Assembly: GCF_014132355.1 (NCBI RefSeq)
Contig: NZ_BLZO01000055.1
Location: 1 to 56,946, forward strand
Direction of reading: 5' to 3'
Length of the DNA stretch: 56,946 bases
DNA from: Okeania sp. KiyG1
GTDB taxonomy: Bacteria > Cyanobacteriota > Cyanobacteriia > Cyanobacteriales > Microcoleaceae
Shown: in pieces, positions 1 through 56,946 of the stretch
Layout: every line of letters begins with the position of its first letter
Numbering within the stretch: position 1 is the first letter of the stretch
The notes under the pieces: generated by a model
Databases searched by the model: none
What the model was told of the DNA's origin: nothing
Seen by the model: only the letters and a program-made list of their open reading frames with translations
Program-made: the position numbers and the translations under genes

Positions 1-987
1 TAACTTCATTTATGCTGACTCTAGATTATGTGATTAGTATTTTGACTTTTCTAATTTTTTTTTATTCCCTTAGTTTTGTATTTTTTTGCTGCTAAAATCT
101 TTAATCAAGTCTATATAATTTTCTATTTTTTTCTAGGTAAATTAAGTTTTAACTTTAGATTCAATTGCTTAATTTTTACCAAAAATATAGGTATTTTAAC
201 AAATGAAAAAAAGAAATTAAGCGGTCAAAAATTCAATATGTACAACAAGTCAAAACCAGTGGTTTTAAAGGAAATAGATTTTCATCATGGGGCTTATTAA
301 TCAAAACAGCAAATCGAGAGTATAATATTCTTTCCTATCAATCTTATGACAAAACTAAATGGCTAGGTCATGTTATTGCCGCGTGGGCTAAAGTCAAATA
401 CCTGCCATTATCGAAGGAGTCAGGAGTCAGAAGTCAGAAGTCAGGAGTTAGAATTAATCAAAAAAATTATAAAATAGGACAGCAATTTTAATAGTTTAAA
501 CTTTTATAGCTGTCCACATAGAATTTATCAAATCCGGTTGAATACTTATTAGAGTTGTTGGGGCGAGTAGGGAGTAGGGGAGTAGGGGAGTAGGGAGATT
601 GAAGCCTTGAAGTATAGTTATAAACATATACTATATAACCGGATTCTATATAATTTATCAAACTGTCAAAATATATAGCAGAATGAAAAAGAAAAAAGGC
701 AGAAGTTTGATTATTGATATTTGATTGTTTCTCCTGCGGAGTGCTACGCAAACAACTGTTCCATAGTAAGCATTTCCTCCGGAATGCTGCGCAAACAGCT
801 GTCAGCTATTAGCTAGCCTCCTATGGTCGGAACTGCGCAATTCAGCTATTAATGTTGGGAAAGGCAAAAGAAACCTTTGAAATTTAGAAATAATAAAAAG
901 TTAATGTCAAAGTCTCTTTCCCCAACCTGATAAGTAATTATTCATTATTAATTGCTGAATTGGAGCGCATTCCAAAGAAATAGCTAA
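1..987. other. AT-rich spacer with repeats, no supported gene
   Basis: No convincing gene is seen. Positions 302-418 can be read on the plus strand without a stop (it includes the residues KTKWLGHVIAAWAKVKY) and look like a gene scrap of unknown origin. A GGGAGTAGGG-type heptamer array lies near 565-598. An interspersed repeat at about 766-850 holds the palindrome-like AAGCATTTCCTCCGGAATGC and CCTCCTATGGTCGGAACTGCG blocks. Versions recur near 3101-3145, 3290-3335, 10416-10500, 10615-10672, 27898-27935 and 28855-28885. Confidence 0.5.
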
Positions 988-1224
988 CTGCATTTAGGAA
1001 TACTCGGACCCTGCAGAAGAACCGAAAAATTATTAGCAGAAATTTCCATAGATGAGCAATACAAAAAACGTTTATATGCTCCAGTTGGTCTAGATATTGG
1101 TGCTGATAATCCACAATAAATTGCTTTAGCAATTATTGCAGAAATTCAAGCAGTAATTTCTAACCGTTCAGCAGGTTTTTTACGTCACCGTAACCTACCA
1201 ATTCATAGTCAAAATAATGAATAA
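988..1224 (+). pseudogene. xdhC: XdhC/CoxI-family molybdoenzyme accessory protein, 3' fragment with in-frame stop
   Basis: The plus-strand translation gives the C-terminus of the XdhC (xanthine dehydrogenase accessory factor) family: LGILGPCRRTEKLL, then YAPVGLDIGADNP, then IALAIIAEIQAVISNRSAGF. A single TAA falls between NPQ and IALAI, where relatives usually have a glutamate, so a GAA to TAA change would explain it. The N-terminal part of the gene is missing; in-frame stops and a lost frame lie just upstream of 988. XdhC proteins help insert or sulfurate the molybdenum cofactor of xanthine dehydrogenase-type hydroxylases. The fragment ends 7 bases inside the next gene, a mocA-like transferase, which is the usual operon partner. 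The family assignment rests on several conserved blocks and is fairly secure; the gene is judged non-functional. Confidence 0.7.
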
Positions 1225-1810
1225 ATCTATCGGAATTATAATTTTAGCTGCTGGTGCATCAACCCGTTTAGGTCAGCCCAAACAATTGTTGATTTACAAA
1301 GGGAATAGTTTGATTTTCAATACTGTTGAAATTGCTGTTAATTCTGGTTGTTCACCAATTATTGTAGTGCTTGGTGCTTATGGCAATCTAATACTTCCTG
1401 AAATTAGTAATTTACCAGTAAAAATTGTAGAAAATTATGATTGGCAGGAAGGCATGAATACTTCAATCAGAGCTGGTATTAATACTTTGCAAACTACTCA
1501 ATAAATTATAGAAGCAGTAATAATAATGGTTTGCGACCAGCCTTTTTTATCTACTCATTTAATCCAGAAAATGATTGATATTTATTATTTAAAATCAAAT
1601 CCAATAGTTGCTTCTGAATATACTGGAGTTTTAGGAGTTCCAGCTTTATTTAGTTCTAGTCTTTTTCCAGAAATGCTCAACTTAAAAACAGATAAAGGTG
1701 CGAAACAAATAATTAATAAATATGCTCGCCAAGTAGCAACAGTTAATTTTCCTAGAGGAGAAATAGATATTGATACTTTTACTGATTATGAATCTCTAAC
1801 AAGGGAGTAG
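1217..1810 (+). pseudogene. MocA/MobA-like molybdenum-cofactor nucleotidyltransferase with one in-frame TAA
   Basis: The N-terminal segment (95 residues, 1217-1504) has the nucleotidyltransferase signature LAAGASTRLGQPKQLL. After a TAA at 1502-1504 the same frame continues with IMVCDQPFLS, the usual metal/nucleotide-binding MxCDQP block, and GVLGVPALFSSSLFPEM. Together the two halves make about 197 residues, normal for MocA-type CTP:molybdopterin cytidylyltransferases, which activate molybdopterin for xanthine dehydrogenase-family enzymes. The start ATG overlaps the end of the xdhC relic, so the two were probably one operon. Both genes now carry a nonsense codon in the context CAA-TAA-ATT. 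The terminal stop TAG lies in a GGGAGTAG heptamer array. It is either a pseudogene or two truncated peptides; readthrough cannot be excluded from sequence alone. Confidence 0.75.
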
Positions 1811-1872
1811 GGAGTAGGGAGTAGGGGAGTGGGGAGTGGGGGAGTGGGGGAGTAGGGGAGTAGGGAGTGTGG
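1801..1872. repeat. Heptanucleotide (STRR-type) array, GGAGTAG units
   Basis: Irregular tandem copies of GGGAGTA(G) and GGGGAGTG. The first unit supplies the stop codon of the mocA-like gene (AGG GAG TAG). A complementary C-rich array lies at 2040-2105. Confidence 0.8.
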
Positions 1873-2420
1873 GAGATAAGAATAATTAATAGAATAATTA
1901 ATATGCTACTGGCTAATAATCAAAAATGTCATTGCATCTGTGTTATAGCAACTGCCAGGTTGGTGTTTGATATCAAATCCGTTTAATTCGGTATAAAAAA
2001 ATGTTCTATCTTCAACAATTACCAAATATTTCTTGATCTACCCCTAACCCCATCTCTCCATCTCCCTACCTCCCCATCTCCCCACCCTCCCCACACTCCC
2101 CACCCTTTAATTACACCGATGCTACCGGATTTGATATGACAATTAGTGCGAGCATCTTGCTCGCGTCATAAATCATCATACAGCACTTTGCGACTTTATG
2201 AAGTACACCCATCGCGGGCAAGATGCCAGCACTACAAGATTTTCACCATTTACCTTGTACATCATTTGACTGAAATATGCTGTAATTACCCGATTTTCTA
2301 ACTATAGTGGCGACTGCTATAATTACTTAATAATTGAAGTTTAACCTCACAAAAGCATTCTTTTTTCACGGTTGATATAATACCTAAAAGCTAAAACCTA
2401 ACACCTAAAACCTACCACCT
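1873..2420. repeat. Spacer with interspersed hairpin repeat
   Basis: No gene seen. 2142-2180 carries the perfect palindrome GCGAGCATCTTGCTCGC inside a longer repeat that recurs at about 6030-6100 (ATTAGTGCGAGCATCTTGCT with the same flanks GGTTGGTGTTTGA and AATCATCATA). Confidence 0.6.
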
Positions 2421-2861
2421 ATGAATACTCAAAACCATCTTCGTAACCTTCAACATCAAACAATTCTTGAACGCGCTAAATATCCAAAAAATCAAGGAAA
2501 AACCAACCCTATAGACCGCTATCAAATAGGAGATAACCCTTCATGTGGCGACCGCATTGAACTGACAATAAAATTTAGTCAAACAAAGCAAATTATAGAA
2601 GATATAAAATTTCAAGGAAAAGGTTGTGCCTTAACTATTGCTTCTGCAGACTTAATGGCAGAAATATTGTTAGGAAAAACTAGAGAAGAAGCTTTAGAAA
2701 TTACAGAAAAATTTCGTCAAATGCTCAAAGGAGAAATTAGTCTTTCCGATAATTTACCAAAACTAAATATCTTTCAAGGAGTTGCCCAATTTCCCATCAG
2801 AATTAAATGTGTTTTACTAAGCTGGCACACCCTGAAAACAACACTAGAATCACTAAATTAA
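2421..2861 (+). CDS. sufU: SufU/IscU-like Fe-S cluster scaffold protein
   Basis: A 146-residue protein of the NifU N-terminal (SufU/IscU) fold. It has the three cluster/zinc ligand cysteines and the conserved aspartate in family positions: Cys42 and Asp44 in NPSCGDR, Cys69 in GKGCALTIASADLM, and Cys130 in RIKCVLLSWHTL. The ~20-residue insertion between Cys69 and Cys130 and the C-terminal CVLLSWHTL block are typical of SufU rather than IscU, because the LPPVK chaperone motif of IscU is absent. The likely role is to receive or relay sulfur for Fe-S cluster assembly in the cytoplasm. The ATG follows a pyrimidine/adenine-rich leader of CCTACCACCT repeats without a clear Shine-Dalgarno. The gene is alone, with no suf partner next to it. 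Confidence 0.85.
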   Translation: MNTQNHLRNLQHQTILERAKYPKNQGKTNPIDRYQIGDNPSCGDRIELTIKFSQTKQIIEDIKFQGKGCALTIASADLMAEILLGKTREEALEITEKFRQMLKGEISLSDNLPKLNIFQGVAQFPIRIKCVLLSWHTLKTTLESLN

Positions 2862-3365
2862 AGCATTCAGCAGTTCAGCAATCAGCTTTTTTTACAACTG
2901 TTTGCTACAAATAGCTAGGCTATTTATTAGGAGTCAGGAGTCATAATGAATAGCTTTGATCCAATTTTTTAGGTCGTAATTTATCTTTTTAGTTAAAAGA
3001 ACATTTTCTGTAGATTCTTTTCATTGCCCTTATTATTAATAAAATTATTTTTTAAATCGGTATTATTCTGAAAATCACTAAAATGTGCTTGAATAGAATG
3101 TAAGCATTTCCTACGGAATGCTGCGCAAACAACTATTAGCTGTTAGCTATCAGCAACAAGACTCTCTCCTTTAAGGACAGTGTTTAAATTAACAACTGAC
3201 TTTAAAGGCAAGGGAGCCAATTTTTGTAGTAAGAAAATTAATAAAGCTTTTATCCTAAATTAAAAGCAATAGCTGATAGCTGATAACGCAGTTCCTCCGA
3301 TAGGAGGCTGGCTGACGGCTGAATGCTTACAATAGAATAGCAATTAAATCTAGCAATAAACATAT
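2862..3365. other. Spacer with interspersed palindromic repeats
   Basis: No gene seen. Two blocks of the AAGCATTTCC.GGAATGCTGCGC / CCTCCGATAGGAGG repeat family (3101-3145 and 3285-3335) lie in opposite orientation. Confidence 0.5.
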
Positions 3366-3689
3366 ATGGCCACCAGATTAATTAAACTAGAAGATGGGAT
3401 TTTAGTTGAAGCAGAAGTTCCAGACAATGAAGCTAAACCAATTTCTACTAACGCTATTAAACAAGTTAAATCTAGTTTTGCTAAAGTTAAACCTATATTA
3501 ATAAATATTAGTCGTCCAATTACTGAGACTTGGCAAGAAATTAATAAAGATATGGAAATTGAACAAGCTGAGGTGGAAGTTGACCTTAACTTTGAAGGGG
3601 GAGGTAATCTATATATTCCAAAAGGAAAAGCTGGTACAAATTTAACTTTGAAATTAGTCCTGAAACCGAAAAAGTCAGAGAATGAATAA
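3366..3689 (+). CDS. Trypsin-co-occurring domain (CU044_2847-type) protein
   Basis: A 107-residue protein starting MATRLIKLEDGILVEAEVPD. The N-terminal strand (RLIKLEDGILVEAEV) and the central KPILINISRPITETW helix, ending in a LNFEGGGNLYIPKGKAGTNLTLKL beta segment read in pieces, match the small beta-rich domain that commonly sits beside trypsin-like proteases in bacteria (trypsin-co-occurring domain 1). The biochemical role is unknown; such genes are predicted to belong to protease-based conflict or regulatory modules. The context agrees: 150 bases downstream is a relic of a serine protease with its catalytic histidine motif (3836-3958). No signal peptide is seen. Confidence 0.75.
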   Translation: MATRLIKLEDGILVEAEVPDNEAKPISTNAIKQVKSSFAKVKPILINISRPITETWQEINKDMEIEQAEVEVDLNFEGGGNLYIPKGKAGTNLTLKLVLKPKKSENE

Positions 3690-3835
3690 TACCAAATATC
3701 AAAAACTTTTCTATATTTTCTTGAGTGGGAGAGTGGTAGGGGCGTTAACGATAGTTATGCGAAGCAAACGGCCGTTTACCCCTACAGATGGTATATAATT
3801 TGATATTTTTCATAAGTCTTTAATTACCATTACTA

Positions 3836-3958
3836 TTGACAAATAAAGCAAATGTTATTGCTACTGGGTTTCCTTTTTATCGGGAGAAAAATTATACTGA
3901 TTTTCTAACTTGTGCCCATGTTGTTGAAGATGGGGTAGAAAAGAGAATGTATTGGTAA
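3836..3958 (+). pseudogene. Trypsin-like serine protease, N-terminal relic
   Basis: The plus-strand reading ANVIATGFPFYREKNYTDF then LTCAHVVEDGVEK matches the start of a chymotrypsin-fold protease: the GTGF-like strand and the TCAHVV block around the catalytic histidine. The frame closes with TAA at 3956-3958, before any Asp or Ser of the triad, so only the first ~35 residues survive. A stop (3821) lies just upstream and only a TTG is available as start. Its position behind the trypsin-co-occurring-domain gene makes the assignment more likely. Confidence 0.6.
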
Positions 3959-4393
3959 ATAATATTCCCTCGCTATAACAAGATGAAAGTTAATATCATT
4001 GCCACATTAGAAAACTCATTAATAGCAAATATTTCCCTATAAATCTGTCTAATTTGATTACTTTACCTAATTTACTTAGGGATATGATGAATCATGTTAA
4101 GATACCACGCCTAACTGTAGACTCTTCGCGGAGCAAAATGTGCCTCTGATACCAATTTGAAAAAAGAATGTTACAAATAGTTTCAAACTTTAGATGTCGA
4201 ATAATTTACTGAAATTACTGAAGAATCAAAGTGTTGAACTATAAAATCTGACTTTTGACTTTTGACTTTTGACTGTCTTGAGTGCGTCTTACATTCTGAG
4301 GGGACCTCAGAATTATGCACTCGCTTTTGACTTTTGAATTCCGTGAAACGGTATGACTTCCAGGGAAAAGTATTAACTATTATTGTGCTAGAA
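3959..4393. other. Spacer, no gene supported
   Basis: AT-rich. It holds a short TTTTGAC heptamer array (about 4250-4275 and 4322-4336) and a small inverted repeat, CTGAGGGGACCTCAG, at about 4296-4310. Confidence 0.4.
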
Positions 4394-5890
4394 ATGGGGA
4401 AAATGAAAGATATATTAACTAAACAAGCCTGGTTTTCCAATGTCCAAAAAGATTTATTAGCAGGCGCTGTAGTGGCTTTAGCCTTAATTCCTGAAGCCAT
4501 TGGTTTTTCTATTATTGCTGGTGTCGATCCGAAAGTAGGGTTGTATGCCTCATTTTGTATTGCTATTGTGACAGCTTTTTTAGGTGGGCGACCGGGAATG
4601 ATTTCCGCAGCAACCGGAGCTATGGCATTACTGATGACAAGCTTAGTTAAAGATTATGGTTTAAATTATCTATTTGCAACCACTATTCTCACAGGTATCC
4701 TGCAAATTTTTCTAGGATGGATTAAGTTAGGAAATCAAATGAGATTTGTTCCTAGAGCAGTCATGCTAGGATTTGTCAATGCTCTGGCAATATTAATTTT
4801 TGATGCTCAACTAACTCAGTTTGAAGATGCTTCTATCTGGGTTTATATAATGGTAGCAGCAGGATTAGGCATTATTTACGGGTTGCCTCGCATCACTAAA
4901 GCAATACCTTCTCCTTTAGTTGCTATTGTTGTCATCACTGGGTTCGCACTAACTACGGGATTAGACATACCCACTGTAGGAGACATGGGAACATTACCCG
5001 ATACTCTACCCAGTTTTACTCTACCAATAGTACCGCTAAACTTTGAAACCCTTGATATTATTCTGCCTTATGCTTTGGCACTTTCTTTAGTGGGGTTACT
5101 AGAATCATTCTTAACAGCTAATGTTATTGATGACTTCACCGATACTTCTAGCGATAAAAATCAGGAAGCAGTAGGACAAGGAATTGCTAATATTGTCGCC
5201 GGATGTTTTGGTGGAATGGCTGGATGTGCGATGATCGGTCAGTCTATGATTAATGTTGGGTCTGGTGGAAGGACGCGACTCTCGTCTCTGAGTGCAGGCA
5301 TTTTTCTGTTTGTTTGTATTATTCTGCTGAATGATTGGGTGGCGCGTATTCCCATGGCAGCTTTGGTTGCAGTGATGATTATGGTCTCTATCAGTACCTT
5401 TCACTGGGCCTCCATTCAAAATCTTCGTCGAGTTCCCAAGAGTGAAACAGCGGTGATGATGACAACTGTGTTTATGACTGTTTTGACTCATAACTTAGCT
5501 ATTGGAGTAGTTGTTGGGGTGGCTTTGAGTGCAATTTTCTTCAGTCGTAAAATTGCTGCGCTGATTTTCGTTGACTCTTATTTAAAAGAAAATGGTGTTG
5601 AGCGTATTTACAGTGTTAATGGTCAAATATTTTTTGTTTCTGTGGAAAATTTTCTCAACACCTTTGATTTTCGGGAACATATAGAGTCTGTGACTATTGA
5701 CCTAACTCATGCTCATTTATGGGATCAATCTGCTGTCGATGCAGTAGATAAGGTTGTACTACGTTTTCGCAGACGGGGTATTAAGGTACATTTAATTGGT
5801 TTGAATGAGGCAAGTGCAACTTTATTAGACCGTTTGACTACTCATTCTAGTAAACAGACTATTTTTAAAGAGGGACGGGTTATTCATTAG
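4394..5890 (+). CDS. SulP family inorganic anion transporter with STAS domain
   Basis: About 498 residues from the chosen ATG (an in-frame TTG at 4334 would add 20 residues, but they are unlike the family). The protein has the SulP signature region near its N-terminus ([20 protein letters not shown]), the [17 protein letters not shown] block, and ten or more hydrophobic segments. It ends in a STAS domain of roughly 95 residues (from [14 protein letters not shown] to [15 protein letters not shown]). SulP proteins move sulfate, bicarbonate or other anions across the cytoplasmic membrane, usually with Na+ or H+. The sequence is closer to generic bacterial SulP than to the well-known BicA bicarbonate transporter, so the substrate is left open. 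The stop codon TAG is the first unit of a GGGAGTAG array. No partner genes are adjacent. Confidence 0.85.
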
Positions 5891-5957
5891 GGAGTAGGGA
5901 GTAGGGAGTAGGGAGTAGGGAGTAGGGAGTAGGGGAGTAGGGGAGTGGGGGAGTGCT
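5888..5957. repeat. Heptanucleotide array GGGAGTA
   Basis: Nearly perfect tandem GGGAGTA units that begin at the TAG stop of the SulP gene. Confidence 0.9.
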
Positions 5958-6249
5958 TACAGAGATAGGTTTTTAACAAAGGGATGAGTATATTCAGTCC
6001 ACCTAAGCGCGCTACTCTAGCAGAGACAATATAGCAACGGCCAAGTTGGTGTTTGACAATTAGTGCGAGCATCTTGCTCGCGTTATGAATCATCATAATA
6101 TTACCCGATGTCCTAACTGTAGTGGCGACTGCTATATAACCTGTTAATTAGACATCTCCAGAAAATAAACTTGCTCTTTATTTAAGATAAGCTAGACTTG
6201 TAAAAGTCACTGAAAAATCATTTTTCGTACCTTCTTTACCGTGAAAATC
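5958..6249. repeat. Spacer with second copy of the GCGAGCATCTTGCTCGC repeat
   Basis: No gene seen. 6030-6135 is a diverged copy of the repeat at 1948-2180 and 2290-2325, including the palindrome and the tail AGTGGCGACTGCTATA. Confidence 0.55.
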
Positions 6250-6342
6250 TATTCCCTGTTCCCTGTTCCCTGTTCCCTGTTCCCTGTTCCCTGTTCCCTG
6301 TTCCCTGTTCCCTGTTCCCTGTTCCCTGTTCCCTGTTCCCTG
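6250..6342. repeat. Heptanucleotide array TTCCCTG, about 13 copies
   Basis: Perfect tandem TTCCCTG units ahead of the Gfo/Idh/MocA gene. The same unit, reverse-complemented (GGAACAG), is in the array at 36040-36135. Confidence 0.95.
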
Positions 6343-6421
6343 CTATAATTGCCATATTAGCCTCAATATGATAGGGTGAAAAAACTCCGATCAAATCACC
6401 TATATTTTTACATCAAAACTA

Positions 6422-7432
6422 ATGGAAATAGGAATTGCTATATTTGGTGCAGGTCGTTGGGGAACTCACCTAATTCGTAACTTCTTCAATCATCCTCAAT
6501 CTCGTGTTGTCGCCATAGTAGACCCTAACCTAGAACAGTTACAAGCAGTTCAAAAGCGCTTGCAATTGGACCAAGATATCGTATTACTAGAAGATTGGAC
6601 AAAAGCTTTAGAGTTACCAGGAATAGAAGCAGTGGCGATCGCTACTCCTGCTTCTACCCACTACGAAATTATTAGTGCTGCTCTGAAAAAAGGTTATCAT
6701 GTTCTTTCGGAAAAACCTTTGACTCTTGAATATTCAGAGTCAGTGGAATTATGCAAATTAGCCGAACAACAACAACGTCAACTTTTTATCGATCATACTT
6801 ATTTATTTAATCCAGTTGTCCAAAGTGGTCAAACTATTGTAGCAGAAGGTAAATTAGGAGAGTTACGCTATGGGTATGCTACACGCACTCATATTGAACC
6901 TGTACGTCCAGATGTAGATGCTCTCTGGGATTTAGCAATTCACGATATCTGTATTTTGAACAGTTGGCTCAATCAAAAACCTGTGGAGGTACAAGCAAAT
7001 GGTACGGTTTGGCTACCTCAACAACCCCCACAATCAGATTTAGTGATGGCTAAACTAACTTATCCTAGTGGTTTTCAAGCTTTTTTACATTTATGTTGGC
7101 TCAATCCTGATAAACAACGTCGTTTAGGAGTAGTAGGTACTCAAGGAACATTGATTTTTGATGAAATGTCAGCAGATGCACCTTTAGTTATTCAGCATGG
7201 TCATTTAGAAGAACAAAATAATCGCTGGAAAGCAGTAGATGTCAGTCGGGAAGTTCTAGCGATCGCTAAAGCTGAACCTTTAGGTCAAGTATGCAATGAA
7301 TTTTTAAATTGTATTCGTCAGAATACTGCTTCACAAATTTCTTCTGGTTGGGTGGGTGCTGAATTAGTGGGAATCTTATGTGCTTTAAATGATTCTCTTG
7401 AGCAAGGAGGAAAAGTAATACCAGTTCATTGA
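6422..7432 (+). CDS. Gfo/Idh/MocA family NAD(P)-dependent oxidoreductase
   Basis: A 336-residue protein. The Rossmann fingerprint GAGRWG is at residues 9-14 and is followed by DPN at the end of the second strand. The AIATPASTHYEI block and VLSEKPLTL (the family EKP motif, whose lysine is catalytic) follow. The C-terminal half is the Gfo/Idh/MocA beta-sheet dimerisation domain, with WDLAIHDICI supplying the conserved D-x3-H-D. Members oxidise or reduce sugars, inositol or related compounds with NAD(P), or reduce biliverdin-like substrates; the substrate cannot be told here. The ATG is preceded by ACATCAAAACTA with no strong Shine-Dalgarno. Two HIP1 sites lie within the gene, as expected of resident cyanobacterial DNA. 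The stop is followed after three bases by a GAAGTCA array. Confidence 0.85.
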   Translation: MEIGIAIFGAGRWGTHLIRNFFNHPQSRVVAIVDPNLEQLQAVQKRLQLDQDIVLLEDWTKALELPGIEAVAIATPASTHYEIISAALKKGYHVLSEKPLTLEYSESVELCKLAEQQQRQLFIDHTYLFNPVVQSGQTIVAEGKLGELRYGYATRTHIEPVRPDVDALWDLAIHDICILNSWLNQKPVEVQANGTVWLPQQPPQSDLVMAKLTYPSGFQAFLHLCWLNPDKQRRLGVVGTQGTLIFDEMSADAPLVIQHGHLEEQNNRWKAVDVSREVLAIAKAEPLGQVCNEFLNCIRQNTASQISSGWVGAELVGILCALNDSLEQGGKVIPVH

Positions 7433-8065
7433 CGAAGTCAGAAGTCAGAAGTCAGAAGTCAGAAGTTATTTTTGTAACGGGGATGGGTGAGCAACTCTCC
7501 AATTATGTTAAAAAAAAGTGCCAGCTTTTCGATTAAGAAAGCTCAAAAAACTAGAATTTTGTGCAAGAGTTGGGCAGAAAAATTAAGGGACAATTCTTCC
7601 AACTACATCCTCTGTAATACCAATTCCTAAAAGTAACGCTATACTTGGGTAAGACTTCAGTTATTAATTAATCAAAACAGGTAGAATCACCTTTTTGCTA
7701 AAAATAGCCCAGTTATATCATGATATAAGGGGAAAAAAGCTGTCGTTACGTAGCTTCCCGAAGGGTGGGATGGCGCAATTCGGAGCGGCTCTGATAAGAG
7801 CGGGTCTCCTCGCCATATCCAATCGACCAAGAGAAAAAATAATATTTCCTTATATTCAATTCCGTAGCGGTTTTAACCAGAGGTAATTATCAATTATCAA
7901 TTAATGAATTCTCCTCCACTCCCCCACTCCCCTACTCCCCCACTCCCCTACTTCCCATCCTGGGAGGGGTTAGGGGTGGGTCCCCTGCTCAACAAAATGT
8001 AGAAAAGTTTTTGAGAAATGGTATAATTATTCTGACTCCTGACTCCTGATTCCTGACTCCTTCTT
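7433..8065. repeat. Repeat-filled spacer
   Basis: No gene seen. It contains a GAAGTCA array (7437-7465), a GTAACGGGGATG.GTGAGCAACTCTCC repeat (7477-7502, matched in reverse near 28548-28585), a repeat at 7740-7845 ending ATC.ACCAAGAGAAAA that recurs at 21372-21445, and a CTCCCC/TACTCCCC array (7912-7958). Confidence 0.55.
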
Positions 8066-10153
8066 CTATACTACATTTTGTGGTGCGGAATGTGAGTTAA
8101 TAGCTTGTTTTGCCTTGATTGGCATCATAATATCAACTGTAGTTCCTCGGTCTACTCCCTCACTATAGAGATGAATACTGCCATTCATCATTTCCATCAG
8201 ACCGCGAGAAATAGCTAATCCTAATCCATTTCCTCCAAACTTACGAGTTTTTGTACCATCTACCATCACAAAAGGCTGAAATAGTTTATCTTGTTGTTCT
8301 GGACTAATACCAATTCCTGTATCTTCAATCTTAACTAAAACCTGATCGTCTTTTCCTCCATAATTATCAGATAAATTATTTGTATTTTCAGCAAAATTTG
8401 AGTAATTGTTTTCTTGGCTAATATAAATATTAATACTGCCTTTTTCCGTAAACTTAATTGCATTACCTATCACATTTTCAAACACTTGCTTCAACTTTTC
8501 TTTGTCAGCTTTAACAATTATTAGTTTTTCAGGAATATTTAGTTTCAATAATAAAGATTTTTGTGCAATATCTTGCCTAAATGAATCTATTGTTTCATGT
8601 AATAATTTGCCAAGGTCGACATCTTTTAAATAGATAGATAAAGTTCCTGAATCAATTCTACGAATATCTAGGATATCATCAATAATTCCTAGTAAATAAA
8701 TGGCAGAATCATTAGCGTGTTTCAAAAACTCCATTTCTTCTTCTTTCGTGTCACAAAGTCCATCAGAAATCAATTGAATAGAGCCAATAATTCCATTGAG
8801 CGGAGTTCTTAATTCATGGGAAATATTAGCCAAAAATTCGCTTTTTAACTGGTTAGCAACTTGAGCTTCTTTAGAAGTAACTTCTAATTGATCTGCCCAC
8901 CTTTTTAGCCTGTATACCATACTCTCCAATGCAACTGCCAATTGATTAAATTCACGAATTATTATAGTTTTAGGTACTTTATTGGGAGAGTCCAAATCAT
9001 TGACAGCAAGAGCATAATCTCTAAGTTTTTCCAAAGGACGAGCTAAATCGCGAGCCAAATAAATAGTTGCTATAACACTAGCAGCAACTAAACCAAAAAT
9101 CATAATAATTAGAACTTTTTGAACTTCTCTAAGACCGGATAAAGCAAAGTCTATAGGTGTAATAGCTAAAACAATCCACTTTTTATCATCATCACGGTTT
9201 ACAGGACTAGAAGTAGGTGCATATCCTACTAAAAATTCATCATCTGCTGATAATTTGAGCCCCAATAATTCAGGCAATATCTTTTTAAATTCATCAATAA
9301 ATTCTCTCACAGGACTACTCTTACCCTTTTTTGAAATATCTATTTCTTCAAAAGAGAATATGTGGGCAAAATCTTTTCTGCCTTCCTGTGCATTTCTGAT
9401 AATATGTTTTAACCTTTCTGCATCTGGTCCATCAGAAATATTACGCCCTACTCTATCAGGATCTGGACTAGCTAAAATTGTACCTTTATAATCAATTACT
9501 ACAGTTGAACCTGTCAGTGAACCTCTTCTCCGATTTGTTTGCATTGGTAAATCTGACTTAATGCTTAAGGCATAGCGCAATTGTCTTTCACTACCTTCAG
9601 CAACATATACTGGTACACTTAAACCTAAGCTGACTTGTTTTTTCTGATTAACCGTATTATCACTTGAGAAACTATCTGAGTTTAACTGTTCTGGCCATAT
9701 ATAACTTATCTCCACATTAGACATATCTCTAACTAGCTGTCTCTGCTGCGGAGGCCATATATTTAGTGATGGAGAATTTATTGACTTATCATCACAAGTA
9801 TTAGCTATAATCTCAGCAGTTTGTAAGTTACTCAATTGAACGCATCTTACCTGAGTCGGTAACATTTGGTATAACTTCTCAACATATTTTTGATACTCTT
9901 CAGTTTGACCAGATTGAAATGCATAACTTTCGCTAGCATTAATTAGATTAGATTCTAAAGATTTAGCCCAAAGTTGAATATCTTCGGCCTTTCTGTCTGC
10001 GCTTTCTTTCAGATTTTGACGAGCAGTGTCTAGGAGTGTAGAACGTGCTTTTCTGTAGATAACATACTGCCCCAGTATTAATACTGGTACAGTAATTAGT
10101 AAAATTCGCGACAGCAGAATCCTACGGAAGGAGGATTGAACTTGCTTAATCAT
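8066..10153 (-). CDS. Membrane-bound sensor histidine kinase (extracytoplasmic sensor-HAMP-HisKA-HATPase)
   Basis: A 695-residue transmembrane kinase. A first membrane helix lies at about residues 12-32, then a ~310-residue outside region of the Cache type (it includes TVVIDYKGTILASPDPDRVG), then a second helix at about 344-364 and a HAMP linker. The HisKA box SHELRTPLNGI has phospho-acceptor His446. The ATPase has N box NAIKFTEKG (about 565), G1 DTGIGIS and G2 GGNGLGLAISRGLMEMM. No receiver domain is attached, so a separate regulator must accept the phosphate; no regulator gene adjoins it. The ligand of the sensor domain is unknown. The last ten residues (NSHSAPQNVV) are encoded by an interspersed repeat, TACATTTTGTGGTGCGGAAT, that also occurs at 16580-16612, so the native C-terminus has probably been replaced or extended. 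Confidence 0.9.
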   Translation of the reverse strand: MIKQVQSSFRRILLSRILLITVPVLILGQYVIYRKARSTLLDTARQNLKESADRKAEDIQLWAKSLESNLINASESYAFQSGQTEEYQKYVEKLYQMLPTQVRCVQLSNLQTAEIIANTCDDKSINSPSLNIWPPQQRQLVRDMSNVEISYIWPEQLNSDSFSSDNTVNQKKQVSLGLSVPVYVAEGSERQLRYALSIKSDLPMQTNRRRGSLTGSTVVIDYKGTILASPDPDRVGRNISDGPDAERLKHIIRNAQEGRKDFAHIFSFEEIDISKKGKSSPVREFIDEFKKILPELLGLKLSADDEFLVGYAPTSSPVNRDDDKKWIVLAITPIDFALSGLREVQKVLIIMIFGLVAASVIATIYLARDLARPLEKLRDYALAVNDLDSPNKVPKTIIIREFNQLAVALESMVYRLKRWADQLEVTSKEAQVANQLKSEFLANISHELRTPLNGIIGSIQLISDGLCDTKEEEMEFLKHANDSAIYLLGIIDDILDIRRIDSGTLSIYLKDVDLGKLLHETIDSFRQDIAQKSLLLKLNIPEKLIIVKADKEKLKQVFENVIGNAIKFTEKGSINIYISQENNYSNFAENTNNLSDNYGGKDDQVLVKIEDTGIGISPEQQDKLFQPFVMVDGTKTRKFGGNGLGLAISRGLMEMMNGSIHLYSEGVDRGTTVDIMMPIKAKQAINSHSAPQNVV

Positions 10154-11108
10154 AGGATGTTTTACTCAAGCTGGAACTTGCAGCAATTTTGACAATTATT
10201 TGTGTTTTTACTTCTGAGGATCTCCGAAAACTATAATTATTATCTATGAATATGGAACTTATCAGACTTCAGTGAATTTGATTTTAGTTTTTTATATATT
10301 GACTCTTCCATGGTATACCGCATTTGATAATATTGCCTAGACAATATAAAGTGCTAAACTCAAAAACCTTTGATATTATCCCATTAATACAAATTTACTT
10401 TCATCGCATAACTACTGTAAGCATTTCCTTCGGAATGCTGCGCAAACAGCAGTCAGCCAGCCTCCTATGGTCGGAACTGCGGACTTCAGCTATCAGCTAT
10501 TTGTTATTAACTCATTATCATACTAGAGGATAATTATCCACCAAGGATAATTAAAATTAATTAATAAAATTGGCTATAACCTAACCTAAGTTATTATTTT
10601 AATATGTTCAAAAGCTGAATGCTGTTTGCGCAGCATGACCTAGGAAATACTAATAGCTGAATGCTTACTAACTACTTACATTTCAAGTTATATATGCTAG
10701 ATATTGTTCATAGATTTTTTTTTATATGTAATTCTACTCATTATAAAATATCTCTTTGGTGGCTGCCATATTATACCAATAAAAAAACAATACCAAAATA
10801 GTAAAACTAAGAAGTAAATAATGAAGAATAAAAGAAAAATCAACAATGAGATAAGTAGATAGCAAACCAGATTAAATCGGCTACCTCTAGAGATAAACTT
10901 TTAATTTACTTTTTGTATAACTGCTTTTTGATAATTAATCTTAATTCTCTGGCGCACATGATTTTTGTTAACTTGAAATCCCTCATTAAAAATTTATATA
11001 CCGCCACAAGTATTTTGATAAATTATTCAATAATTGTAGTTAATGCTCATCATCTTTAAATACCCTGAAAAACATCTCTAAAAATTTCAAACTCAACAAA
11101 ATATACTT
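10154..11108. other. Long AT-rich spacer with palindromic repeats
   Basis: No gene supported. 10416-10505 and 10615-10672 are two oppositely oriented copies of the AAGCATTTCC.GGAATGCTGCGC repeat. The rest is plain AT-rich sequence that includes the promoter region of the photolyase gene. Confidence 0.45.
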
Positions 11109-12761
11109 ATGAATATAGGAATATGGGTCTTAGGAGACCAAATCAATATTAATCAAGCAGCTATTCAAAGTTGTACTGAAAAAGATAACATTTTTGTAAT
11201 TATTATTGAATCCTTAGAATATATCCAAGTTCGACCATACCATCAGCAAAAATTGGTATTAATTTGGTCAGCTATGCGTCATTTTGTTGTTGAGTTGCGT
11301 CAAGCAGGTTGGCAAGTTACACACACAAAATCCACAGATTTTGAAACACCACTTAAACACTGGATCGAAACTAATCAAATTACTGAAATACGGGTAATGA
11401 AACCCAATGATAAACCTTTTCTTGAAGTCATTAAAAATCTCCAAATCCCCTGCGATATTAAAATAATTCCTAATAATTTGTTTATTTGGCATGAAACAGA
11501 ATTTCAAGCATGGGCTAAAAAGAGAAAACGCTTATTAATGGAAGATTTTTATCGAGAAGGACGTAAACGTTTTAAAATTTTAATGAATCAAAATAAACCC
11601 GTAGGAGAAAAATGGAATTTTGACAAAGAAAACCGCAAATATCCCAAAGGAGAATTAAATACACCAGAAGTTTTATGGTTTAAACCAGATGAAATTACTA
11701 GAGAAGTTATTAATGAAGTTAAAGATTTGAACTTTACTAAATATGGAGAAATAGAGCCTTTTCGTTGGGCGGTAACTCGTCAACAAGCACTGCAAGTACT
11801 AGACAATTTTATTCAATATAGCTTACCTAATTTTGGTGATTATCAAGATGCTATGGTAACGGGGGAAGAAACCTTATGGCATTCTCTACTTTCTCCCTAT
11901 ATTAATCTTGGTTTGCTACATCCTTTAGAAGTAATTAAAAAAGTAGAGTTAGCTTATCACAATCAACAATTAAAACTAAATAGTGTGGAAGGTTTTATTC
12001 GGCAAATTTTAGGTTGGCGAGAATATATGCGGGGTGTTTATCTTCTCATGGATGATGAATATTCTCAGTCTAATTGGTTTAACCATAATCAACCACTTCC
12101 AGAGTTTTTCTGGGATGCTAATAAAACAGATATGAATTGTTTACATCAAGTTCTAACTCAAGTACAAAATACAGGTTATGCTCATCATATTCAGCGTTTA
12201 ATGGTATTGAGTAATTTTGCTTTAATTTCTGGTATTTCTCCTCAAGAGATAGAAAATTGGTTTCATGCAGTATTTATTGATGCTTATGATTGGGTCATGC
12301 AAACTAATGTTCTAGGAATGGGATTATTTGCTGATGGAGGTATTCTGGCATCAAAACCTTATGCTGCTTCTGCAAATTACATCAACAAAATGAGCGATTA
12401 TTGTAAAGACTGTGTTTATAACTGGAAAGTTCGAGTTACATCACCTCAAGGCAAGGTTGAAGAAGGAAGAAGGAAGAAGGAAGAAGGAAGAAGGAAAAAG
12501 TTGATGGGGACTCAAACCCCAACCAATTATAAAAACCATGTAGATAGCGGGGTATTAAACCCAAAAGACAAAGGTAATAATTCACCAGCTTGTCCATTTA
12601 ATTATTTCTATTGGGATTTTATGGCCAGACATCGGGATAAACTTAAATCCCAGGGTCGTATGAACTTTGTTTTGGCTAACTTGGATAAAATGGATTCTGA
12701 AGAATTAGAAAACATTCATCTCAAAGCAGAAAAATGGCACTCTCAAAATATAGCAATATGA
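11109..12761 (+). CDS. Fe-S bacterial photolyase/cryptochrome (PhrB/CryB-like) with an in-frame repeat insertion
   Basis: A 550-residue protein of the FeS-BCP clade (prokaryotic (6-4) photolyase PhrB and cryptochrome CryB, formerly deoxyribodipyrimidine photolyase-related proteins). It starts with the GIWVLGDQINI Rossmann strand. The helical FAD domain carries GWREYMRGVY, HHIQRLMVLSNFAL and WVMQTNVLGMG. The four [4Fe-4S] cysteines are present: Cys344, Cys432 and Cys435 in YCKDC, and Cys495 in ACPFN. In characterised members the last two cysteines are 13 residues apart; here they are 60 apart, because about 47 residues (448-494, beginning with repeats of EEGRRKK) are encoded by an interspersed repeat inserted in frame. 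The last residues and the stop come from another repeat (TATAGCAATATGA). It should repair UV photoproducts using FAD and light. Whether the cluster still assembles is unknown. Confidence 0.88.
   Translation: MNIGIWVLGDQININQAAIQSCTEKDNIFVIIIESLEYIQVRPYHQQKLVLIWSAMRHFVVELRQAGWQVTHTKSTDFETPLKHWIETNQITEIRVMKPNDKPFLEVIKNLQIPCDIKIIPNNLFIWHETEFQAWAKKRKRLLMEDFYREGRKRFKILMNQNKPVGEKWNFDKENRKYPKGELNTPEVLWFKPDEITREVINEVKDLNFTKYGEIEPFRWAVTRQQALQVLDNFIQYSLPNFGDYQDAMVTGEETLWHSLLSPYINLGLLHPLEVIKKVELAYHNQQLKLNSVEGFIRQILGWREYMRGVYLLMDDEYSQSNWFNHNQPLPEFFWDANKTDMNCLHQVLTQVQNTGYAHHIQRLMVLSNFALISGISPQEIENWFHAVFIDAYDWVMQTNVLGMGLFADGGILASKPYAASANYINKMSDYCKDCVYNWKVRVTSPQGKVEEGRRKKEEGRRKKLMGTQTPTNYKNHVDSGVLNPKDKGNNSPACPFNYFYWDFMARHRDKLKSQGRMNFVLANLDKMDSEELENIHLKAEKWHSQNIAI
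12453..12580. repeat. Interspersed repeat (GAAGGAA array plus GGGGACTCAAACCCC hairpin) inside the photolyase gene
   Basis: GAAGGAA heptamers are followed by ATGGGGACTCAAACCCCAAC and by GTAGATAGCGGGGTATTAAA. The same two-part element lies outside genes at 32078-32185 and 33655-33760. At this site it is about 47 codons, has no stop on the plus strand, and keeps the reading frame. Confidence 0.9.
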
Positions 12762-12916
12762 TTTTAGTTGTGAGATATTGGAGAATTTTGTTTTAGGGAA
12801 TAGGGAATAGGGAATAGGGAATAGGGAAGAAACGAATATATATGAATAAGATAACTGCTATATTCTATACTTTAAAGGAACACCTCAATTATCACATCTA
12901 ATTCCTGATTGCTATA
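12748..12916. mobile_element. MITE-like element with TATAGCAAT ends
   Basis: The ends are TATAGCAATATGATTTTAGT and, inverted, AATTCCTGATTGCTATA, giving a TATAGCAAT terminal inverted repeat. The interior has a GGGAATA heptamer array. Relatives are at 30448-30623 (same orientation) and 20466-20628 (inverted), all about 163-176 bp. Its left end provides the photolyase stop codon. Confidence 0.7.
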
Positions 12917-13375
12917 CTTCTTGCAAAAGTCAGGGAATAGTTCAATAATTAACAATTAATAATTAATAATTAATAATTACCTCTCCTTTAAAAGAGAGGC
13001 TTTAAACCTTAATTATTTGGTAATAGGGAATAGGGAGATGAAATTTTTTATTTCATAGTCTTGAATTGATTTAATTAACACTTTTGCAAGAGGTCTATTG
13101 TATTTGAAATCTCAAAAGCTTAAAACTCAGACAACGCCAAATTCTTCCTTCTTCCTTCTGCTATAGCAGAGGCCAAAAGGGAAAAACTGGCTATATAGCG
13201 CTACGCATTAAGTGTTTGACATGAATAGAAGCTGAAGACCTTTTGTATTCCCCTGTTGCCTGTTGCCTGTTGCCTGTTGCCTGTTGCCTATTGCCTTGCG
13301 CGTAGCGCTATATGACTTTTGACCTTTAAAATTTGATCTTAGTCAAGAGTTCAGAATTCTTATTTTTTGTCATAA
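12917..13375. other. Repeat-containing spacer
   Basis: No gene seen. It holds an AATTAATAATTAATAATT stretch with CCTCTCCTTTAAAAGAGAGG (about 12950-13010, resembling 43720-43850), and TTGCCTG heptamers at 13255-13295 beside a GCGCTACGC / GCGTAGCGC inverted pair (13198-13206 and 13300-13308). Confidence 0.45.
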
Positions 13376-13449
13376 TTTTCCACATAGATTCCACAGCATT
13401 TCCACAAGCAAGTTCAATGTTTTCCACAAATTAAACAGGGTTTTCCACA
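13376..13449 (+). promoter_or_regulatory. Phased cluster of five DnaA-box-like nonamers (candidate oriC)
   Basis: TTTTCCACA occurs exactly at 13376, 13420 and 13441. One-base variants GATTCCACA (13387, two changes) and ATTTCCACA (13398) fill the gaps. All five are in the same orientation, and the start-to-start spacing is 11, 11, 22 and 21 bases, so they sit on one face of the helix. TTTTCCACA is the DnaA box form known for cyanobacteria. An AT-rich stretch (about 13480-13620) follows, as expected of an unwinding element. No dnaA or dnaN gene lies in the window, so the assignment as replication origin, rather than a DnaA titration or regulatory site, is inference. Confidence 0.65.
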
Positions 13450-13745
13450 GACTTCAACGACATGATCATACTCTTGCAAATGAATTGGGGATTTTATTAA
13501 GCGGGTAGTAAACAGCTTCATATTAGCCAGTTTTTATAAAGTTTTATTACAAAAAGTACCCTGAAACACTGATTATTTCGTAAATCTTTTATTTGTTGAA
13601 AGCCTGCTGTAACATTTCTCTACATTGACAACCATACCCCCCCTTAGTACACAATAGTGCGACATTGGTAGTTCAAAGTCAGTGGTTTGTGGCCACAACT
13701 AGGGACTATGAAGAAGAAAAAATATACAGAGAATCTTACTTAAAC

Positions 13746-13970
13746 ATGAACTTAAGCGTTAGTATTTTGGCCGAAATTCCTGAAACACTTCATGAATCTC
13801 TTAAAACCTACTTAGAAACTCACCCTGACTGGGATCAAGACCGTGTATTTTCAGCAGCTTTGTCACTATTCTTGTTACAAAATGGAGATAGCGGTACACC
13901 AGAAACATCTCTTTGTTATCGGCAAGCTGCTAGAGTTTACCTAGAAACTCTCTTCCAACATCATGTATAA
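13746..13970 (+). CDS. DUF2811 family protein
   Basis: A small protein of 74 residues, beginning MNLSVSILAEIPETLHESL and continuing THPDWDQDRVFSAALSLFLLQ and RQAARVYLETLF. This matches DUF2811, a conserved cyanobacterial family of about this size with no known function; the opening resembles a ribbon-helix-helix-like DNA-binding fold, which is only a suggestion. The ATG at 13746 is preferred over the upstream alternative at 13665, because family members begin at this methionine. It lies 300 bases downstream of the DnaA-box cluster, so it is a useful anchor if that cluster is the origin. Confidence 0.8.
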   Translation: MNLSVSILAEIPETLHESLKTYLETHPDWDQDRVFSAALSLFLLQNGDSGTPETSLCYRQAARVYLETLFQHHV

Positions 13971-14019
13971 AGCATTTAGTGGTACAGATATTGAACCTAT
14001 CTTTGCTGCTCATAGTGAC

Positions 14020-14120
14020 ATACTCCCACACTAAGCTGACGCTATAGTGTGGGCTTCTCGTTTCGCAGTCCTGCCACTGCATCGGACAAGGGCGTGCTTT
14101 AAGGACGGGATGCCCCACCT
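14020..14120 (-). mobile_element. IS200/IS605-family right end (possible omega-RNA 3' region)
   Basis: Read on the minus strand, this has the typical tail of IS605-type elements: GAGAAGCCCACACTATAGCG followed by CTTAGTGTGGGAGTATGTCA. That is a CCCACACTA...TAGTGTGGG hairpin near the cleavage end. Directly upstream on the same strand is the remaining N-terminus of tnpB, so most of the coding region is deleted. Confidence 0.6.
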
Positions 14121-14135
14121 CCCTATTTTTTATAT

Positions 14136-14258
14136 TTATTGACGCAACCGCTCACCTAACCGATAGTTGTACTGCCGACGCAACAAGTCCAGCCATAGTT
14201 CTATGGTAGACACTTGTTCTTTATTAGGCTTTAATTTGTACTGATAAGCCGTCCGCAT
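14136..14258 (-). pseudogene. tnpB: TnpB (IS605 OrfB) N-terminal relic, 40 residues
   Basis: The minus-strand translation starts MRTAYQYKLKPNKEQVSTIE and continues LWLDLLRRQYNYRLGERL, which is the standard start of the RNA-guided nuclease TnpB of IS200/IS605 elements. The frame stops after 40 residues, while intact TnpB proteins are about 400 long. The catalytic RuvC residues and zinc finger are gone. The piece and the right end at 14020-14120 are all that is left of one insertion. Confidence 0.75.
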
Positions 14259-14442
14259 TACTATCAACATTAGTTCGATGGTTATTTATGATAACATCAA
14301 CTTTTGAGTCTTGAGCAAAAAGCAATATTTGTAGATTAATGGGGCCTACTCACCCCATTAATTTACCGCCGATTCATCTCGCGCCAAATCAGAGATTATG
14401 GCGCAAGGCTTCTCGAAGATTTAGCTAAATTTTTAGGAAAAA

Positions 14443-15885
14443 ATGACTGAAGTTTTAGATGTCTTAGTTGTTGGCGCTGGTATTAGTGGGCTAAGTTTAG
14501 CCCATACACTGACAAAATTAGGTAATAATTCCCCATTAAAGATTTTAGTTGCTGAAAGCCAAAATCGAGTGGGGGGAAATATCACAACAGTTTCTTTAGG
14601 AGACTTTCTTTGGGAAGAAGGGCCAAATAGTTTTTCTCCCACACCGGAATTGTTAAAGTTGGCTGTAGATGTTGGCCTAAAGCAGGAGCTAGTTTTTGCC
14701 GATCGCAAACTGCCTCGCTATGTTTACTGGAATGGTCAATTATTACCAGTGCCTATGAGTCCAACAGCTATGCTACAGTCTAAGTTACTGAGTGATGGTG
14801 GTAAGCTACGCGCCTTGGTTGGTGCTTTGGGTTTTGTATCGCCTGCTATTGGCGATCTCTCAGAGCAAGGGGGAGAAGAAACTGTATCTCAATTTTTCCA
14901 GAGACATCTTGGTCCTGAAGTAATGCAGCGACTGGTTGAACCTTTCGTTTCTGGTGTTTATGCAGGAGACCCTAGTCAACTTAGTGCTACTGCTGCTTTT
15001 GCTAAAGTGGCTAGAATGGCTGACTTAGGTGGTGGACTTGTAGCTGGTGCTTTGCTGTCTGCTAAAAAAAATCGTAAGTTCAAGGTTGCTCCAGACCCTA
15101 ATATTCCTAAGACTAAAACTGGAGAATTGGGTTCTTTTCGAGGTGGTTTGGAGGCATTACCAAAAGCGATCGCCTCTTCTTTAGGAGAAGCTGTTAAGTT
15201 AAATTGGCATCTTACTGGTATTAGTCAGACTGAGCAACAAACTTATATAGCAGAATTTTCTACTCCCAATGGTACTGAGCAAGTAGAAACTCGTACTATT
15301 TCCCTTTCTACTCCCGCTCGTGTTTGTGCAGAGTTATTCAAAACTTTGCAACCTGAAATTGCTTCTGTATTTGATGAATTTTATTATCCTTCTGTTGCCT
15401 GTGTAGTTTTGGCATATCCTGATACTTCTATCAAGGTTAAGATAGACGGTTTTGGTAATTTGATTCCTAGAGGTCAAGGTATTCGGACTCTTGGTAGTAT
15501 TTGGTCTTCTACTTTATTTTCTGGTAGGACACCTCCAGGATGGCAAATTTTTACTAATTTTATTGGGGGTGCAACAGACCCGGAAATTGCGAACTTAGAT
15601 AGTGAAGCAATAGTGCAACAGGTACATCAAGACCTTTGTCAAACTCTGTTAAAAGAGGATGCTGAACAACCAAAAGTTCTCGCGGTGCATTTATGGTCTC
15701 GTGCTATTCCTCAATATAATTTAGGCCATAATTCTAGGTTAGAGCGGATTAATAATGGCTTAAAGTCTCTGCCTGGTCTATATCTGTGCAGTAATTATAC
15801 TGGTGGTATAGCTTTGGGAGATTGTGTTCGCAGCGGCACAGAAGTCGCTACTGAGATTTATCAAGGTTTACAAGTCAAAAGTTAA
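14443..15885 (+). CDS. hemG: Protoporphyrinogen oxidase (FAD-dependent, HemY-type)
   Basis: A 480-residue flavoprotein that oxidises protoporphyrinogen IX to protoporphyrin IX, the last step shared by heme and chlorophyll synthesis. The FAD-binding GAGISG is at residues 11-16, then an ESQNRVGGNI box and WEEGPNSFSP, the substrate/FAD region of this family. VEPFVSGVYAGDP is a strong protoporphyrinogen oxidase signature. The C-terminal FAD motif is GLYLCSNYTGGIALGDCVRSG. The length is normal for the oxygen-dependent enzyme called HemG or HemY in cyanobacteria. The gene stands alone. A HIP1 site lies inside. The stop TAA is within an AAGTCAA/AAGTTAG heptamer array, so the last residues (LQVKS) may be repeat-derived. 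Confidence 0.92.
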   Translation: MTEVLDVLVVGAGISGLSLAHTLTKLGNNSPLKILVAESQNRVGGNITTVSLGDFLWEEGPNSFSPTPELLKLAVDVGLKQELVFADRKLPRYVYWNGQLLPVPMSPTAMLQSKLLSDGGKLRALVGALGFVSPAIGDLSEQGGEETVSQFFQRHLGPEVMQRLVEPFVSGVYAGDPSQLSATAAFAKVARMADLGGGLVAGALLSAKKNRKFKVAPDPNIPKTKTGELGSFRGGLEALPKAIASSLGEAVKLNWHLTGISQTEQQTYIAEFSTPNGTEQVETRTISLSTPARVCAELFKTLQPEIASVFDEFYYPSVACVVLAYPDTSIKVKIDGFGNLIPRGQGIRTLGSIWSSTLFSGRTPPGWQIFTNFIGGATDPEIANLDSEAIVQQVHQDLCQTLLKEDAEQPKVLAVHLWSRAIPQYNLGHNSRLERINNGLKSLPGLYLCSNYTGGIALGDCVRSGTEVATEIYQGLQVKS

Positions 15886-16012
15886 AAGTCAAAAGTCAAA
15901 AGTTAGAAGTTAGAAGTTAGAAGTTAGAAGTTAGAAGTTAGAAGTTAGAAGTTAGAAGTTAGAAGTTAGAAGTTAGAAGGAGAGGAGTTAGAAGTTAGAA
16001 GGAGAGGAGGTA
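15875..16012. repeat. Heptanucleotide array AGAAGTT / AAAGTCA
   Basis: AAAAGTC units change into about ten AGAAGTT units, and the array begins inside the hemG stop region. A short GGAGAGG motif interrupts its end. Confidence 0.9.
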
Positions 16013-16940
16013 GTCGGATATATTTATCATTTGATTTTTTTTGCAGTAGTGGCGTTGGTGAAAAGAGGTATGATATTTTCATTCCAGTTAAGATTGAGAC
16101 AAGGGTTTCTTGCCTTGAAAGATTTTCAGCTAAAAAAGTGTTCCAGTCTTATTCATAATGACTATATCTGTCCGGATAAGAGCGCGATAAAACTCCGTGA
16201 CCTTTACCCGACCAAAAAACTTTCTCCTTATACTCGGGGTTTCTTCTTCTTTCTTCCCTCCTGACTCCTAAGTAATTAAGATTAGTATCATACCCGCGCT
16301 TCACCAACGCCACAGTAGTATCCCAAAATCTTAACTTTTTGGTCGATCGAGCTTAAAACCCACATTCCGCACTTCAATTTGTCTCATTAAAAGTAGTATA
16401 TAAATCCGTAGCTTGGTAGGTATTTATACTATGCAAATCATATTAATTACTTTTTTCGTCGATCAATCTTCCGAGTAAAAAATTTACGCATAAATACTTG
16501 CTATATTTGATTACTCAATCACGGCAGCTATGATTTTCTTCTAAAATTCTGTCTCCTTTCTCCTGACTCCTTCTTCGGTTGCTACATTTTGTGGTGCGGA
16601 GTGTGGGTTAAAAAGTTGCATTTTTTTTAGTTCTAAAAAGTCTAAAACCTTTACCTGTAAATGCTTTGAGATTTATTCAGCAAGCCCTAATTAAGCGGAC
16701 ATCATATCAGAAGAAAAAATAGGCGTTACTGAAATGTAATGGTAAGCAGATGAAGGTAAGTTTGAAAAACTTATGTTTTGCGTTGATATTTAATCGGGAC
16801 TTACCTATAATCAACAATCATGGTAGGGGTTAACGGCCGTTAACCCTTACAAAATTCTCAATTAACCTAACTTTTCTTGGTAATATTATCTGTTCAAATT
16901 GAGCTTTTTCCTGAGCTTAATTTGTCTATGATTATCTCAA
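16013..16940. other. Spacer with interspersed repeats
   Basis: No gene supported. 16580-16612 repeats the TACATTTTGTGGTGCGGA element that also ends the histidine kinase gene, and its other end is seen at 16350-16375. 16625-16690 (ACCTTTACCTGTAAATGCTT ... TCAGCAAGCCCTAATTAA) is a repeat also found at 23965-24015 and in part at 24500-24525. A GGGTTAACGGCCGTTAACCC perfect palindrome lies at about 16825-16844. Confidence 0.5.
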
Positions 16941-17627
16941 TCAAGCATCAAGCTTATAGCCAATACCTCTAACCGTTTTGATCTTTGGAGGATTGTTATC
17001 ATTATTCTCTAGCTTTTTGCGTATTTGGCCAATATGCACGTCAACGACTCGCTCATCTCCCATGTATTCATAATCCCAGACTTCTTGGATTAAATCAGAG
17101 CGCTTCCAAGCACGGCCAGGTTTACCTGCTAGGCAGTGTAATATATCAAATTCCAAGGCGGTCAAAGCAATTAATTCTCCATTAACTTTAACCTCTCTAC
17201 TCTGAGGGTCAATTGTTAGATTTCCTAATTGGATACCTTCTGGTTGTGAGCTGGAAACTAACCTCTGACGTTTTAATATCGCTCCGACACGAGCGCCTAA
17301 TTCTACTAAACCAAAAGGTTTTGTGATGTAATCATCTGCACCCTCTTTAAAACCGTGTAATTTACTATCCTCATCTGCAAGACTGGTTAACATTAGTACA
17401 TATACATTTGTATTACTTTGCATTTTTTTGCAAAGTTGAAAGCCTGTTGTATCAGGCAAGTTTACATCTAACACTACTAAGTCTGGTGAAAATTTATTGA
17501 ATAATTCTAGAGCTGTTTTACCATCTCCAGCAGACTCTACTTGATAGTTTTGTTGGCTCAAATACCTATGAATTAAAGTTCGGATGGCTGGATCGTCATC
17601 AACCGCAAGGATCTTTACAGGGGCCAT
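16941..17627 (-). CDS. OmpR/PhoB-type response regulator
   Basis: A 228-residue two-domain regulator. The receiver domain (1-120) has the acidic pocket at Asp10-Asp12, phospho-acceptor Asp54 in LVVLDVNLPD, the threonine/serine in MLTSLAD and the lysine in ITKPFG. The winged-helix DNA-binding domain (about 130-226) shows LTALEFDILHCL, RVVDVHIGQIRKKLE and the terminal KTVRGIGYKL. It should bind DNA as a dimer after phosphorylation by an unidentified kinase; no kinase gene is adjacent, and the closest is at 8066. The sequence differs from RpaA and RpaB, so no name is given. The ATG is at 17627, preceded on its strand by GTC and a TTATCCTGATATTTAT leader. Confidence 0.9.
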   Translation of the reverse strand: MAPVKILAVDDDPAIRTLIHRYLSQQNYQVESAGDGKTALELFNKFSPDLVVLDVNLPDTTGFQLCKKMQSNTNVYVLMLTSLADEDSKLHGFKEGADDYITKPFGLVELGARVGAILKRQRLVSSSQPEGIQLGNLTIDPQSREVKVNGELIALTALEFDILHCLAGKPGRAWKRSDLIQEVWDYEYMGDERVVDVHIGQIRKKLENNDNNPPKIKTVRGIGYKLDA

Positions 17628-18121
17628 GACATAAATATCAGGATAAACTAAGTACGATATAACTGAATTGCTTTCCTCAATTAAGAATTAGCAATATTCT
17701 GAAAACAAAGTGGAAAAGTTGTTTTCTTTTCAAACTCAAGCATGGTTTTTATGATTGCTTATGACTAAACCTAAACTATCGGTTAAAGCCTAAATTAATT
17801 TATTGTAGTCATTTATTTAATTTAATCAAGAACTAAAGTTTAAAATTTTTTCTTGAGACAATTTTTTTAGATATATTTTTGAGAAGTTGAAATTTGGTTA
17901 ATACCTCACTATTAACTAACTATAGTAATAGCACAAGTACAGTACTTATGCCTACAACTGATAATTATAATTACAACTAAACATACCTAAGTTATTATAT
18001 CATAGCAACAGTAAATTACTAAAACTAATTCTTAGTCTGAGTTATGACAACAACCGACTAATTTGTAGATTTCATCCCTCAACAGCTATAATACTATAAC
18101 CTATATTTCTTGTATTTTTGA
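17628..18121. other. AT-rich spacer, nothing recognised
   Basis: No repeat array, RNA gene or open frame is supported. It should hold the promoter of the response regulator on its left side. Confidence 0.4.
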
Positions 18122-20278
18122 TTACAACATAGTTAAAATTTTAGGTAACAAATCCCTAGGAATCTTGGTAAGAGCTACATTTTGCCCTTGTATTCCATAC
18201 TTATTGTAAAATGTACGGATAGTCCTGACGATATAATTCACAGTAGTTTCTTTTCCTTGTACTGCTTCATTATTAATATTAGTTCGTTGCTCGCCAGTAT
18301 AAGCCAGTAAGTGATAATCCAAAGCTGATTCTAAATTACTCATTTGACTGTCTTTGTCTGATTGAATATTGCCTTCTATAACTATTTGATAATAAGCAAG
18401 TCCAATATTATTATAAGTGGCCAGTAAATCAAAAGTAAGCTGAGAAGGAGAAAAATGTTGAGCTATGTTAATAGCTTGAGAATAAGCAGCGATCGCTCGA
18501 TCAAAAAGTTGATTCCGTATTTGAGGTTTCTCAAATTGTTTGGCTAAATGCCAATAAGTAGTACCTAAGTTATTTTTTGTTGCAGCACAAGCAAGAGGAG
18601 CAATTTCTGGAGTTCGATATTTTAAGGCTTCTAAATAAGCATCTACAGCTTTTAAAATCAAGGTTTCTGATGAGTCTTGCTGAAATTGAGCTAAATTCCA
18701 ATAAGCTATACCCAAGTTATTTTGAATCATAGCATAGTTGAGAGGTTCAATTTCTGGTGTAAAGTAATCAATAGCTTCAGTATAAGCTGAAATTGCTCCT
18801 TGCAAATGGGCAACTGCTTGAGTATGTTGAGCCAAATTCCAATAAGCTGCACCTAAATTATTTAAGGTCGAAGCATAATCTTGAGTATTAGTCACTGCAT
18901 CTAAGTACAAGATTGCTTCTTGATAGGCCATAACTGATTTTTCCCAATTATTTTCTGCTTCCTGATAATTAGCTAAATCTCCGTAAGCTAGACCTAAGTT
19001 TTTTTGTAATCTGGCATAAGTCTCTTCCTGAGATGGGTTAATCTCGCCTATAGCCATTTGATATAAAATAATGCTTCGCTCTAAATAAATTAATGAATCA
19101 GATTTACTAGATTTGATTTGACGAGATAACATCCAGTAAAGTGTGGCAAGATCGTTAAAAATGTCAAGAACAGGAATTTGGGATGAAGAAAATTGGTTCA
19201 TATTTTCTGCATCTTGAAATGTCCAGTCAATTACCATTTCATAAGCACGAATGGCAATAATTAGACTTTGTTCTGATATTTCTCCTCCTAAGACGCGATC
19301 GCGATGAAAGTCCCCTAAAGCTTGATAAGCTATGGTTAGTTCTGGAGATGGATATTTGGACTTGTTTAAATCTTGAATCTGTTTGAGAATTTGAAACTGT
19401 TGTTTTTCTAGGGATGTTTTTTCTTCACCAGACTTTCTAGAAATTTCTGACCATACTAAATTTGCTAGTTCAACTAATTCCCACTTTGGCAGTAGCATAT
19501 TCTGCCGTTCTTGGTCAATGCCAATGGACAATTCTGGTAATTTTTGTGGAGCGGGGGGGAGAAGATGAACTGTCAGATTTTTTGATTCAACATCAATAGT
19601 AGTGTAAGACTTTTGTTCTAATGCCATTAATGGTCTTACAGTATTGATGGCAGGTGGGCTAATTTTTGGAGATAAGAAGGATTGAGAGTTTTGTTGATTT
19701 GGTAATGATGATTTATTTTTTCTAGGAGCTATGGGGGTGGGGTCTCCTTCAAATTCAAATATTCCTGTGTGCCAATGCCAAAATTCTGGGGCGGACTGTT
19801 TGATAGTATTGAGCCAAGGTCGGTTAATCCAAAGTAATATACTGGATTCTAGGGTAGATAGATTTGTTTCTATTTTTTTGAGATTACTAATAAATGACCA
19901 TTGAACTGTTGAAGGTTGTTTGGTTAAGCTTTCTACTCCAATAATTTGAAATCCTAATATTTGATATTTTTGTGTTTTTTGATATTCAGGATTTTCGGTA
20001 AACCATTGATTAATTTGAGTTAGTGGATTAGGATTACTTAAATTTAAGTTGAGAGTAACAAATAAAATATTTTTATTATTATTTGGCGTTTTTTCTGTGT
20101 AGTCGATAGTATTGGTTAAATCTACTTCTAAGTTTTCTACTAGGCTGTTTCTTAGCTGTTGATTATCGCATACGGCTATAAAAATTTGGCGACGTAGATT
20201 TAATGATAGAGCTTTTTTCAAGCGTTGATAGGTTTGCCAGTTCAATTGAGAAATTGTTGTGGACCCAATGTCTATCAC
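18122..20278 (-). CDS. Tetratricopeptide-repeat protein with an unknown N-terminal domain
   Basis: A 718-residue protein. The first ~250 residues are not recognised: LNLRRQIFIAVCDNQQLRN, ILFVTLNLNLS and ESSILLWINRPWLN look like strands of an alpha/beta fold, perhaps a degenerate nucleotide-binding domain. A low-complexity Pro/Ser/Asn linker (about 185-235) follows. From about 290 to 620 there are TPR-like helical pairs, with the recurring pattern YASTLNNLGAAYWNLAQ / YAMIQNNLGIAYWNLAQF / AATKNNLGTTYWHLAKQ. Such repeats make protein-binding scaffolds. No signal peptide or membrane helix is seen, so it is probably cytoplasmic. No operon partner. Upstream of its start are TAGGTGG/TAGGTTT heptamer-like repeats. 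Confidence 0.75.
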   Translation of the reverse strand: MIDIGSTTISQLNWQTYQRLKKALSLNLRRQIFIAVCDNQQLRNSLVENLEVDLTNTIDYTEKTPNNNKNILFVTLNLNLSNPNPLTQINQWFTENPEYQKTQKYQILGFQIIGVESLTKQPSTVQWSFISNLKKIETNLSTLESSILLWINRPWLNTIKQSAPEFWHWHTGIFEFEGDPTPIAPRKNKSSLPNQQNSQSFLSPKISPPAINTVRPLMALEQKSYTTIDVESKNLTVHLLPPAPQKLPELSIGIDQERQNMLLPKWELVELANLVWSEISRKSGEEKTSLEKQQFQILKQIQDLNKSKYPSPELTIAYQALGDFHRDRVLGGEISEQSLIIAIRAYEMVIDWTFQDAENMNQFSSSQIPVLDIFNDLATLYWMLSRQIKSSKSDSLIYLERSIILYQMAIGEINPSQEETYARLQKNLGLAYGDLANYQEAENNWEKSVMAYQEAILYLDAVTNTQDYASTLNNLGAAYWNLAQHTQAVAHLQGAISAYTEAIDYFTPEIEPLNYAMIQNNLGIAYWNLAQFQQDSSETLILKAVDAYLEALKYRTPEIAPLACAATKNNLGTTYWHLAKQFEKPQIRNQLFDRAIAAYSQAINIAQHFSPSQLTFDLLATYNNIGLAYYQIVIEGNIQSDKDSQMSNLESALDYHLLAYTGEQRTNINNEAVQGKETTVNYIVRTIRTFYNKYGIQGQNVALTKIPRDLLPKILTML

Positions 20279-21644
20279 AGTTTTATTAGGGGGGTAGGTG
20301 GTAGGTTTTAGGTGGTAGGTAGTAGGTATTGGGTGTTATACCAATGTTATGTGAGATGGCACAGAATTATGAAATTTATTCACTTATTTATTTCGATCTA
20401 AACTCAATTCTGATTAATTTATTATTTTATACAACTTCTTATGAACTTGGTATTAATTTTATAACTATAGCAATTAGGAATCAGTTGTGATAATTGAGAT
20501 TTTCCTTAAAAGTATAGAATATAGCAATTATTATATTCATACGATAAGCTTTTGTCTTCTTATGTGTTCCCTGTTTCCTGTTCCCTATAAAGTTTCCAAT
20601 ATCTCACAACTCAAATCATATTGCTATATAAAATATCAAAAATCAGAGATTATTAGGTATGAAGGAAAAAAGCAATAAATAGGGTTGAAATTGTAAATTT
20701 CTATTGATTAAAAGTTATTAATGGATAAATCAAAGCAATAAAAATATTTTTCGGAGTTTAGCGAAGTCAAAATTTATCAAGTTTTCAATAACTTTCCAGG
20801 TTTCTATTATCTGTCTTGTCTTTTTTTTTAGATAAAATCTGCTTGAATCTGAATGATATGGTTTCCTTTATTATAATTATTGGTAGGCAAATTGCCGTTT
20901 TATCCTACAATCATGGAAAGCTCCTGCAATATTGACTCTTGTTCCTTCACAGTTTAATATAGTGTTTCTAAAATTAGTGAGATAGAGTTGTTTTTTTTTC
21001 TTTTCTATCCTTTGTTTCCCAAATTACTATTCTCTATTCCCTCAAACAAACGAATTTTGTATCTCAAAACATAGGAATTGCTATAATACTTATACTACCG
21101 GATTTAATATTACTCAATCAACAGATTTTTATAACTGTACTTTGATGATCGTTGATGCTAAATTTTTCAACTTCCTAAAGCTCAGTAAGGAATAATTTTT
21201 CTGGGGAGTTTTACAAATTTGAAAAAATAATGTTACAAATAATTTGAGTATTTTAAGGACTTTACTCATGATTTTGAAAAAATAAAGCCTAATTATCAGA
21301 ATTTTTGTAATACTTATCTCTTCTAACCAAAAAAATCAGGTATCAAACCTCCCTTTTTAAGGGAATAAAAAGTGGTCGATCTTCGGAGCGACTCTGCATT
21401 CTTCGTGGTTCTTCGCTATATCGAATTAACCAAGAGAAAAGAAAATTATGCATCTTATCGCCTCCCTATTGCAGGAGCTATAACAATGAGCGCTGGTATA
21501 TTTACAAATTGCAGGAGGGGCCAAATAGCTAAAAGTCTTATATTATCGGCAATTTATTCCCCCTTCCGGAGCTGTTGCTTTCCGGAGGTGTTGCCTGCGC
21601 ACAACGCTATACTGTTAATTTAATTGACTCCTAGTTTATTAAAA
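20279..21644. repeat. Long repeat-bearing spacer
   Basis: No gene supported. 20285-20335 has GGTAGGT-type repeats. 20466-20628 is an inverted copy of the TATAGCAAT MITE-like element of 12748-12916. 21372-21445 shares its TATATCGAATTAACCAAGAGAAAA end with 7740-7845. The remainder is AT-rich and featureless. Confidence 0.5.
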
Positions 21645-21682
21645 TGAAAACCAGACTCTTGAAAATTCAAGAACCTGGTTGA
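21645..21682 (-). terminator. Rho-independent-type terminator of psb34
   Basis: On the minus strand, AACCAGGTTCTTGAA and TTCAAGAGTCTGGTT form an interrupted stem, followed by TTCATTTT. It lies about 30 bases after the psb34 stop. Confidence 0.65.
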
Positions 21683-21708
21683 GTCTTTAAATAATTTTCA
21701 CTTAAAGT

Positions 21709-21882
21709 TTAAGCAGAAACAGAAAAAGCAACAAATACTAAACTACCTACTAATACAGCTCCTAGAGTTCCTAAAACTAAATAGTTAACTTGTTGTTTTT
21801 GATCTGGAGCGTCCGCTTGATAAATTTTTGGCTCTGCAGCAAAATTATTTAGACGTCCACCTTCTTCTGTTGTATATGGCAT
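21709..21882 (-). CDS. psb34: Photosystem II assembly protein Psb34
   Basis: A 57-residue protein beginning MPYTTEEGGRLNNFAAEPK and ending with one membrane helix (NYLVLGTLGAVLVGSLVFVAFSVSA). The N-terminal MPYTTE.GGRLNNFA..P block is diagnostic of Psb34, a small one-helix subunit related in sequence to Hlip-type proteins. It binds the CP47 side of photosystem II assembly intermediates in the thylakoid membrane. The length is normal. A hairpin terminator follows at 21645-21682. On its 5' side the thiG gene ends 74 bases before this start, in the same orientation, but AT-rich spacer and the strong independent terminator suggest separate transcription units. Confidence 0.88.
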   Translation of the reverse strand: MPYTTEEGGRLNNFAAEPKIYQADAPDQKQQVNYLVLGTLGAVLVGSLVFVAFSVSA

Positions 21883-21955
21883 AATTAAAAATCCTTTATC
21901 TTTTTTTTATGTTTACCTAGCTTAACATAAATTTGGTGAATATAGGAAATTATTA

Positions 21956-22792
21956 CTAGCTTTGAGCCGAATTAATCCTTCCAGTTAATGGTGAAGAGGC
22001 GATCGCATAATCTTTTTTGGGTATCCTTCCTGCTAAATAAGCCAAACGTCCTGCTTCTGTTGCCATTCCCATTGCTTTGGCCATTACTGCTGGATTTTTA
22101 GCTAGAGCGATCGCTGAATTAATTAGTAAGGCATCTGCTCCCATTTCCATTGCTTGAGTTGCTTCACTGGGAGTACCGATTCCTGCATCGACTACCACGG
22201 GAACCTTAATATTGTCAATGATTATTTGAATATTAGCTGCATTTTGGATTCCCTGGCCAGAACCTATAGGAGAACCCAGGGGCATAACTGTGACACAACC
22301 AGCTTCTTCAAGTCTTTTGGCTAATAGTGGGTCAGCATTAATATAGGGTAAAACTGCAAAACCCTCTTTTATTAATTGTTCTGCTGCTTGTAGTGTACCG
22401 ATAGGGTCTGGGAGTAAATACTTAGGATCGGGAATAACTTCCAACTTGACAAAATTATTATCTTCTTGCCCCAATAATTTAGCCATTTCTCGTCCGAGTC
22501 TGGCAACTCTCACAGCATCTTCAGCAGTTTGACAACCTGCGGTATTTGGCAACATCCAGATTTTTGTCCAGTCTATAGCTTCTGCCAAACCTTCATGGCC
22601 AGGAGCTTGAGTTTGTACCCGTCGTACTGCTACAGTTACGATTTCACATCCACTAGCTTCTATACTTTGCTGCATTTTTTCTATGCTGGGATATTTGCCT
22701 GTACCTGTCATTAGACGGGAGTTAAATTTTTTACCTGCGATAATTAGAGGTTGTTCTGGAGTTTGTGTAGTTGGTTTTTCTACTGTCTGCAT
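21956..22792 (-). CDS. thiG: Thiazole synthase ThiG
   Basis: A 278-residue TIM-barrel enzyme that builds the thiazole phosphate of thiamine from deoxyxylulose phosphate, ThiS-thiocarboxylate and dehydroglycine. It has the family opening [20 protein letters not shown], the Schiff-base lysine Lys116 in VKLEVIPD, the phosphate-binding blocks [12 protein letters not shown] and [12 protein letters not shown], and [13 protein letters not shown]. The length is slightly above the usual ~256 because of an N-terminal extension of about 15 residues ([24 protein letters not shown]), as in other cyanobacteria that lack the fused ThiS; no thiS adjoins it. Two HIP1 sites occur within. No TPP riboswitch is evident in the 60 bases upstream. 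Confidence 0.93.
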
Positions 22793-22936
22793 TGTTTAAT
22801 TTTGATATTTACAACTATTTTAAATTTTTTATTTCAATCCCAGTTTTTATGTTTATTGGAAGCTACAGAAGATGAAGATATTTCTGGTATTGCTTGTGGG
22901 GAAAATTCCTGAATATTCGGTCGCGCAGCGAAATGG

Positions 22937-23850
22937 ATGTTCTATTATCTCTGAGCATGGAAATTTAGTTGAATAAAAAGTCATGCGTAGGGGCGAACGA
23001 CCCCTTATAGTCTTTATGATATCACAAAAATTGCGAGAATGCAGCCAAAAATCATTTGACACGCTGATTTTTTTGAGCTTCACAGAATGAAAAAAAGTTA
23101 GTTATTTTCCACTGAGGAGGTTTATAGATGGAAAAATTAGATGATAGGAAAAACCAACGAATGTTCTATTGTCTCTGAGCAAGGAAATTTAGTTGAATAA
23201 AAAGTCATGTGTAGGGGCGAACGACCCCTTATAGTCTTTATGATATCACAAAAATTGCGAGAATCCAGCCAAAAATCATTTGACGCGCTGATTTTTTTGG
23301 AGCTTCACAGAATGAAAAAAAGTTGGTGGTTTTCCACTGAGGAGGTTTATAGATGGAAAAATTAGATGATAGGAAAAGCCAACGGATGTTCTATTGTCTC
23401 TGAGCATGGAAATTTAGTTGAATAAAAAGTCATGCGTAGGGGCGAACGACCCCTTATAGTCTTTATGATATCACAAAAATTGCGAGAATCCAGCCAAAAA
23501 TCATTTGACGCGCTGATTTTTTTGAGCTTCACAGAATGAAAAAGTTAGTTATTTTCCACTGAGGAGGTTTATAGATGGAAAAATTAGATGATAGGAAAAA
23601 CCAACGAATGTTCTATTATCTCTGAGCATGGAAATTTAGTTGAATAAAAAGTCATGCGTAGGGGCGAACGACCCCTTATAGTCTTTATGATATCACAAAA
23701 ATTGCGAGAATGCAGCCAAAAATCATTTGACGCGCTGATTTTTTTGGAGCTTCACAGAATGAAAAAAAGTTGGTGGTTTTCCACTGAGGAGGTTTATAGA
23801 TGGAAAGATTAGATTATAGGAAAAACCAGCATTTATTTAGGATTTGCTGA
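22937..23850 (+). repeat. Four tandem ~223-bp repeats, each with a hairpin and a 16-codon mini-ORF behind a perfect Shine-Dalgarno
   Basis: Copies begin (at ATGTTCTATT) at 22937, 23161, 23386 and 23608, so the periods are 224, 225 and 222. Each unit contains GGGGCGAACGACCCC (a hairpin; first at 22990-23004), then AAAATCA.TTTGACGCGC.TGATTTTTT (a weak terminator-like stem), then AGGAGGTTTATAGATGG. From that ATG each unit encodes 16 residues, MEKLDDRKNQRMFYCL or a close variant: 23128-23178, 23353-23403, 23575-23625 and 23800-23850. The last is changed (MERLDYRKNQHLFRIC) but the same length. The AGGAGG box is 7 bases from the ATG in all four. The units are far too long for CRISPR. Function unknown. 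Confidence 0.85.
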
Positions 23851-24520
23851 AAAAGTCTTTTTCAAGGAGTAGGGGAGTAGGGGAGATTTTTTTTACCCAA
23901 CTATGTGCCCAAAATACCAACTTTTTGAGCATGAAGAGCAGAAAGCCAGGTATTTTTTAAAGACCAAAAATTGCTTAAACCTTTATATGTAAATACTTTG
24001 AGATTTAATCAGCAAGCCCTATTTAAAGCTTCACAGAATGCAAAAGTTAGTACTAGCTGACATAGCAGTCTAAGGGAATAAATTTTCTGATTCTAATCTT
24101 AAAAAGAGGGGAGTATTTTTCAATATTTTTCCTGTATTGCCCCTATTCCAGATTACTCAACTGACATTTGAAGGTAATTATTATTTCTCAAGCCTAAAAA
24201 ACTTAATACTAAGTAAATTCTATAATTAATTATTGCTCTGCTGATTAAATCTAAAAGCATTGACATATAAATACTTTAGCCTTTTTAGGAGCGAAACAAG
24301 TGCATCTGTTTCAGTCTAAAACACTCAAAAAGTTAGTATTTTAGGCGCATAGTTAGGAAGAAAAATCAAGGTACAATTCTTACTTCTACCTTCTCTAAAT
24401 TCCCATTTATCCTGTCTTCCCATCCCCTCCTGGGAGGGGTTAGGGGTGGGTTGGGAGGGGCGAGGGGTGGGTTGTCTCCTGTCTCCTACCCCTACTAAAA
24501 GACCTTTCAGCAAACCCTAA
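23851..24520. repeat. Spacer with repeat ends
   Basis: No gene seen. It holds a GAGTAGGG array (23858-23884), copies of the AAACCTTTA..TGTAAATACTT ... TCAGCAAGCCCTA repeat (23965-24015, and an inverted partial copy at 24235-24285), and a GGGAGGGGTTAGGGGTGGGT-rich tract (24425-24470). Confidence 0.5.
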
Positions 24521-25390
24521 TTAACCATAAGCACCATGAGGTAGAAATCCCAAAATTCGCTTCAATCTTTCATCTGCTTCTTCATAACAATGACTAGGCA
24601 TTTGATAATTCATAAATGGTGCATATTTATGTCCAACTAATCTTTTCCCATAGGTAATTTGTGTAATGTACCGGGTGACAGAAGATGAATTTCTAGAACC
24701 TCTATGCCAAACTTGATTGTTAAAACAAACTGCAGTACCCATTCCTCCAAGACAACTATGAATTTTATCTTCATATCCTAAAATATTGCCATCACAAAAC
24801 TTACCAAACAGATGTGAAGCTGGAATAACTTGGGTTGGTCCGTTGTCTGGAGAAAATACATCAGTTAAGTAATAATTAACGGAAAATGCTAGAACATTCA
24901 AGCGAATATTGTTTAGGGGTTTACCATCAAGAGAAAGAACGTGTGGTGTATCATCTTGATGCCAGGCATTTTTTGCTAATCCATCAGTTTGAGGAGGAAC
25001 TTTAAAAGAATTGTTGTGGATAACATGAACAACATTAGCATTAGGAATTCCATCATTTTTTGAGTAACCTGTTCCATTTGCTCCACCGATTAAATGTTCT
25101 GCAAATGTAACAATGGGTTCCATGGCAAACAAGTCTAGATTATCTTGGGAATGCTCAAACATTCGCTCCATTATTTTGATTGATGTGTAAGCTTTTGCTA
25201 CTGGATTAGACCTGTCAGATTTTTCTTCTTCAGTTTTCTTTAAAATTTCATCTAAGTCATTTCTCAGAAGTTCACATTTTTCAGGTGTTAATACATTGGG
25301 AATAACTAAAAAACCATTAGTATGAAAATCTTCAATCCATGAATTTAATTGTTCTGTTGATGGAGTTTTATCAGCTAAATATTCAGGCAT
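24521..25390 (-). CDS. Phytanoyl-CoA dioxygenase (PhyH) family 2-oxoglutarate/Fe(II) oxygenase
   Basis: A 289-residue protein with the non-haem iron facial triad: His144 and Asp146 in AWHQDDTPH and distal His229 in QVWHRGS, plus Arg240 in VTRYITQ for binding 2-oxoglutarate. The jelly-roll core strands NYYLTDVFSPDNGPTQVIP and GTAVCFNNQ are typical of the PhyH family. Members hydroxylate or halogenate lipids and natural products; the substrate is unknown. The length is normal. A 639-bp MITE (25421-26059) is inserted only 30 bases upstream of the ATG, so the native promoter has been separated from the gene, and expression, if any, would depend on the element. No biosynthetic partners are adjacent. 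Confidence 0.85.
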   Translation of the reverse strand: MPEYLADKTPSTEQLNSWIEDFHTNGFLVIPNVLTPEKCELLRNDLDEILKKTEEEKSDRSNPVAKAYTSIKIMERMFEHSQDNLDLFAMEPIVTFAEHLIGGANGTGYSKNDGIPNANVVHVIHNNSFKVPPQTDGLAKNAWHQDDTPHVLSLDGKPLNNIRLNVLAFSVNYYLTDVFSPDNGPTQVIPASHLFGKFCDGNILGYEDKIHSCLGGMGTAVCFNNQVWHRGSRNSSSVTRYITQITYGKRLVGHKYAPFMNYQMPSHCYEEADERLKRILGFLPHGAYG

Positions 25391-25411
25391 TTTTTCTCAT
25401 TATTTTTTATA

Positions 25412-26068
25412 AGTGTTAATGGCTTTGTTGCACGAAAGTATATAGCTGCCGCACTTGCTTCGCATATCTACTTCATCACGGGCGGAAACTGCTGTAACTA
25501 TTGGACAATAGATGAATAGAACATTAATGTTTGACAGAAAAAGGCTGAAACTTTTACCTGTAAATACTTTTAGCTTTGATCGGCAGAGCAATAACTATTG
25601 GACAATAGATGAATAGAACATTAATGTTTGACAGAAAAAGGCTGAAACTTTTACCTGTAAATACTTTTAGCTTTGATCGGCAGAGCAATAACTATTGGAC
25701 AATAGATGAATAGAACACTAATGTTTGACAGAAAAAGGCTGAAACTTTTACCTGTAAATACTTTTAGCTTTGATCGGCAGAGCAATAACTATTGGACAAT
25801 AGATGAATAGAACATCATTAACGAAGTCAGAAGTCAGAAGTCAGAAGTCAGAAGTTAACCCACCCCTCGCCCCTCCCCTCCCAACCCACCCCTAACCCCT
25901 CCCTGGAGGGGAGGGGAAGTAGGGGATTTGAGAAAAGCTCCAAAAATATTACGCCTTAAAAGGCGGGGTTGCGCGACCCATATTATTTTGATAATCGCGA
26001 AAGATAGCTATATAGCTGCGGAATGGATGTTCAGAACGCTACTTTCATGCAACAAAGCCAGTGTTAAT
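25412..26068. mobile_element. MITE-like element with 20-bp terminal inverted repeats and 9-bp target duplication
   Basis: The left end GGCTTTGTTGCACGAAAGTA (25421-25440) is matched by the reverse complement of the right end (26040-26059) with one mismatch. AGTGTTAAT directly flanks both ends (25412-25420 and 26060-26068), a 9-bp target duplication. GGCTTTGTTG ends with 9-bp duplications are characteristic of the IS903 group of the IS5 family. The 639-bp interior has no transposase, so it needs one in trans. It contains a 97-bp tandem repeat and a GC/AT simple-repeat tract. Confidence 0.88.
25497..25815. repeat. 97-bp tandem repeat, three copies plus part of a fourth
   Basis: ACTATTGGACAATAGATGAA recurs at 25497, 25594, 25691 and 25788, a period of exactly 97. 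Each unit holds ATTGGACAAT (palindrome) and TTTTACCTGTAAATACTTTT, which links it to the repeat family at 16625-16690 and 23965-24015. It lies inside the MITE. Confidence 0.92.
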
Positions 26069-26107
26069 TGTTAATTACTTGAGGATAAAAAATAAGGAAA
26101 AAGTAGG

Positions 26108-26485
26108 GAGTAAGCCGGGTTCTGTTCCCTTAACTGAAACCAGCTAAGAGGGCAGTTATCTATCTGGGACGCCTGTTACCAGACACCTCTAGCGGTACAC
26201 TTAAAAACGGAGCTGGAAAAAGACCAACCATTGCCCCTCCGACCTTGCTCCCCGCCGGGGTTTACCTAGCCAGTACCTCACGATACTGCTGGTGCGCTCT
26301 TACCACACCTTTGCACCCTTACCTCAGAGATTTGAATAATATCTCATCTCCAGGGCGGTATTTTTCTGTGGCACTATCCTCACGATCGCTCGCACTGGGC
26401 GTTATCCAGCAAGCTTGGTCTTTTGGGAGCCCGGACTTTCCTCAGACCCAAGATATTGAGTCCGCAACTGCCTCACCTACTTTAT
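26108..26485 (-). ncRNA. rnpB: RNase P RNA (bacterial type A, cyanobacterial)
   Basis: Read on the minus strand, the conserved core is clear: GTTGCGGACTCAATATCTTG, then GAGGAAAGTCCGGGCTCCC near the 5' end, GATAACGCCCAGTGCGAGCG with the CR-II region, GGTAAGGGTGCAAAGGTG and AGAGCGCACCAGCAG in the specificity domain, AAACCCCGGCGGGGAGCAAG, and AACAGAACCCGGCTTACT at the 3' end. It is the catalytic RNA that trims tRNA 5' leaders with RnpA. The length of about 378 nt is normal. The ends are estimated to within about 10 bases. The open frame on the opposite strand at 26245-26514 is only a shadow. Confidence 0.96.
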
Positions 26486-26539
26486 CCTTATATTTACAAT
26501 ATGTTAGCAAATAGTACCAATTTTATGTGAGGCTACACA

Positions 26540-26583
26540 GAATTAGGTGGTAGGTCTTAGGTCTTAGGTCTTAGGTCTTAGGT
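26540..26583. repeat. Heptanucleotide array TTAGGTC
   Basis: Five TTAGGTC units upstream of rnpB (in rnpB orientation). Confidence 0.85.
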
Positions 26584-26820
26584 CTGATTAAGACCGGGAC
26601 TTAGGCAAATGCACTATATATAGTAGATAAAAACTATAGCACTATGGTATATATAGTGTTTTTGTCGGAAAAATCTGTATGAAATTGATTAACTTGTGTA
26701 TCTTGAGCTACAATCAACTCTGATTAAGACCGGGACTTAGGCAAATGCACTATATATAGTAGATAAAAACTATAGCACTATGGTATATATAGTGTTTTTG
26801 TCGGAAAAATGGGTAAGTCC
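26584..26820. repeat. Directly duplicated ~90-bp palindromic element
   Basis: TGATTAAGACCGGGACTTAG begins at about 26584 and again at 26720. Each copy continues with CACTATATATAGT ... GGTATATATAGTG, an AT-rich inverted repeat, and GTTTTTGTCGGAAAAAT. The second copy ends in GGGTAAGTCC, a rough inverse of the starting GGGACTTAG, so it may be a complete small MITE and the first a partial one. Confidence 0.7.
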
Positions 26821-27117
26821 TGAATATATTATTCTATGGAACTTAGAAATGAATTTGATATAAATCGCCTATTGTTAATTTTTTACCCAGAATAATTGTG
26901 ATGAATATAGAAACAATTAATAGGGAGCAGGGAGTAGGGAGTAGGGGAAAATTATTGATGAATAAGAGTGCAATAATTGATTGAATTTTTTATTATTGGA
27001 GATGTCTATTAGCCATATATCTTAAATTCCAAATCATCTAAGATTAACGTAGCAGCGTACTTTACTTATTTTCTAATTTTTCTAATCCCTACTATCTTGT
27101 GGCTACATTTCAATTTT

Positions 27118-29205
27118 CAACCTAAAAAACAGTCTATAGCAATCCTATTTCAGTTGCAGGTAATTTCAGTTGCAGGTAATTTCAGTTATCAGTTATTAGT
27201 ATCTCTGCAATCAGGAAGCTTGCATAAAGAATATTCTTTTTTTATCCCCTTAAAAGGGTCGGCGCATACCTAGAATTTTTCGGTAAAAATATCTTTGAAT
27301 TTAGGGAACAGGGAATAGAGAGTAGGGGGAAAAGCTTCAGAGTTTTTATATATCCCGCTCTTTTTTACAAATCATTTGAGATGGTTATATTATCAAAAAT
27401 TCATTGATCTATCCTGTGGCTAGATTTTAATTTTAAAGCTCAAAAAAATCTATAGCAATTCTATTTCAGTTGCGGGTCATTTCAGTTATCAGTTATCAGG
27501 GATCAGTACCTCTATAATCAGGAGGCTTTAAATCTGGAATATTCTCTTTTTTTATCCCCTGAAAAAGTGAGGCGCATACCCAGAATTTTTCGGTAAAAAT
27601 ATCTTTGAATTTAGGGAACAGGGAATAGAGACTAGGGGTAAAAGTTTCAGAGTTTTTATATATCCCACTCTTTTTACAAATAATTTGACATTGGTATATC
27701 ATCAAAAATTCATTGCTCAAACAATATGAATAAATTATTGGCTATGAATGTATCCTCATCTTCTACTTCTATAGTAGTTGAAAGATTTTTGAACCATTAA
27801 CTACTATCTATCTTGTAGCTATATTTCAACTTTAAAGCTCACAAACAGTCTATAGCAATCCGATTTCTGTTGCGGGTCATTTCAGTTATCAGTTATCAGG
27901 CACGCTTCCTATGGTCGGAGCTACGCTAAAAGTTATCAGTACCTCTGTAATAAGGAGGTTTTAAATCTTGAATATTCTCTTTTTTTATCCCCTTAAAAAG
28001 TGAGGTGCATACCCAGAATTTTTCGGTAAAAATATCTGGGAATTTAGGGAACAGAAAATAGAGACTAGGGAATAGATAATATGGGTAAAAGCTTCAGAGT
28101 TTTTATTTTTATATATCGCGCTCTTTTTTACAAATCATTTGGCATTGGTATATTCTCAAAAATTCATTGCTCAAACAATATGAATAAATTATTGGCTGTG
28201 AATATCTCCTAATCTTCTGTTTCAATAGTAGTTGAAAGATTTTTGAACCATTAACTACTATCTATCTTGTAGCTATATTTAAACTTTAAAGCTCACAAAC
28301 AGTCTATAGCAATCCGATTTCTGTTGCGGGTCATTTCAGTTATAAGTTATCAGTGATCAGTACCTCTGTAATAAGGAGGTTTTAAATCTGGAATATTCTG
28401 TTTTTTATCCCCTTAATCGGTAAAAATATCTGGAAATTTAGGGAACAAAAAATAGGGAACAGGGAATAGATAATAGGGACAAAAGCTTCAGAGTTTTTAT
28501 CAAAATAACATGGGTTTAAAACCCCGCATTTTAAGGCGCAATATTTTTGGAGAGTTGCTCACGCATCCCCGTTACAAAAATAACTTCTGACTTCTAACTT
28601 CTGACTTCGTTAAATATCCCGCTCTTTTTTACAAATCATTTGGCATTGGTATATTCTCAAAAATTAATTGCTCAAACAATATGAATAAATTATTGGCTAT
28701 GAATGTATCCTCATCTTCTACTTCTATAGTAGTTGAAAGATTTTCAAACTATTAACTACTATCTATCTTGTGGCTATATTTCAATTTTCAAGCTCACAAA
28801 CAGTCTATAGTAATCCGATTTCTGTTGCGGGTCATTTCAGTTATCAGTTATCAGGCACGCTTCCTATGGTCGGAGCTATGCTAAAAGTTATCAGTACCTC
28901 TGTAATAAGGAGGTTTTAAATCTTGAATCTTCTCTTTTTTTATCCTCTGAAAAGGTGAGGTGCATACCCAGAATTTTTCGGTAAAAATATCTGGGAATTT
29001 AGGGAACAGAAAATAGAGACTAGGGAATAGATAATATGGGTAAAAGCTTCAGAGTTTTTATTTTTATATATCGCGCTCTTTTTTACAAATTATTTGGCAT
29101 TGGTATATTCTCAAAAATTAATTGCTCAAACAATATGAATAAATTATTGGCTGTGAATATCTCCTAATCTTCTGTTTCAATAGTAGTTGAAAGATTTTCA
29201 AACCA
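27118..29205. repeat. Array of ~440-500-bp repeats carrying copies of the corA 3' end
   Basis: Successive units begin near TATAGCAATCC.ATTTC.GTTGC (27138, 27455, 27853, 28308, 28808) and include TTTATCCCCTTAAAA, GAATTTTTCGGTAAAAATATC, GGGAACAGGGAATAGAG and CTTCAGAGTTTTTAT. Three units (around 27766-27803, 28208-28250 and 28707-28750) contain a copy of the last ~13 codons of corA (reverse strand, WF.NLSTTIETED and its stop). The real corA end is at 29164-29205. Periods between tail copies are 442, 499 and 455. The 499 unit holds an extra ~105-bp repeat (about 28505-28612). Confidence 0.8.
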
Positions 29206-30330
29206 TCCTCTTCGCCAAAAAAAGTAAATCAAACTAATAGCAGTAGAAAACATTATGACTAAGCAAAGAGGATAACCATAATACCAGTCTAATTCTGGCA
29301 TATTCCAAGGAGATTGTGCAGGGTCAAAATTCATCCCATAAATTCCGGCGATAAAAGTTAAAGGAATAAAAATTGATGAGATAACAGTTAGTAACTTCAT
29401 TACTTCATTCATTTTATTATTTACAGAGGACAAATAAATATCCATTAAATCAGAAGCTAAATCTCTGTAAGTTTCTACTATATCTCTGAGTTGAATTGTA
29501 TGTTCATAACAATCTCTAAAATAAACCAATACATCAGGATTTATTAAATTACTGCCATCTCGAATCAGAATATTCATTGCTTCTCTTGATGACCAAATAG
29601 TTCGTCGTAATGTTAATAATTCTCGCCTCAGTTTATAGATTTTTTGCATGGTATGACGGTCTGGTTTAAATACTACTTCATCTTCTAGTATCTCTATCCG
29701 TTCTCCATATTCTTCTAATACAGGAAAAAATCCATCAATAATTGTATCTACTAGAGAATAAGCTAAATAATCTACTTTTTGTTTCCGAATAATTCCTCGA
29801 TTATTTTTGATTCTTTCTCGTACAGGTTTCAGACAATCATATTCAGGATTTTCTTGGACTGTGATTAAATGTTTTTCTCCTAAAATAATACTGACTTGTT
29901 CTTTTTCAAATGGTTCTGAATCTGATTTTATTCTTACCATCCAGGCAATAATTATGAGTTGATTTTTGTCATGTATAACTTTAGGTCTTTGTGGTACATT
30001 AACAATATCTCCAACACTCAGAGGATGTATTTGAAATACTTTTGCCATCTGTTGCCAAGATGTTTGATTGCCCAAACCAAGTACATTAATCCAAGAAACT
30101 GATTCTGATTTTAGGTAGGGAATACAAACTTCTGGGTTTACTATTTTTATTCTGGTAGCTATATTTTCTGTATAATCTATTAGAGCAATTTCTGGTGGTG
30201 GAGCATCAGGTTCTAAATCGAGAGTTCCAGGTAAATCTTCTGGATCGTCATAATAATAGTCAACATAAGATTCTTCTTCCTCTGAAGGTAATTCATGAGG
30301 ATTAGGTTGTATATTGATTGAATGTGCCAT
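29164..30330 (-). CDS. corA: Magnesium/cobalt transporter CorA
   Basis: A 388-residue CorA family channel for Mg2+/Co2+ uptake. A long cytoplasmic domain (1-320) ends in the stalk helix. The selectivity motif GMN is at residues 332-334 (GIYGMNFDP) between two C-terminal membrane helices (LLTVISSIFIPLTFIAGIYG and PLCLVIMFSTAISLIYFF). The first 45 residues are unusually acidic and tyrosine-rich (DYYYDDPEDLP), a common cyanobacterial extension. The start is ATG at 30330; an upstream open stretch in another frame is not coding. Several copies of the gene's last codons are scattered downstream in a tandem array (27118-29160). No operon partner. Confidence 0.93.
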   Translation of the reverse strand: MAHSINIQPNPHELPSEEEESYVDYYYDDPEDLPGTLDLEPDAPPPEIALIDYTENIATRIKIVNPEVCIPYLKSESVSWINVLGLGNQTSWQQMAKVFQIHPLSVGDIVNVPQRPKVIHDKNQLIIIAWMVRIKSDSEPFEKEQVSIILGEKHLITVQENPEYDCLKPVRERIKNNRGIIRKQKVDYLAYSLVDTIIDGFFPVLEEYGERIEILEDEVVFKPDRHTMQKIYKLRRELLTLRRTIWSSREAMNILIRDGSNLINPDVLVYFRDCYEHTIQLRDIVETYRDLASDLMDIYLSSVNNKMNEVMKLLTVISSIFIPLTFIAGIYGMNFDPAQSPWNMPELDWYYGYPLCLVIMFSTAISLIYFFWRRGWFENLSTTIETED

Positions 30331-30840
30331 AATTTGAAAATTATTTGAAAATTATAAGTACTACTTCTAACAATTTTAAGTTTGATAAATAAACTGATAT
30401 AAGGTGATTTTCTTTTAACTTTATTTTTTTGATAAAAGGGGTTTAAATATAGCAATATGATTTTAGTTGTGAGATATTTGGAGACTTTTGTTTTAGGGAA
30501 TAGGGAATAGGGGATAGGGAATAGGGAAGAAGAAAAAAACTAATACATAAGAATAAGATAACTGCTATATTCTATACTTCAAAGGAAAACCTCAATTCTC
30601 ACATCTGATTCCTGATTGCTATATCTTTTGAAATTGACCTTATATCATGTCTGCTTAATTAGCGATCAAAAACTTTCTTCTTCTTTTCCTTCTTTATTTC
30701 CTCCTGACTCCTGACTCCTGACTCTTGACTCCTCCGTCGTTATTTATTAAGTATTCAACCGGACATGATATTATTCCTTCTTGTCTTTAATTTTGACAAT
30801 TAGAAAACTTAAAAAATTTATATTTGTCTCAATAATAATT
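30331..30840. repeat. Spacer containing a TATAGCAAT MITE-like copy
   Basis: 30448-30623 is a close copy of the element at 12748-12916 with TATAGCAAT ends and a GGGAATA array inside. It is followed by CTCCTGA heptamers (30700-30732). No gene seen. Confidence 0.7.
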
Positions 30841-32058
30841 ATGAAAACAAAAAATATACTGTTTTTAAGTAATGGTCACGGAGAAGATACACATAATTGT
30901 CAAATTATTAAAGCTTTTACAAAAATTTGTTCAGATACAACTATATCAGCTATGCCTATTGTTGGTGCTGGTAATAGTTATAAAAATTTAGGAATACCAA
31001 TTATTGGCCCTACAGCAAATATGCCATCAGGGGGTTTTTTTTATCTGAACCCTTTATTATTATTTAAAGACTTAGGACAGGGATTAATTAGTTTAACTTG
31101 GCGACAGTTACAAACAGTTCGGAAATTTGCAAAAAACTGCGATTTAGTTATGGCTACTGGAGATATTGTAGTAGCAGCGATCGCTTATTGGACAAAGTTG
31201 CCTTATGTGGTGTTTCTTTCGGCTGATTCTAGTTATTATGAAGGTCGAATTAATTTGGGTTTAATATTGCCAAAATTACTGAATAATTCTAGATGTTTAA
31301 AAGTTTTTGTTAGAGATGCTTTGACTGCAAAAGATTTAAACCGACAAGGAATAAAGAAGGCAGAATTTGTTGGTACGCCTGTGATGGATAATTTAATTTC
31401 TACAGGAAAAGATTTACAGCTTAAACCTGGATTATTTACTATTGGTATTTTACCTGGTTCTCGTTTGCCGGAGGCTGGCAGAAATTTATCTTTGTTACTT
31501 AAATTGGTAAGAGAAATTGTTAAAGTTATGGGAGAAAATGTTTGTCAGTTTCGAGTAGCTGCCGTTCCTATTTTAATGTCTGAATTAGAAGCCTTTGTGG
31601 AGAATTCCGCAGGAATCACTAATTTTCAAAATTGGCAATATCAAGCAGGCAAATTGACATTTTTAACTGAGGAATGTGGGATAGAAGTAATTTGTTATGA
31701 GGATGCTTTTGCCGATATTTTACAACAATCAAATTTGGTAATTGGGATGGCAGGAACTGCAATTGAACAAGCAGTAGGATTAGGAAAACCTGTTATTACT
31801 ATTCCCGGTGAAGGTCCTTCATTTACTTATCGGTTTGCGGAAGCTCAAACCAGACTTTTAGGTTGTTCAGTACAGGTTATTGGTAAACAGCCAGCTAATA
31901 ATTTTATTCTGGAAGAAGCAGCTCAAAAAGTAAAAGAAACTTTGGCAGATAAGGAGTATTTAGAAGCTTGTATTCGGAATGGTATTGAAAGGATGGGTAA
32001 ACCTGGTGGTAGTGAAAAAATAGCCGATTATTTAATTCAATATTTGAGTAGGGAATAG
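30841..32058 (+). CDS. Lipid-A-disaccharide synthase-related protein (cyanobacterial LpxB-like)
   Basis: A 405-residue protein. It opens MKTKNILFLSNGHGEDTHNC, the SNGHGED block typical of the cyanobacterial lipid-A-disaccharide-synthase-related family (GT-B fold), and continues AMPIVGAGNSYKNLGIPIIG, FVGTPVMDNL, ILPGSRLPEAGRNLSLLL and VIGMAGTAIEQAVGLGKPVI. These are donor-sugar binding blocks in the C-terminal lobe. True LpxB joins UDP-diacyl-GlcN and lipid X; many cyanobacteria with this paralogue lack typical lipid A, so the substrate is unsettled. The ATG at 30841 is preferred over an in-frame TTG at 30781. The last codons LSRE and the stop TAG read into a GGGAATAG repeat. Two decayed copies of its 3' end occur downstream (33601 and 34836). 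Confidence 0.85.
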   Translation: MKTKNILFLSNGHGEDTHNCQIIKAFTKICSDTTISAMPIVGAGNSYKNLGIPIIGPTANMPSGGFFYLNPLLLFKDLGQGLISLTWRQLQTVRKFAKNCDLVMATGDIVVAAIAYWTKLPYVVFLSADSSYYEGRINLGLILPKLLNNSRCLKVFVRDALTAKDLNRQGIKKAEFVGTPVMDNLISTGKDLQLKPGLFTIGILPGSRLPEAGRNLSLLLKLVREIVKVMGENVCQFRVAAVPILMSELEAFVENSAGITNFQNWQYQAGKLTFLTEECGIEVICYEDAFADILQQSNLVIGMAGTAIEQAVGLGKPVITIPGEGPSFTYRFAEAQTRLLGCSVQVIGKQPANNFILEEAAQKVKETLADKEYLEACIRNGIERMGKPGGSEKIADYLIQYLSRE

Positions 32059-32728
32059 GAAACAAAAAATCCCCTTGAAGAAGAAAGAAGGAAGAAGGAA
32101 GAAGGAAGAAGAAAAAAAGGAAAAAATGGATGGGGACTCAAACCCCAACCAATTGTAAACACTGTGTAGACAGCGGGGTATTATACCAATTTGAAAAAAG
32201 AATATTACGAATAATAAGTGCGATAGAACTCCCTTCCGCTGACGCGACTGAAAGATTTTGCAAGAAATGTCCCTTTGACAAAAAAGAGAATTTATGACCT
32301 AAAAAATCGTATTGAAGCCATTCATTCTGACTCGCTGACTCCTGACTCCTGACTCCTAAGAAATACCCTAGCTATTTGTAGCACACATTTATCACGCTTG
32401 GTATTAAACCCAAAATAAAAAGATAATTAAAATTAGGATATTTCGGGGAATTTTTATAGAAAAACAGAATTATTTTATTTTGCTCTGAGTTATTTTGACT
32501 GAATTTTTACTACTTAGTAAAAAGGATACAGATAGTCACACAATAGACATCTCCCATAATAATAAATCAAATCAATTATTGCACAGAAATTATCAATTCT
32601 TTTCTCCTACTCCTTACTCCCTACTCCCTTTTTTCTGGAGATGTCTAATAATAACAGATTAAAGTTGAATTTCCGTTTCAATTGAGATTGCCGACTATTT
32701 CGTTCGAGCAGGCAATTTTTCAATTAAG
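32059..32728. repeat. Spacer with GAAGGAA/GGGGACTCAAACCCC element
   Basis: 32078-32185 is a copy of the two-part repeat found inside the photolyase gene (12453-12580). CTGACTC heptamers follow at 32330-32358. 32400-32700 is AT-rich and is repeated, diverged, at 33735-33960. No gene seen. Confidence 0.7.
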
Positions 32729-33442
32729 TTAATCCTCTACTTCATCATCGTCATCTATTAATTCATAATCTATCGCTATTAGTCCTGATCTCTCCTCTTC
32801 TTCCTCGTAATGTATTGATTCTATCCAGTTCTTTTCTTGGTTGTAATATATCAACTCTATACAAAATTTAGTCACAAAACGCAGAATTTTTTCTATTTTT
32901 GTATTGTTAGCAATTATAATTTCATCACTTATAGAATCAGTTTTATCGAAAATTGTAGGAATTAAAATTTTCTGATACTCATACATATTTATGTGTTGTT
33001 TTGAGATTGCTTCTATAGTTGTTTCCATATCACCACTACTAATAATATTGGCAATAATCTCTTCTGTATTACGCTCCCAAACAACTCCCCAAAAACCATC
33101 ATTACAATCAGCATCACCTATATTAATAACTATTCTTAGAGGCAACAATAATTCATCCATTCCTACAATATCAAAATCAAACCAGTAGTATCTTCCTGTA
33201 TCATAATCTGGATCGTTTTCATATCCTTCGGCGTGATACAAATGGTGTTCAGGGATATTAGGGCAGTCAAGATACATCGCTGTACTGCAACGACCTAAAA
33301 TATTAACTATACGAACAGGCATAAACATTTCATCTTCATTAAATATCCCTTTTTCGTTGAAAGCAACCTTCAACAACTCTGGTATTTCTTCGCTAAAGTT
33401 GCCTTTAAATGGAGATAGCTTATTTATACAGGTTGGCCACAT
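32729..33442 (-). CDS. Unknown protein, paralogue A of a duplicated pair
   Basis: A 237-residue protein that is not recognised. It starts MWPTCINKLSPFKGNFSEEI. Middle sections include YLDCPNIPEHHLYHAEG, TGRYYWFDFDIVGMDELLLPLRIVINIGDADCNDGFWGVVWERNTEEII read in pieces, with a GDADCNDGFWGVV core that looks like a beta-rich fold. The C-terminus is strongly acidic (YELIDDDDEVED). No signal peptide or membrane helix. Paralogue B at 34040-34672 is about 70 percent alike over the first ~170 residues, and the upstream 80 bases are nearly identical, so promoter and gene were copied together. The core suggests a small soluble protein; no function is claimed. Confidence 0.7.
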   Translation of the reverse strand: MWPTCINKLSPFKGNFSEEIPELLKVAFNEKGIFNEDEMFMPVRIVNILGRCSTAMYLDCPNIPEHHLYHAEGYENDPDYDTGRYYWFDFDIVGMDELLLPLRIVINIGDADCNDGFWGVVWERNTEEIIANIISSGDMETTIEAISKQHINMYEYQKILIPTIFDKTDSISDEIIIANNTKIEKILRFVTKFCIELIYYNQEKNWIESIHYEEEEERSGLIAIDYELIDDDDEVED

Positions 33443-33594
33443 AATTATTCCTGATATTTAAGAGTAATCTTTACCTAATTATATATGTTATTTGAAATTT
33501 TAGTCAACCAAGTACATTAAGTTATTTTATGCTTTAAATTAGTAGTTAAAAGACAAACTAGAGTCTATTTTTAAGCTATTCAATACAGGGGTTA

Positions 33595-33760
33595 TATCGA
33601 AAATCAGCTAATAATTTTACTCTGCAAGGAGCAGCTCAAAAAATCCAAGAAACTTGAGAAGAAGGAAGAAGGAAGAAGGAAAGAGTAGATGAGAACTCAA
33701 ACCTCAAGCAATTGTAAACACTGTGTAGACGGCGGAGTATTAAACCCAAAAGAAAAAGAT
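33595..33760 (+). pseudogene. LpxB-like 3'-end fragment followed by the GAAGGAA element
   Basis: 33601-33657 (CAGCTAATAATTTTACTCTG, then GAGCAGCTCAAAAAATCCAA) is a diverged copy of codons near the end of the LpxB-like gene at 31891-31945 (NFILEEAAQKVKET). Immediately after it, 33655-33760 carries the GAAGGAA / GAACTCAAACCTCAAGC repeat, just as that repeat follows the real gene. This shows a segmental duplication rather than chance. Confidence 0.7.
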
Positions 33761-34039
33761 AATTAAAATTAGGATATTTCTGGAAAAACTTATAGTAAAA
33801 CAGAATTATTTTATTTTACTCTGAATTACTGTGGGTTAATTTTTACTGCTTAGTAAAACTGATACAAATAGTCAAATAATAATAACAGATTAAAGTTGAA
33901 TGCCTCTTTCAATTGAGACTGCCGAATATTTTGTTTTATCGGGCAATTTTTCAATTAAATTAATCCTCTACTTCATCATCGTCATCTATGAATTTTATAC
34001 CATCATTTCTCTTCATATAGATTGATTATATAATTATCG

Positions 34040-34672
34040 CTATCTGTCGATTATATAGGATTTGTAATGTGACTTCCATTCATAGAAAAACTGAATCGCT
34101 AAACGTATAATTTTCTCTAACTTTAAATCCTTAGCAGGTATAATATCATCTAAAAGACCACCCCTATCAATATTATCAAAAATTTTAGGAATTACAATTT
34201 CCTGAGATTCACACATATTTATGTATTGCTTTGAGATTGCTTCTACCGTTGTTTCGCAATCACCACTACTGATAATATTAGAAATAATCTCTTCTGTATT
34301 GCGATCGAAAACAACCCCCCAAAAACCATCATTACAATCAGCATCACCTTCATTAAAAACCATTCTTAGGGGCAACAATAATCCATCTATTCTTAGAATA
34401 TCAAAATCAAACCAGTAATATCTTCCTATATGATAATCTAGAGCTTCTTTACGTCCTTCAGTATGATACAAATGGTGTTCAGGAATATTAGGACAGTCAA
34501 GATACATCACTGTACTGCAACTACCTAAAATATTAACTATACGAATAGGCATAAACATTTCACCTTCATTAAATATCCCCTTTTCGTTGAAAGCAACCTT
34601 CAACAACTTTGGCATTTCTTCGCTAAAGTTGCCCTGGATAGGAGATAGATTGTTTATACATTTAGGCCACAT
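34040..34672 (-). CDS. Unknown protein, paralogue B of a duplicated pair
   Basis: A 210-residue relative of the protein at 32729-33442. It shares MWPKCINNLSPIQGNFSEEM, FNEKGIFNEGEMFMP, YLDCPNIPEHHLYHTEG and GDADCNDGFWGVVFDRNTEE. Divergence grows after residue ~150, and the acidic tail of paralogue A is lost: it ends WKSHYKSYIIDR, although the DNA for an acidic tail (CTCTACTTCATCATCGTCAT) still exists at 33965-33985, beyond the stop. So a frameshift or stop has shortened this copy. Function unknown; the conserved core suggests that selection kept at least the first 150 residues for a time. Confidence 0.65.
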   Translation of the reverse strand: MWPKCINNLSPIQGNFSEEMPKLLKVAFNEKGIFNEGEMFMPIRIVNILGSCSTVMYLDCPNIPEHHLYHTEGRKEALDYHIGRYYWFDFDILRIDGLLLPLRMVFNEGDADCNDGFWGVVFDRNTEEIISNIISSGDCETTVEAISKQYINMCESQEIVIPKIFDNIDRGGLLDDIIPAKDLKLEKIIRLAIQFFYEWKSHYKSYIIDR

Positions 34673-34829
34673 AATTATTCCTGATATTTAAGAGTAATCT
34701 TTACCTAATTATATATCTTATTTGAAATTTTAGTCAATTAAGGGCATTAAGTTATGTTTATGCTTTAAATTAGTAGTTAAAAGGCAAACTAGACTCTATT
34801 TTTAAGCTGTTCAATACAAGCGTTATATC

Positions 34830-34892
34830 AAGAATCAGCTAATAATTTGACTCTGCAAGAAGCAGCTCAAAAAATAAAAAAAACTTGAAACG
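34830..34892 (+). pseudogene. Second LpxB-like 3'-end fragment
   Basis: CAGCTAATAATTTGACTCTG followed by AAGAAGCAGCTCAAAAAATA repeats the same part of the LpxB-like gene as 33601-33657. It lies upstream of paralogue B in that gene's orientation and is followed by a pyrimidine-rich CCTCTTC tract. Confidence 0.65.
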
Positions 34893-34950
34893 TAAGATTT
34901 TCCCTCTTCCCCCTTTGCTCTTCCTTTTTCCCTCTTCCCTCTTCCTTCTT

Positions 34951-35982
34951 TTAAAAACGACAAATTGATTCTGGTTGGACGGGGCAAATTCTAGCAACTG
35001 GGTTATTTCGCAAATTCAATACATCTAATTTAATTAAAGTTGAAAGAGAATTAATGTCTGTAATTCTGTTACGACTTAAATCTAGAAAACTAAGATTTGT
35101 CAAAGTTGATAAAGAATCAATTTTTTGAATTTGATTGAAAACCAGAATCAGAATTTTCAGATTCCTTAAACGAGAAAGGTTGGAAACTTCAGTAATGTAA
35201 TTATCGCTCAGATTAAGATAAGTTAGATTAGTGAGGTTAGAAAGAGAAGAAATGTCACTAATTTGATTGCGATACAAATACAAATTAGTGAGGTTAGTTA
35301 AGTTAGATAAGGGCGCAATTTTTCTGAGTTGATTATCGTTAAGATATAGGCGAGTTAAATTGGTTAAATTTGCTAGGGGTTTAATATTTATAACACGATT
35401 AACTCCGATATTTAGTTCAGTTAATGTTGTTAAATTGGATAGAGAAGATACATTTTCAATTTGATTAAAAATTAGACTCAGATGAGTTAATTTAGTTAAA
35501 TCAGATAGAGGAGATATATTTCTTATTCTATTATCGTTGAGTTCGAGTTCAGTTAAATTAGTTAGTTTAGACAATTCAGAAATATCTTCAATTTTATTAC
35601 TATCGAGAAATAAATGAGTTAAATTAGGAAGGTTAGATAGAGGGGATAATTCTTGAATTTGATTAGCATTTAGGGATAGTTTTGTGATATTTTTCAGGCT
35701 GGATACAGGAGCAAGATTTACAATATAATTATTATTGAGGGAGAGAGCAGAAAGACTAGAAAGTTTTTTGTCTGCTTCAATACAGTCATTCGTTCTGGCT
35801 TTTTGCAAGAGAGTTTTAACTGTATATTGAGAAGAGGGAGAAATATTTGTTTGATTTAAACACCATTCTCTAAAGGTAGAAAAATTTTCTGGCGAGGTAG
35901 AATTAGCCTTTAAATAAGGTTGCATCAGCAGTATCCCTACCCAAATATAAATTCCCAAAAATATGACTTTTAGTCTTTTCAT
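34951..35982 (-). CDS. Exported leucine-rich-repeat protein (internalin-like)
   Basis: A 343-residue protein with an N-terminal signal peptide or anchor (MKRLKVIFLGIYIWVGILLM then QPYLKANS). About residues 80-330 are eleven or so 22-residue leucine-rich repeats of the SDS22/internalin type, with the pattern LSNLTNLTYLNLSDNYITEV. The C-terminus RNNPVARICP...ESICRF is a short cap with two cysteines. Such proteins bind other proteins outside the cytoplasm; the partner is unknown. Repeats differ enough to be stable coding sequence. The gene is flanked on its 3' side by the duplicated LpxB/unknown-protein segment and on its 5' side by a GGAATAG/GGAACAG array. Confidence 0.85.
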   Translation of the reverse strand: MKRLKVIFLGIYIWVGILLMQPYLKANSTSPENFSTFREWCLNQTNISPSSQYTVKTLLQKARTNDCIEADKKLSSLSALSLNNNYIVNLAPVSSLKNITKLSLNANQIQELSPLSNLPNLTHLFLDSNKIEDISELSKLTNLTELELNDNRIRNISPLSDLTKLTHLSLIFNQIENVSSLSNLTTLTELNIGVNRVINIKPLANLTNLTRLYLNDNQLRKIAPLSNLTNLTNLYLYRNQISDISSLSNLTNLTYLNLSDNYITEVSNLSRLRNLKILILVFNQIQKIDSLSTLTNLSFLDLSRNRITDINSLSTLIKLDVLNLRNNPVARICPVQPESICRF

Positions 35983-36037
35983 TGCACCTTCTACTCCAAA
36001 ATTTTATTAATATTAAAGTAATTATAATCAATGCGAT

Positions 36038-36136
36038 AACAGGGAATAGGGAATAGGGAATAGGGAATAGGGAATAGGGAATAGGGAATAGGGAACAGGG
36101 AACAGGGAACAGGGAACAGGGAACAGGGAATAGGGA
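36038..36136. repeat. Heptanucleotide array GGGAATA turning into GGGAACA
   Basis: About eight GGGAATA units, then six GGGAACA units, then GGGAATA again. The homogeneous blocks of variant units suggest local slippage expansion. Confidence 0.95.
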
Positions 36137-36539
36137 AAAAACATTTCCCTACCTGGGGTTTACGATCGGTCTATGTCCTAAGCAACTTGTTCCCTGCTAT
36201 ATGTGTTGAAAAAACTATCAAGACATAGCATTTATTTTAAAATCTTCGCAGAATACCTGTTCCATTAGGTACATTGGAGTCAGATATAAACGTCGATAGA
36301 ACAACAAAAAAAAGAAGAAAGCTGATAGCTTCGTTATTATATACAGCAAATTTCAGGATGAGGTACAGTTTCAGACTAATCTATAATTTTTCTTCATTTC
36401 TTGTTCTCTATTTCCTGTTACCTATTTCCTGTTCCCTAAAAGTATAAAACTTTTTACCCGATCAACTCGAAAACTGCTGTATTAATTCACAGATGAATAA
36501 GTTTTACCATCTTGTTTTTAATTAGTAAAATTAGATAAA
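36137..36539. other. AT-rich spacer
   Basis: No gene. A short TTTCCTGTTACCTATTTCCT tract lies at about 36405-36435. Nothing else is recognised. Confidence 0.4.
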
Positions 36540-36800
36540 TTTTTCACAGATAGCGATCGCCACGATACACCAATACTCATACCTTCGCGATCGAACGCTT
36601 GTTTGACTCGCAAATGAAATTAACCTCCCAATCCCCACGGTTTTAATTTTAATGGAGGTGTTTTTATCCATACTCGAATCAATATTCCACTACGGGAAAC
36701 TTCATCTACTCCCAAAACTTTTGTAGACTCAATAAAACTATTTTGCCATTCAACTTCACTTTGCATTGTTTCATACCAAATCCGCCTTAGCAAGAGGGTA
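36540..36800 (-). pseudogene. MscS-type mechanosensitive channel, C-terminal relic with in-frame TAA
   Basis: The minus-strand reading gives RRIWYETMQSEVEWQNSF, then VLGVDEVSRSGILIRVWIKT, PPLKLKPWGLGG, a TAA, and FHLRVKQAFDREGMSIGV. The last two blocks are the C-terminal alpha/beta domain of MscS family channels, in which the usual sequence is a GREF-type strand followed by RVKQAFDREGI.IPFP. The TAA replaces the residue before F, usually Glu. The membrane part of the gene is absent upstream. It is judged a decayed fragment. Confidence 0.65.
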
Positions 36801-37157
36801 CTTTTAAAAGTTGTAGCCTATGCTATATATAGGATTTGTGGATAAAATAAGTCTCCTTTTCTTTTATACCCGGATTTGGTCTCAGCTACTGATTGAATTA
36901 CTTCTATAGCTTTTTTCATATCTGCAGTTATATGGGCAACCCAAAAGCATTTTTCTACTTTGTACAGACGTTGCATACAACGTCCCTACCTACTCCCTAC
37001 CCAAAAATAATTTTGTGGTCTACTTAAATGAAAAGCGCTGTAATTGGAAAATTGTACTAGATTGCTTAACAAAGTTTAACTAAAATGTAAATTTTGTTAC
37101 AGAATTAAACATAGCAGTCTTGAGATAATATAAATGAAATTGTCCCAATAATCATCA
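36801..37157. other. Spacer, no gene seen
   Basis: AT-rich. CAGACGTTGCATACAACGTC near 36965-36984 is a short inverted repeat of a type common in cyanobacterial spacers. It includes the promoter region of the small gene at 37158. Confidence 0.35.
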
Positions 37158-37310
37158 ATGAACAACTTCGCTTCTTTTGTATTGCCCGCCATCTTAGGAC
37201 TAATAACTGGAGTCGGTCACGGAATCATTTCCCATAAAGCAGACCTTCCAGTATCTTTAACAGAGCAAGTTGCATTGCCCCTACAAATTGGTCAGTTCCC
37301 AGAACCTTAA
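37158..37310 (+). CDS. Small hydrophobic protein, 50 residues, unknown
   Basis: A short frame with a convincing composition: MNNFASFVLPAILGLITGVG, then HGIISHKADLPVSL, then TEQVALPLQIGQ, ending FPEP. The first ~25 residues are a hydrophobic, glycine-rich helix, so it is likely membrane-attached; the rest is polar. It resembles small conserved proteins of filamentous cyanobacteria, but the family is not recognised with certainty. There is no good Shine-Dalgarno. Another small membrane protein follows 84 bases downstream in the same direction, so the pair may be co-transcribed. Confidence 0.5.
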   Translation: MNNFASFVLPAILGLITGVGHGIISHKADLPVSLTEQVALPLQIGQFPEP

Positions 37311-37393
37311 AGATAAATTTTTATTAAAAGTATCTGTTAATACAAAAATATCTGAGATAATGAAAAAGTAAGGAATTGAGGAGACTTAGTTCT

Positions 37394-37597
37394 ATGAACT
37401 CTCAAAACTCTCAGCACTTAGATAATATATCTGCTTTAGATCGAGTTGTGGTGACATTTTTGGTAGCATTTTCTATGTTCATTGTTAGTTATAGTGCAAC
37501 CCGTGTTTATCTAACTCAATCATCTGAACAAACCCCTCAAGTTGAATCTAATGTTATTCCCCATCCAGCTTCTTTGTGGAGCGATCTGGGTCGATAA
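37394..37597 (+). CDS. Small single-helix membrane protein, unknown
   Basis: A 67-residue protein. The ATG at 37394 is chosen over an in-frame TTG at 37376, because GGAGA lies 11-15 bases upstream. A polar N-terminus (MNSQNSQHLDNISALDR) is followed by a membrane helix (VVVTFLVAFSMFIVSYSAT) and a polar C-terminus ending ASLWSDLGR. No family recognised. The topology suggests a thylakoid or plasma-membrane subunit; that is only inference. It follows the 50-residue hydrophobic protein. Confidence 0.6.
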   Translation: MNSQNSQHLDNISALDRVVVTFLVAFSMFIVSYSATRVYLTQSSEQTPQVESNVIPHPASLWSDLGR

Positions 37598-37734
37598 TTT
37601 ATACCATCGAAGCGGAGATAATCTTTGATTTTCAACACCCATAAACAAGTTATTTTTCTGAATATACTTTTATATAAGCTGTAACTTTTCAATATCAAAA
37701 TGTTACAGCTTATAATAATTTTAGATGTTATTTG

Positions 37735-37870
37735 ACATACTCCTGACGTTGCGCTTGAGCGACAACGCTGGATTCTTCAACCCGCAAAGGAGTTGCAGTT
37801 TATACAGAGGTGATGTCCTCCCCCTGTCTTTTTCAGTATACCATGTTCTGGTTCTCCCATACGGCGCTGA
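37735..37870 (-). mobile_element. IS200/IS605-family right-end relic
   Basis: On the minus strand, GGTTGAAGAATCCAGCGTTG, TCGCTCAAGCGCAACGTCAG and GAGTATGTCAAATAAC form the typical terminal hairpin (CGTTGTCG...CGCAACG) and end of an IS605-type element. GGGGGAGGACATCACCTCTG upstream would belong to the tnpB 3'/omega-RNA region. No open tnpB frame is left. Compare the second relic at 14020-14258. Confidence 0.6.
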
Positions 37871-37916
37871 ATCAAATTTGAATCCCACAGCATACCCCTG
37901 ATAACTGATAACTGTT

Positions 37917-38639
37917 TCAATTTACTCGTCCATACCGCGCCACAACCTCACTTCCACCATTCTCCTGACTTGTCAACCAAGCCCACATCTGGTCGCCCAG
38001 AGAAAAATGCCACCATTCATGTTGATGTTGCTTAAACCCCACCGATAACATCACTTCTGCCAATAACTGTCGATGTTGATGATATTTCTGAGCATCCTCA
38101 TTTTTGCTATCCAAAAAATGATTCGGATAAGAGCGGGGAGACAACTCATCAATAGGAGAACCCATATCAACAGTTTTGCCATTAGCATCCACTAAAGTTA
38201 CATCCACAGCAGCACCAGTGCTATGAGATGGTGGGGTAGCAGGGTCTAGACTAGGAGCCGCCCAAAACTGATAAACTAACTCTAAAATTTCTTGACGTTT
38301 TGCTTCTGTCAGCTCCGGACTATCTAATGTTAAACCTTCAGCTTTTACTGTTTCTACAAAAGTGTAATCTACCATAAATTTTTGTACAGCAATGGGGCGA
38401 TAAGCATCAAATATTTGGATGTGCCAATTGGGATATTTTTGTTGTAGTTTGGTTTGAGCTGCCATCAAACGATCTAATACTTTTTGACGTAAAAAATAAG
38501 GTGAATTTGCTGGAGATAAATGATAAGGTGCGCCTAATTTTTGATAGGGATGGGGTGATTCAATGGCAAATTTTTCTAAGGGAATTGGGATGAGTGGTTC
38601 GTGACATTCTTGGATTTTAATTTTCTGGTATGGTTTCAT
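37917..38639 (-). CDS. M15 family D-alanyl-D-alanine dipeptidase (VanX/DdpX-like)
   Basis: A 240-residue zinc peptidase. Zn ligands and catalytic residues are in family positions: His139 and Asp146 in SHSTGAAVDVTL, and Glu208 with His211 in HEWWHF. The arginine motif FDAYRPIAVQ (about 80-90) stabilises the transition state, as in VanX. No signal peptide is evident, so it is likely cytoplasmic. It would hydrolyse D-Ala-D-Ala or other dipeptides for peptidoglycan turnover. There is no vanH/vanA partner, so antibiotic resistance is not implied. Length and motifs are complete. Confidence 0.9.
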   Translation of the reverse strand: MKPYQKIKIQECHEPLIPIPLEKFAIESPHPYQKLGAPYHLSPANSPYFLRQKVLDRLMAAQTKLQQKYPNWHIQIFDAYRPIAVQKFMVDYTFVETVKAEGLTLDSPELTEAKRQEILELVYQFWAAPSLDPATPPSHSTGAAVDVTLVDANGKTVDMGSPIDELSPRSYPNHFLDSKNEDAQKYHQHRQLLAEVMLSVGFKQHQHEWWHFSLGDQMWAWLTSQENGGSEVVARYGRVN

Positions 38640-39084
38640 TATAAATTGGCACTCAGTTATCAGTAGTCAGCTTACAATTATCAGGTGGAAGTACTCAATT
38701 ATTGCTAAATTTAAAGCAATATTTTACATTTAGTAGCTTGGGTTGAAAATTTTTAGGGCGGTTATTTGCAGGATAAACCTAACACGATATCTGATTTTGT
38801 TGGGTTGCACTACCGTTTAACCCAACCTACAGTATTATAACTTCCCATTACCTAATTTCAAACTTCTGTAAAATCTAAAATAAATTCCGGCAATACATTT
38901 TCCCCATATTAACTATTAGGATTTTCCCATATTTATACTTAATTATTTTTCGATAAATCTCAAATTTCCAATTTTTACTATCAATTAAATAACCCTATTT
39001 TGCACCATTTAATTGACATTTGACTTCAAGTATGATAGTTTACAGCTCAAGACATAACCGAGAAAATACAACAGGAGAAAAATT
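38640..39084. other. Spacer with GTTGGGTT hairpin repeat
   Basis: 38795-38832 is the common cyanobacterial spacer repeat GTTGGGTTGCACTACCGTTT..AACCCAACCTAC, an inverted repeat (GTTGGGTT/AACCCAAC). The stretch before the EF-hand gene is AT-rich, and a Shine-Dalgarno (CAGGAGAA) lies at about 39071-39078. Confidence 0.5.
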
Positions 39085-39624
39085 ATGTTATCACCGTTTG
39101 TGCAACGCAAACTTGCTTCGGCATTTTATAAGTATGACCAAGAGAAAAATGGACTGCTAGAAAAGGAAGACTTGCAGCTAATTGCCAAAAGAATAGCTGA
39201 GTCTTTTGGTCTCAAAAAGGAAGATAGCAAATATCAGGAAATTCTTGATACCTATGCTAAAGTTTGGGATCATTATTTGAGTGCTGCTGATACAGATGGA
39301 GATGGAAAAGTTTCTCTAATTGAATTTTTGGAAGTTCGAGAAAAAATGCCACCCAGTCAACTAGAAAAAAATCAAGAAGTCAACAAACTAATGTTTGATT
39401 GCTTGGATATAGATGGAAGTGGCACAATTAGTTTTAAAGAATATGAGATATTTTTGAAAGCTCTGGGAGAAACCAACGAGGAAAGCATTAAACGTGCGTT
39501 TGAAAGTATAGATATCAACAAGAATGGTTCGATATCACGAGATGAATATGCTAAAATCCGTAGCGACTATGGGTCTTCGGAAGACCCAGAAGATCCATCG
39601 AAGTGGTTTTTGGGAAGCTTCTAA
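39085..39624 (+). CDS. Four-EF-hand calcium-binding protein (calerythrin/SCP-like)
   Basis: A 179-residue protein with four EF-hand loops at residues 18-29 (DQEKNGLLEKED), 69-80 (DTDGDGKVSLIE), 108-119 (DIDGSGTISFKE) and 143-154 (DINKNGSISRDE). Loops 2 to 4 have the full set of Ca2+ ligands. Loop 1 has a lysine at a ligand position and may be weaker. The arrangement matches calerythrin and sarcoplasmic-type calcium-binding proteins, which act as Ca2+ buffers or sensors in the cytoplasm. CAGGAG is 8 bases before the ATG. It is followed by a fatty acyl-AMP ligase, and EF-hand proteins of this kind do occur near natural-product genes, but no link is proven. Confidence 0.92.
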   Translation: MLSPFVQRKLASAFYKYDQEKNGLLEKEDLQLIAKRIAESFGLKKEDSKYQEILDTYAKVWDHYLSAADTDGDGKVSLIEFLEVREKMPPSQLEKNQEVNKLMFDCLDIDGSGTISFKEYEIFLKALGETNEESIKRAFESIDINKNGSISRDEYAKIRSDYGSSEDPEDPSKWFLGSF

Positions 39625-39870
39625 CACTGGTCGCAGCTAGTCAGTAGACTTGTCGCTTTATAACTTAAAAAATCCCCAAAAACCTTGTTCTATAAGGATT
39701 GTAGCTATTGCCAACAAAAATACCTTGGAATGATTGCTCTGTCTAGGTTGGAGCGATTTTTTCCCTCTATTTAGCGACAACTCTAGTAATGAGTGACAGG
39801 CAATGCATGATTGCTCCTTCTCCTCGCTCAATTTGATATATATAAATTTTTGCCAACACCGATCGAAAAA

Positions 39871-41595
39871 ATGTTTTCTCACCAAAAAGAAGATTTAGCT
39901 CAAACCAGAGCGATCGCCTATGGAGGAACGGTAAATTTCTCAGAAAACAGTCCAACTATCCTCGGAGAAATTTTACAAAAAGCAGCTACTACAGAGTAAG
40001 GAATAACTTACATCCAACCAGATAAGTCTGAGACATTTCAATCCTATAAAGACTTATTTTTAGAAGCGCAACGAATTCTGTCTGGTCTAAGAAAACTAGG
40101 ATTGCAACCTCAAGATAAAGTAGTTTTTCAAATTGAATCTTATCAAGACTCGCTCAGTGCTTTTTGGGGATGCGTACTAGGCGGTTTTGTCCCAGTTCCT
40201 GTAGCTGGTATCGTTAATATTAACGATAAACAAGTCAACAGAACCATGGGGAAACTTTGCCATACCTTACAGATGCTGGAACAACCATTATTGTTGACAG
40301 ATGCTAGTTTTGCTGCGGAGATTCCTAATTTGCCAAAACTTTTGCAGCTCGGAAAGTTTCAGGTGCGGACAGTTGCAGAGTTGTGCGACTGCGAACCAGA
40401 CTCCAACTTTTACCATAGTCAACCGGATGATGTTGCTGTTATGATGTTGACTTCGGGTAGTACAGGTATGCCAAAAGGAGTTTTACTGAGCCACAAAAAT
40501 TTGTTGAGCCAAACTATGGGTTCAGTGCAAATGAACGGTTTTACCAGAGAAGATATTAGCTTAAACTGGGTTCCGATAGATCATGTAGCAGGGCTGATAT
40601 ATTTCCATATTCGGGATGTTTATCTAGGAAGTAGACAGATACATTTTCCTTTGCAATTATTTCTACAAGAACCGCTTATTTGGCTAGATTTAATCGATAG
40701 ATTTCGGGTTAGCATCGCCTTCGGCCCGAATTTTGCATATAGCTTGGTTAATGACTGTGCTGATGCGAACCCAAAAGGGCAATGGAATTTATCGTCGATG
40801 AAATATTTCTTAAACGGAGCTGAAACCATTGTTGCAAAGACAGCACGGCGTTTTTTGCAACGACTGACTCCTCACCGACTAGCACCTACAACTATGCGTC
40901 CTTCTTGGGGAATGGCAGAAGTATCCTCCGGCATCACTTTTTCCAATAACTTTTCGCTCTCATCAACCACAGACGACGATCTATTTGTAGAAGTTGGAGC
41001 GCCCATTCCTGGAGTTGACCTGCGAATTGTAGATGACCAAAACCAGGTAGTTGCAGAGGGAGAAATTGGTGCATTACAGGTTAAGGGGTTAACGGTAACA
41101 TCTGGTTATTATCAAAATCAGGAGGCGAACCAACAAGCTTTCACTGAGGATGGATGGTTCAACACGGGAGACTTGGGGTTTCTCAAGGATGGGCGTTTAA
41201 CCATTACTGGGCGGCAGAAAGATGTGATTATTATTAGTGCTGAAAATTACTATAGCCACGATATTGAAGCTGCCGTGGAAGAAGTTGAAGGAGTTGAAGT
41301 TACTTCTACTGCTGCCTGTGCGGTCAGAAAACCTGGGGACAATACTGATAGATTAGCAATCTTTTTCAGTGCAACTGAGACTAAGGATAATTCCTTAAAC
41401 GCACTGATACAGAAAATTCAGAACAATGTTGTCGAAAAGATTGGGGTGAATCCAGATTTCCTAATTCCGGTGTCCAAAGAGACAATTCCGAAAACAGCGA
41501 TCGGCAAAATTCAGCGTCAGGAACTCAGAAAAAGGTTTGAAGCGGGTGAATTTAATGAGGAGTCAGGAGTCAGGAGTCATATAGAATCCGGTTGA
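39871..41595 (+). pseudogene. Fatty acyl-AMP ligase (FAAL/FadD32-like), nearly complete but with one in-frame TAA
   Basis: An adenylating enzyme that activates a fatty acid as acyl-AMP for transfer to an acyl carrier protein. From ATG 39871 the frame runs to a TAA at 39997-39999 and then continues without a break (GITYIQPDKSETFQSYKDL, LRKLGLQPQDKVVFQ), giving 574 positions, the normal FAAL length. The adenylation motif LTSGSTGMPKGVLLSHKN starts about 117 residues after the internal start at 40102; YFLNGAETI, FNTGDLGFLKDGRLTITGR and KTAIGKIQRQELRKRF follow. The TAA lies where relatives usually have a Lys (APEKGI). A shorter 497-residue protein could start at 40102, but it would miss part of the substrate lobe. 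No PKS/NRPS or acyl carrier gene is in view. The C-terminus EESGVRSHIESG is encoded by GGAGTCA and ATCCGGTTGA repeats. Confidence 0.82.
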
Positions 41596-42146
41596 ATAGT
41601 TATTTTATAGTTGGGAATAGGGGAGTGGGGGAGATTATATCAAATCCGGTTGAATACTTACTATATAGTTGAGAGTAGGGGAGTGGGGGAGTGGGGGGAG
41701 TGGGGGAGTGGGGGAGATTAGATAGACATCATTGGACAAGAGATAATCGAGGGCTGTTTGTTTGATAGTAGTCAATTCTAACATATAGGTACGATCTTCA
41801 AATATTTACATAGGCAGTATGGTTAACTTTCAGCCAATCGCCGAGAAAGCGATGCCTTCGGCTAGCTTCGCAATCGCGTCATTATTGGTATTGCTTCCTC
41901 GCTGCTATAAATTTCTAATACCGCTTCGATTACTGGATTAATAATCCACCCCAAGCCAGTAATAGAGAAAAAACGAGCGCAGCGATCGCCTCTCTACTTA
42001 ACAGCAATAAGGCAAATCGAAGTTAGGTGCAAGCTATGAGGAATTTGTTGGGAATACAGTTCTTTCTCGGTATATTTGTAGGGTGAACAAGCCTAGGTCG
42101 GAAAATTCTCAATTCTTTCATTAGACCTTGCCCACCCTACGCAGCT
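41596..42146. repeat. Spacer with heptamer array
   Basis: AATCCGGTTGAATA.TTATT blocks (41584-41600, 41642-41665, also at 524-550) and GGGGGAGTG/GGGGAGTA arrays (41618-41630, 41670-41718). 41930-42000 reads on the minus strand as a short coding-like stretch (GLGWIINPVIEAVLEIYSSEE), possibly a gene scrap; not recognised. Confidence 0.5.
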
Positions 42147-43304
42147 TCATCGTGAGTGATGAAAGCGTAGATTATCTCTACTCAATTGATCGAGCTTGGT
42201 CACTCCCATCAATTTCATATCACGCTCAATCTCAGTGCGCATATTACCTAAAACACGCTCAACTCCTGCTCTCCCAGCAGCGGCCAATGCAAAAAGATAG
42301 AATCGCCCACCTGAACATGCTTTAGCTCCAACAGATAGCGCCTTAAGCACATGGGTACCGCGCTGAATACCACCTTCGCAAATGACATCAATTTTATCCC
42401 CAACAGCATCACAAATTTCTGCGAGTTGATCAAAGGGGCTACGGCAACCATCGAGCTGACGGCCACCGTGGTTAGAAACCATAATACCCGTACAACCAAT
42501 ATCAACAGCACGCTTGGCATCTTCCACACTCATTATCCCTTTCAGTGCAAACTGCCCATTCCACTGTGAGCAGAGTTTTTCAGCATCATTCCAATTCATG
42601 GATTGATCTAGCATCGTTGAGAAGTAATCGCCAACAGAGACTGCTAAATTCGTTCCCTGCGAGACATAGCCAGACAAATGTGGCATATCGAACTTTTCTT
42701 TTGTCAAAAAGTTCCAAGCCCATGCTGGGTGCGTCGCAAAACTCATTAAGGAGTCAAGTGTTAATTTGGGTGGCGAAGTAAATCCGGTACGCAAATCCCG
42801 CTCGCGATTACCACCAGTAATGGTATCGACAGTTAATGCCAACACATTAAAGTTTGCTGCTCGTGCACGTTCAAGCAACGCATCATTCAAGCCGCGGTCT
42901 TTATGGAAGTAGAACTGAAACATCTTCGGCGTGTTTGCGATTTTTGAGATTTCTTCAACGGTGACAGTCGCCAGTGAAGACACCCCAAACATCGTGCCAT
43001 ATTCTGCAGCAGCTCTCGCAACCGCACGCTCTCCTTCGTGATGAAAAAGGCGTTGCAATGCTGTCGGGGCACAGTAGATAGGCATATCTAGTTTTTGCCC
43101 CATCACCTCAACTGACATATCCACATTTTCCACACCGACAAGCACGTTCGGAATAAGATCGCATTCTTCATAGGCTTGAGTGTTGCGCCGATAAGTCTGT
43201 TCATCATCGGCCGCTCCATCGATGTAATTAAAAATTGGTCCTGGTAGTCGGCGTTTCGCTAATTTTCGGAAATCCTGAAAATTGTGACAGTCATTCAATC
43301 CCAT
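42147..43304 (-). CDS. FMN-dependent alpha-hydroxy-acid dehydrogenase/oxidase (LldD-like)
   Basis: About 385 residues from ATG 43304 (an ATG at 43313 would add three). It has the family TIM barrel: the opening DFRKLAKRRLPGPIFNYIDG, YCAPTALQRLFHHEGE, and the signature SNHGGRQLDG containing active-site base His282, followed by Arg285 (both numbered from ATG 43313) that binds the substrate carboxylate. ICEGGIQRGTHVLKAL is the phosphate-binding strand for FMN. It oxidises an L-2-hydroxy acid such as L-lactate or glycolate. The sequence reads more like proteobacterial LldD-type enzymes than like the usual cyanobacterial glycolate/lactate oxidase, and codon choice is more GC-rich than in neighbours, which hints at transfer. 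The bases around the FMN site are complete, so the gene appears intact. Confidence 0.85.
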   Translation of the reverse strand: MGLNDCHNFQDFRKLAKRRLPGPIFNYIDGAADDEQTYRRNTQAYEECDLIPNVLVGVENVDMSVEVMGQKLDMPIYCAPTALQRLFHHEGERAVARAAAEYGTMFGVSSLATVTVEEISKIANTPKMFQFYFHKDRGLNDALLERARAANFNVLALTVDTITGGNRERDLRTGFTSPPKLTLDSLMSFATHPAWAWNFLTKEKFDMPHLSGYVSQGTNLAVSVGDYFSTMLDQSMNWNDAEKLCSQWNGQFALKGIMSVEDAKRAVDIGCTGIMVSNHGGRQLDGCRSPFDQLAEICDAVGDKIDVICEGGIQRGTHVLKALSVGAKACSGGRFYLFALAAAGRAGVERVLGNMRTEIERDMKLMGVTKLDQLSRDNLRFHHSR

Positions 43305-44033
43305 AAAATACATTCAGTCAGATTTATGTTTACTAGGCAGTCCATAAAGTAAAATTAAGATTGCTACTATATTATCTGCTTTTAAGTATTATAATAGTTA
43401 TTCCCTTCAATTGTTGTCTTCAGGTTGGATCAGGTTAAGCCAGTTTTGGTATAGGTTTCGGGGTGCTTGTCACCCCGTGAGAAGTTCGTCGGCAGTATCA
43501 AATGCTACTCACACGCCGATAATTGAAAGGAATGCTTCATTAGTAATACGCTTTGAAGTACGAAATGTGGGTTGATGATTGAAGTTGGTTGAGTCGAGAT
43601 TAAAAAAATTAGTGCTAAGAGCTGATTTATAAAGTAAATCTTAAGGCCCTGAATTACTTGCTATTCTTAGGTTTTAAGAGTTATTTTTAAGTAAATTTAT
43701 AAGTTCTAAAAGCTAGTTCAATAATTGATAATTGATAATTGATAATTGATAATTGATAATTACCTCTCCCTAAAAGGAAGAGGATTGAATAAAAGGAAAA
43801 AAAGAAATTTTTTCCCCTTGAAAGGGGAGGCTTTAAACCTGAATTATTTAATTATTGAATTATTGAATTATTAATTCTTCGGTAATATAAGACTTTTAGC
43901 GAAGTTTACAAATCAGCTCTAACTCGAAAAATTCAGAAATTGGGTTTGGAAATTGTCTTATTTAAGGAGAGAGGATCGAAATTAACATTTTGTCCAAACT
44001 CCAATCAGAAGGACAAAACCAATTTCATTTTTT
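43305..44033. other. Spacer with hairpins and repeats
   Basis: No gene. CGGGGTGCTTGTCACCCCG (about 43459-43477) is a perfect hairpin. AATTGATAATTGATAATTG heptamers (43730-43765) and CCCCTTGAAAGGGGAGGCTT (43815-43835) are a repeat also seen at 12945-13020. The end holds the duplicated leader of the sigma-factor gene. Confidence 0.5.
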
Positions 44034-46508
44034 ATGACCTCCAGCACTGCAAATACAAGACGAAACTTAATGGATCATGCTGGGACAGAGAACGATCGCT
44101 CCCATATTCTCTCCCAGTTTTGGCAGCAATGGCAAGAAAGTCGAGGCCTGCTTTATCGCTGCTGTCTCAAGATGATGAATTCTAACCCAATGGATGCCGA
44201 GGATGCTCTGAGTCAGGCAATGGTAAAAGCTTGGGAAAAGGTGCAAAAGTTCGGGGAAAAAATTACTAATTTAAAGGCTTGGTTGTATCAGGTAACTCGT
44301 AATTTTTGCATCGATCTTATCCGTAAAGGTTCTCGTGCTGCTGTGGGTGTTGAAAGTATTGAATGGGTGGGTAATACTGAGGAAGTTATTACTACAGGAA
44401 CGGTTGAATGTCCAGAGTCAGTTCTGGAGAGAGAGGAGAGGTCCGAACGGATACGAGGAGCGATCGCTGAGTTGCCGGAAAAGTATCGAGAGACGTTTAT
44501 TTTGCATTTTTATCGGGAGCTTTCCCATAAAGAAATTGCCGAACAGCAAGGGATATCTTATGATAATGTCTGCAAGCGGATCTCTTTGGCACGGAAACGC
44601 CTTAAAGAGAAGTTGAGTGCCTATTTTCTAGAGTCGGAGTCGGAAGTAAGTGCAAAAGGCCATTCGTCCCTACAGATGTCAGTGGAGAGTCAGTTTCCTA
44701 CTCCAGAAGAAAATGGGGAAAAACAGCAGCAGATAAGGTCGCAAGATGATAAGAGTGTTTTGGAGACGCAGACTGTATCGGTTGAAAGTGAGATAGCAAA
44801 AGTTCAACCATTTCCCAAGAATAATGCTATGTTTGGTTGCCATTCCATTACTCCATCAGGCGATCGCCCTATTTCTCCATCACAACCAAAGGCAGAAAAG
44901 CATGAGACTGTTGATTGTTTTGGTGAGTTAGATCGAGTTCGGATAATTAGTTATGAAAAAACCGATCTTCGTTACACAGAGGAAATCTCTCTATTTTCTC
45001 CTTTCCCCGCTCCTTTATTTATAAGTATTCAACGGTCGATGAGATTAAAGGCGATCGTGGGGTTGAATATTACTGATGTGGTTAATGTTAGTAGAGACCC
45101 ACCTTTTTTATCCAGACTTTCTGTTTTTTGGCAGAATTTTATGCAGGGTGTGGGATGGAAGGGAGGAGGAGGGGCGATAATCCGAAGGAAAAAATCAATT
45201 TCATTTTTTCTGACCTCCAGCACTGCAAATATAAGACGAGACTTAATGGATAATGCGGAAACACAGAGCGATCGCTCCCATCTAATCTCTCAGTTTTGGC
45301 AGCAATGGCAAGAAAGTCGAGACCAGCTTTATCGCTGCTGTCTCAAGATGATGAATTTTAACCCAATGGATGCCGAGGATGCTCTGAGTCAGGCAATGGT
45401 GAAAGCTTGGGAAAAGGTGCAAAAGTTCGGGGAAAAAATTACTAATTTAAAGGCTTGGTTGTATCAGGTAACTCGTAATTTTTGTATCGATCTTATCCGC
45501 AAACGCTCGAAGGAAGCGGCGGGTACAGATAGTCTCGAATGGGTGGGAGCAACAGAGAATGCGATAGCACCCCGTGGGGTGGATGCCCCGGAACAGATTT
45601 TGGAGAGAGAAGAGCAAGTAATAGTGATTCGGGCGGCGATCGAGGCTTTACCTGAACTGTTGCACGAGACATTTAGTTTGCATTTTTATCGACAACTCAG
45701 TCATCAGGATATAGCCTCGGAACAAGGGATATCCTACGAGAATGTTTGCAAGCGAATCTGTTTGGCACGGAAACATCTGAAACAGCAGTTGAGTGACTAT
45801 ATCCGAGGCAATGATAACGATGTAAGGGGGATTAGTGCGCAGAGCGTTTGTCGCACGAAGAAGGAAATAGGGCATACGGCGAAAAATGAGGCAAAAGCCG
45901 AACACGCGAATCAGCTTTTGGCGATACCGCCAGAATCGATCAATTTGCCGTCGGCGGTTGCAATAGAGGCAGAAATCCCTGCATCGGCAGAGCGTTTTGT
46001 GGAACCATCGGTCGTTGCTGAACAGGCAATAATGGAAAAGGTGATTGTCGCGGCAGAAGGAGATGGTGTTGAGAGAGTGGAAGCGGACGACCCGGATGCG
46101 GAAGCGTGTGCTGTAGTGTCTGGGGTGAGTGTGTGGACTAATGTTGTTAGTACTCGCTGGATAATGCCGCACCGGCCATCGGCCAACGATGTGCCTTCGA
46201 GTGGGATGGCTCAGTTGAAGGAAAGGGTAAGGAATATGAACCAGGTGACACTTCCCATCCTTGATCTCGTGGTTTCGTGGTTGAGGCGATCCGCTCATAA
46301 CTCAGCCATTTATATATGTTCAATATCATCGCACTTTACACCATTCTGTTCGTGCCGAGCGTGTTATGAGCCAAAAATCGGGCCGCCTAAATCAAGACTT
46401 AGGCCACGAAGTCAGCCACGTGCCATACCCACAAGCAGGGGTAACGACAGCCAAATCAAACATCAAGCCCTAGAACCACCCGATACTCAGCATGTTCTAC
46501 TAGTTTAG
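44034..46508 (+). CDS. Double sigma factor: two tandem sigma-70/ECF-type units fused in one frame
   Basis: An 824-residue frame in which two sigma factors follow each other. Unit 1 (about 13-195): region 2 with NPMDAEDALSQAMVKAWEKV and LKAWLYQVTRNFCIDLIRK, region 4 with LPEKYRETFILHFYRELSHKE and GISYDNVCKRISLARKRL. Unit 2 (about 405-590) repeats both. In region 2 the two are nearly identical, even in DNA; region 4 has drifted (LPELLHETFSLHFYRQLSHQ). The duplicated DNA begins just upstream of the first ATG (AATTTCATTTTTTATGACC) and recurs at ~45199 with CTG in place of that ATG, so the second start codon is lost and unit 1's tail (~200 polar residues) reads straight into unit 2. An internal ATG at 45246 could still start unit 2 alone, and ATG 44070 may be the real start of unit 1. 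The last ~230 residues are unrecognised. Target promoters are unknown. Confidence 0.85.
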   Translation: MTSSTANTRRNLMDHAGTENDRSHILSQFWQQWQESRGLLYRCCLKMMNSNPMDAEDALSQAMVKAWEKVQKFGEKITNLKAWLYQVTRNFCIDLIRKGSRAAVGVESIEWVGNTEEVITTGTVECPESVLEREERSERIRGAIAELPEKYRETFILHFYRELSHKEIAEQQGISYDNVCKRISLARKRLKEKLSAYFLESESEVSAKGHSSLQMSVESQFPTPEENGEKQQQIRSQDDKSVLETQTVSVESEIAKVQPFPKNNAMFGCHSITPSGDRPISPSQPKAEKHETVDCFGELDRVRIISYEKTDLRYTEEISLFSPFPAPLFISIQRSMRLKAIVGLNITDVVNVSRDPPFLSRLSVFWQNFMQGVGWKGGGGAIIRRKKSISFFLTSSTANIRRDLMDNAETQSDRSHLISQFWQQWQESRDQLYRCCLKMMNFNPMDAEDALSQAMVKAWEKVQKFGEKITNLKAWLYQVTRNFCIDLIRKRSKEAAGTDSLEWVGATENAIAPRGVDAPEQILEREEQVIVIRAAIEALPELLHETFSLHFYRQLSHQDIASEQGISYENVCKRICLARKHLKQQLSDYIRGNDNDVRGISAQSVCRTKKEIGHTAKNEAKAEHANQLLAIPPESINLPSAVAIEAEIPASAERFVEPSVVAEQAIMEKVIVAAEGDGVERVEADDPDAEACAVVSGVSVWTNVVSTRWIMPHRPSANDVPSSGMAQLKERVRNMNQVTLPILDLVVSWLRRSAHNSAIYICSISSHFTPFCSCRACYEPKIGPPKSRLRPRSQPRAIPTSRGNDSQIKHQALEPPDTQHVLLV

Positions 46509-46735
46509 ATATGCGCAAAAGTGGATTGATGACTGTTCGTAATACGAAAGATGTAGGACGCTCCACGAGCTCGGCGGGTTGCGGCCCTCAAACAAAGACA
46601 CTCGTGCCCTACACCAGCACCGCATCCGCACATAATCTTTTCTTCAGATGTCAACGCTAAACGACGGTAAGAACCAACGCCGCGAACCCGTCTAGTAAAC
46701 GTACAAATAAACCGACAAAAGGCAGGTACGAATTC

Positions 46736-47332
46736 ATGACAACCCAAGTTACATATGCAGAAGCAGTAGAGATGCTGCGTTTGTTCGGATCAAGCGATAT
46801 GCGGGCTCCTCTCCCCATCCCCGGTGAGATAAGTAGCAAACTATCGTCTTTCAGTACGAACCTGCTCAAGGCCAAGTCCGACGATGATCAGGTAGCCGCG
46901 CGCCTAAAGGAGATCGAGGACGAACTAAAAGCATGCCTAAAAGCTAGTCACGAAGTTGCGAACACGGCCCGCAAGCAAAACATCCAAGAAAATCTGCCGA
47001 GTGGCGGAAACCCGGACATCGACGCGTGGCAAAAGCGGGAGAAAGAGATTGACTCCGAGTTAAGCGAATCCGAACAAAAGTGTCGAAACAAAAAAACTGA
47101 CGAGGTAGCCAAGTTACTAGAGGAGCACAATGATTCGCCCGATATCATAACCCAAATCACCGAATGGCTAGCCGACGTTTGGGAACGAATCGTTGCCGCG
47201 CTTAAGGAAGTATGGGAAGCCATCACAAATTTTTTCAACAAAGTGTTGGACGCAATTATTTCGGCTCTGGAATATCTTGCGGATCTCGTGAATGATATAG
47301 CCAACAGTTTCGCGAAATGGGTTACAGGATAA
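46736..47332 (+). CDS. Unknown 198-residue helical protein
   Basis: Not recognised. It begins MTTQVTYAEAVEMLRLFGSS behind an AGGCAGG Shine-Dalgarno. Residues ~35-120 are charged and helical (DDDQVAARLKEIEDELKACL; KREKEIDSELSESEQKCRN), suggesting a coiled coil. Residues ~135-198 form a continuous amphipathic, Trp/Ile/Leu-rich tail (TEWLADVWERIVAALKEVWE, then AITNFFNKVLDAIISALEYL, then ADLVNDIANSFAKWVTG). Such a charged coil plus amphipathic tail could bind or insert in membranes, but no toxin or phage family is claimed. GC content and codon choice are clearly higher than in most of the window, as in the flanking 46.3-47.7 kb, so this is probably acquired DNA. It lies 227 bases after the double sigma factor in the same direction, and converges with the RT gene. 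Confidence 0.7.
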   Translation: MTTQVTYAEAVEMLRLFGSSDMRAPLPIPGEISSKLSSFSTNLLKAKSDDDQVAARLKEIEDELKACLKASHEVANTARKQNIQENLPSGGNPDIDAWQKREKEIDSELSESEQKCRNKKTDEVAKLLEEHNDSPDIITQITEWLADVWERIVAALKEVWEAITNFFNKVLDAIISALEYLADLVNDIANSFAKWVTG

Positions 47333-47684
47333 GCCGTCGTAGGTAGCCCACCCGGGTATGGAGAATAGTGACTTTTAGTAGGAAGGAAATCTAGGGTCAA
47401 AGCTCTCTTGCAAGCGATCATGGTATGGGTGTGTGAGCCGCGAACAGCGTGATTGCTTCTTCCCCTGACCTTCCCAACTCAACTCTCCGAACACCACTTC
47501 TAACTCAAATCCACCAACGGCGAGCGTATTCCTCAATACGACTCGCCGTCGCATTTTGCTCGTAAAGCCGACGAACACGCTCCATAAACCGTTCCACCGT
47601 AACCACTGCCACTGCCAACCCCCGGGTTGAAAACCAATAGCCTAGAACCCTTGGCAACTCTCCCGATGAACGTTTTATCCGGAT

Positions 47685-50035
47685 GTGCGCGACCTGATAA
47701 GGTCAATTGAATTGGGACACAAGGGTCCTCTGGAGATTTTCACCTCCAGCCTCCATAGAAAAGACTGTACAACAGTCCAGCTACTAACTCAAATGTTAGG
47801 AATGCAAGCTCTAAATGTATTTGAAGCTGCCAGGGAAAGGCGGTCAGAAACTAGGGGGATGAAGTGGAAAGATGAACATAGTCTAAGTTACTGATTAAAC
47901 TGTGTAACAGAAAGAATAGCCAAAATCCCTGAAAGGCTATGACCAAAAGGTAAGTGGGTGGTTTAATGGTTGCATCCTCCATTGAACGTGAAAACACAAT
48001 TCCCACCGCAGAAAAGGTAGCCATCTTAACCACCGAAGCGAACTTCAATTGACACAACAGGGTAAACTCTACAGAGTCTCATACGGTAGGTCGAACCGAT
48101 GAGTAAGTCCGAGGTAACGAAGACCGAATACTCTGGAGGGCAGAAGATGAGAGAAAAAGCGAATGTCATCTTGTAATGAGATGAATAGGGGTTCAAAATT
48201 TGCCCCTGACTGAAAGGAATAGCAAACTTCTCTTGGGTCTTATACGAAAGAAAACAGTACCAGTAAAAGCCCAACGGAGACATAAGTTAGTTGTCAAATA
48301 TTAATTTGATAAATGGAGTCAACGGACAACTAGCGGACTGGTCACAAGTAAACTGGAAAAAAGCCCGCAAAATTGTTAGGAATTTACGTTACAGAATCTT
48401 TCGTGCCCGAAAGCTTGGTCAATGGAAGCAACTGAGGAGGTTGCAGAAATTGTTAATCAAAAGTCGAGCCAACTTGTTGCTTAGTGTCAGACAAATCACT
48501 CAGGTTAACACCGGAAAGCAAACAGCAGGTATTGATAAGGAGGTCTGCAACACACCTGCAAAGCGAGTGAAACTTGTCAAGGAATGGGCCATGCCAACAG
48601 CCAAACCCACAAGACGGGTATATATCCCGAAATCAAACGGCAAGAAACGTCCTCTCGGAATCCCAACCGTGAAGGATAGAGTCGCTCAAGCAATAATCAA
48701 GAACGCACTAGAACCCGAATGGGAATCCCAGTTTGAAGTCAATTCTTATGGCTTTAGACCAGGAAGAAGTTGTCTTGATGCCATCGAACAATGCTTTATC
48801 CACTTAAGGCGAGGTGTAAGAGGCGGACATACTTGGGTTCTAGACGCTGATATTCAGGGCTTCTTTGATAACATTGCCCATGAATCCATACTTGAAAAGA
48901 TTGGCTCTTTTCCTAATGCTGAGTCAATAAAAGAATGGTTAAAAGCAGGATTTATCCATGAAGGTATATTAAACCCAACGGAAACAGGCACTCCTCAAGG
49001 TGGTGTAATCAGCCCATTATTAGCAAATATTGGGTTGCACGGGTTAGAAACATATATTAAACAAACCAACCCAAAGCTAGGCATCATCAGGTATGCAGAT
49101 GACTTTGTTGTTACTGCAAAGGATTTTGAATCCTTGGAACAAGTGCTAGTTCTGATCAAGCAATGGTTATCAAATAGAGGACTGGAAATTAGTGACCAGA
49201 AGACAAGGATAGTAAGCATCAAAGAGGGCTTTAACTTCTTGGGGTTCAATCTTCGCCACTATCAAGGCAAGTTACTCATCAAACCTCAAAAAGAAAAAGT
49301 ATTAGCTTTGTGCAAAAGGATAGGGGAAAGACTATCACAAATGAAAGCTAGTACGCAACAAGAAGTAATTAAAGCCCTTAATCCCCTTCTGATGGGTTTT
49401 GCCAACTACTACAGAGGTGTGGTTAGCAAGAAAACCTTCTCATACATAGGACACCGTGTATGTATTTACCTCTATAAATGGGGATTGCGCCGACACCCCA
49501 ACAAATCAAAAAAATGGGTTAAGAAGCGCTACTTTGGTAGCTTCAGAGGGAACAACTGGACATTTATGTGCAAAGGGACTGGTAGAGCAGGGAAAGAAAA
49601 ACTTTATATTCTCTATGATATCAGTAGTAAACCCATAGTAAGGCACATAAAAGTCAAAGGGAACGCTAGCCCTGATGACCCCTCGCTCCGTGAATATTGG
49701 GAAAAACGAAACACATCAAACGGGAAGAAATATTGGGCAAAAGGTTCTAAATACGAACGAGTAGCCAAACAACAAAATTGGAAATGTCCTGTGTGTGGAG
49801 GGAACCTATTCAACGGAGAAGAAATTGAAACCCATCACATAGTACCTGTGCAAAATGGTGGAACTGACGACTCAGAAAACCTAATGCATCTGCACAGAGC
49901 GTGTCACAAACAGGTACACTCACGCATCCAAATCCAAGTTAAGGGCTGGAAGTAAGGCTTGAGCCGTGTGATTGGAAACAGTCACGCACGGTTCTTAGGG
50001 GAGGGGCGGGAAGTGATTCCCAAACCTTACCCGAT
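47685..50035 (+). mobile_element. Group II intron (about 2.35 kb) encoding its own RT/maturase
   Basis: The 5' end GTGCGCGACCTGATAAGG matches the consensus of group II introns, with domain I following (47685-48260). The 3' end has domain V, GAGCCGTGTGATTG / GGAAACAGTCACGCACGGTT (49961-49994), with the AGC triad and GAAA tetraloop, and a domain VI hairpin with bulged A (49997-50033) ending near CCCGAT. The RT protein is encoded in domain IV (48291-49955). The intron was inserted into the minus-strand RT gene in antisense. The exact boundaries are uncertain by one or two bases: joining 47685 to 50035 restores the host frame. All parts needed for splicing and mobility seem present, so the intron may be active. 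Confidence 0.88.
48291..49955 (+). CDS. ltrA: Group II intron-encoded reverse transcriptase/maturase with HNH endonuclease
   Basis: A 554-residue protein with the usual order. The RT0/1 region has NTGKQTAGIDKEV and KKRPLGIPTVKDRVAQAII. YGFRPGRSCLDAI, LDADIQGFFDNI and TGTPQGGVISPLLANI follow, and the catalytic site is YADD at 268-271 in IRYADDFVV. FLGFNLRHYQGKLLI is RT7. A maturase (X) domain spans about 340-440, with LMGFANYYRGVVSK. The C-terminal HNH nuclease has a zinc site, Cys499 and Cys502 in CPVCGG, ETHHIVP (His515-His516) and Cys538-His539. It helps the intron splice, cuts target DNA and copies the intron into it. TTG is the likely start, with GGAG 10-14 bases upstream; no in-frame ATG lies near. 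All motifs look intact. Confidence 0.93.
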   Translation: MSNINLINGVNGQLADWSQVNWKKARKIVRNLRYRIFRARKLGQWKQLRRLQKLLIKSRANLLLSVRQITQVNTGKQTAGIDKEVCNTPAKRVKLVKEWAMPTAKPTRRVYIPKSNGKKRPLGIPTVKDRVAQAIIKNALEPEWESQFEVNSYGFRPGRSCLDAIEQCFIHLRRGVRGGHTWVLDADIQGFFDNIAHESILEKIGSFPNAESIKEWLKAGFIHEGILNPTETGTPQGGVISPLLANIGLHGLETYIKQTNPKLGIIRYADDFVVTAKDFESLEQVLVLIKQWLSNRGLEISDQKTRIVSIKEGFNFLGFNLRHYQGKLLIKPQKEKVLALCKRIGERLSQMKASTQQEVIKALNPLLMGFANYYRGVVSKKTFSYIGHRVCIYLYKWGLRRHPNKSKKWVKKRYFGSFRGNNWTFMCKGTGRAGKEKLYILYDISSKPIVRHIKVKGNASPDDPSLREYWEKRNTSNGKKYWAKGSKYERVAKQQNWKCPVCGGNLFNGEEIETHHIVPVQNGGTDDSENLMHLHRACHKQVHSRIQIQVKGWK

Positions 50036-50865
50036 TTAACCACCCGTAACTCACTCATCACCTGGTTAGTTGCCTTGATGGCTTTTCTCAACTTCCATCT
50101 CGTCGGAGCCAGAATCACCCAGTCATCCATATACCGGACGTAAAAGCAGCCCAATGTAGCCATGCGGTCATCTAAAGGCTTCAAAAACAAAGCCCCCATC
50201 AGTGGAGATAAGGGACACCCCAAAGAAATCCCCTGGGTAATATCAATATATTCACCCCCATCGGAAACATAGCGACGTAGATAACCCCATAACAAACGTA
50301 AAACGGCATCGTCCTGGACATATTTCCCCACAATATCCATCAAAATCCCATGATTGATGCTGGCATAATACCCCTTAACATCAGTGCGAAACACAAATGG
50401 ATGCTCCTCAACATTAGCCGCAACCTCTCGCACCGCCCCCTTCAACCCACCATTCCCGGCTAAGTGAAAACACCGGGTCGAAAGCACAGGTTTCAAATGT
50501 TCCGTCAAAACAATAGTCATCGCCTTTAACACCAAAGCATCCAAAGACGACCACCATTCGATTGACTTCTCCTCACCTCGAATCAAGCGCAACTCCCGAA
50601 ATTGAAAATTGCCCGAAAGAATTTGCGCCTGTAGAATGGGTTTTTTCTCATGCCACCATCGTCTGAGCTGCCAGACATCGGCATTAGGATGATAATGTTT
50701 GCGTTTTTTACACAACCATTGATAAGCAGTATCAATCACCTCATCGGAGGCTATTTTTTCGATCAGAGTGGACAATGATGTAAAAGTCGTAAGCTCTGTC
50801 GCCATATATTGCTCAAGTGTATTCCGGAGAAAAGGCCGAGTGACAAAAGAAGGCGAAAGACACAA

Positions 50866-51215
50866 CTATGTCCAACAGGCTAAACCCATACTAATTTTAC
50901 ACCGACGAGGGAGAGGAAACAATAAGGTGCGTGTAGCAAAGGGTCTGGAGGCGTTGGATAAATTAAGTCTTTAACTGAGGTATCGGAATTTCAATACTTA
51001 GCTTATGCGTAATAGTTATAGTTAGCCTCGGACTTCTCCTCCAGCCTTTTTAACCCCAAAGCAATTCAGCTTGGAATGCATTGGAGGATAATTATGCTGG
51101 AGAATGATAATTATTCTCATAATTAACATCACAGAAAAAAACTTTTTATTTACAACTGTGTCGGGTTAGGGACATCACCATAAAAGGCTTTTGGGCCAAA
51201 TGTTTTTTTTGACTT
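50866..51215. other. Spacer upstream of the RT gene with Fur-box-like site
   Basis: A GGAGGATAATTATGCTGGAG region precedes the Fur-like palindrome at 51100-51118. The open plus-strand stretch ending at 50974 (KVRVAKGLEALDKLSL) is not recognised and is not called. Confidence 0.4.
51100..51118. promoter_or_regulatory. Fur-box-like palindrome
   Basis: GAGAATGATAATTATTCTC is a 19-base inverted repeat with one mismatch and matches the Fur consensus (AATGATAAT-type hexamers). A second GATAATTAT lies 13 bases upstream. It is about 235 bases before the RT start (leftward). No iron gene adjoins it, so the target is unclear. Confidence 0.4.
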
Positions 51216-51432
51216 TTAGCTAATTAACAGTCCACCCGCTATAATTTCCGTCAGCTTCGTCAACCGATCGTAAGTGCAAATATCCCCTTCAAATCTGCGA
51301 TTGTCATAAATCAAATCGCGACATACCTGTTGATGTTCTTCGGCAATCTTCGATAACGGCAAAATCTTGGCAGCCGAGACATTCGCCCCATCCATCCCAG
51401 CTTTCATCGCTTCATTCAGCAAGATCGAAGTA
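51216..51432 (-). pseudogene. metH internal fragment (duplicate)
   Basis: The minus strand reads [40 protein letters not shown] and [19 protein letters not shown], almost the same as residues in the intact metH at 56615-56823 ([20 protein letters not shown]...). The similarity ends at both borders (about 51234 and 51432), so it is an isolated 200-bp internal piece of the cobalamin-dependent methionine synthase. It has drifted by about 15 percent and is not functional. Similarity breaks sharply, which suggests a copy captured during a rearrangement. Confidence 0.85.
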
Positions 51433-51648
51433 TTTATTTACAAGGCGTAAACAACGTCGGTTTTGCTTACAGCGCTTTTCAGATTGATGAACCACATCGC
51501 CACAACCAAAACCCCGTAGGGACGTTCCATGGAACGTCCCTACTGTGGTCTACTAATTATGAAAACTGCTGTAAGCGATCGTCAGATGTGGCTCACGCGG
51601 AGTAGAACCACATATCTTCAGGTGTCACTCATACGAGAAACACTAGCC
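51433..51648. other. Short spacer
   Basis: GTAGGGACGTTCCATGGAACGTCCCTAC at about 51516-51542 is a perfect palindrome (arms GTAGGGACGTTCCA), a strong hairpin between the metH fragment and the amine oxidase 3' end, possibly acting as a terminator. Confidence 0.5.
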
Positions 51649-53274
51649 TCAACTGGTACTTGTTTCAGAGGGCAGCATAGCTGGAAAGTTAATGTCCCCA
51701 TTTACTTCTTGAGCCACTCGAATTCCAGACTCGACAGCTCCTTCAATCCAGGCAACCTTCAGAGAGGTGAGGTCACCACCAAAGTAAACATTTCCTTCTG
51801 GTTCTGAAATATAGTACTTTAATTCCTGAATTTGACCGGGACTAAACATCGCCGCCTCACCAAAAGAGAAGGTATCAATTTGCCAACTTTGTGAAGTCCC
51901 CACAACAAAGTAATCCTTGATGTGTTCGCCGTGGATCTGAGCCAAAACATCGAGGGAGTTTTGAACCCGCTCCTCTTCCGTAAGGGAGTCCCAACCACGA
52001 GCCTCTCGTGCCCAAGTATAGCTGGAGATGATGATTCCTCCCTTTTGGTCCTTGTTCTCTGGTGTCAGGTAATAGATAAAACGATTTGCTAAATCCGTGA
52101 TGGTATGACCACCATACATTCCATCTTCAGTCTCCCAGAATCGCTCAGAGAATTGTAAGAAAACCTTAGTTGAGGCATCGTAGTTGAGTTCTCGGATGGC
52201 CTTGCGCTTATTGTGGCTAAACTTTTCGAGAGGCTGGACATCAACAAAACGCAGGGCAGGGAAAGGAATCGTCAAAACAACAGCCTCATATTCTACGGGC
52301 TCTGGACTGGGAACAGGCCAGATTCCATCACCCCCACGCGACTGGAGAGGACGGGGTTTTGTACCCGTAAAACTGAGCTTCACATTCTCTGTTTCTGTAT
52401 ATTCAATCTTGGTTAGGCGATGGTTGAAATAAATTGGTACTTTCAATGATTTGAGATGTTCTGCCATAGAGTTTGGCAGCAGCTCCATCCCACCCGCAAT
52501 ACCATAATAGTCGGTTCCAGGGCTGTGATCGGCTTCTTCGATGATCTGTTGAATTAACGAAAGAGCAGAACGTGATTCCAAATTCATCAAGACTTCGACG
52601 AACTCAATTGCAGCAGGTGAATACTTGGCGACGTGCTTCAGAAATTCATAGACGGAATAGTCACCATACTGTTCAATTACATCTAACCAACCACAGGCTG
52701 TTGTTGCTTGGTCAATTAAAGGCTGAGTTGCCTGTTGCCAAAGTGTTTCTGCTGTTTTTCCCTTTTCATCGTCTCTTAATCCAGGCCACTTGAGACAATC
52801 TGGATTCCTGATATATTCTCCCCGTCTGACTTTTACCCCATTCACAAAGATGAAGTTATTGCCATTTTCATCATAGTTATAAAACTTGGTGAGTGGTAGT
52901 TTATACTTCTCAATGAGATGAAGCACCAACTGATAGCTTGTGGGTAGACGCATTGCCCCAGCTTCAGCAGTTTGTCCCCATTTAAAGGGTTCTCGAATTG
53001 TCTTAACTCGCCCACCCACTCTAGTGTTGGCTTCATAGACTGTAACCTTGTGGCCTGCTTCAGTCAGTAGGCGAGCTGCGAGTAGTCCTGATACACCAGC
53101 ACCAATCACTGCTACAGTTTTCTTAGTAGTAGTATCCTGGAGTCCATTTTTTAGAACATCAAGATAACTCTTGATAACTTTGTTTGTATAGCGCTTTGGG
53201 CCAGGTCCATTCTCTTCAAACTCTTGGAGCAAATCCCACAAAAATGGCTCTAGGCGATTGCGAACAGAAGACAT
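51649..53274 (-). CDS. Flavin-dependent amine oxidase (L-amino-acid/monoamine oxidase-like)
   Basis: A 541-residue FAD enzyme. The nucleotide-binding motif is GAGVSG at residues 58-63 (VAVIGAGVSGLLAARLL), followed by VYEANTRVGGRV and AEAGAMRLP, typical of L-amino-acid oxidases. The core includes YYGIAGGMELLPNSMAEHL and VEYEAVVLTIPFPALRFV. The C-terminal FAD box is GNVYFGGDLTSLKVAWIEGA. The first ~50 residues are a helical extension with FLWDLLQEFEENGPGPKRY. It likely oxidises an L-amino acid or amine to an imine, releasing H2O2 and ammonia; the substrate is unknown. No signal peptide seen, so probably cytoplasmic. The composition is higher in GC than in the 20-35 kb section. No terminator other than the palindrome near 51530. 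Confidence 0.9.
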   Translation of the reverse strand: MSSVRNRLEPFLWDLLQEFEENGPGPKRYTNKVIKSYLDVLKNGLQDTTTKKTVAVIGAGVSGLLAARLLTEAGHKVTVYEANTRVGGRVKTIREPFKWGQTAEAGAMRLPTSYQLVLHLIEKYKLPLTKFYNYDENGNNFIFVNGVKVRRGEYIRNPDCLKWPGLRDDEKGKTAETLWQQATQPLIDQATTACGWLDVIEQYGDYSVYEFLKHVAKYSPAAIEFVEVLMNLESRSALSLIQQIIEEADHSPGTDYYGIAGGMELLPNSMAEHLKSLKVPIYFNHRLTKIEYTETENVKLSFTGTKPRPLQSRGGDGIWPVPSPEPVEYEAVVLTIPFPALRFVDVQPLEKFSHNKRKAIRELNYDASTKVFLQFSERFWETEDGMYGGHTITDLANRFIYYLTPENKDQKGGIIISSYTWAREARGWDSLTEEERVQNSLDVLAQIHGEHIKDYFVVGTSQSWQIDTFSFGEAAMFSPGQIQELKYYISEPEGNVYFGGDLTSLKVAWIEGAVESGIRVAQEVNGDINFPAMLPSETSTS

Positions 53275-53840
53275 AGTTTTCCTTACCTTTAAATTACATC
53301 ATAGCTAATAGGCATCGAGAAACTAGGAGTTGTGTTATGGTTTCCCACTAACTGGAGAGTGCGAATTTATCTTAAAACAAGAAATACTCGCGCATGCTGA
53401 AACACTTTCCAGGAGAGGCATACAGCCCCTAAGTTCCTGCCTATCGCCCCTAGGGAGGTCGAAGGAGCTGAAACCCACTGATGACCTGAAGGGGCGACAA
53501 GTATTCTGTATGTTGGTCGGGGACAAGGGCTTTAACCATCATCCCCGACCAACATATAGACGGTGAATTGCCCTCAAAACTGACAATATTCGTCGAAGAA
53601 AGGAGATTTTCCAGCGATGCGAGCACAGTCGGAGCGTATCCAAGACCTGTCATTTCAGTTATCACGCAATATGCAACTTTTTTTCTAAATCAGGTTCAGC
53701 CGAGCTTAAAGAACAGTAATTTATGTATCCTTAAATACATTCAAGCGGGAATTGGGACCAAGCCGCAAGACATAAAAAAAGTCCCACCACTAAATTTTCA
53801 AAATACACAAATTGAAACTCGATTAGGTGGGACAAAGATT
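53275..53840. other. Spacer with long hairpin, no gene supported
   Basis: A perfect 15-bp stem lies at 53509-53523 (TATGTTGGTCGGGGA) and 53542-53556 (TCCCCGACCAACATA). A GTCCCACC...GGTGGGAC stem (about 53782-53835) precedes the IS982-like start. An open plus-strand frame from 53568 joins these pieces by chance. Confidence 0.5.
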
Positions 53841-53934
53841 ATGGAAGATTTTATCATAGTTGTTTATTGCTGCGTAGATGATTTACTTCAAGAAATAATT
53901 CAAGAATATCCACCACGAAAAAGAGGGCTTGCTG
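53841..53934 (+). pseudogene. IS982-family transposase, N-terminal relic
   Basis: The plus strand encodes MEDFIIVVYCCVDDLLQEII then QEYPPRKRG, which matches the usual start of IS982-type DDE transposases (ME.FII.VFC.VDD.L). The similarity stops abruptly after RKRG at about 53934, where unrelated GC-richer sequence begins. The preceding GTCCCACC/GGTGGGAC inverted pair may be the left end of the element. Confidence 0.55.
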
Positions 53935-54067
53935 TTGTTGAGAATGATGCGATCCGCGAAGCGCACCTATCGCCAAATCTTGGGTTCTTTCAGCGGTTGC
54001 CCAGATCGCACATCGCATCAGGTCAAGATCGCCAAAAGCTACCAAGATCCGTTGCCAAGACCCGTCT
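53935..54067. other. Short GC-richer spacer
   Basis: It contains GCGATCCGCGAAGCGCACC-type short repeats. No gene. Confidence 0.3.
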
Positions 54068-54553
54068 CTAGTAACTCGGCTGCATGTAATGCTCCCCCCT
54101 TGGAAGTTGTTCGTCTTGCCCAGCACTAACTCCAGGCTGGAATTCATCCCAAGTCTTACATACTTGCTCGTAGCATTGAGGTGGTGTGATGGGTAGGTTT
54201 TTCAAGTAAAAGAACATCGCCTGCTCGAAAGACTCCAGCAACAACACAACCTCTGTGGTTGGATCATAATTATCGACTACTTCCAAGATGTGACCAATCA
54301 TAAAGTCATGGCGCAAAATTGCAGTTTCAGGAGCCGCTAACCAGGCATTCAGGAATGGCGCTAGGCGAGAACGTCCGACAAAATGGGTTTGGAATGATTC
54401 TCCGCCAACCCCCAATGTTGGAGAATTTGTGCTACAAACTATCGCACCGCGCTTCTGACTGAGATGACCAACCCAAGCATTATAACCAATGACCAGCAAA
54501 TTACTGGCAATAAAATCTTGATGCCAATTCGATCCATCGTTTGTTTGACTCAT
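54068..54553 (-). CDS. Unknown 161-residue protein
   Basis: Not recognised. It starts MSQTNDGSNWHQDFIASNLL. It has a hydrophobic stretch (LLVIGYNAWVGHL), a histidine/aspartate-rich middle (RHDFMIGHILEVVDNYDPTT) and EVVLLLESFEQAMFFYLKNL. The C-terminus PGVSAGQDEQLPRGEHYM is polar. It looks like a mixed alpha/beta soluble protein, with no signal peptide and no clear membrane helix. A GAGG Shine-Dalgarno-like sequence (reverse of CCTCTATT) lies 6-12 bases before the start. It is in the same direction as metH upstream, 358 bases away, and that gap contains a palindromic repeat, so co-transcription is uncertain. Confidence 0.65.
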   Translation of the reverse strand: MSQTNDGSNWHQDFIASNLLVIGYNAWVGHLSQKRGAIVCSTNSPTLGVGGESFQTHFVGRSRLAPFLNAWLAAPETAILRHDFMIGHILEVVDNYDPTTEVVLLLESFEQAMFFYLKNLPITPPQCYEQVCKTWDEFQPGVSAGQDEQLPRGEHYMQPSY

Positions 54554-54584
54554 TAGAGACCTCTATTTTGAAAGCAAATCCAGC

Positions 54585-54850
54585 TTGTAGGGTGCGTTAG
54601 GCAGAGCCGGACGCTGCTGGCGAAATATTTCGTAATGTCGTGAAGCGACACCGAAGCCCCCTAAATCCCCCAATTATGGGGGACTTTGAGTCCAGGCTCC
54701 CCCAGGATTGGGGGCTGGGGGGCTTCAAAAATCTTCGTTTTGTTGCCAATATTTCGGAATGTTAATTTCGCCACCAGCATCGGCAGAACCGTAATGCACC
54801 GCAAATTCAGGTTTTGATGCGTTACGCTATCGCTAACACATCCTACAGAA
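54585..54850. repeat. Nested palindromic repeat (MITE-like) downstream of metH
   Basis: The outer arms GGACGCTGCTGGCGAAAT (about 54610) and, inverted, ATTTCGCCACCAGCATCGGC (about 54766-54785) enclose inner arms AGCCCCCTAAATCCCCCAAT (54655-54674) and, inverted, ATTGGGGGCTGGGGGGCTTC (54707-54726). The outside GTAGGGTGCGTTAGGC ... GCGTTACGCTATCGC is a further weak inverse. The inner AGCCCCC/GGGGGCT type is widespread in cyanobacterial spacers. About 265 bp in total; no coding capacity. Confidence 0.65.
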
Positions 54851-54911
54851 ACCTCCTTCGATCTACTTAGAGGTCGCCTGGATTTCAGCGCGACCCCATT
54901 GCCGATCGCTC

Positions 54912-56946
54912 TTACGCACTAAAATATCTAGCGACAGGATGATAGGTGACAAAAGCAGTAGTCGTTTGCTCTGGATAAAGCTGTTCGCTCTCATCAATCG
55001 ATATCCCAATGCGATCGCATCCCAATAATTGCAACTGTGGCACTTGATCCATCACCGTCGGACAAGCTGGATAGCCAAAACTATACCGAGAACCCTGATA
55101 CCTTTGGGCTAATACATCGCGAATGTTATCAGGTTCTAAATCCCCATAACCTAATTCCCGCCGAATTCTGGCATGACTCCATTCTGCCAAAGCTTCCGCC
55201 ATCTGCACCGCCATCCCGTGGAAGTACAGATAATCGGTGTACTTGTTGTCTTTATAGAGTTCCTGTGCTTTCTCGGTGGCAATTTCTCCCATAGTGACTG
55301 CCTGCATAGGCAAGACATCAAATTGATTCTGTTCGACTGGGCGGATGAAATCAGCAATGCACAGCCGACGCCCGGATTTCTGACGAGGGAATGTCCAAGT
55401 GACGAAAGGGGTTGCTGTTTTCGGTGTTAACCCTTGCTCAATGACACTAGGATCATAAACATGAACAGAATTGCCGATCGCTGCACAGGGGAAATAACCA
55501 TAAACTAGAGTTGGCTCCAACCATTTTTCTGTGCGAATTTTTTGCTTCCATTCTTCCAAGATCGGATGAACCTTTGATGCCAGGAACCAATCATATTCCT
55601 CACGAGATTGACCTTTTGGTTTACGGAATTGCCATTGCCCAGCAAACAGTGCTTGCAAATCCATGTACCAGAACAGTTCTTCTAAATCTAGATCGCCACT
55701 CTGAATAATTTTCGTACCCCAGAAAGGCGGCGTAGGACGTTCGATATCAATCGCCACATCTTCCGAGCGTTTGGTGTCAATGACAGTGGGTTCATCGGAT
55801 TTCTTCCCATCACCATTGACTTCTCGATCTGAATCTTCAATCGCCTTGCGTCCCTTTTGGTTAAACTGAGCAAATTCCCCTGTAAAGCCTTCGGTATCCA
55901 CCCAACATTCCTGTTCTTTGGCAGGCATCAGCCGATCCATAAAGGTCAAATCAGCAAAAGCATCTTTCCCGTAAATCACCTGCCCGTTGTAAGTATCTTG
56001 ACAATCTCCATACACAAATTTTGGAGTTAGTGCTGCACCGCCCAAAATCACTGGAACTGTAATCCCTTTAGCATTAAATGCTGCCAAATTTTCTTTCATA
56101 AATGCTGTAGACTTCACCAGCAAGCCACTCATAGCAATACAATCAGGGTGATGCTGCTCATAGGCTTCGACGATTGCCTCAATGGCTTGTTTAATGCCCA
56201 GATTGACTACCTTGTAGCCATTATTAGTCAAGATGATATCCACCAGATTCTTCCCGATATCATGGACATCGCCTTTAACCGTAGCAATCAAGAATTTACC
56301 TTTACCGCGATCTTCATCCTCGCCTTCGATTTTTTCCATGTAGGGTTCGAGGAAAGCAACGGCAGATTTCATGGTTTCGGCTGACTGCAACACGAAAGGC
56401 AATTGCATTTGACCAGAGCCAAACAGTTCGCCTACAACCTTCATCCCATCCAACAAGAAAGTATTGATAATCTCCAGTGCTTTATGACCTGCATCTAAAC
56501 CTGCCTTTAACGCATCATCTAATCCAATCCGCTCGCCATCAATAATATGTTGCTTCAAGCGTTCATCGATGGGCAAATCTGCTAAGGAAGCACTCGATCT
56601 AGCATCCTTTGCACTCACCCCCGCAAAAATTTCCGTCAGCTTCGTCAATGGATCGTAGGTGCAAATATCTCCTTCAAATTTGCGCTTGTCATAAATCAAA
56701 TCGCGACATATCTGTTGATGTTCTTCGTCAATCTTCGATAAGGGTAAAATCTTGGCAGCAGAGACAATCGAACCATCCATCCCAGCTTTCATTGCTTCAT
56801 TCAGGAAGACCGAATTTAAGGTGATGCGAGTGGCTGGACTCAAGCCAAAAGAAATGTTAGAGACCCCCAGCATAAAGTGAACACCAGGCAGATTTTCCCG
56901 AATCAGTCGAATTGATTCGATCGTTGCTTTAGCATTTTCCCTATCC
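54912..56946 (-). CDS. metH: Cobalamin-dependent methionine synthase MetH, 3' part (5' end beyond the window)
   Basis: The frame is open to the right edge, and the last ~678 residues are visible; a full MetH is about 1,180-1,230. It contains the end of the methyltetrahydrofolate-binding barrel ([20 protein letters not shown] and [15 protein letters not shown]), the cap helices, and the B12-binding domain with the cobalt-ligating His in DVHDIGKN and [10 protein letters not shown]. The C-terminal reactivation domain has [30 protein letters not shown] for S-adenosylmethionine, and ends [20 protein letters not shown]. It transfers a methyl group from methyl-tetrahydrofolate to homocysteine. A region around residues 330-400 ([13 protein letters not shown]) is a polar insert between B12 and activation domains. 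A fragment of this gene is duplicated at 51216-51432. Confidence 0.96.

Follow-up and report, generated by a model that had tools for sequence, protein, structure and literature searches.

The window, by which we mean the whole stretch of 56,946 nucleotides that was analysed, carries a small gene of the DUF2811 family, upstream of which lie an array of DnaA boxes, a conserved motif at the 5' side of this array and a promoter-like block between the array and the gene (Table 1). The five sites with a TTCCACA core are all located on the plus strand and follow each other in steps of 11, 11, 22 and 21 bp, with exact copies of TTTTCCACA starting at 13376, 13420 and 13441, which confirms the three exact and two near sites in one orientation described in the initial annotation. 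Its statement that such phasing is hard to obtain by chance holds as well, as five cores within 74 bp were observed versus a maximum of two in 200 simulated windows (order-2 Markov model). The AT-rich stretch said to follow the array is present, but it is only moderately AT-rich, with AT fractions of 0.66, 0.70 and 0.72 for the first three 50-bp segments counted from 13450, and the small conserved gene expected behind it was recovered by the PF10929 profile. A cluster of DnaA boxes, as would be expected at an oriC, is thus found at 13376-13449. The AATTCTTAT motif, the inverted box and the promoter-like block are additions to the initial annotation.

Table 1 Features of the DUF2811 upstream region in the window.
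Feature	Position	Strand	Remark
Conserved motif AATTCTTAT, 5' of the array, putative element	13355..13363	+	strongly conserved in 68 anchored loci
DnaA box 1, exact TTTTCCACA	13376..13384	+	TTTTCCCCA or TTTTCCTCA in many relatives
DnaA box 2, GATTCCACA, weak, two mismatches	13387..13395	+	sequence match
DnaA box 3, ATTTCCACA, one mismatch	13398..13406	+	sequence match
DnaA box 4, exact TTTTCCACA	13420..13428	+	anchor for cross-locus comparison
DnaA box 5, exact TTTTCCACA	13441..13449	+	missing in 31 loci with a 21 bp shorter array-to-promoter distance
Inverted degenerate box, reads AAATCCCCA on the minus strand	13486..13494	-	45 bp past box 5
Promoter-like block TTGACA...CCCC...CACAAT	13625..13655	+	TTGACA with CCCC within 16 bp in 70/79 relatives; ~183 bp past the last direct box
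DUF2811 gene, 74 aa	13746..13970	+	PF10929, E 6e-29

No Rfam family matched near the array at E values up to 1, and a generic sigma-70 scan returned about as many sites as in shuffled sequences, the conserved TTGACA block being absent from its list. Two repeats were noticed in passing. CCTGTTG heptamers stand in tandem at 13251-13292, directly upstream of the array, and TTTTCCACT occurs at 23105, 23330, 23552 and 23777 of the window, roughly every 225 bases, which suggests that a unit is repeated here.

For comparison across genomes we used the best 80 of 206 DUF2811 matches, one contig each, among which the closest named relatives by DUF2811 belong to Okeania. We counted an array wherever the 900 bp preceding DUF2811 contained three or more TTCC[ACT]CA sites in a span of about 100 bp, which was the case in 76 of the 80 loci. 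In two of the remaining four (L026 and L040) the sequence available ahead of the gene is too short, one shows a displaced array and one altered boxes. The latter two were rejected as array-free loci after a wider or alternative match: the array of Baaleninema simplex PCC 7105 (L016) spans -1685 to -1620 relative to DUF2811, preceded by the conserved motif at -1706, and in L049 four TT[AT]TCC[AC]CA sites are found at -602 to -537, namely TTTTCCCCA, TTTTCCACA and two copies of TTATCCACA. The displaced array stands about 1 kb farther from DUF2811 than in relatives, for which an insertion is a possible cause. When both rules are taken together, the array is located upstream of DUF2811 in all 78 testable loci (one displaced, one with partly TTATCCACA boxes), which answers the question raised in the initial annotation whether it is conserved beside this gene in related genomes; absence from close relatives, there considered as evidence against its reading, was not observed, as close relatives carry the array.

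Of the 81 loci that include the window, 68 could be anchored on three phased sites, and in these 68 the information content amounts to approximately 1 bit per column across the element versus approximately 0.1 farther upstream. The genes on the upstream side belong to many different clusters among the loci, which indicates that the element travels with DUF2811. Downstream of DUF2811, an OmpR-type gene on the opposite strand is found in many loci.

The distance between the array and the promoter-like block is strikingly constant. Measured from box 4 to TTGACA it falls into two ranges, 182-184 bp (31 loci) and 203-206 bp (40 loci), with ten of the 81 loci left out because one part was not found. 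Box 5 occurs in none of the 31 short-distance loci, which are Nostocales by name, so that the last direct box is situated about 183 bp from TTGACA in both groups. TTGACA and the ATG are separated by a variable stretch of 104 to 445 bp. Of 19 blocks located in further genomes, 12 sit 181-184 bp past the last box, the seven exceptions being G385 (188), G177 (173), G577 (249), G205 (75) and three Synechocystis-like genomes; in many more genomes the block was not found by its TTGACA/CCCC motif. Boxes at a fixed geometry to a promoter, as expected for a DnaA-regulated promoter, are consequently found in 71 of 81 loci if the block at 13625-13655 is, as its sequence suggests, a promoter. An exact inverted TTTTCCACA follows 44 bp past the last direct box in G177, in G366 and in one copy each of G205 and G107.

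The latter two genomes belong to the small-genome cyanobacteria of family f25 (G107, G205, G114, G330 and others), which carry two to five DUF2811 copies each; in G107 and G205 at least one exact box is present upstream of both copies, the exact inverted box being confined to one copy of each. The DUF2811 protein itself is predicted to be all helical, with low scores (mean pLDDT 61.9, pTM 0.37), and no other Pfam family matched it convincingly. A likeness to a ribbon-helix-helix pattern, judged by eye, is unsupported, as the only hit of a profile search against PDB sequences was an unrelated chain at E 1.8. A search by the family name found no mention of DUF2811 in a PMC collection that covers few subscription journals.

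The initial annotation regarded the array as a candidate chromosomal origin. The genome is a 10.98 Mb draft in 198 contigs, and skew data therefore come from relatives only. According to PMC5987646, TTTTCCACA is the cyanobacterial DnaA box, and a putative oriC of Nostoc punctiforme is situated away from dnaA and dnaN. Across our genome TTTTCCACA occurs in 317 copies versus 126 for the reversed control pattern, and pairs in the same orientation separated by 2-32 bases were detected at three places genome-wide, i.e., between dnaA and dnaN on contig C61, in the array on C55 (the window's contig) and on C93, with none for the reversed control. The single DnaA match of the genome is on C61, and of the two beta-clamp matches one is on C61, the other at the end of C166. 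The dnaA-dnaN interval on C61 contains eight exact boxes, half of them repeated in tandem every 11 bp and the other half closer to dnaN, and represents the denser cluster elsewhere that the initial annotation had itself named as speaking against an origin; with these eight boxes on C61, the array is neither the main cluster nor adjacent to dnaA/dnaN. As to the GC skew, in the relative G366, a small genome with a V-shaped profile (40 samples of 20 kb over 1.93 Mb), the array at 952.8 kb is some 300 kb away from the cumulative minimum, which falls in the sample starting at 1,235,001, so that in this relative the array does not coincide with the minimum; the sampled profile of G036 is too noisy to be informative. 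Taken together with the fixed distance to the promoter-like block, the eight boxes on C61 and the position in G366 leave the origin claim unsupported, and the array in the window is probably not the chromosomal origin.

Two observations concern the other box clusters of this genome. The C61 boxes are split four and four by an IS605-type gene, whose two ORFs carry OrfB helix-turn-helix and Cas12f1-like TNB domains (L138:3030-5069, G000). The third TTTTCCACA cluster (C93:33724-33765, corresponding to L175:4225-4266, G000) has steps of 21 and 12 and is flanked by a WD40-repeat ORF and a PEP-CTERM/PKD ORF.

Investigating the distribution of DUF2811 (PF10929) and DnaA (PF08299) in a phylum sample of 386 genomes, with counts restricted to members of the window's class (Cyanobacteriia), we found both genes in 167 genomes, dnaA only in none, DUF2811 only in six and neither in 13 (Fisher p 8e-16, phylogeny ignored); all 13 class genomes lacking DUF2811 thus also lack dnaA. 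These 13 are spread over four families (f1, f6, f8 and f14), and other members of genera g4 and g13 keep both genes. An order sample of 374 genomes, overlapping the phylum sample, gave 293 with both, 18 with dnaA only, 14 with DUF2811 only and 49 with neither (Fisher p 2e-33, again with phylogeny ignored). Among the 18 dnaA-only genomes, 11 are at least 90% complete and most are fragmented drafts, with G459 being the only one that combines at least 95% completeness with at most 130 contigs. In the genus of G597 other members score near the DUF2811 cut-off, and some DUF2811 absences may therefore be missed hits. Phylum members outside the class are mostly dnaA-positive and free of DUF2811 but for one marginal match. 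Overall, DUF2811 tends to be lost along with dnaA. Where it persists in dnaA-less genomes, it is interrupted by internal stops in two (G306 and G147) and uninterrupted in five genomes of at least 99% completeness (G054, G183, G268, G374 and G571) and in seven less complete ones, indicating that DUF2811 can outlast DnaA or do something else.

The array itself was compared between genomes with and without dnaA by scoring 54 upstream regions with one rule, the genomes being chosen by dnaA status and family spread and not by the array. The 40 dnaA-positive regions contain at least three boxes in 24 cases, two in 11 and one in five. By the same main rule, three boxes are present in none of the seven dnaA-less genomes of at least 99% completeness that have retained DUF2811 or a remnant of it (G054, G147, G183, G268, G306, G374 and G571); G183 alone has two, and three sites under a looser one-mismatch rule. 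Among the less complete dnaA-less genomes, five of seven keep three sites (G394, G521, G568, G581 and G612, but not G398 and G484), and in these five dnaA may have been missed. The promoter block is kept and the array gone in G054, G374 and G484, the TTGACA region is kept and the boxes are eroded in G183 and G268, and no promoter block was found in G306, G147 and G571, so that the block or its TTGACA remains in four of the seven dnaA-less genomes of at least 99% completeness. The alignment of G054 is illustrative, as the array segment is missing between AATTCTTAT and the promoter block, both of which remain, and its upstream region contains no TTTTCCACA-type box with up to one mismatch. In three genera (g15, g54 and g34), the block has thus outlasted boxes that disappeared or eroded.

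A further hint comes from the dialect of the boxes. In G085, all ten boxes of the cluster beside dnaN and all seven of the DUF2811 array read TTATCC[AC]CA, and TTTTCCACA is still present six times in the 400 kb sampled. The upstream regions of 80 other loci contain 195 TTTT-type versus six TTAT-type boxes, with a TTAT majority in no locus. A matching dialect at oriC and array would be expected if one protein binds both places, as suggested here by one genome, G085. The array region of the four genomes inspected in genus g9 contains TTCCCCA-type boxes; we take this genus for Synechocystis, because G585 has a PsbO almost identical to the 8tow chain, which is from Synechocystis PCC 6803. The array loss in Synechocystis-like genomes indicated by a first array score was rejected, as the sequences contain these TTCCCCA-type boxes instead. 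According to PMC7198777, dnaA can be deleted in Nostoc 7120 and in Synechocystis 6803, and DnaA of Synechocystis 6803 is below detection. Relatives of both still have the DUF2811 gene and an array, and the TTCCCCA-type boxes in Synechocystis would fit a relaxed constraint, given a dispensable DnaA, although a similar box change is seen in G577, which is dnaA-positive.

Rather than a replication origin, the array seems to be an ancient control region, kept at a constant distance from the likely DUF2811 promoter. Co-loss of DUF2811 and dnaA, erosion of the array in the absence of dnaA and the TTATCC[AC]CA dialect shared with oriC make DnaA its likely binder. We consider it reasonably probable that the array is a DnaA-controlled promoter region for a small protein working together with DnaA. 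It would then be the half that DnaA binds, on the upstream side, in a regulatory region of rigid layout driving DUF2811. DnaA might load on it cooperatively, as the comparative evidence supports for the arrangement of the boxes already proposed in the initial annotation, using up to five direct boxes on one helix face and the inverted box 44-45 bp further on. Bound at a constant distance of some 183 bp, DnaA would activate or repress the promoter, and the DUF2811 protein would act in the DnaA pathway, in the simplest form as a feedback modulator of DnaA. More tentatively, and as a proposal we would not yet put on a par with the control region itself, DUF2811 could be an unrecognised dedicated partner or regulator of DnaA under its direct control via the array, in a feedback loop as old as oxygenic cyanobacteria that was repeatedly dismantled upon loss of DnaA.

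The main rival to a DnaA-controlled promoter, although in our view an unlikely one, is that the array mainly serves as a site of DnaA titration or inactivation, like datA of E. coli or a cluster of B. subtilis, the DUF2811 gene being secondary. A spaced DnaA-box cluster outside oriC with sequence and spacing under selection has the anatomy of datA (PMC4585315), clusters outside oriC affect initiation in B. subtilis (PMC5295017), and a titration site would also erode in complete dnaA-less genomes, as the array does. However, a pure sink requires neither the fixed 183-bp distance to the block nor DUF2811 as an almost constant neighbour, and it leaves the co-loss of DUF2811 unexplained. Moreover, a conserved position relative to the origin, as expected for datA/DARS-like sites, is not found in four genomes: array and dnaA are at 1.03 Mb and 1 kb in G002, at 0.79 and 0.69 Mb in G022 and at 6.63 Mb and 1 kb in G382, and in G366 the array is about 0.3 Mb from the skew minimum.

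Direct repeats of 11 bp also suit regulators of the OmpR/PhoB type, and with an OmpR-type gene downstream on the opposite strand in many loci, a response regulator of the OmpR family, or another regulator than DnaA, might bind the array instead. We regard this as improbable. The boxes of the array agree with those of the dnaA-dnaN interval, G085 uses one dialect at oriC and array, and the boxes are eroded in the complete dnaA-less genomes, with the block or TTGACA retained in four of these seven. Less probable still is a secondary or alternative replication origin, for which the phased boxes adjoining a moderately AT-rich stretch and the multiple-origin replication reported in some cyanobacteria (PMC7198777) could be cited; it is opposed by the larger box cluster between dnaA and dnaN, the position of the array off the skew minimum in the relative G366 and its fixed geometry to the promoter-like block.

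The control of DnaA in cyanobacteria and its role where chromosomes replicate without it are described as open questions in PMC7198777. With the array wired to DUF2811, a named gene and a defined 75-bp array can be offered for testing control by DnaA. In the same PMC collection, a search for cyanobacterial DnaA ChIP-seq together with DnaA boxes yielded one paper, which by its title and the beginning of its abstract deals with origin-finding methods.

Comparing the array with known systems, it resembles the cyanobacterial oriC between dnaA and dnaN in the box sequence and in the 11-bp tandem phasing seen in this genome, but is located elsewhere, without adjoining dnaA or dnaN and off the skew minimum in the one usable relative. 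In E. coli, datA, DARS1 and DARS2 are short non-coding sites where three to six DnaA boxes cluster away from oriC, and their spacing is under selection (PMC4585315). The array in the window is likewise a short, conserved DnaA-box cluster outside oriC with selected spacing, whereas its boxes are mostly direct, helically phased and tied to one gene and a promoter-like block, and its distance to the origin varies among the genomes compared. DnaA-box clusters outside oriC are also described in B. subtilis (PMC5295017), and DnaA is reported to serve as a transcription factor at some sites (PMC4447404). Unlike the B. subtilis clusters, the array of the window is one element of fixed geometry over much of the phylum, and genomes without dnaA usually lack the adjacent gene as well.
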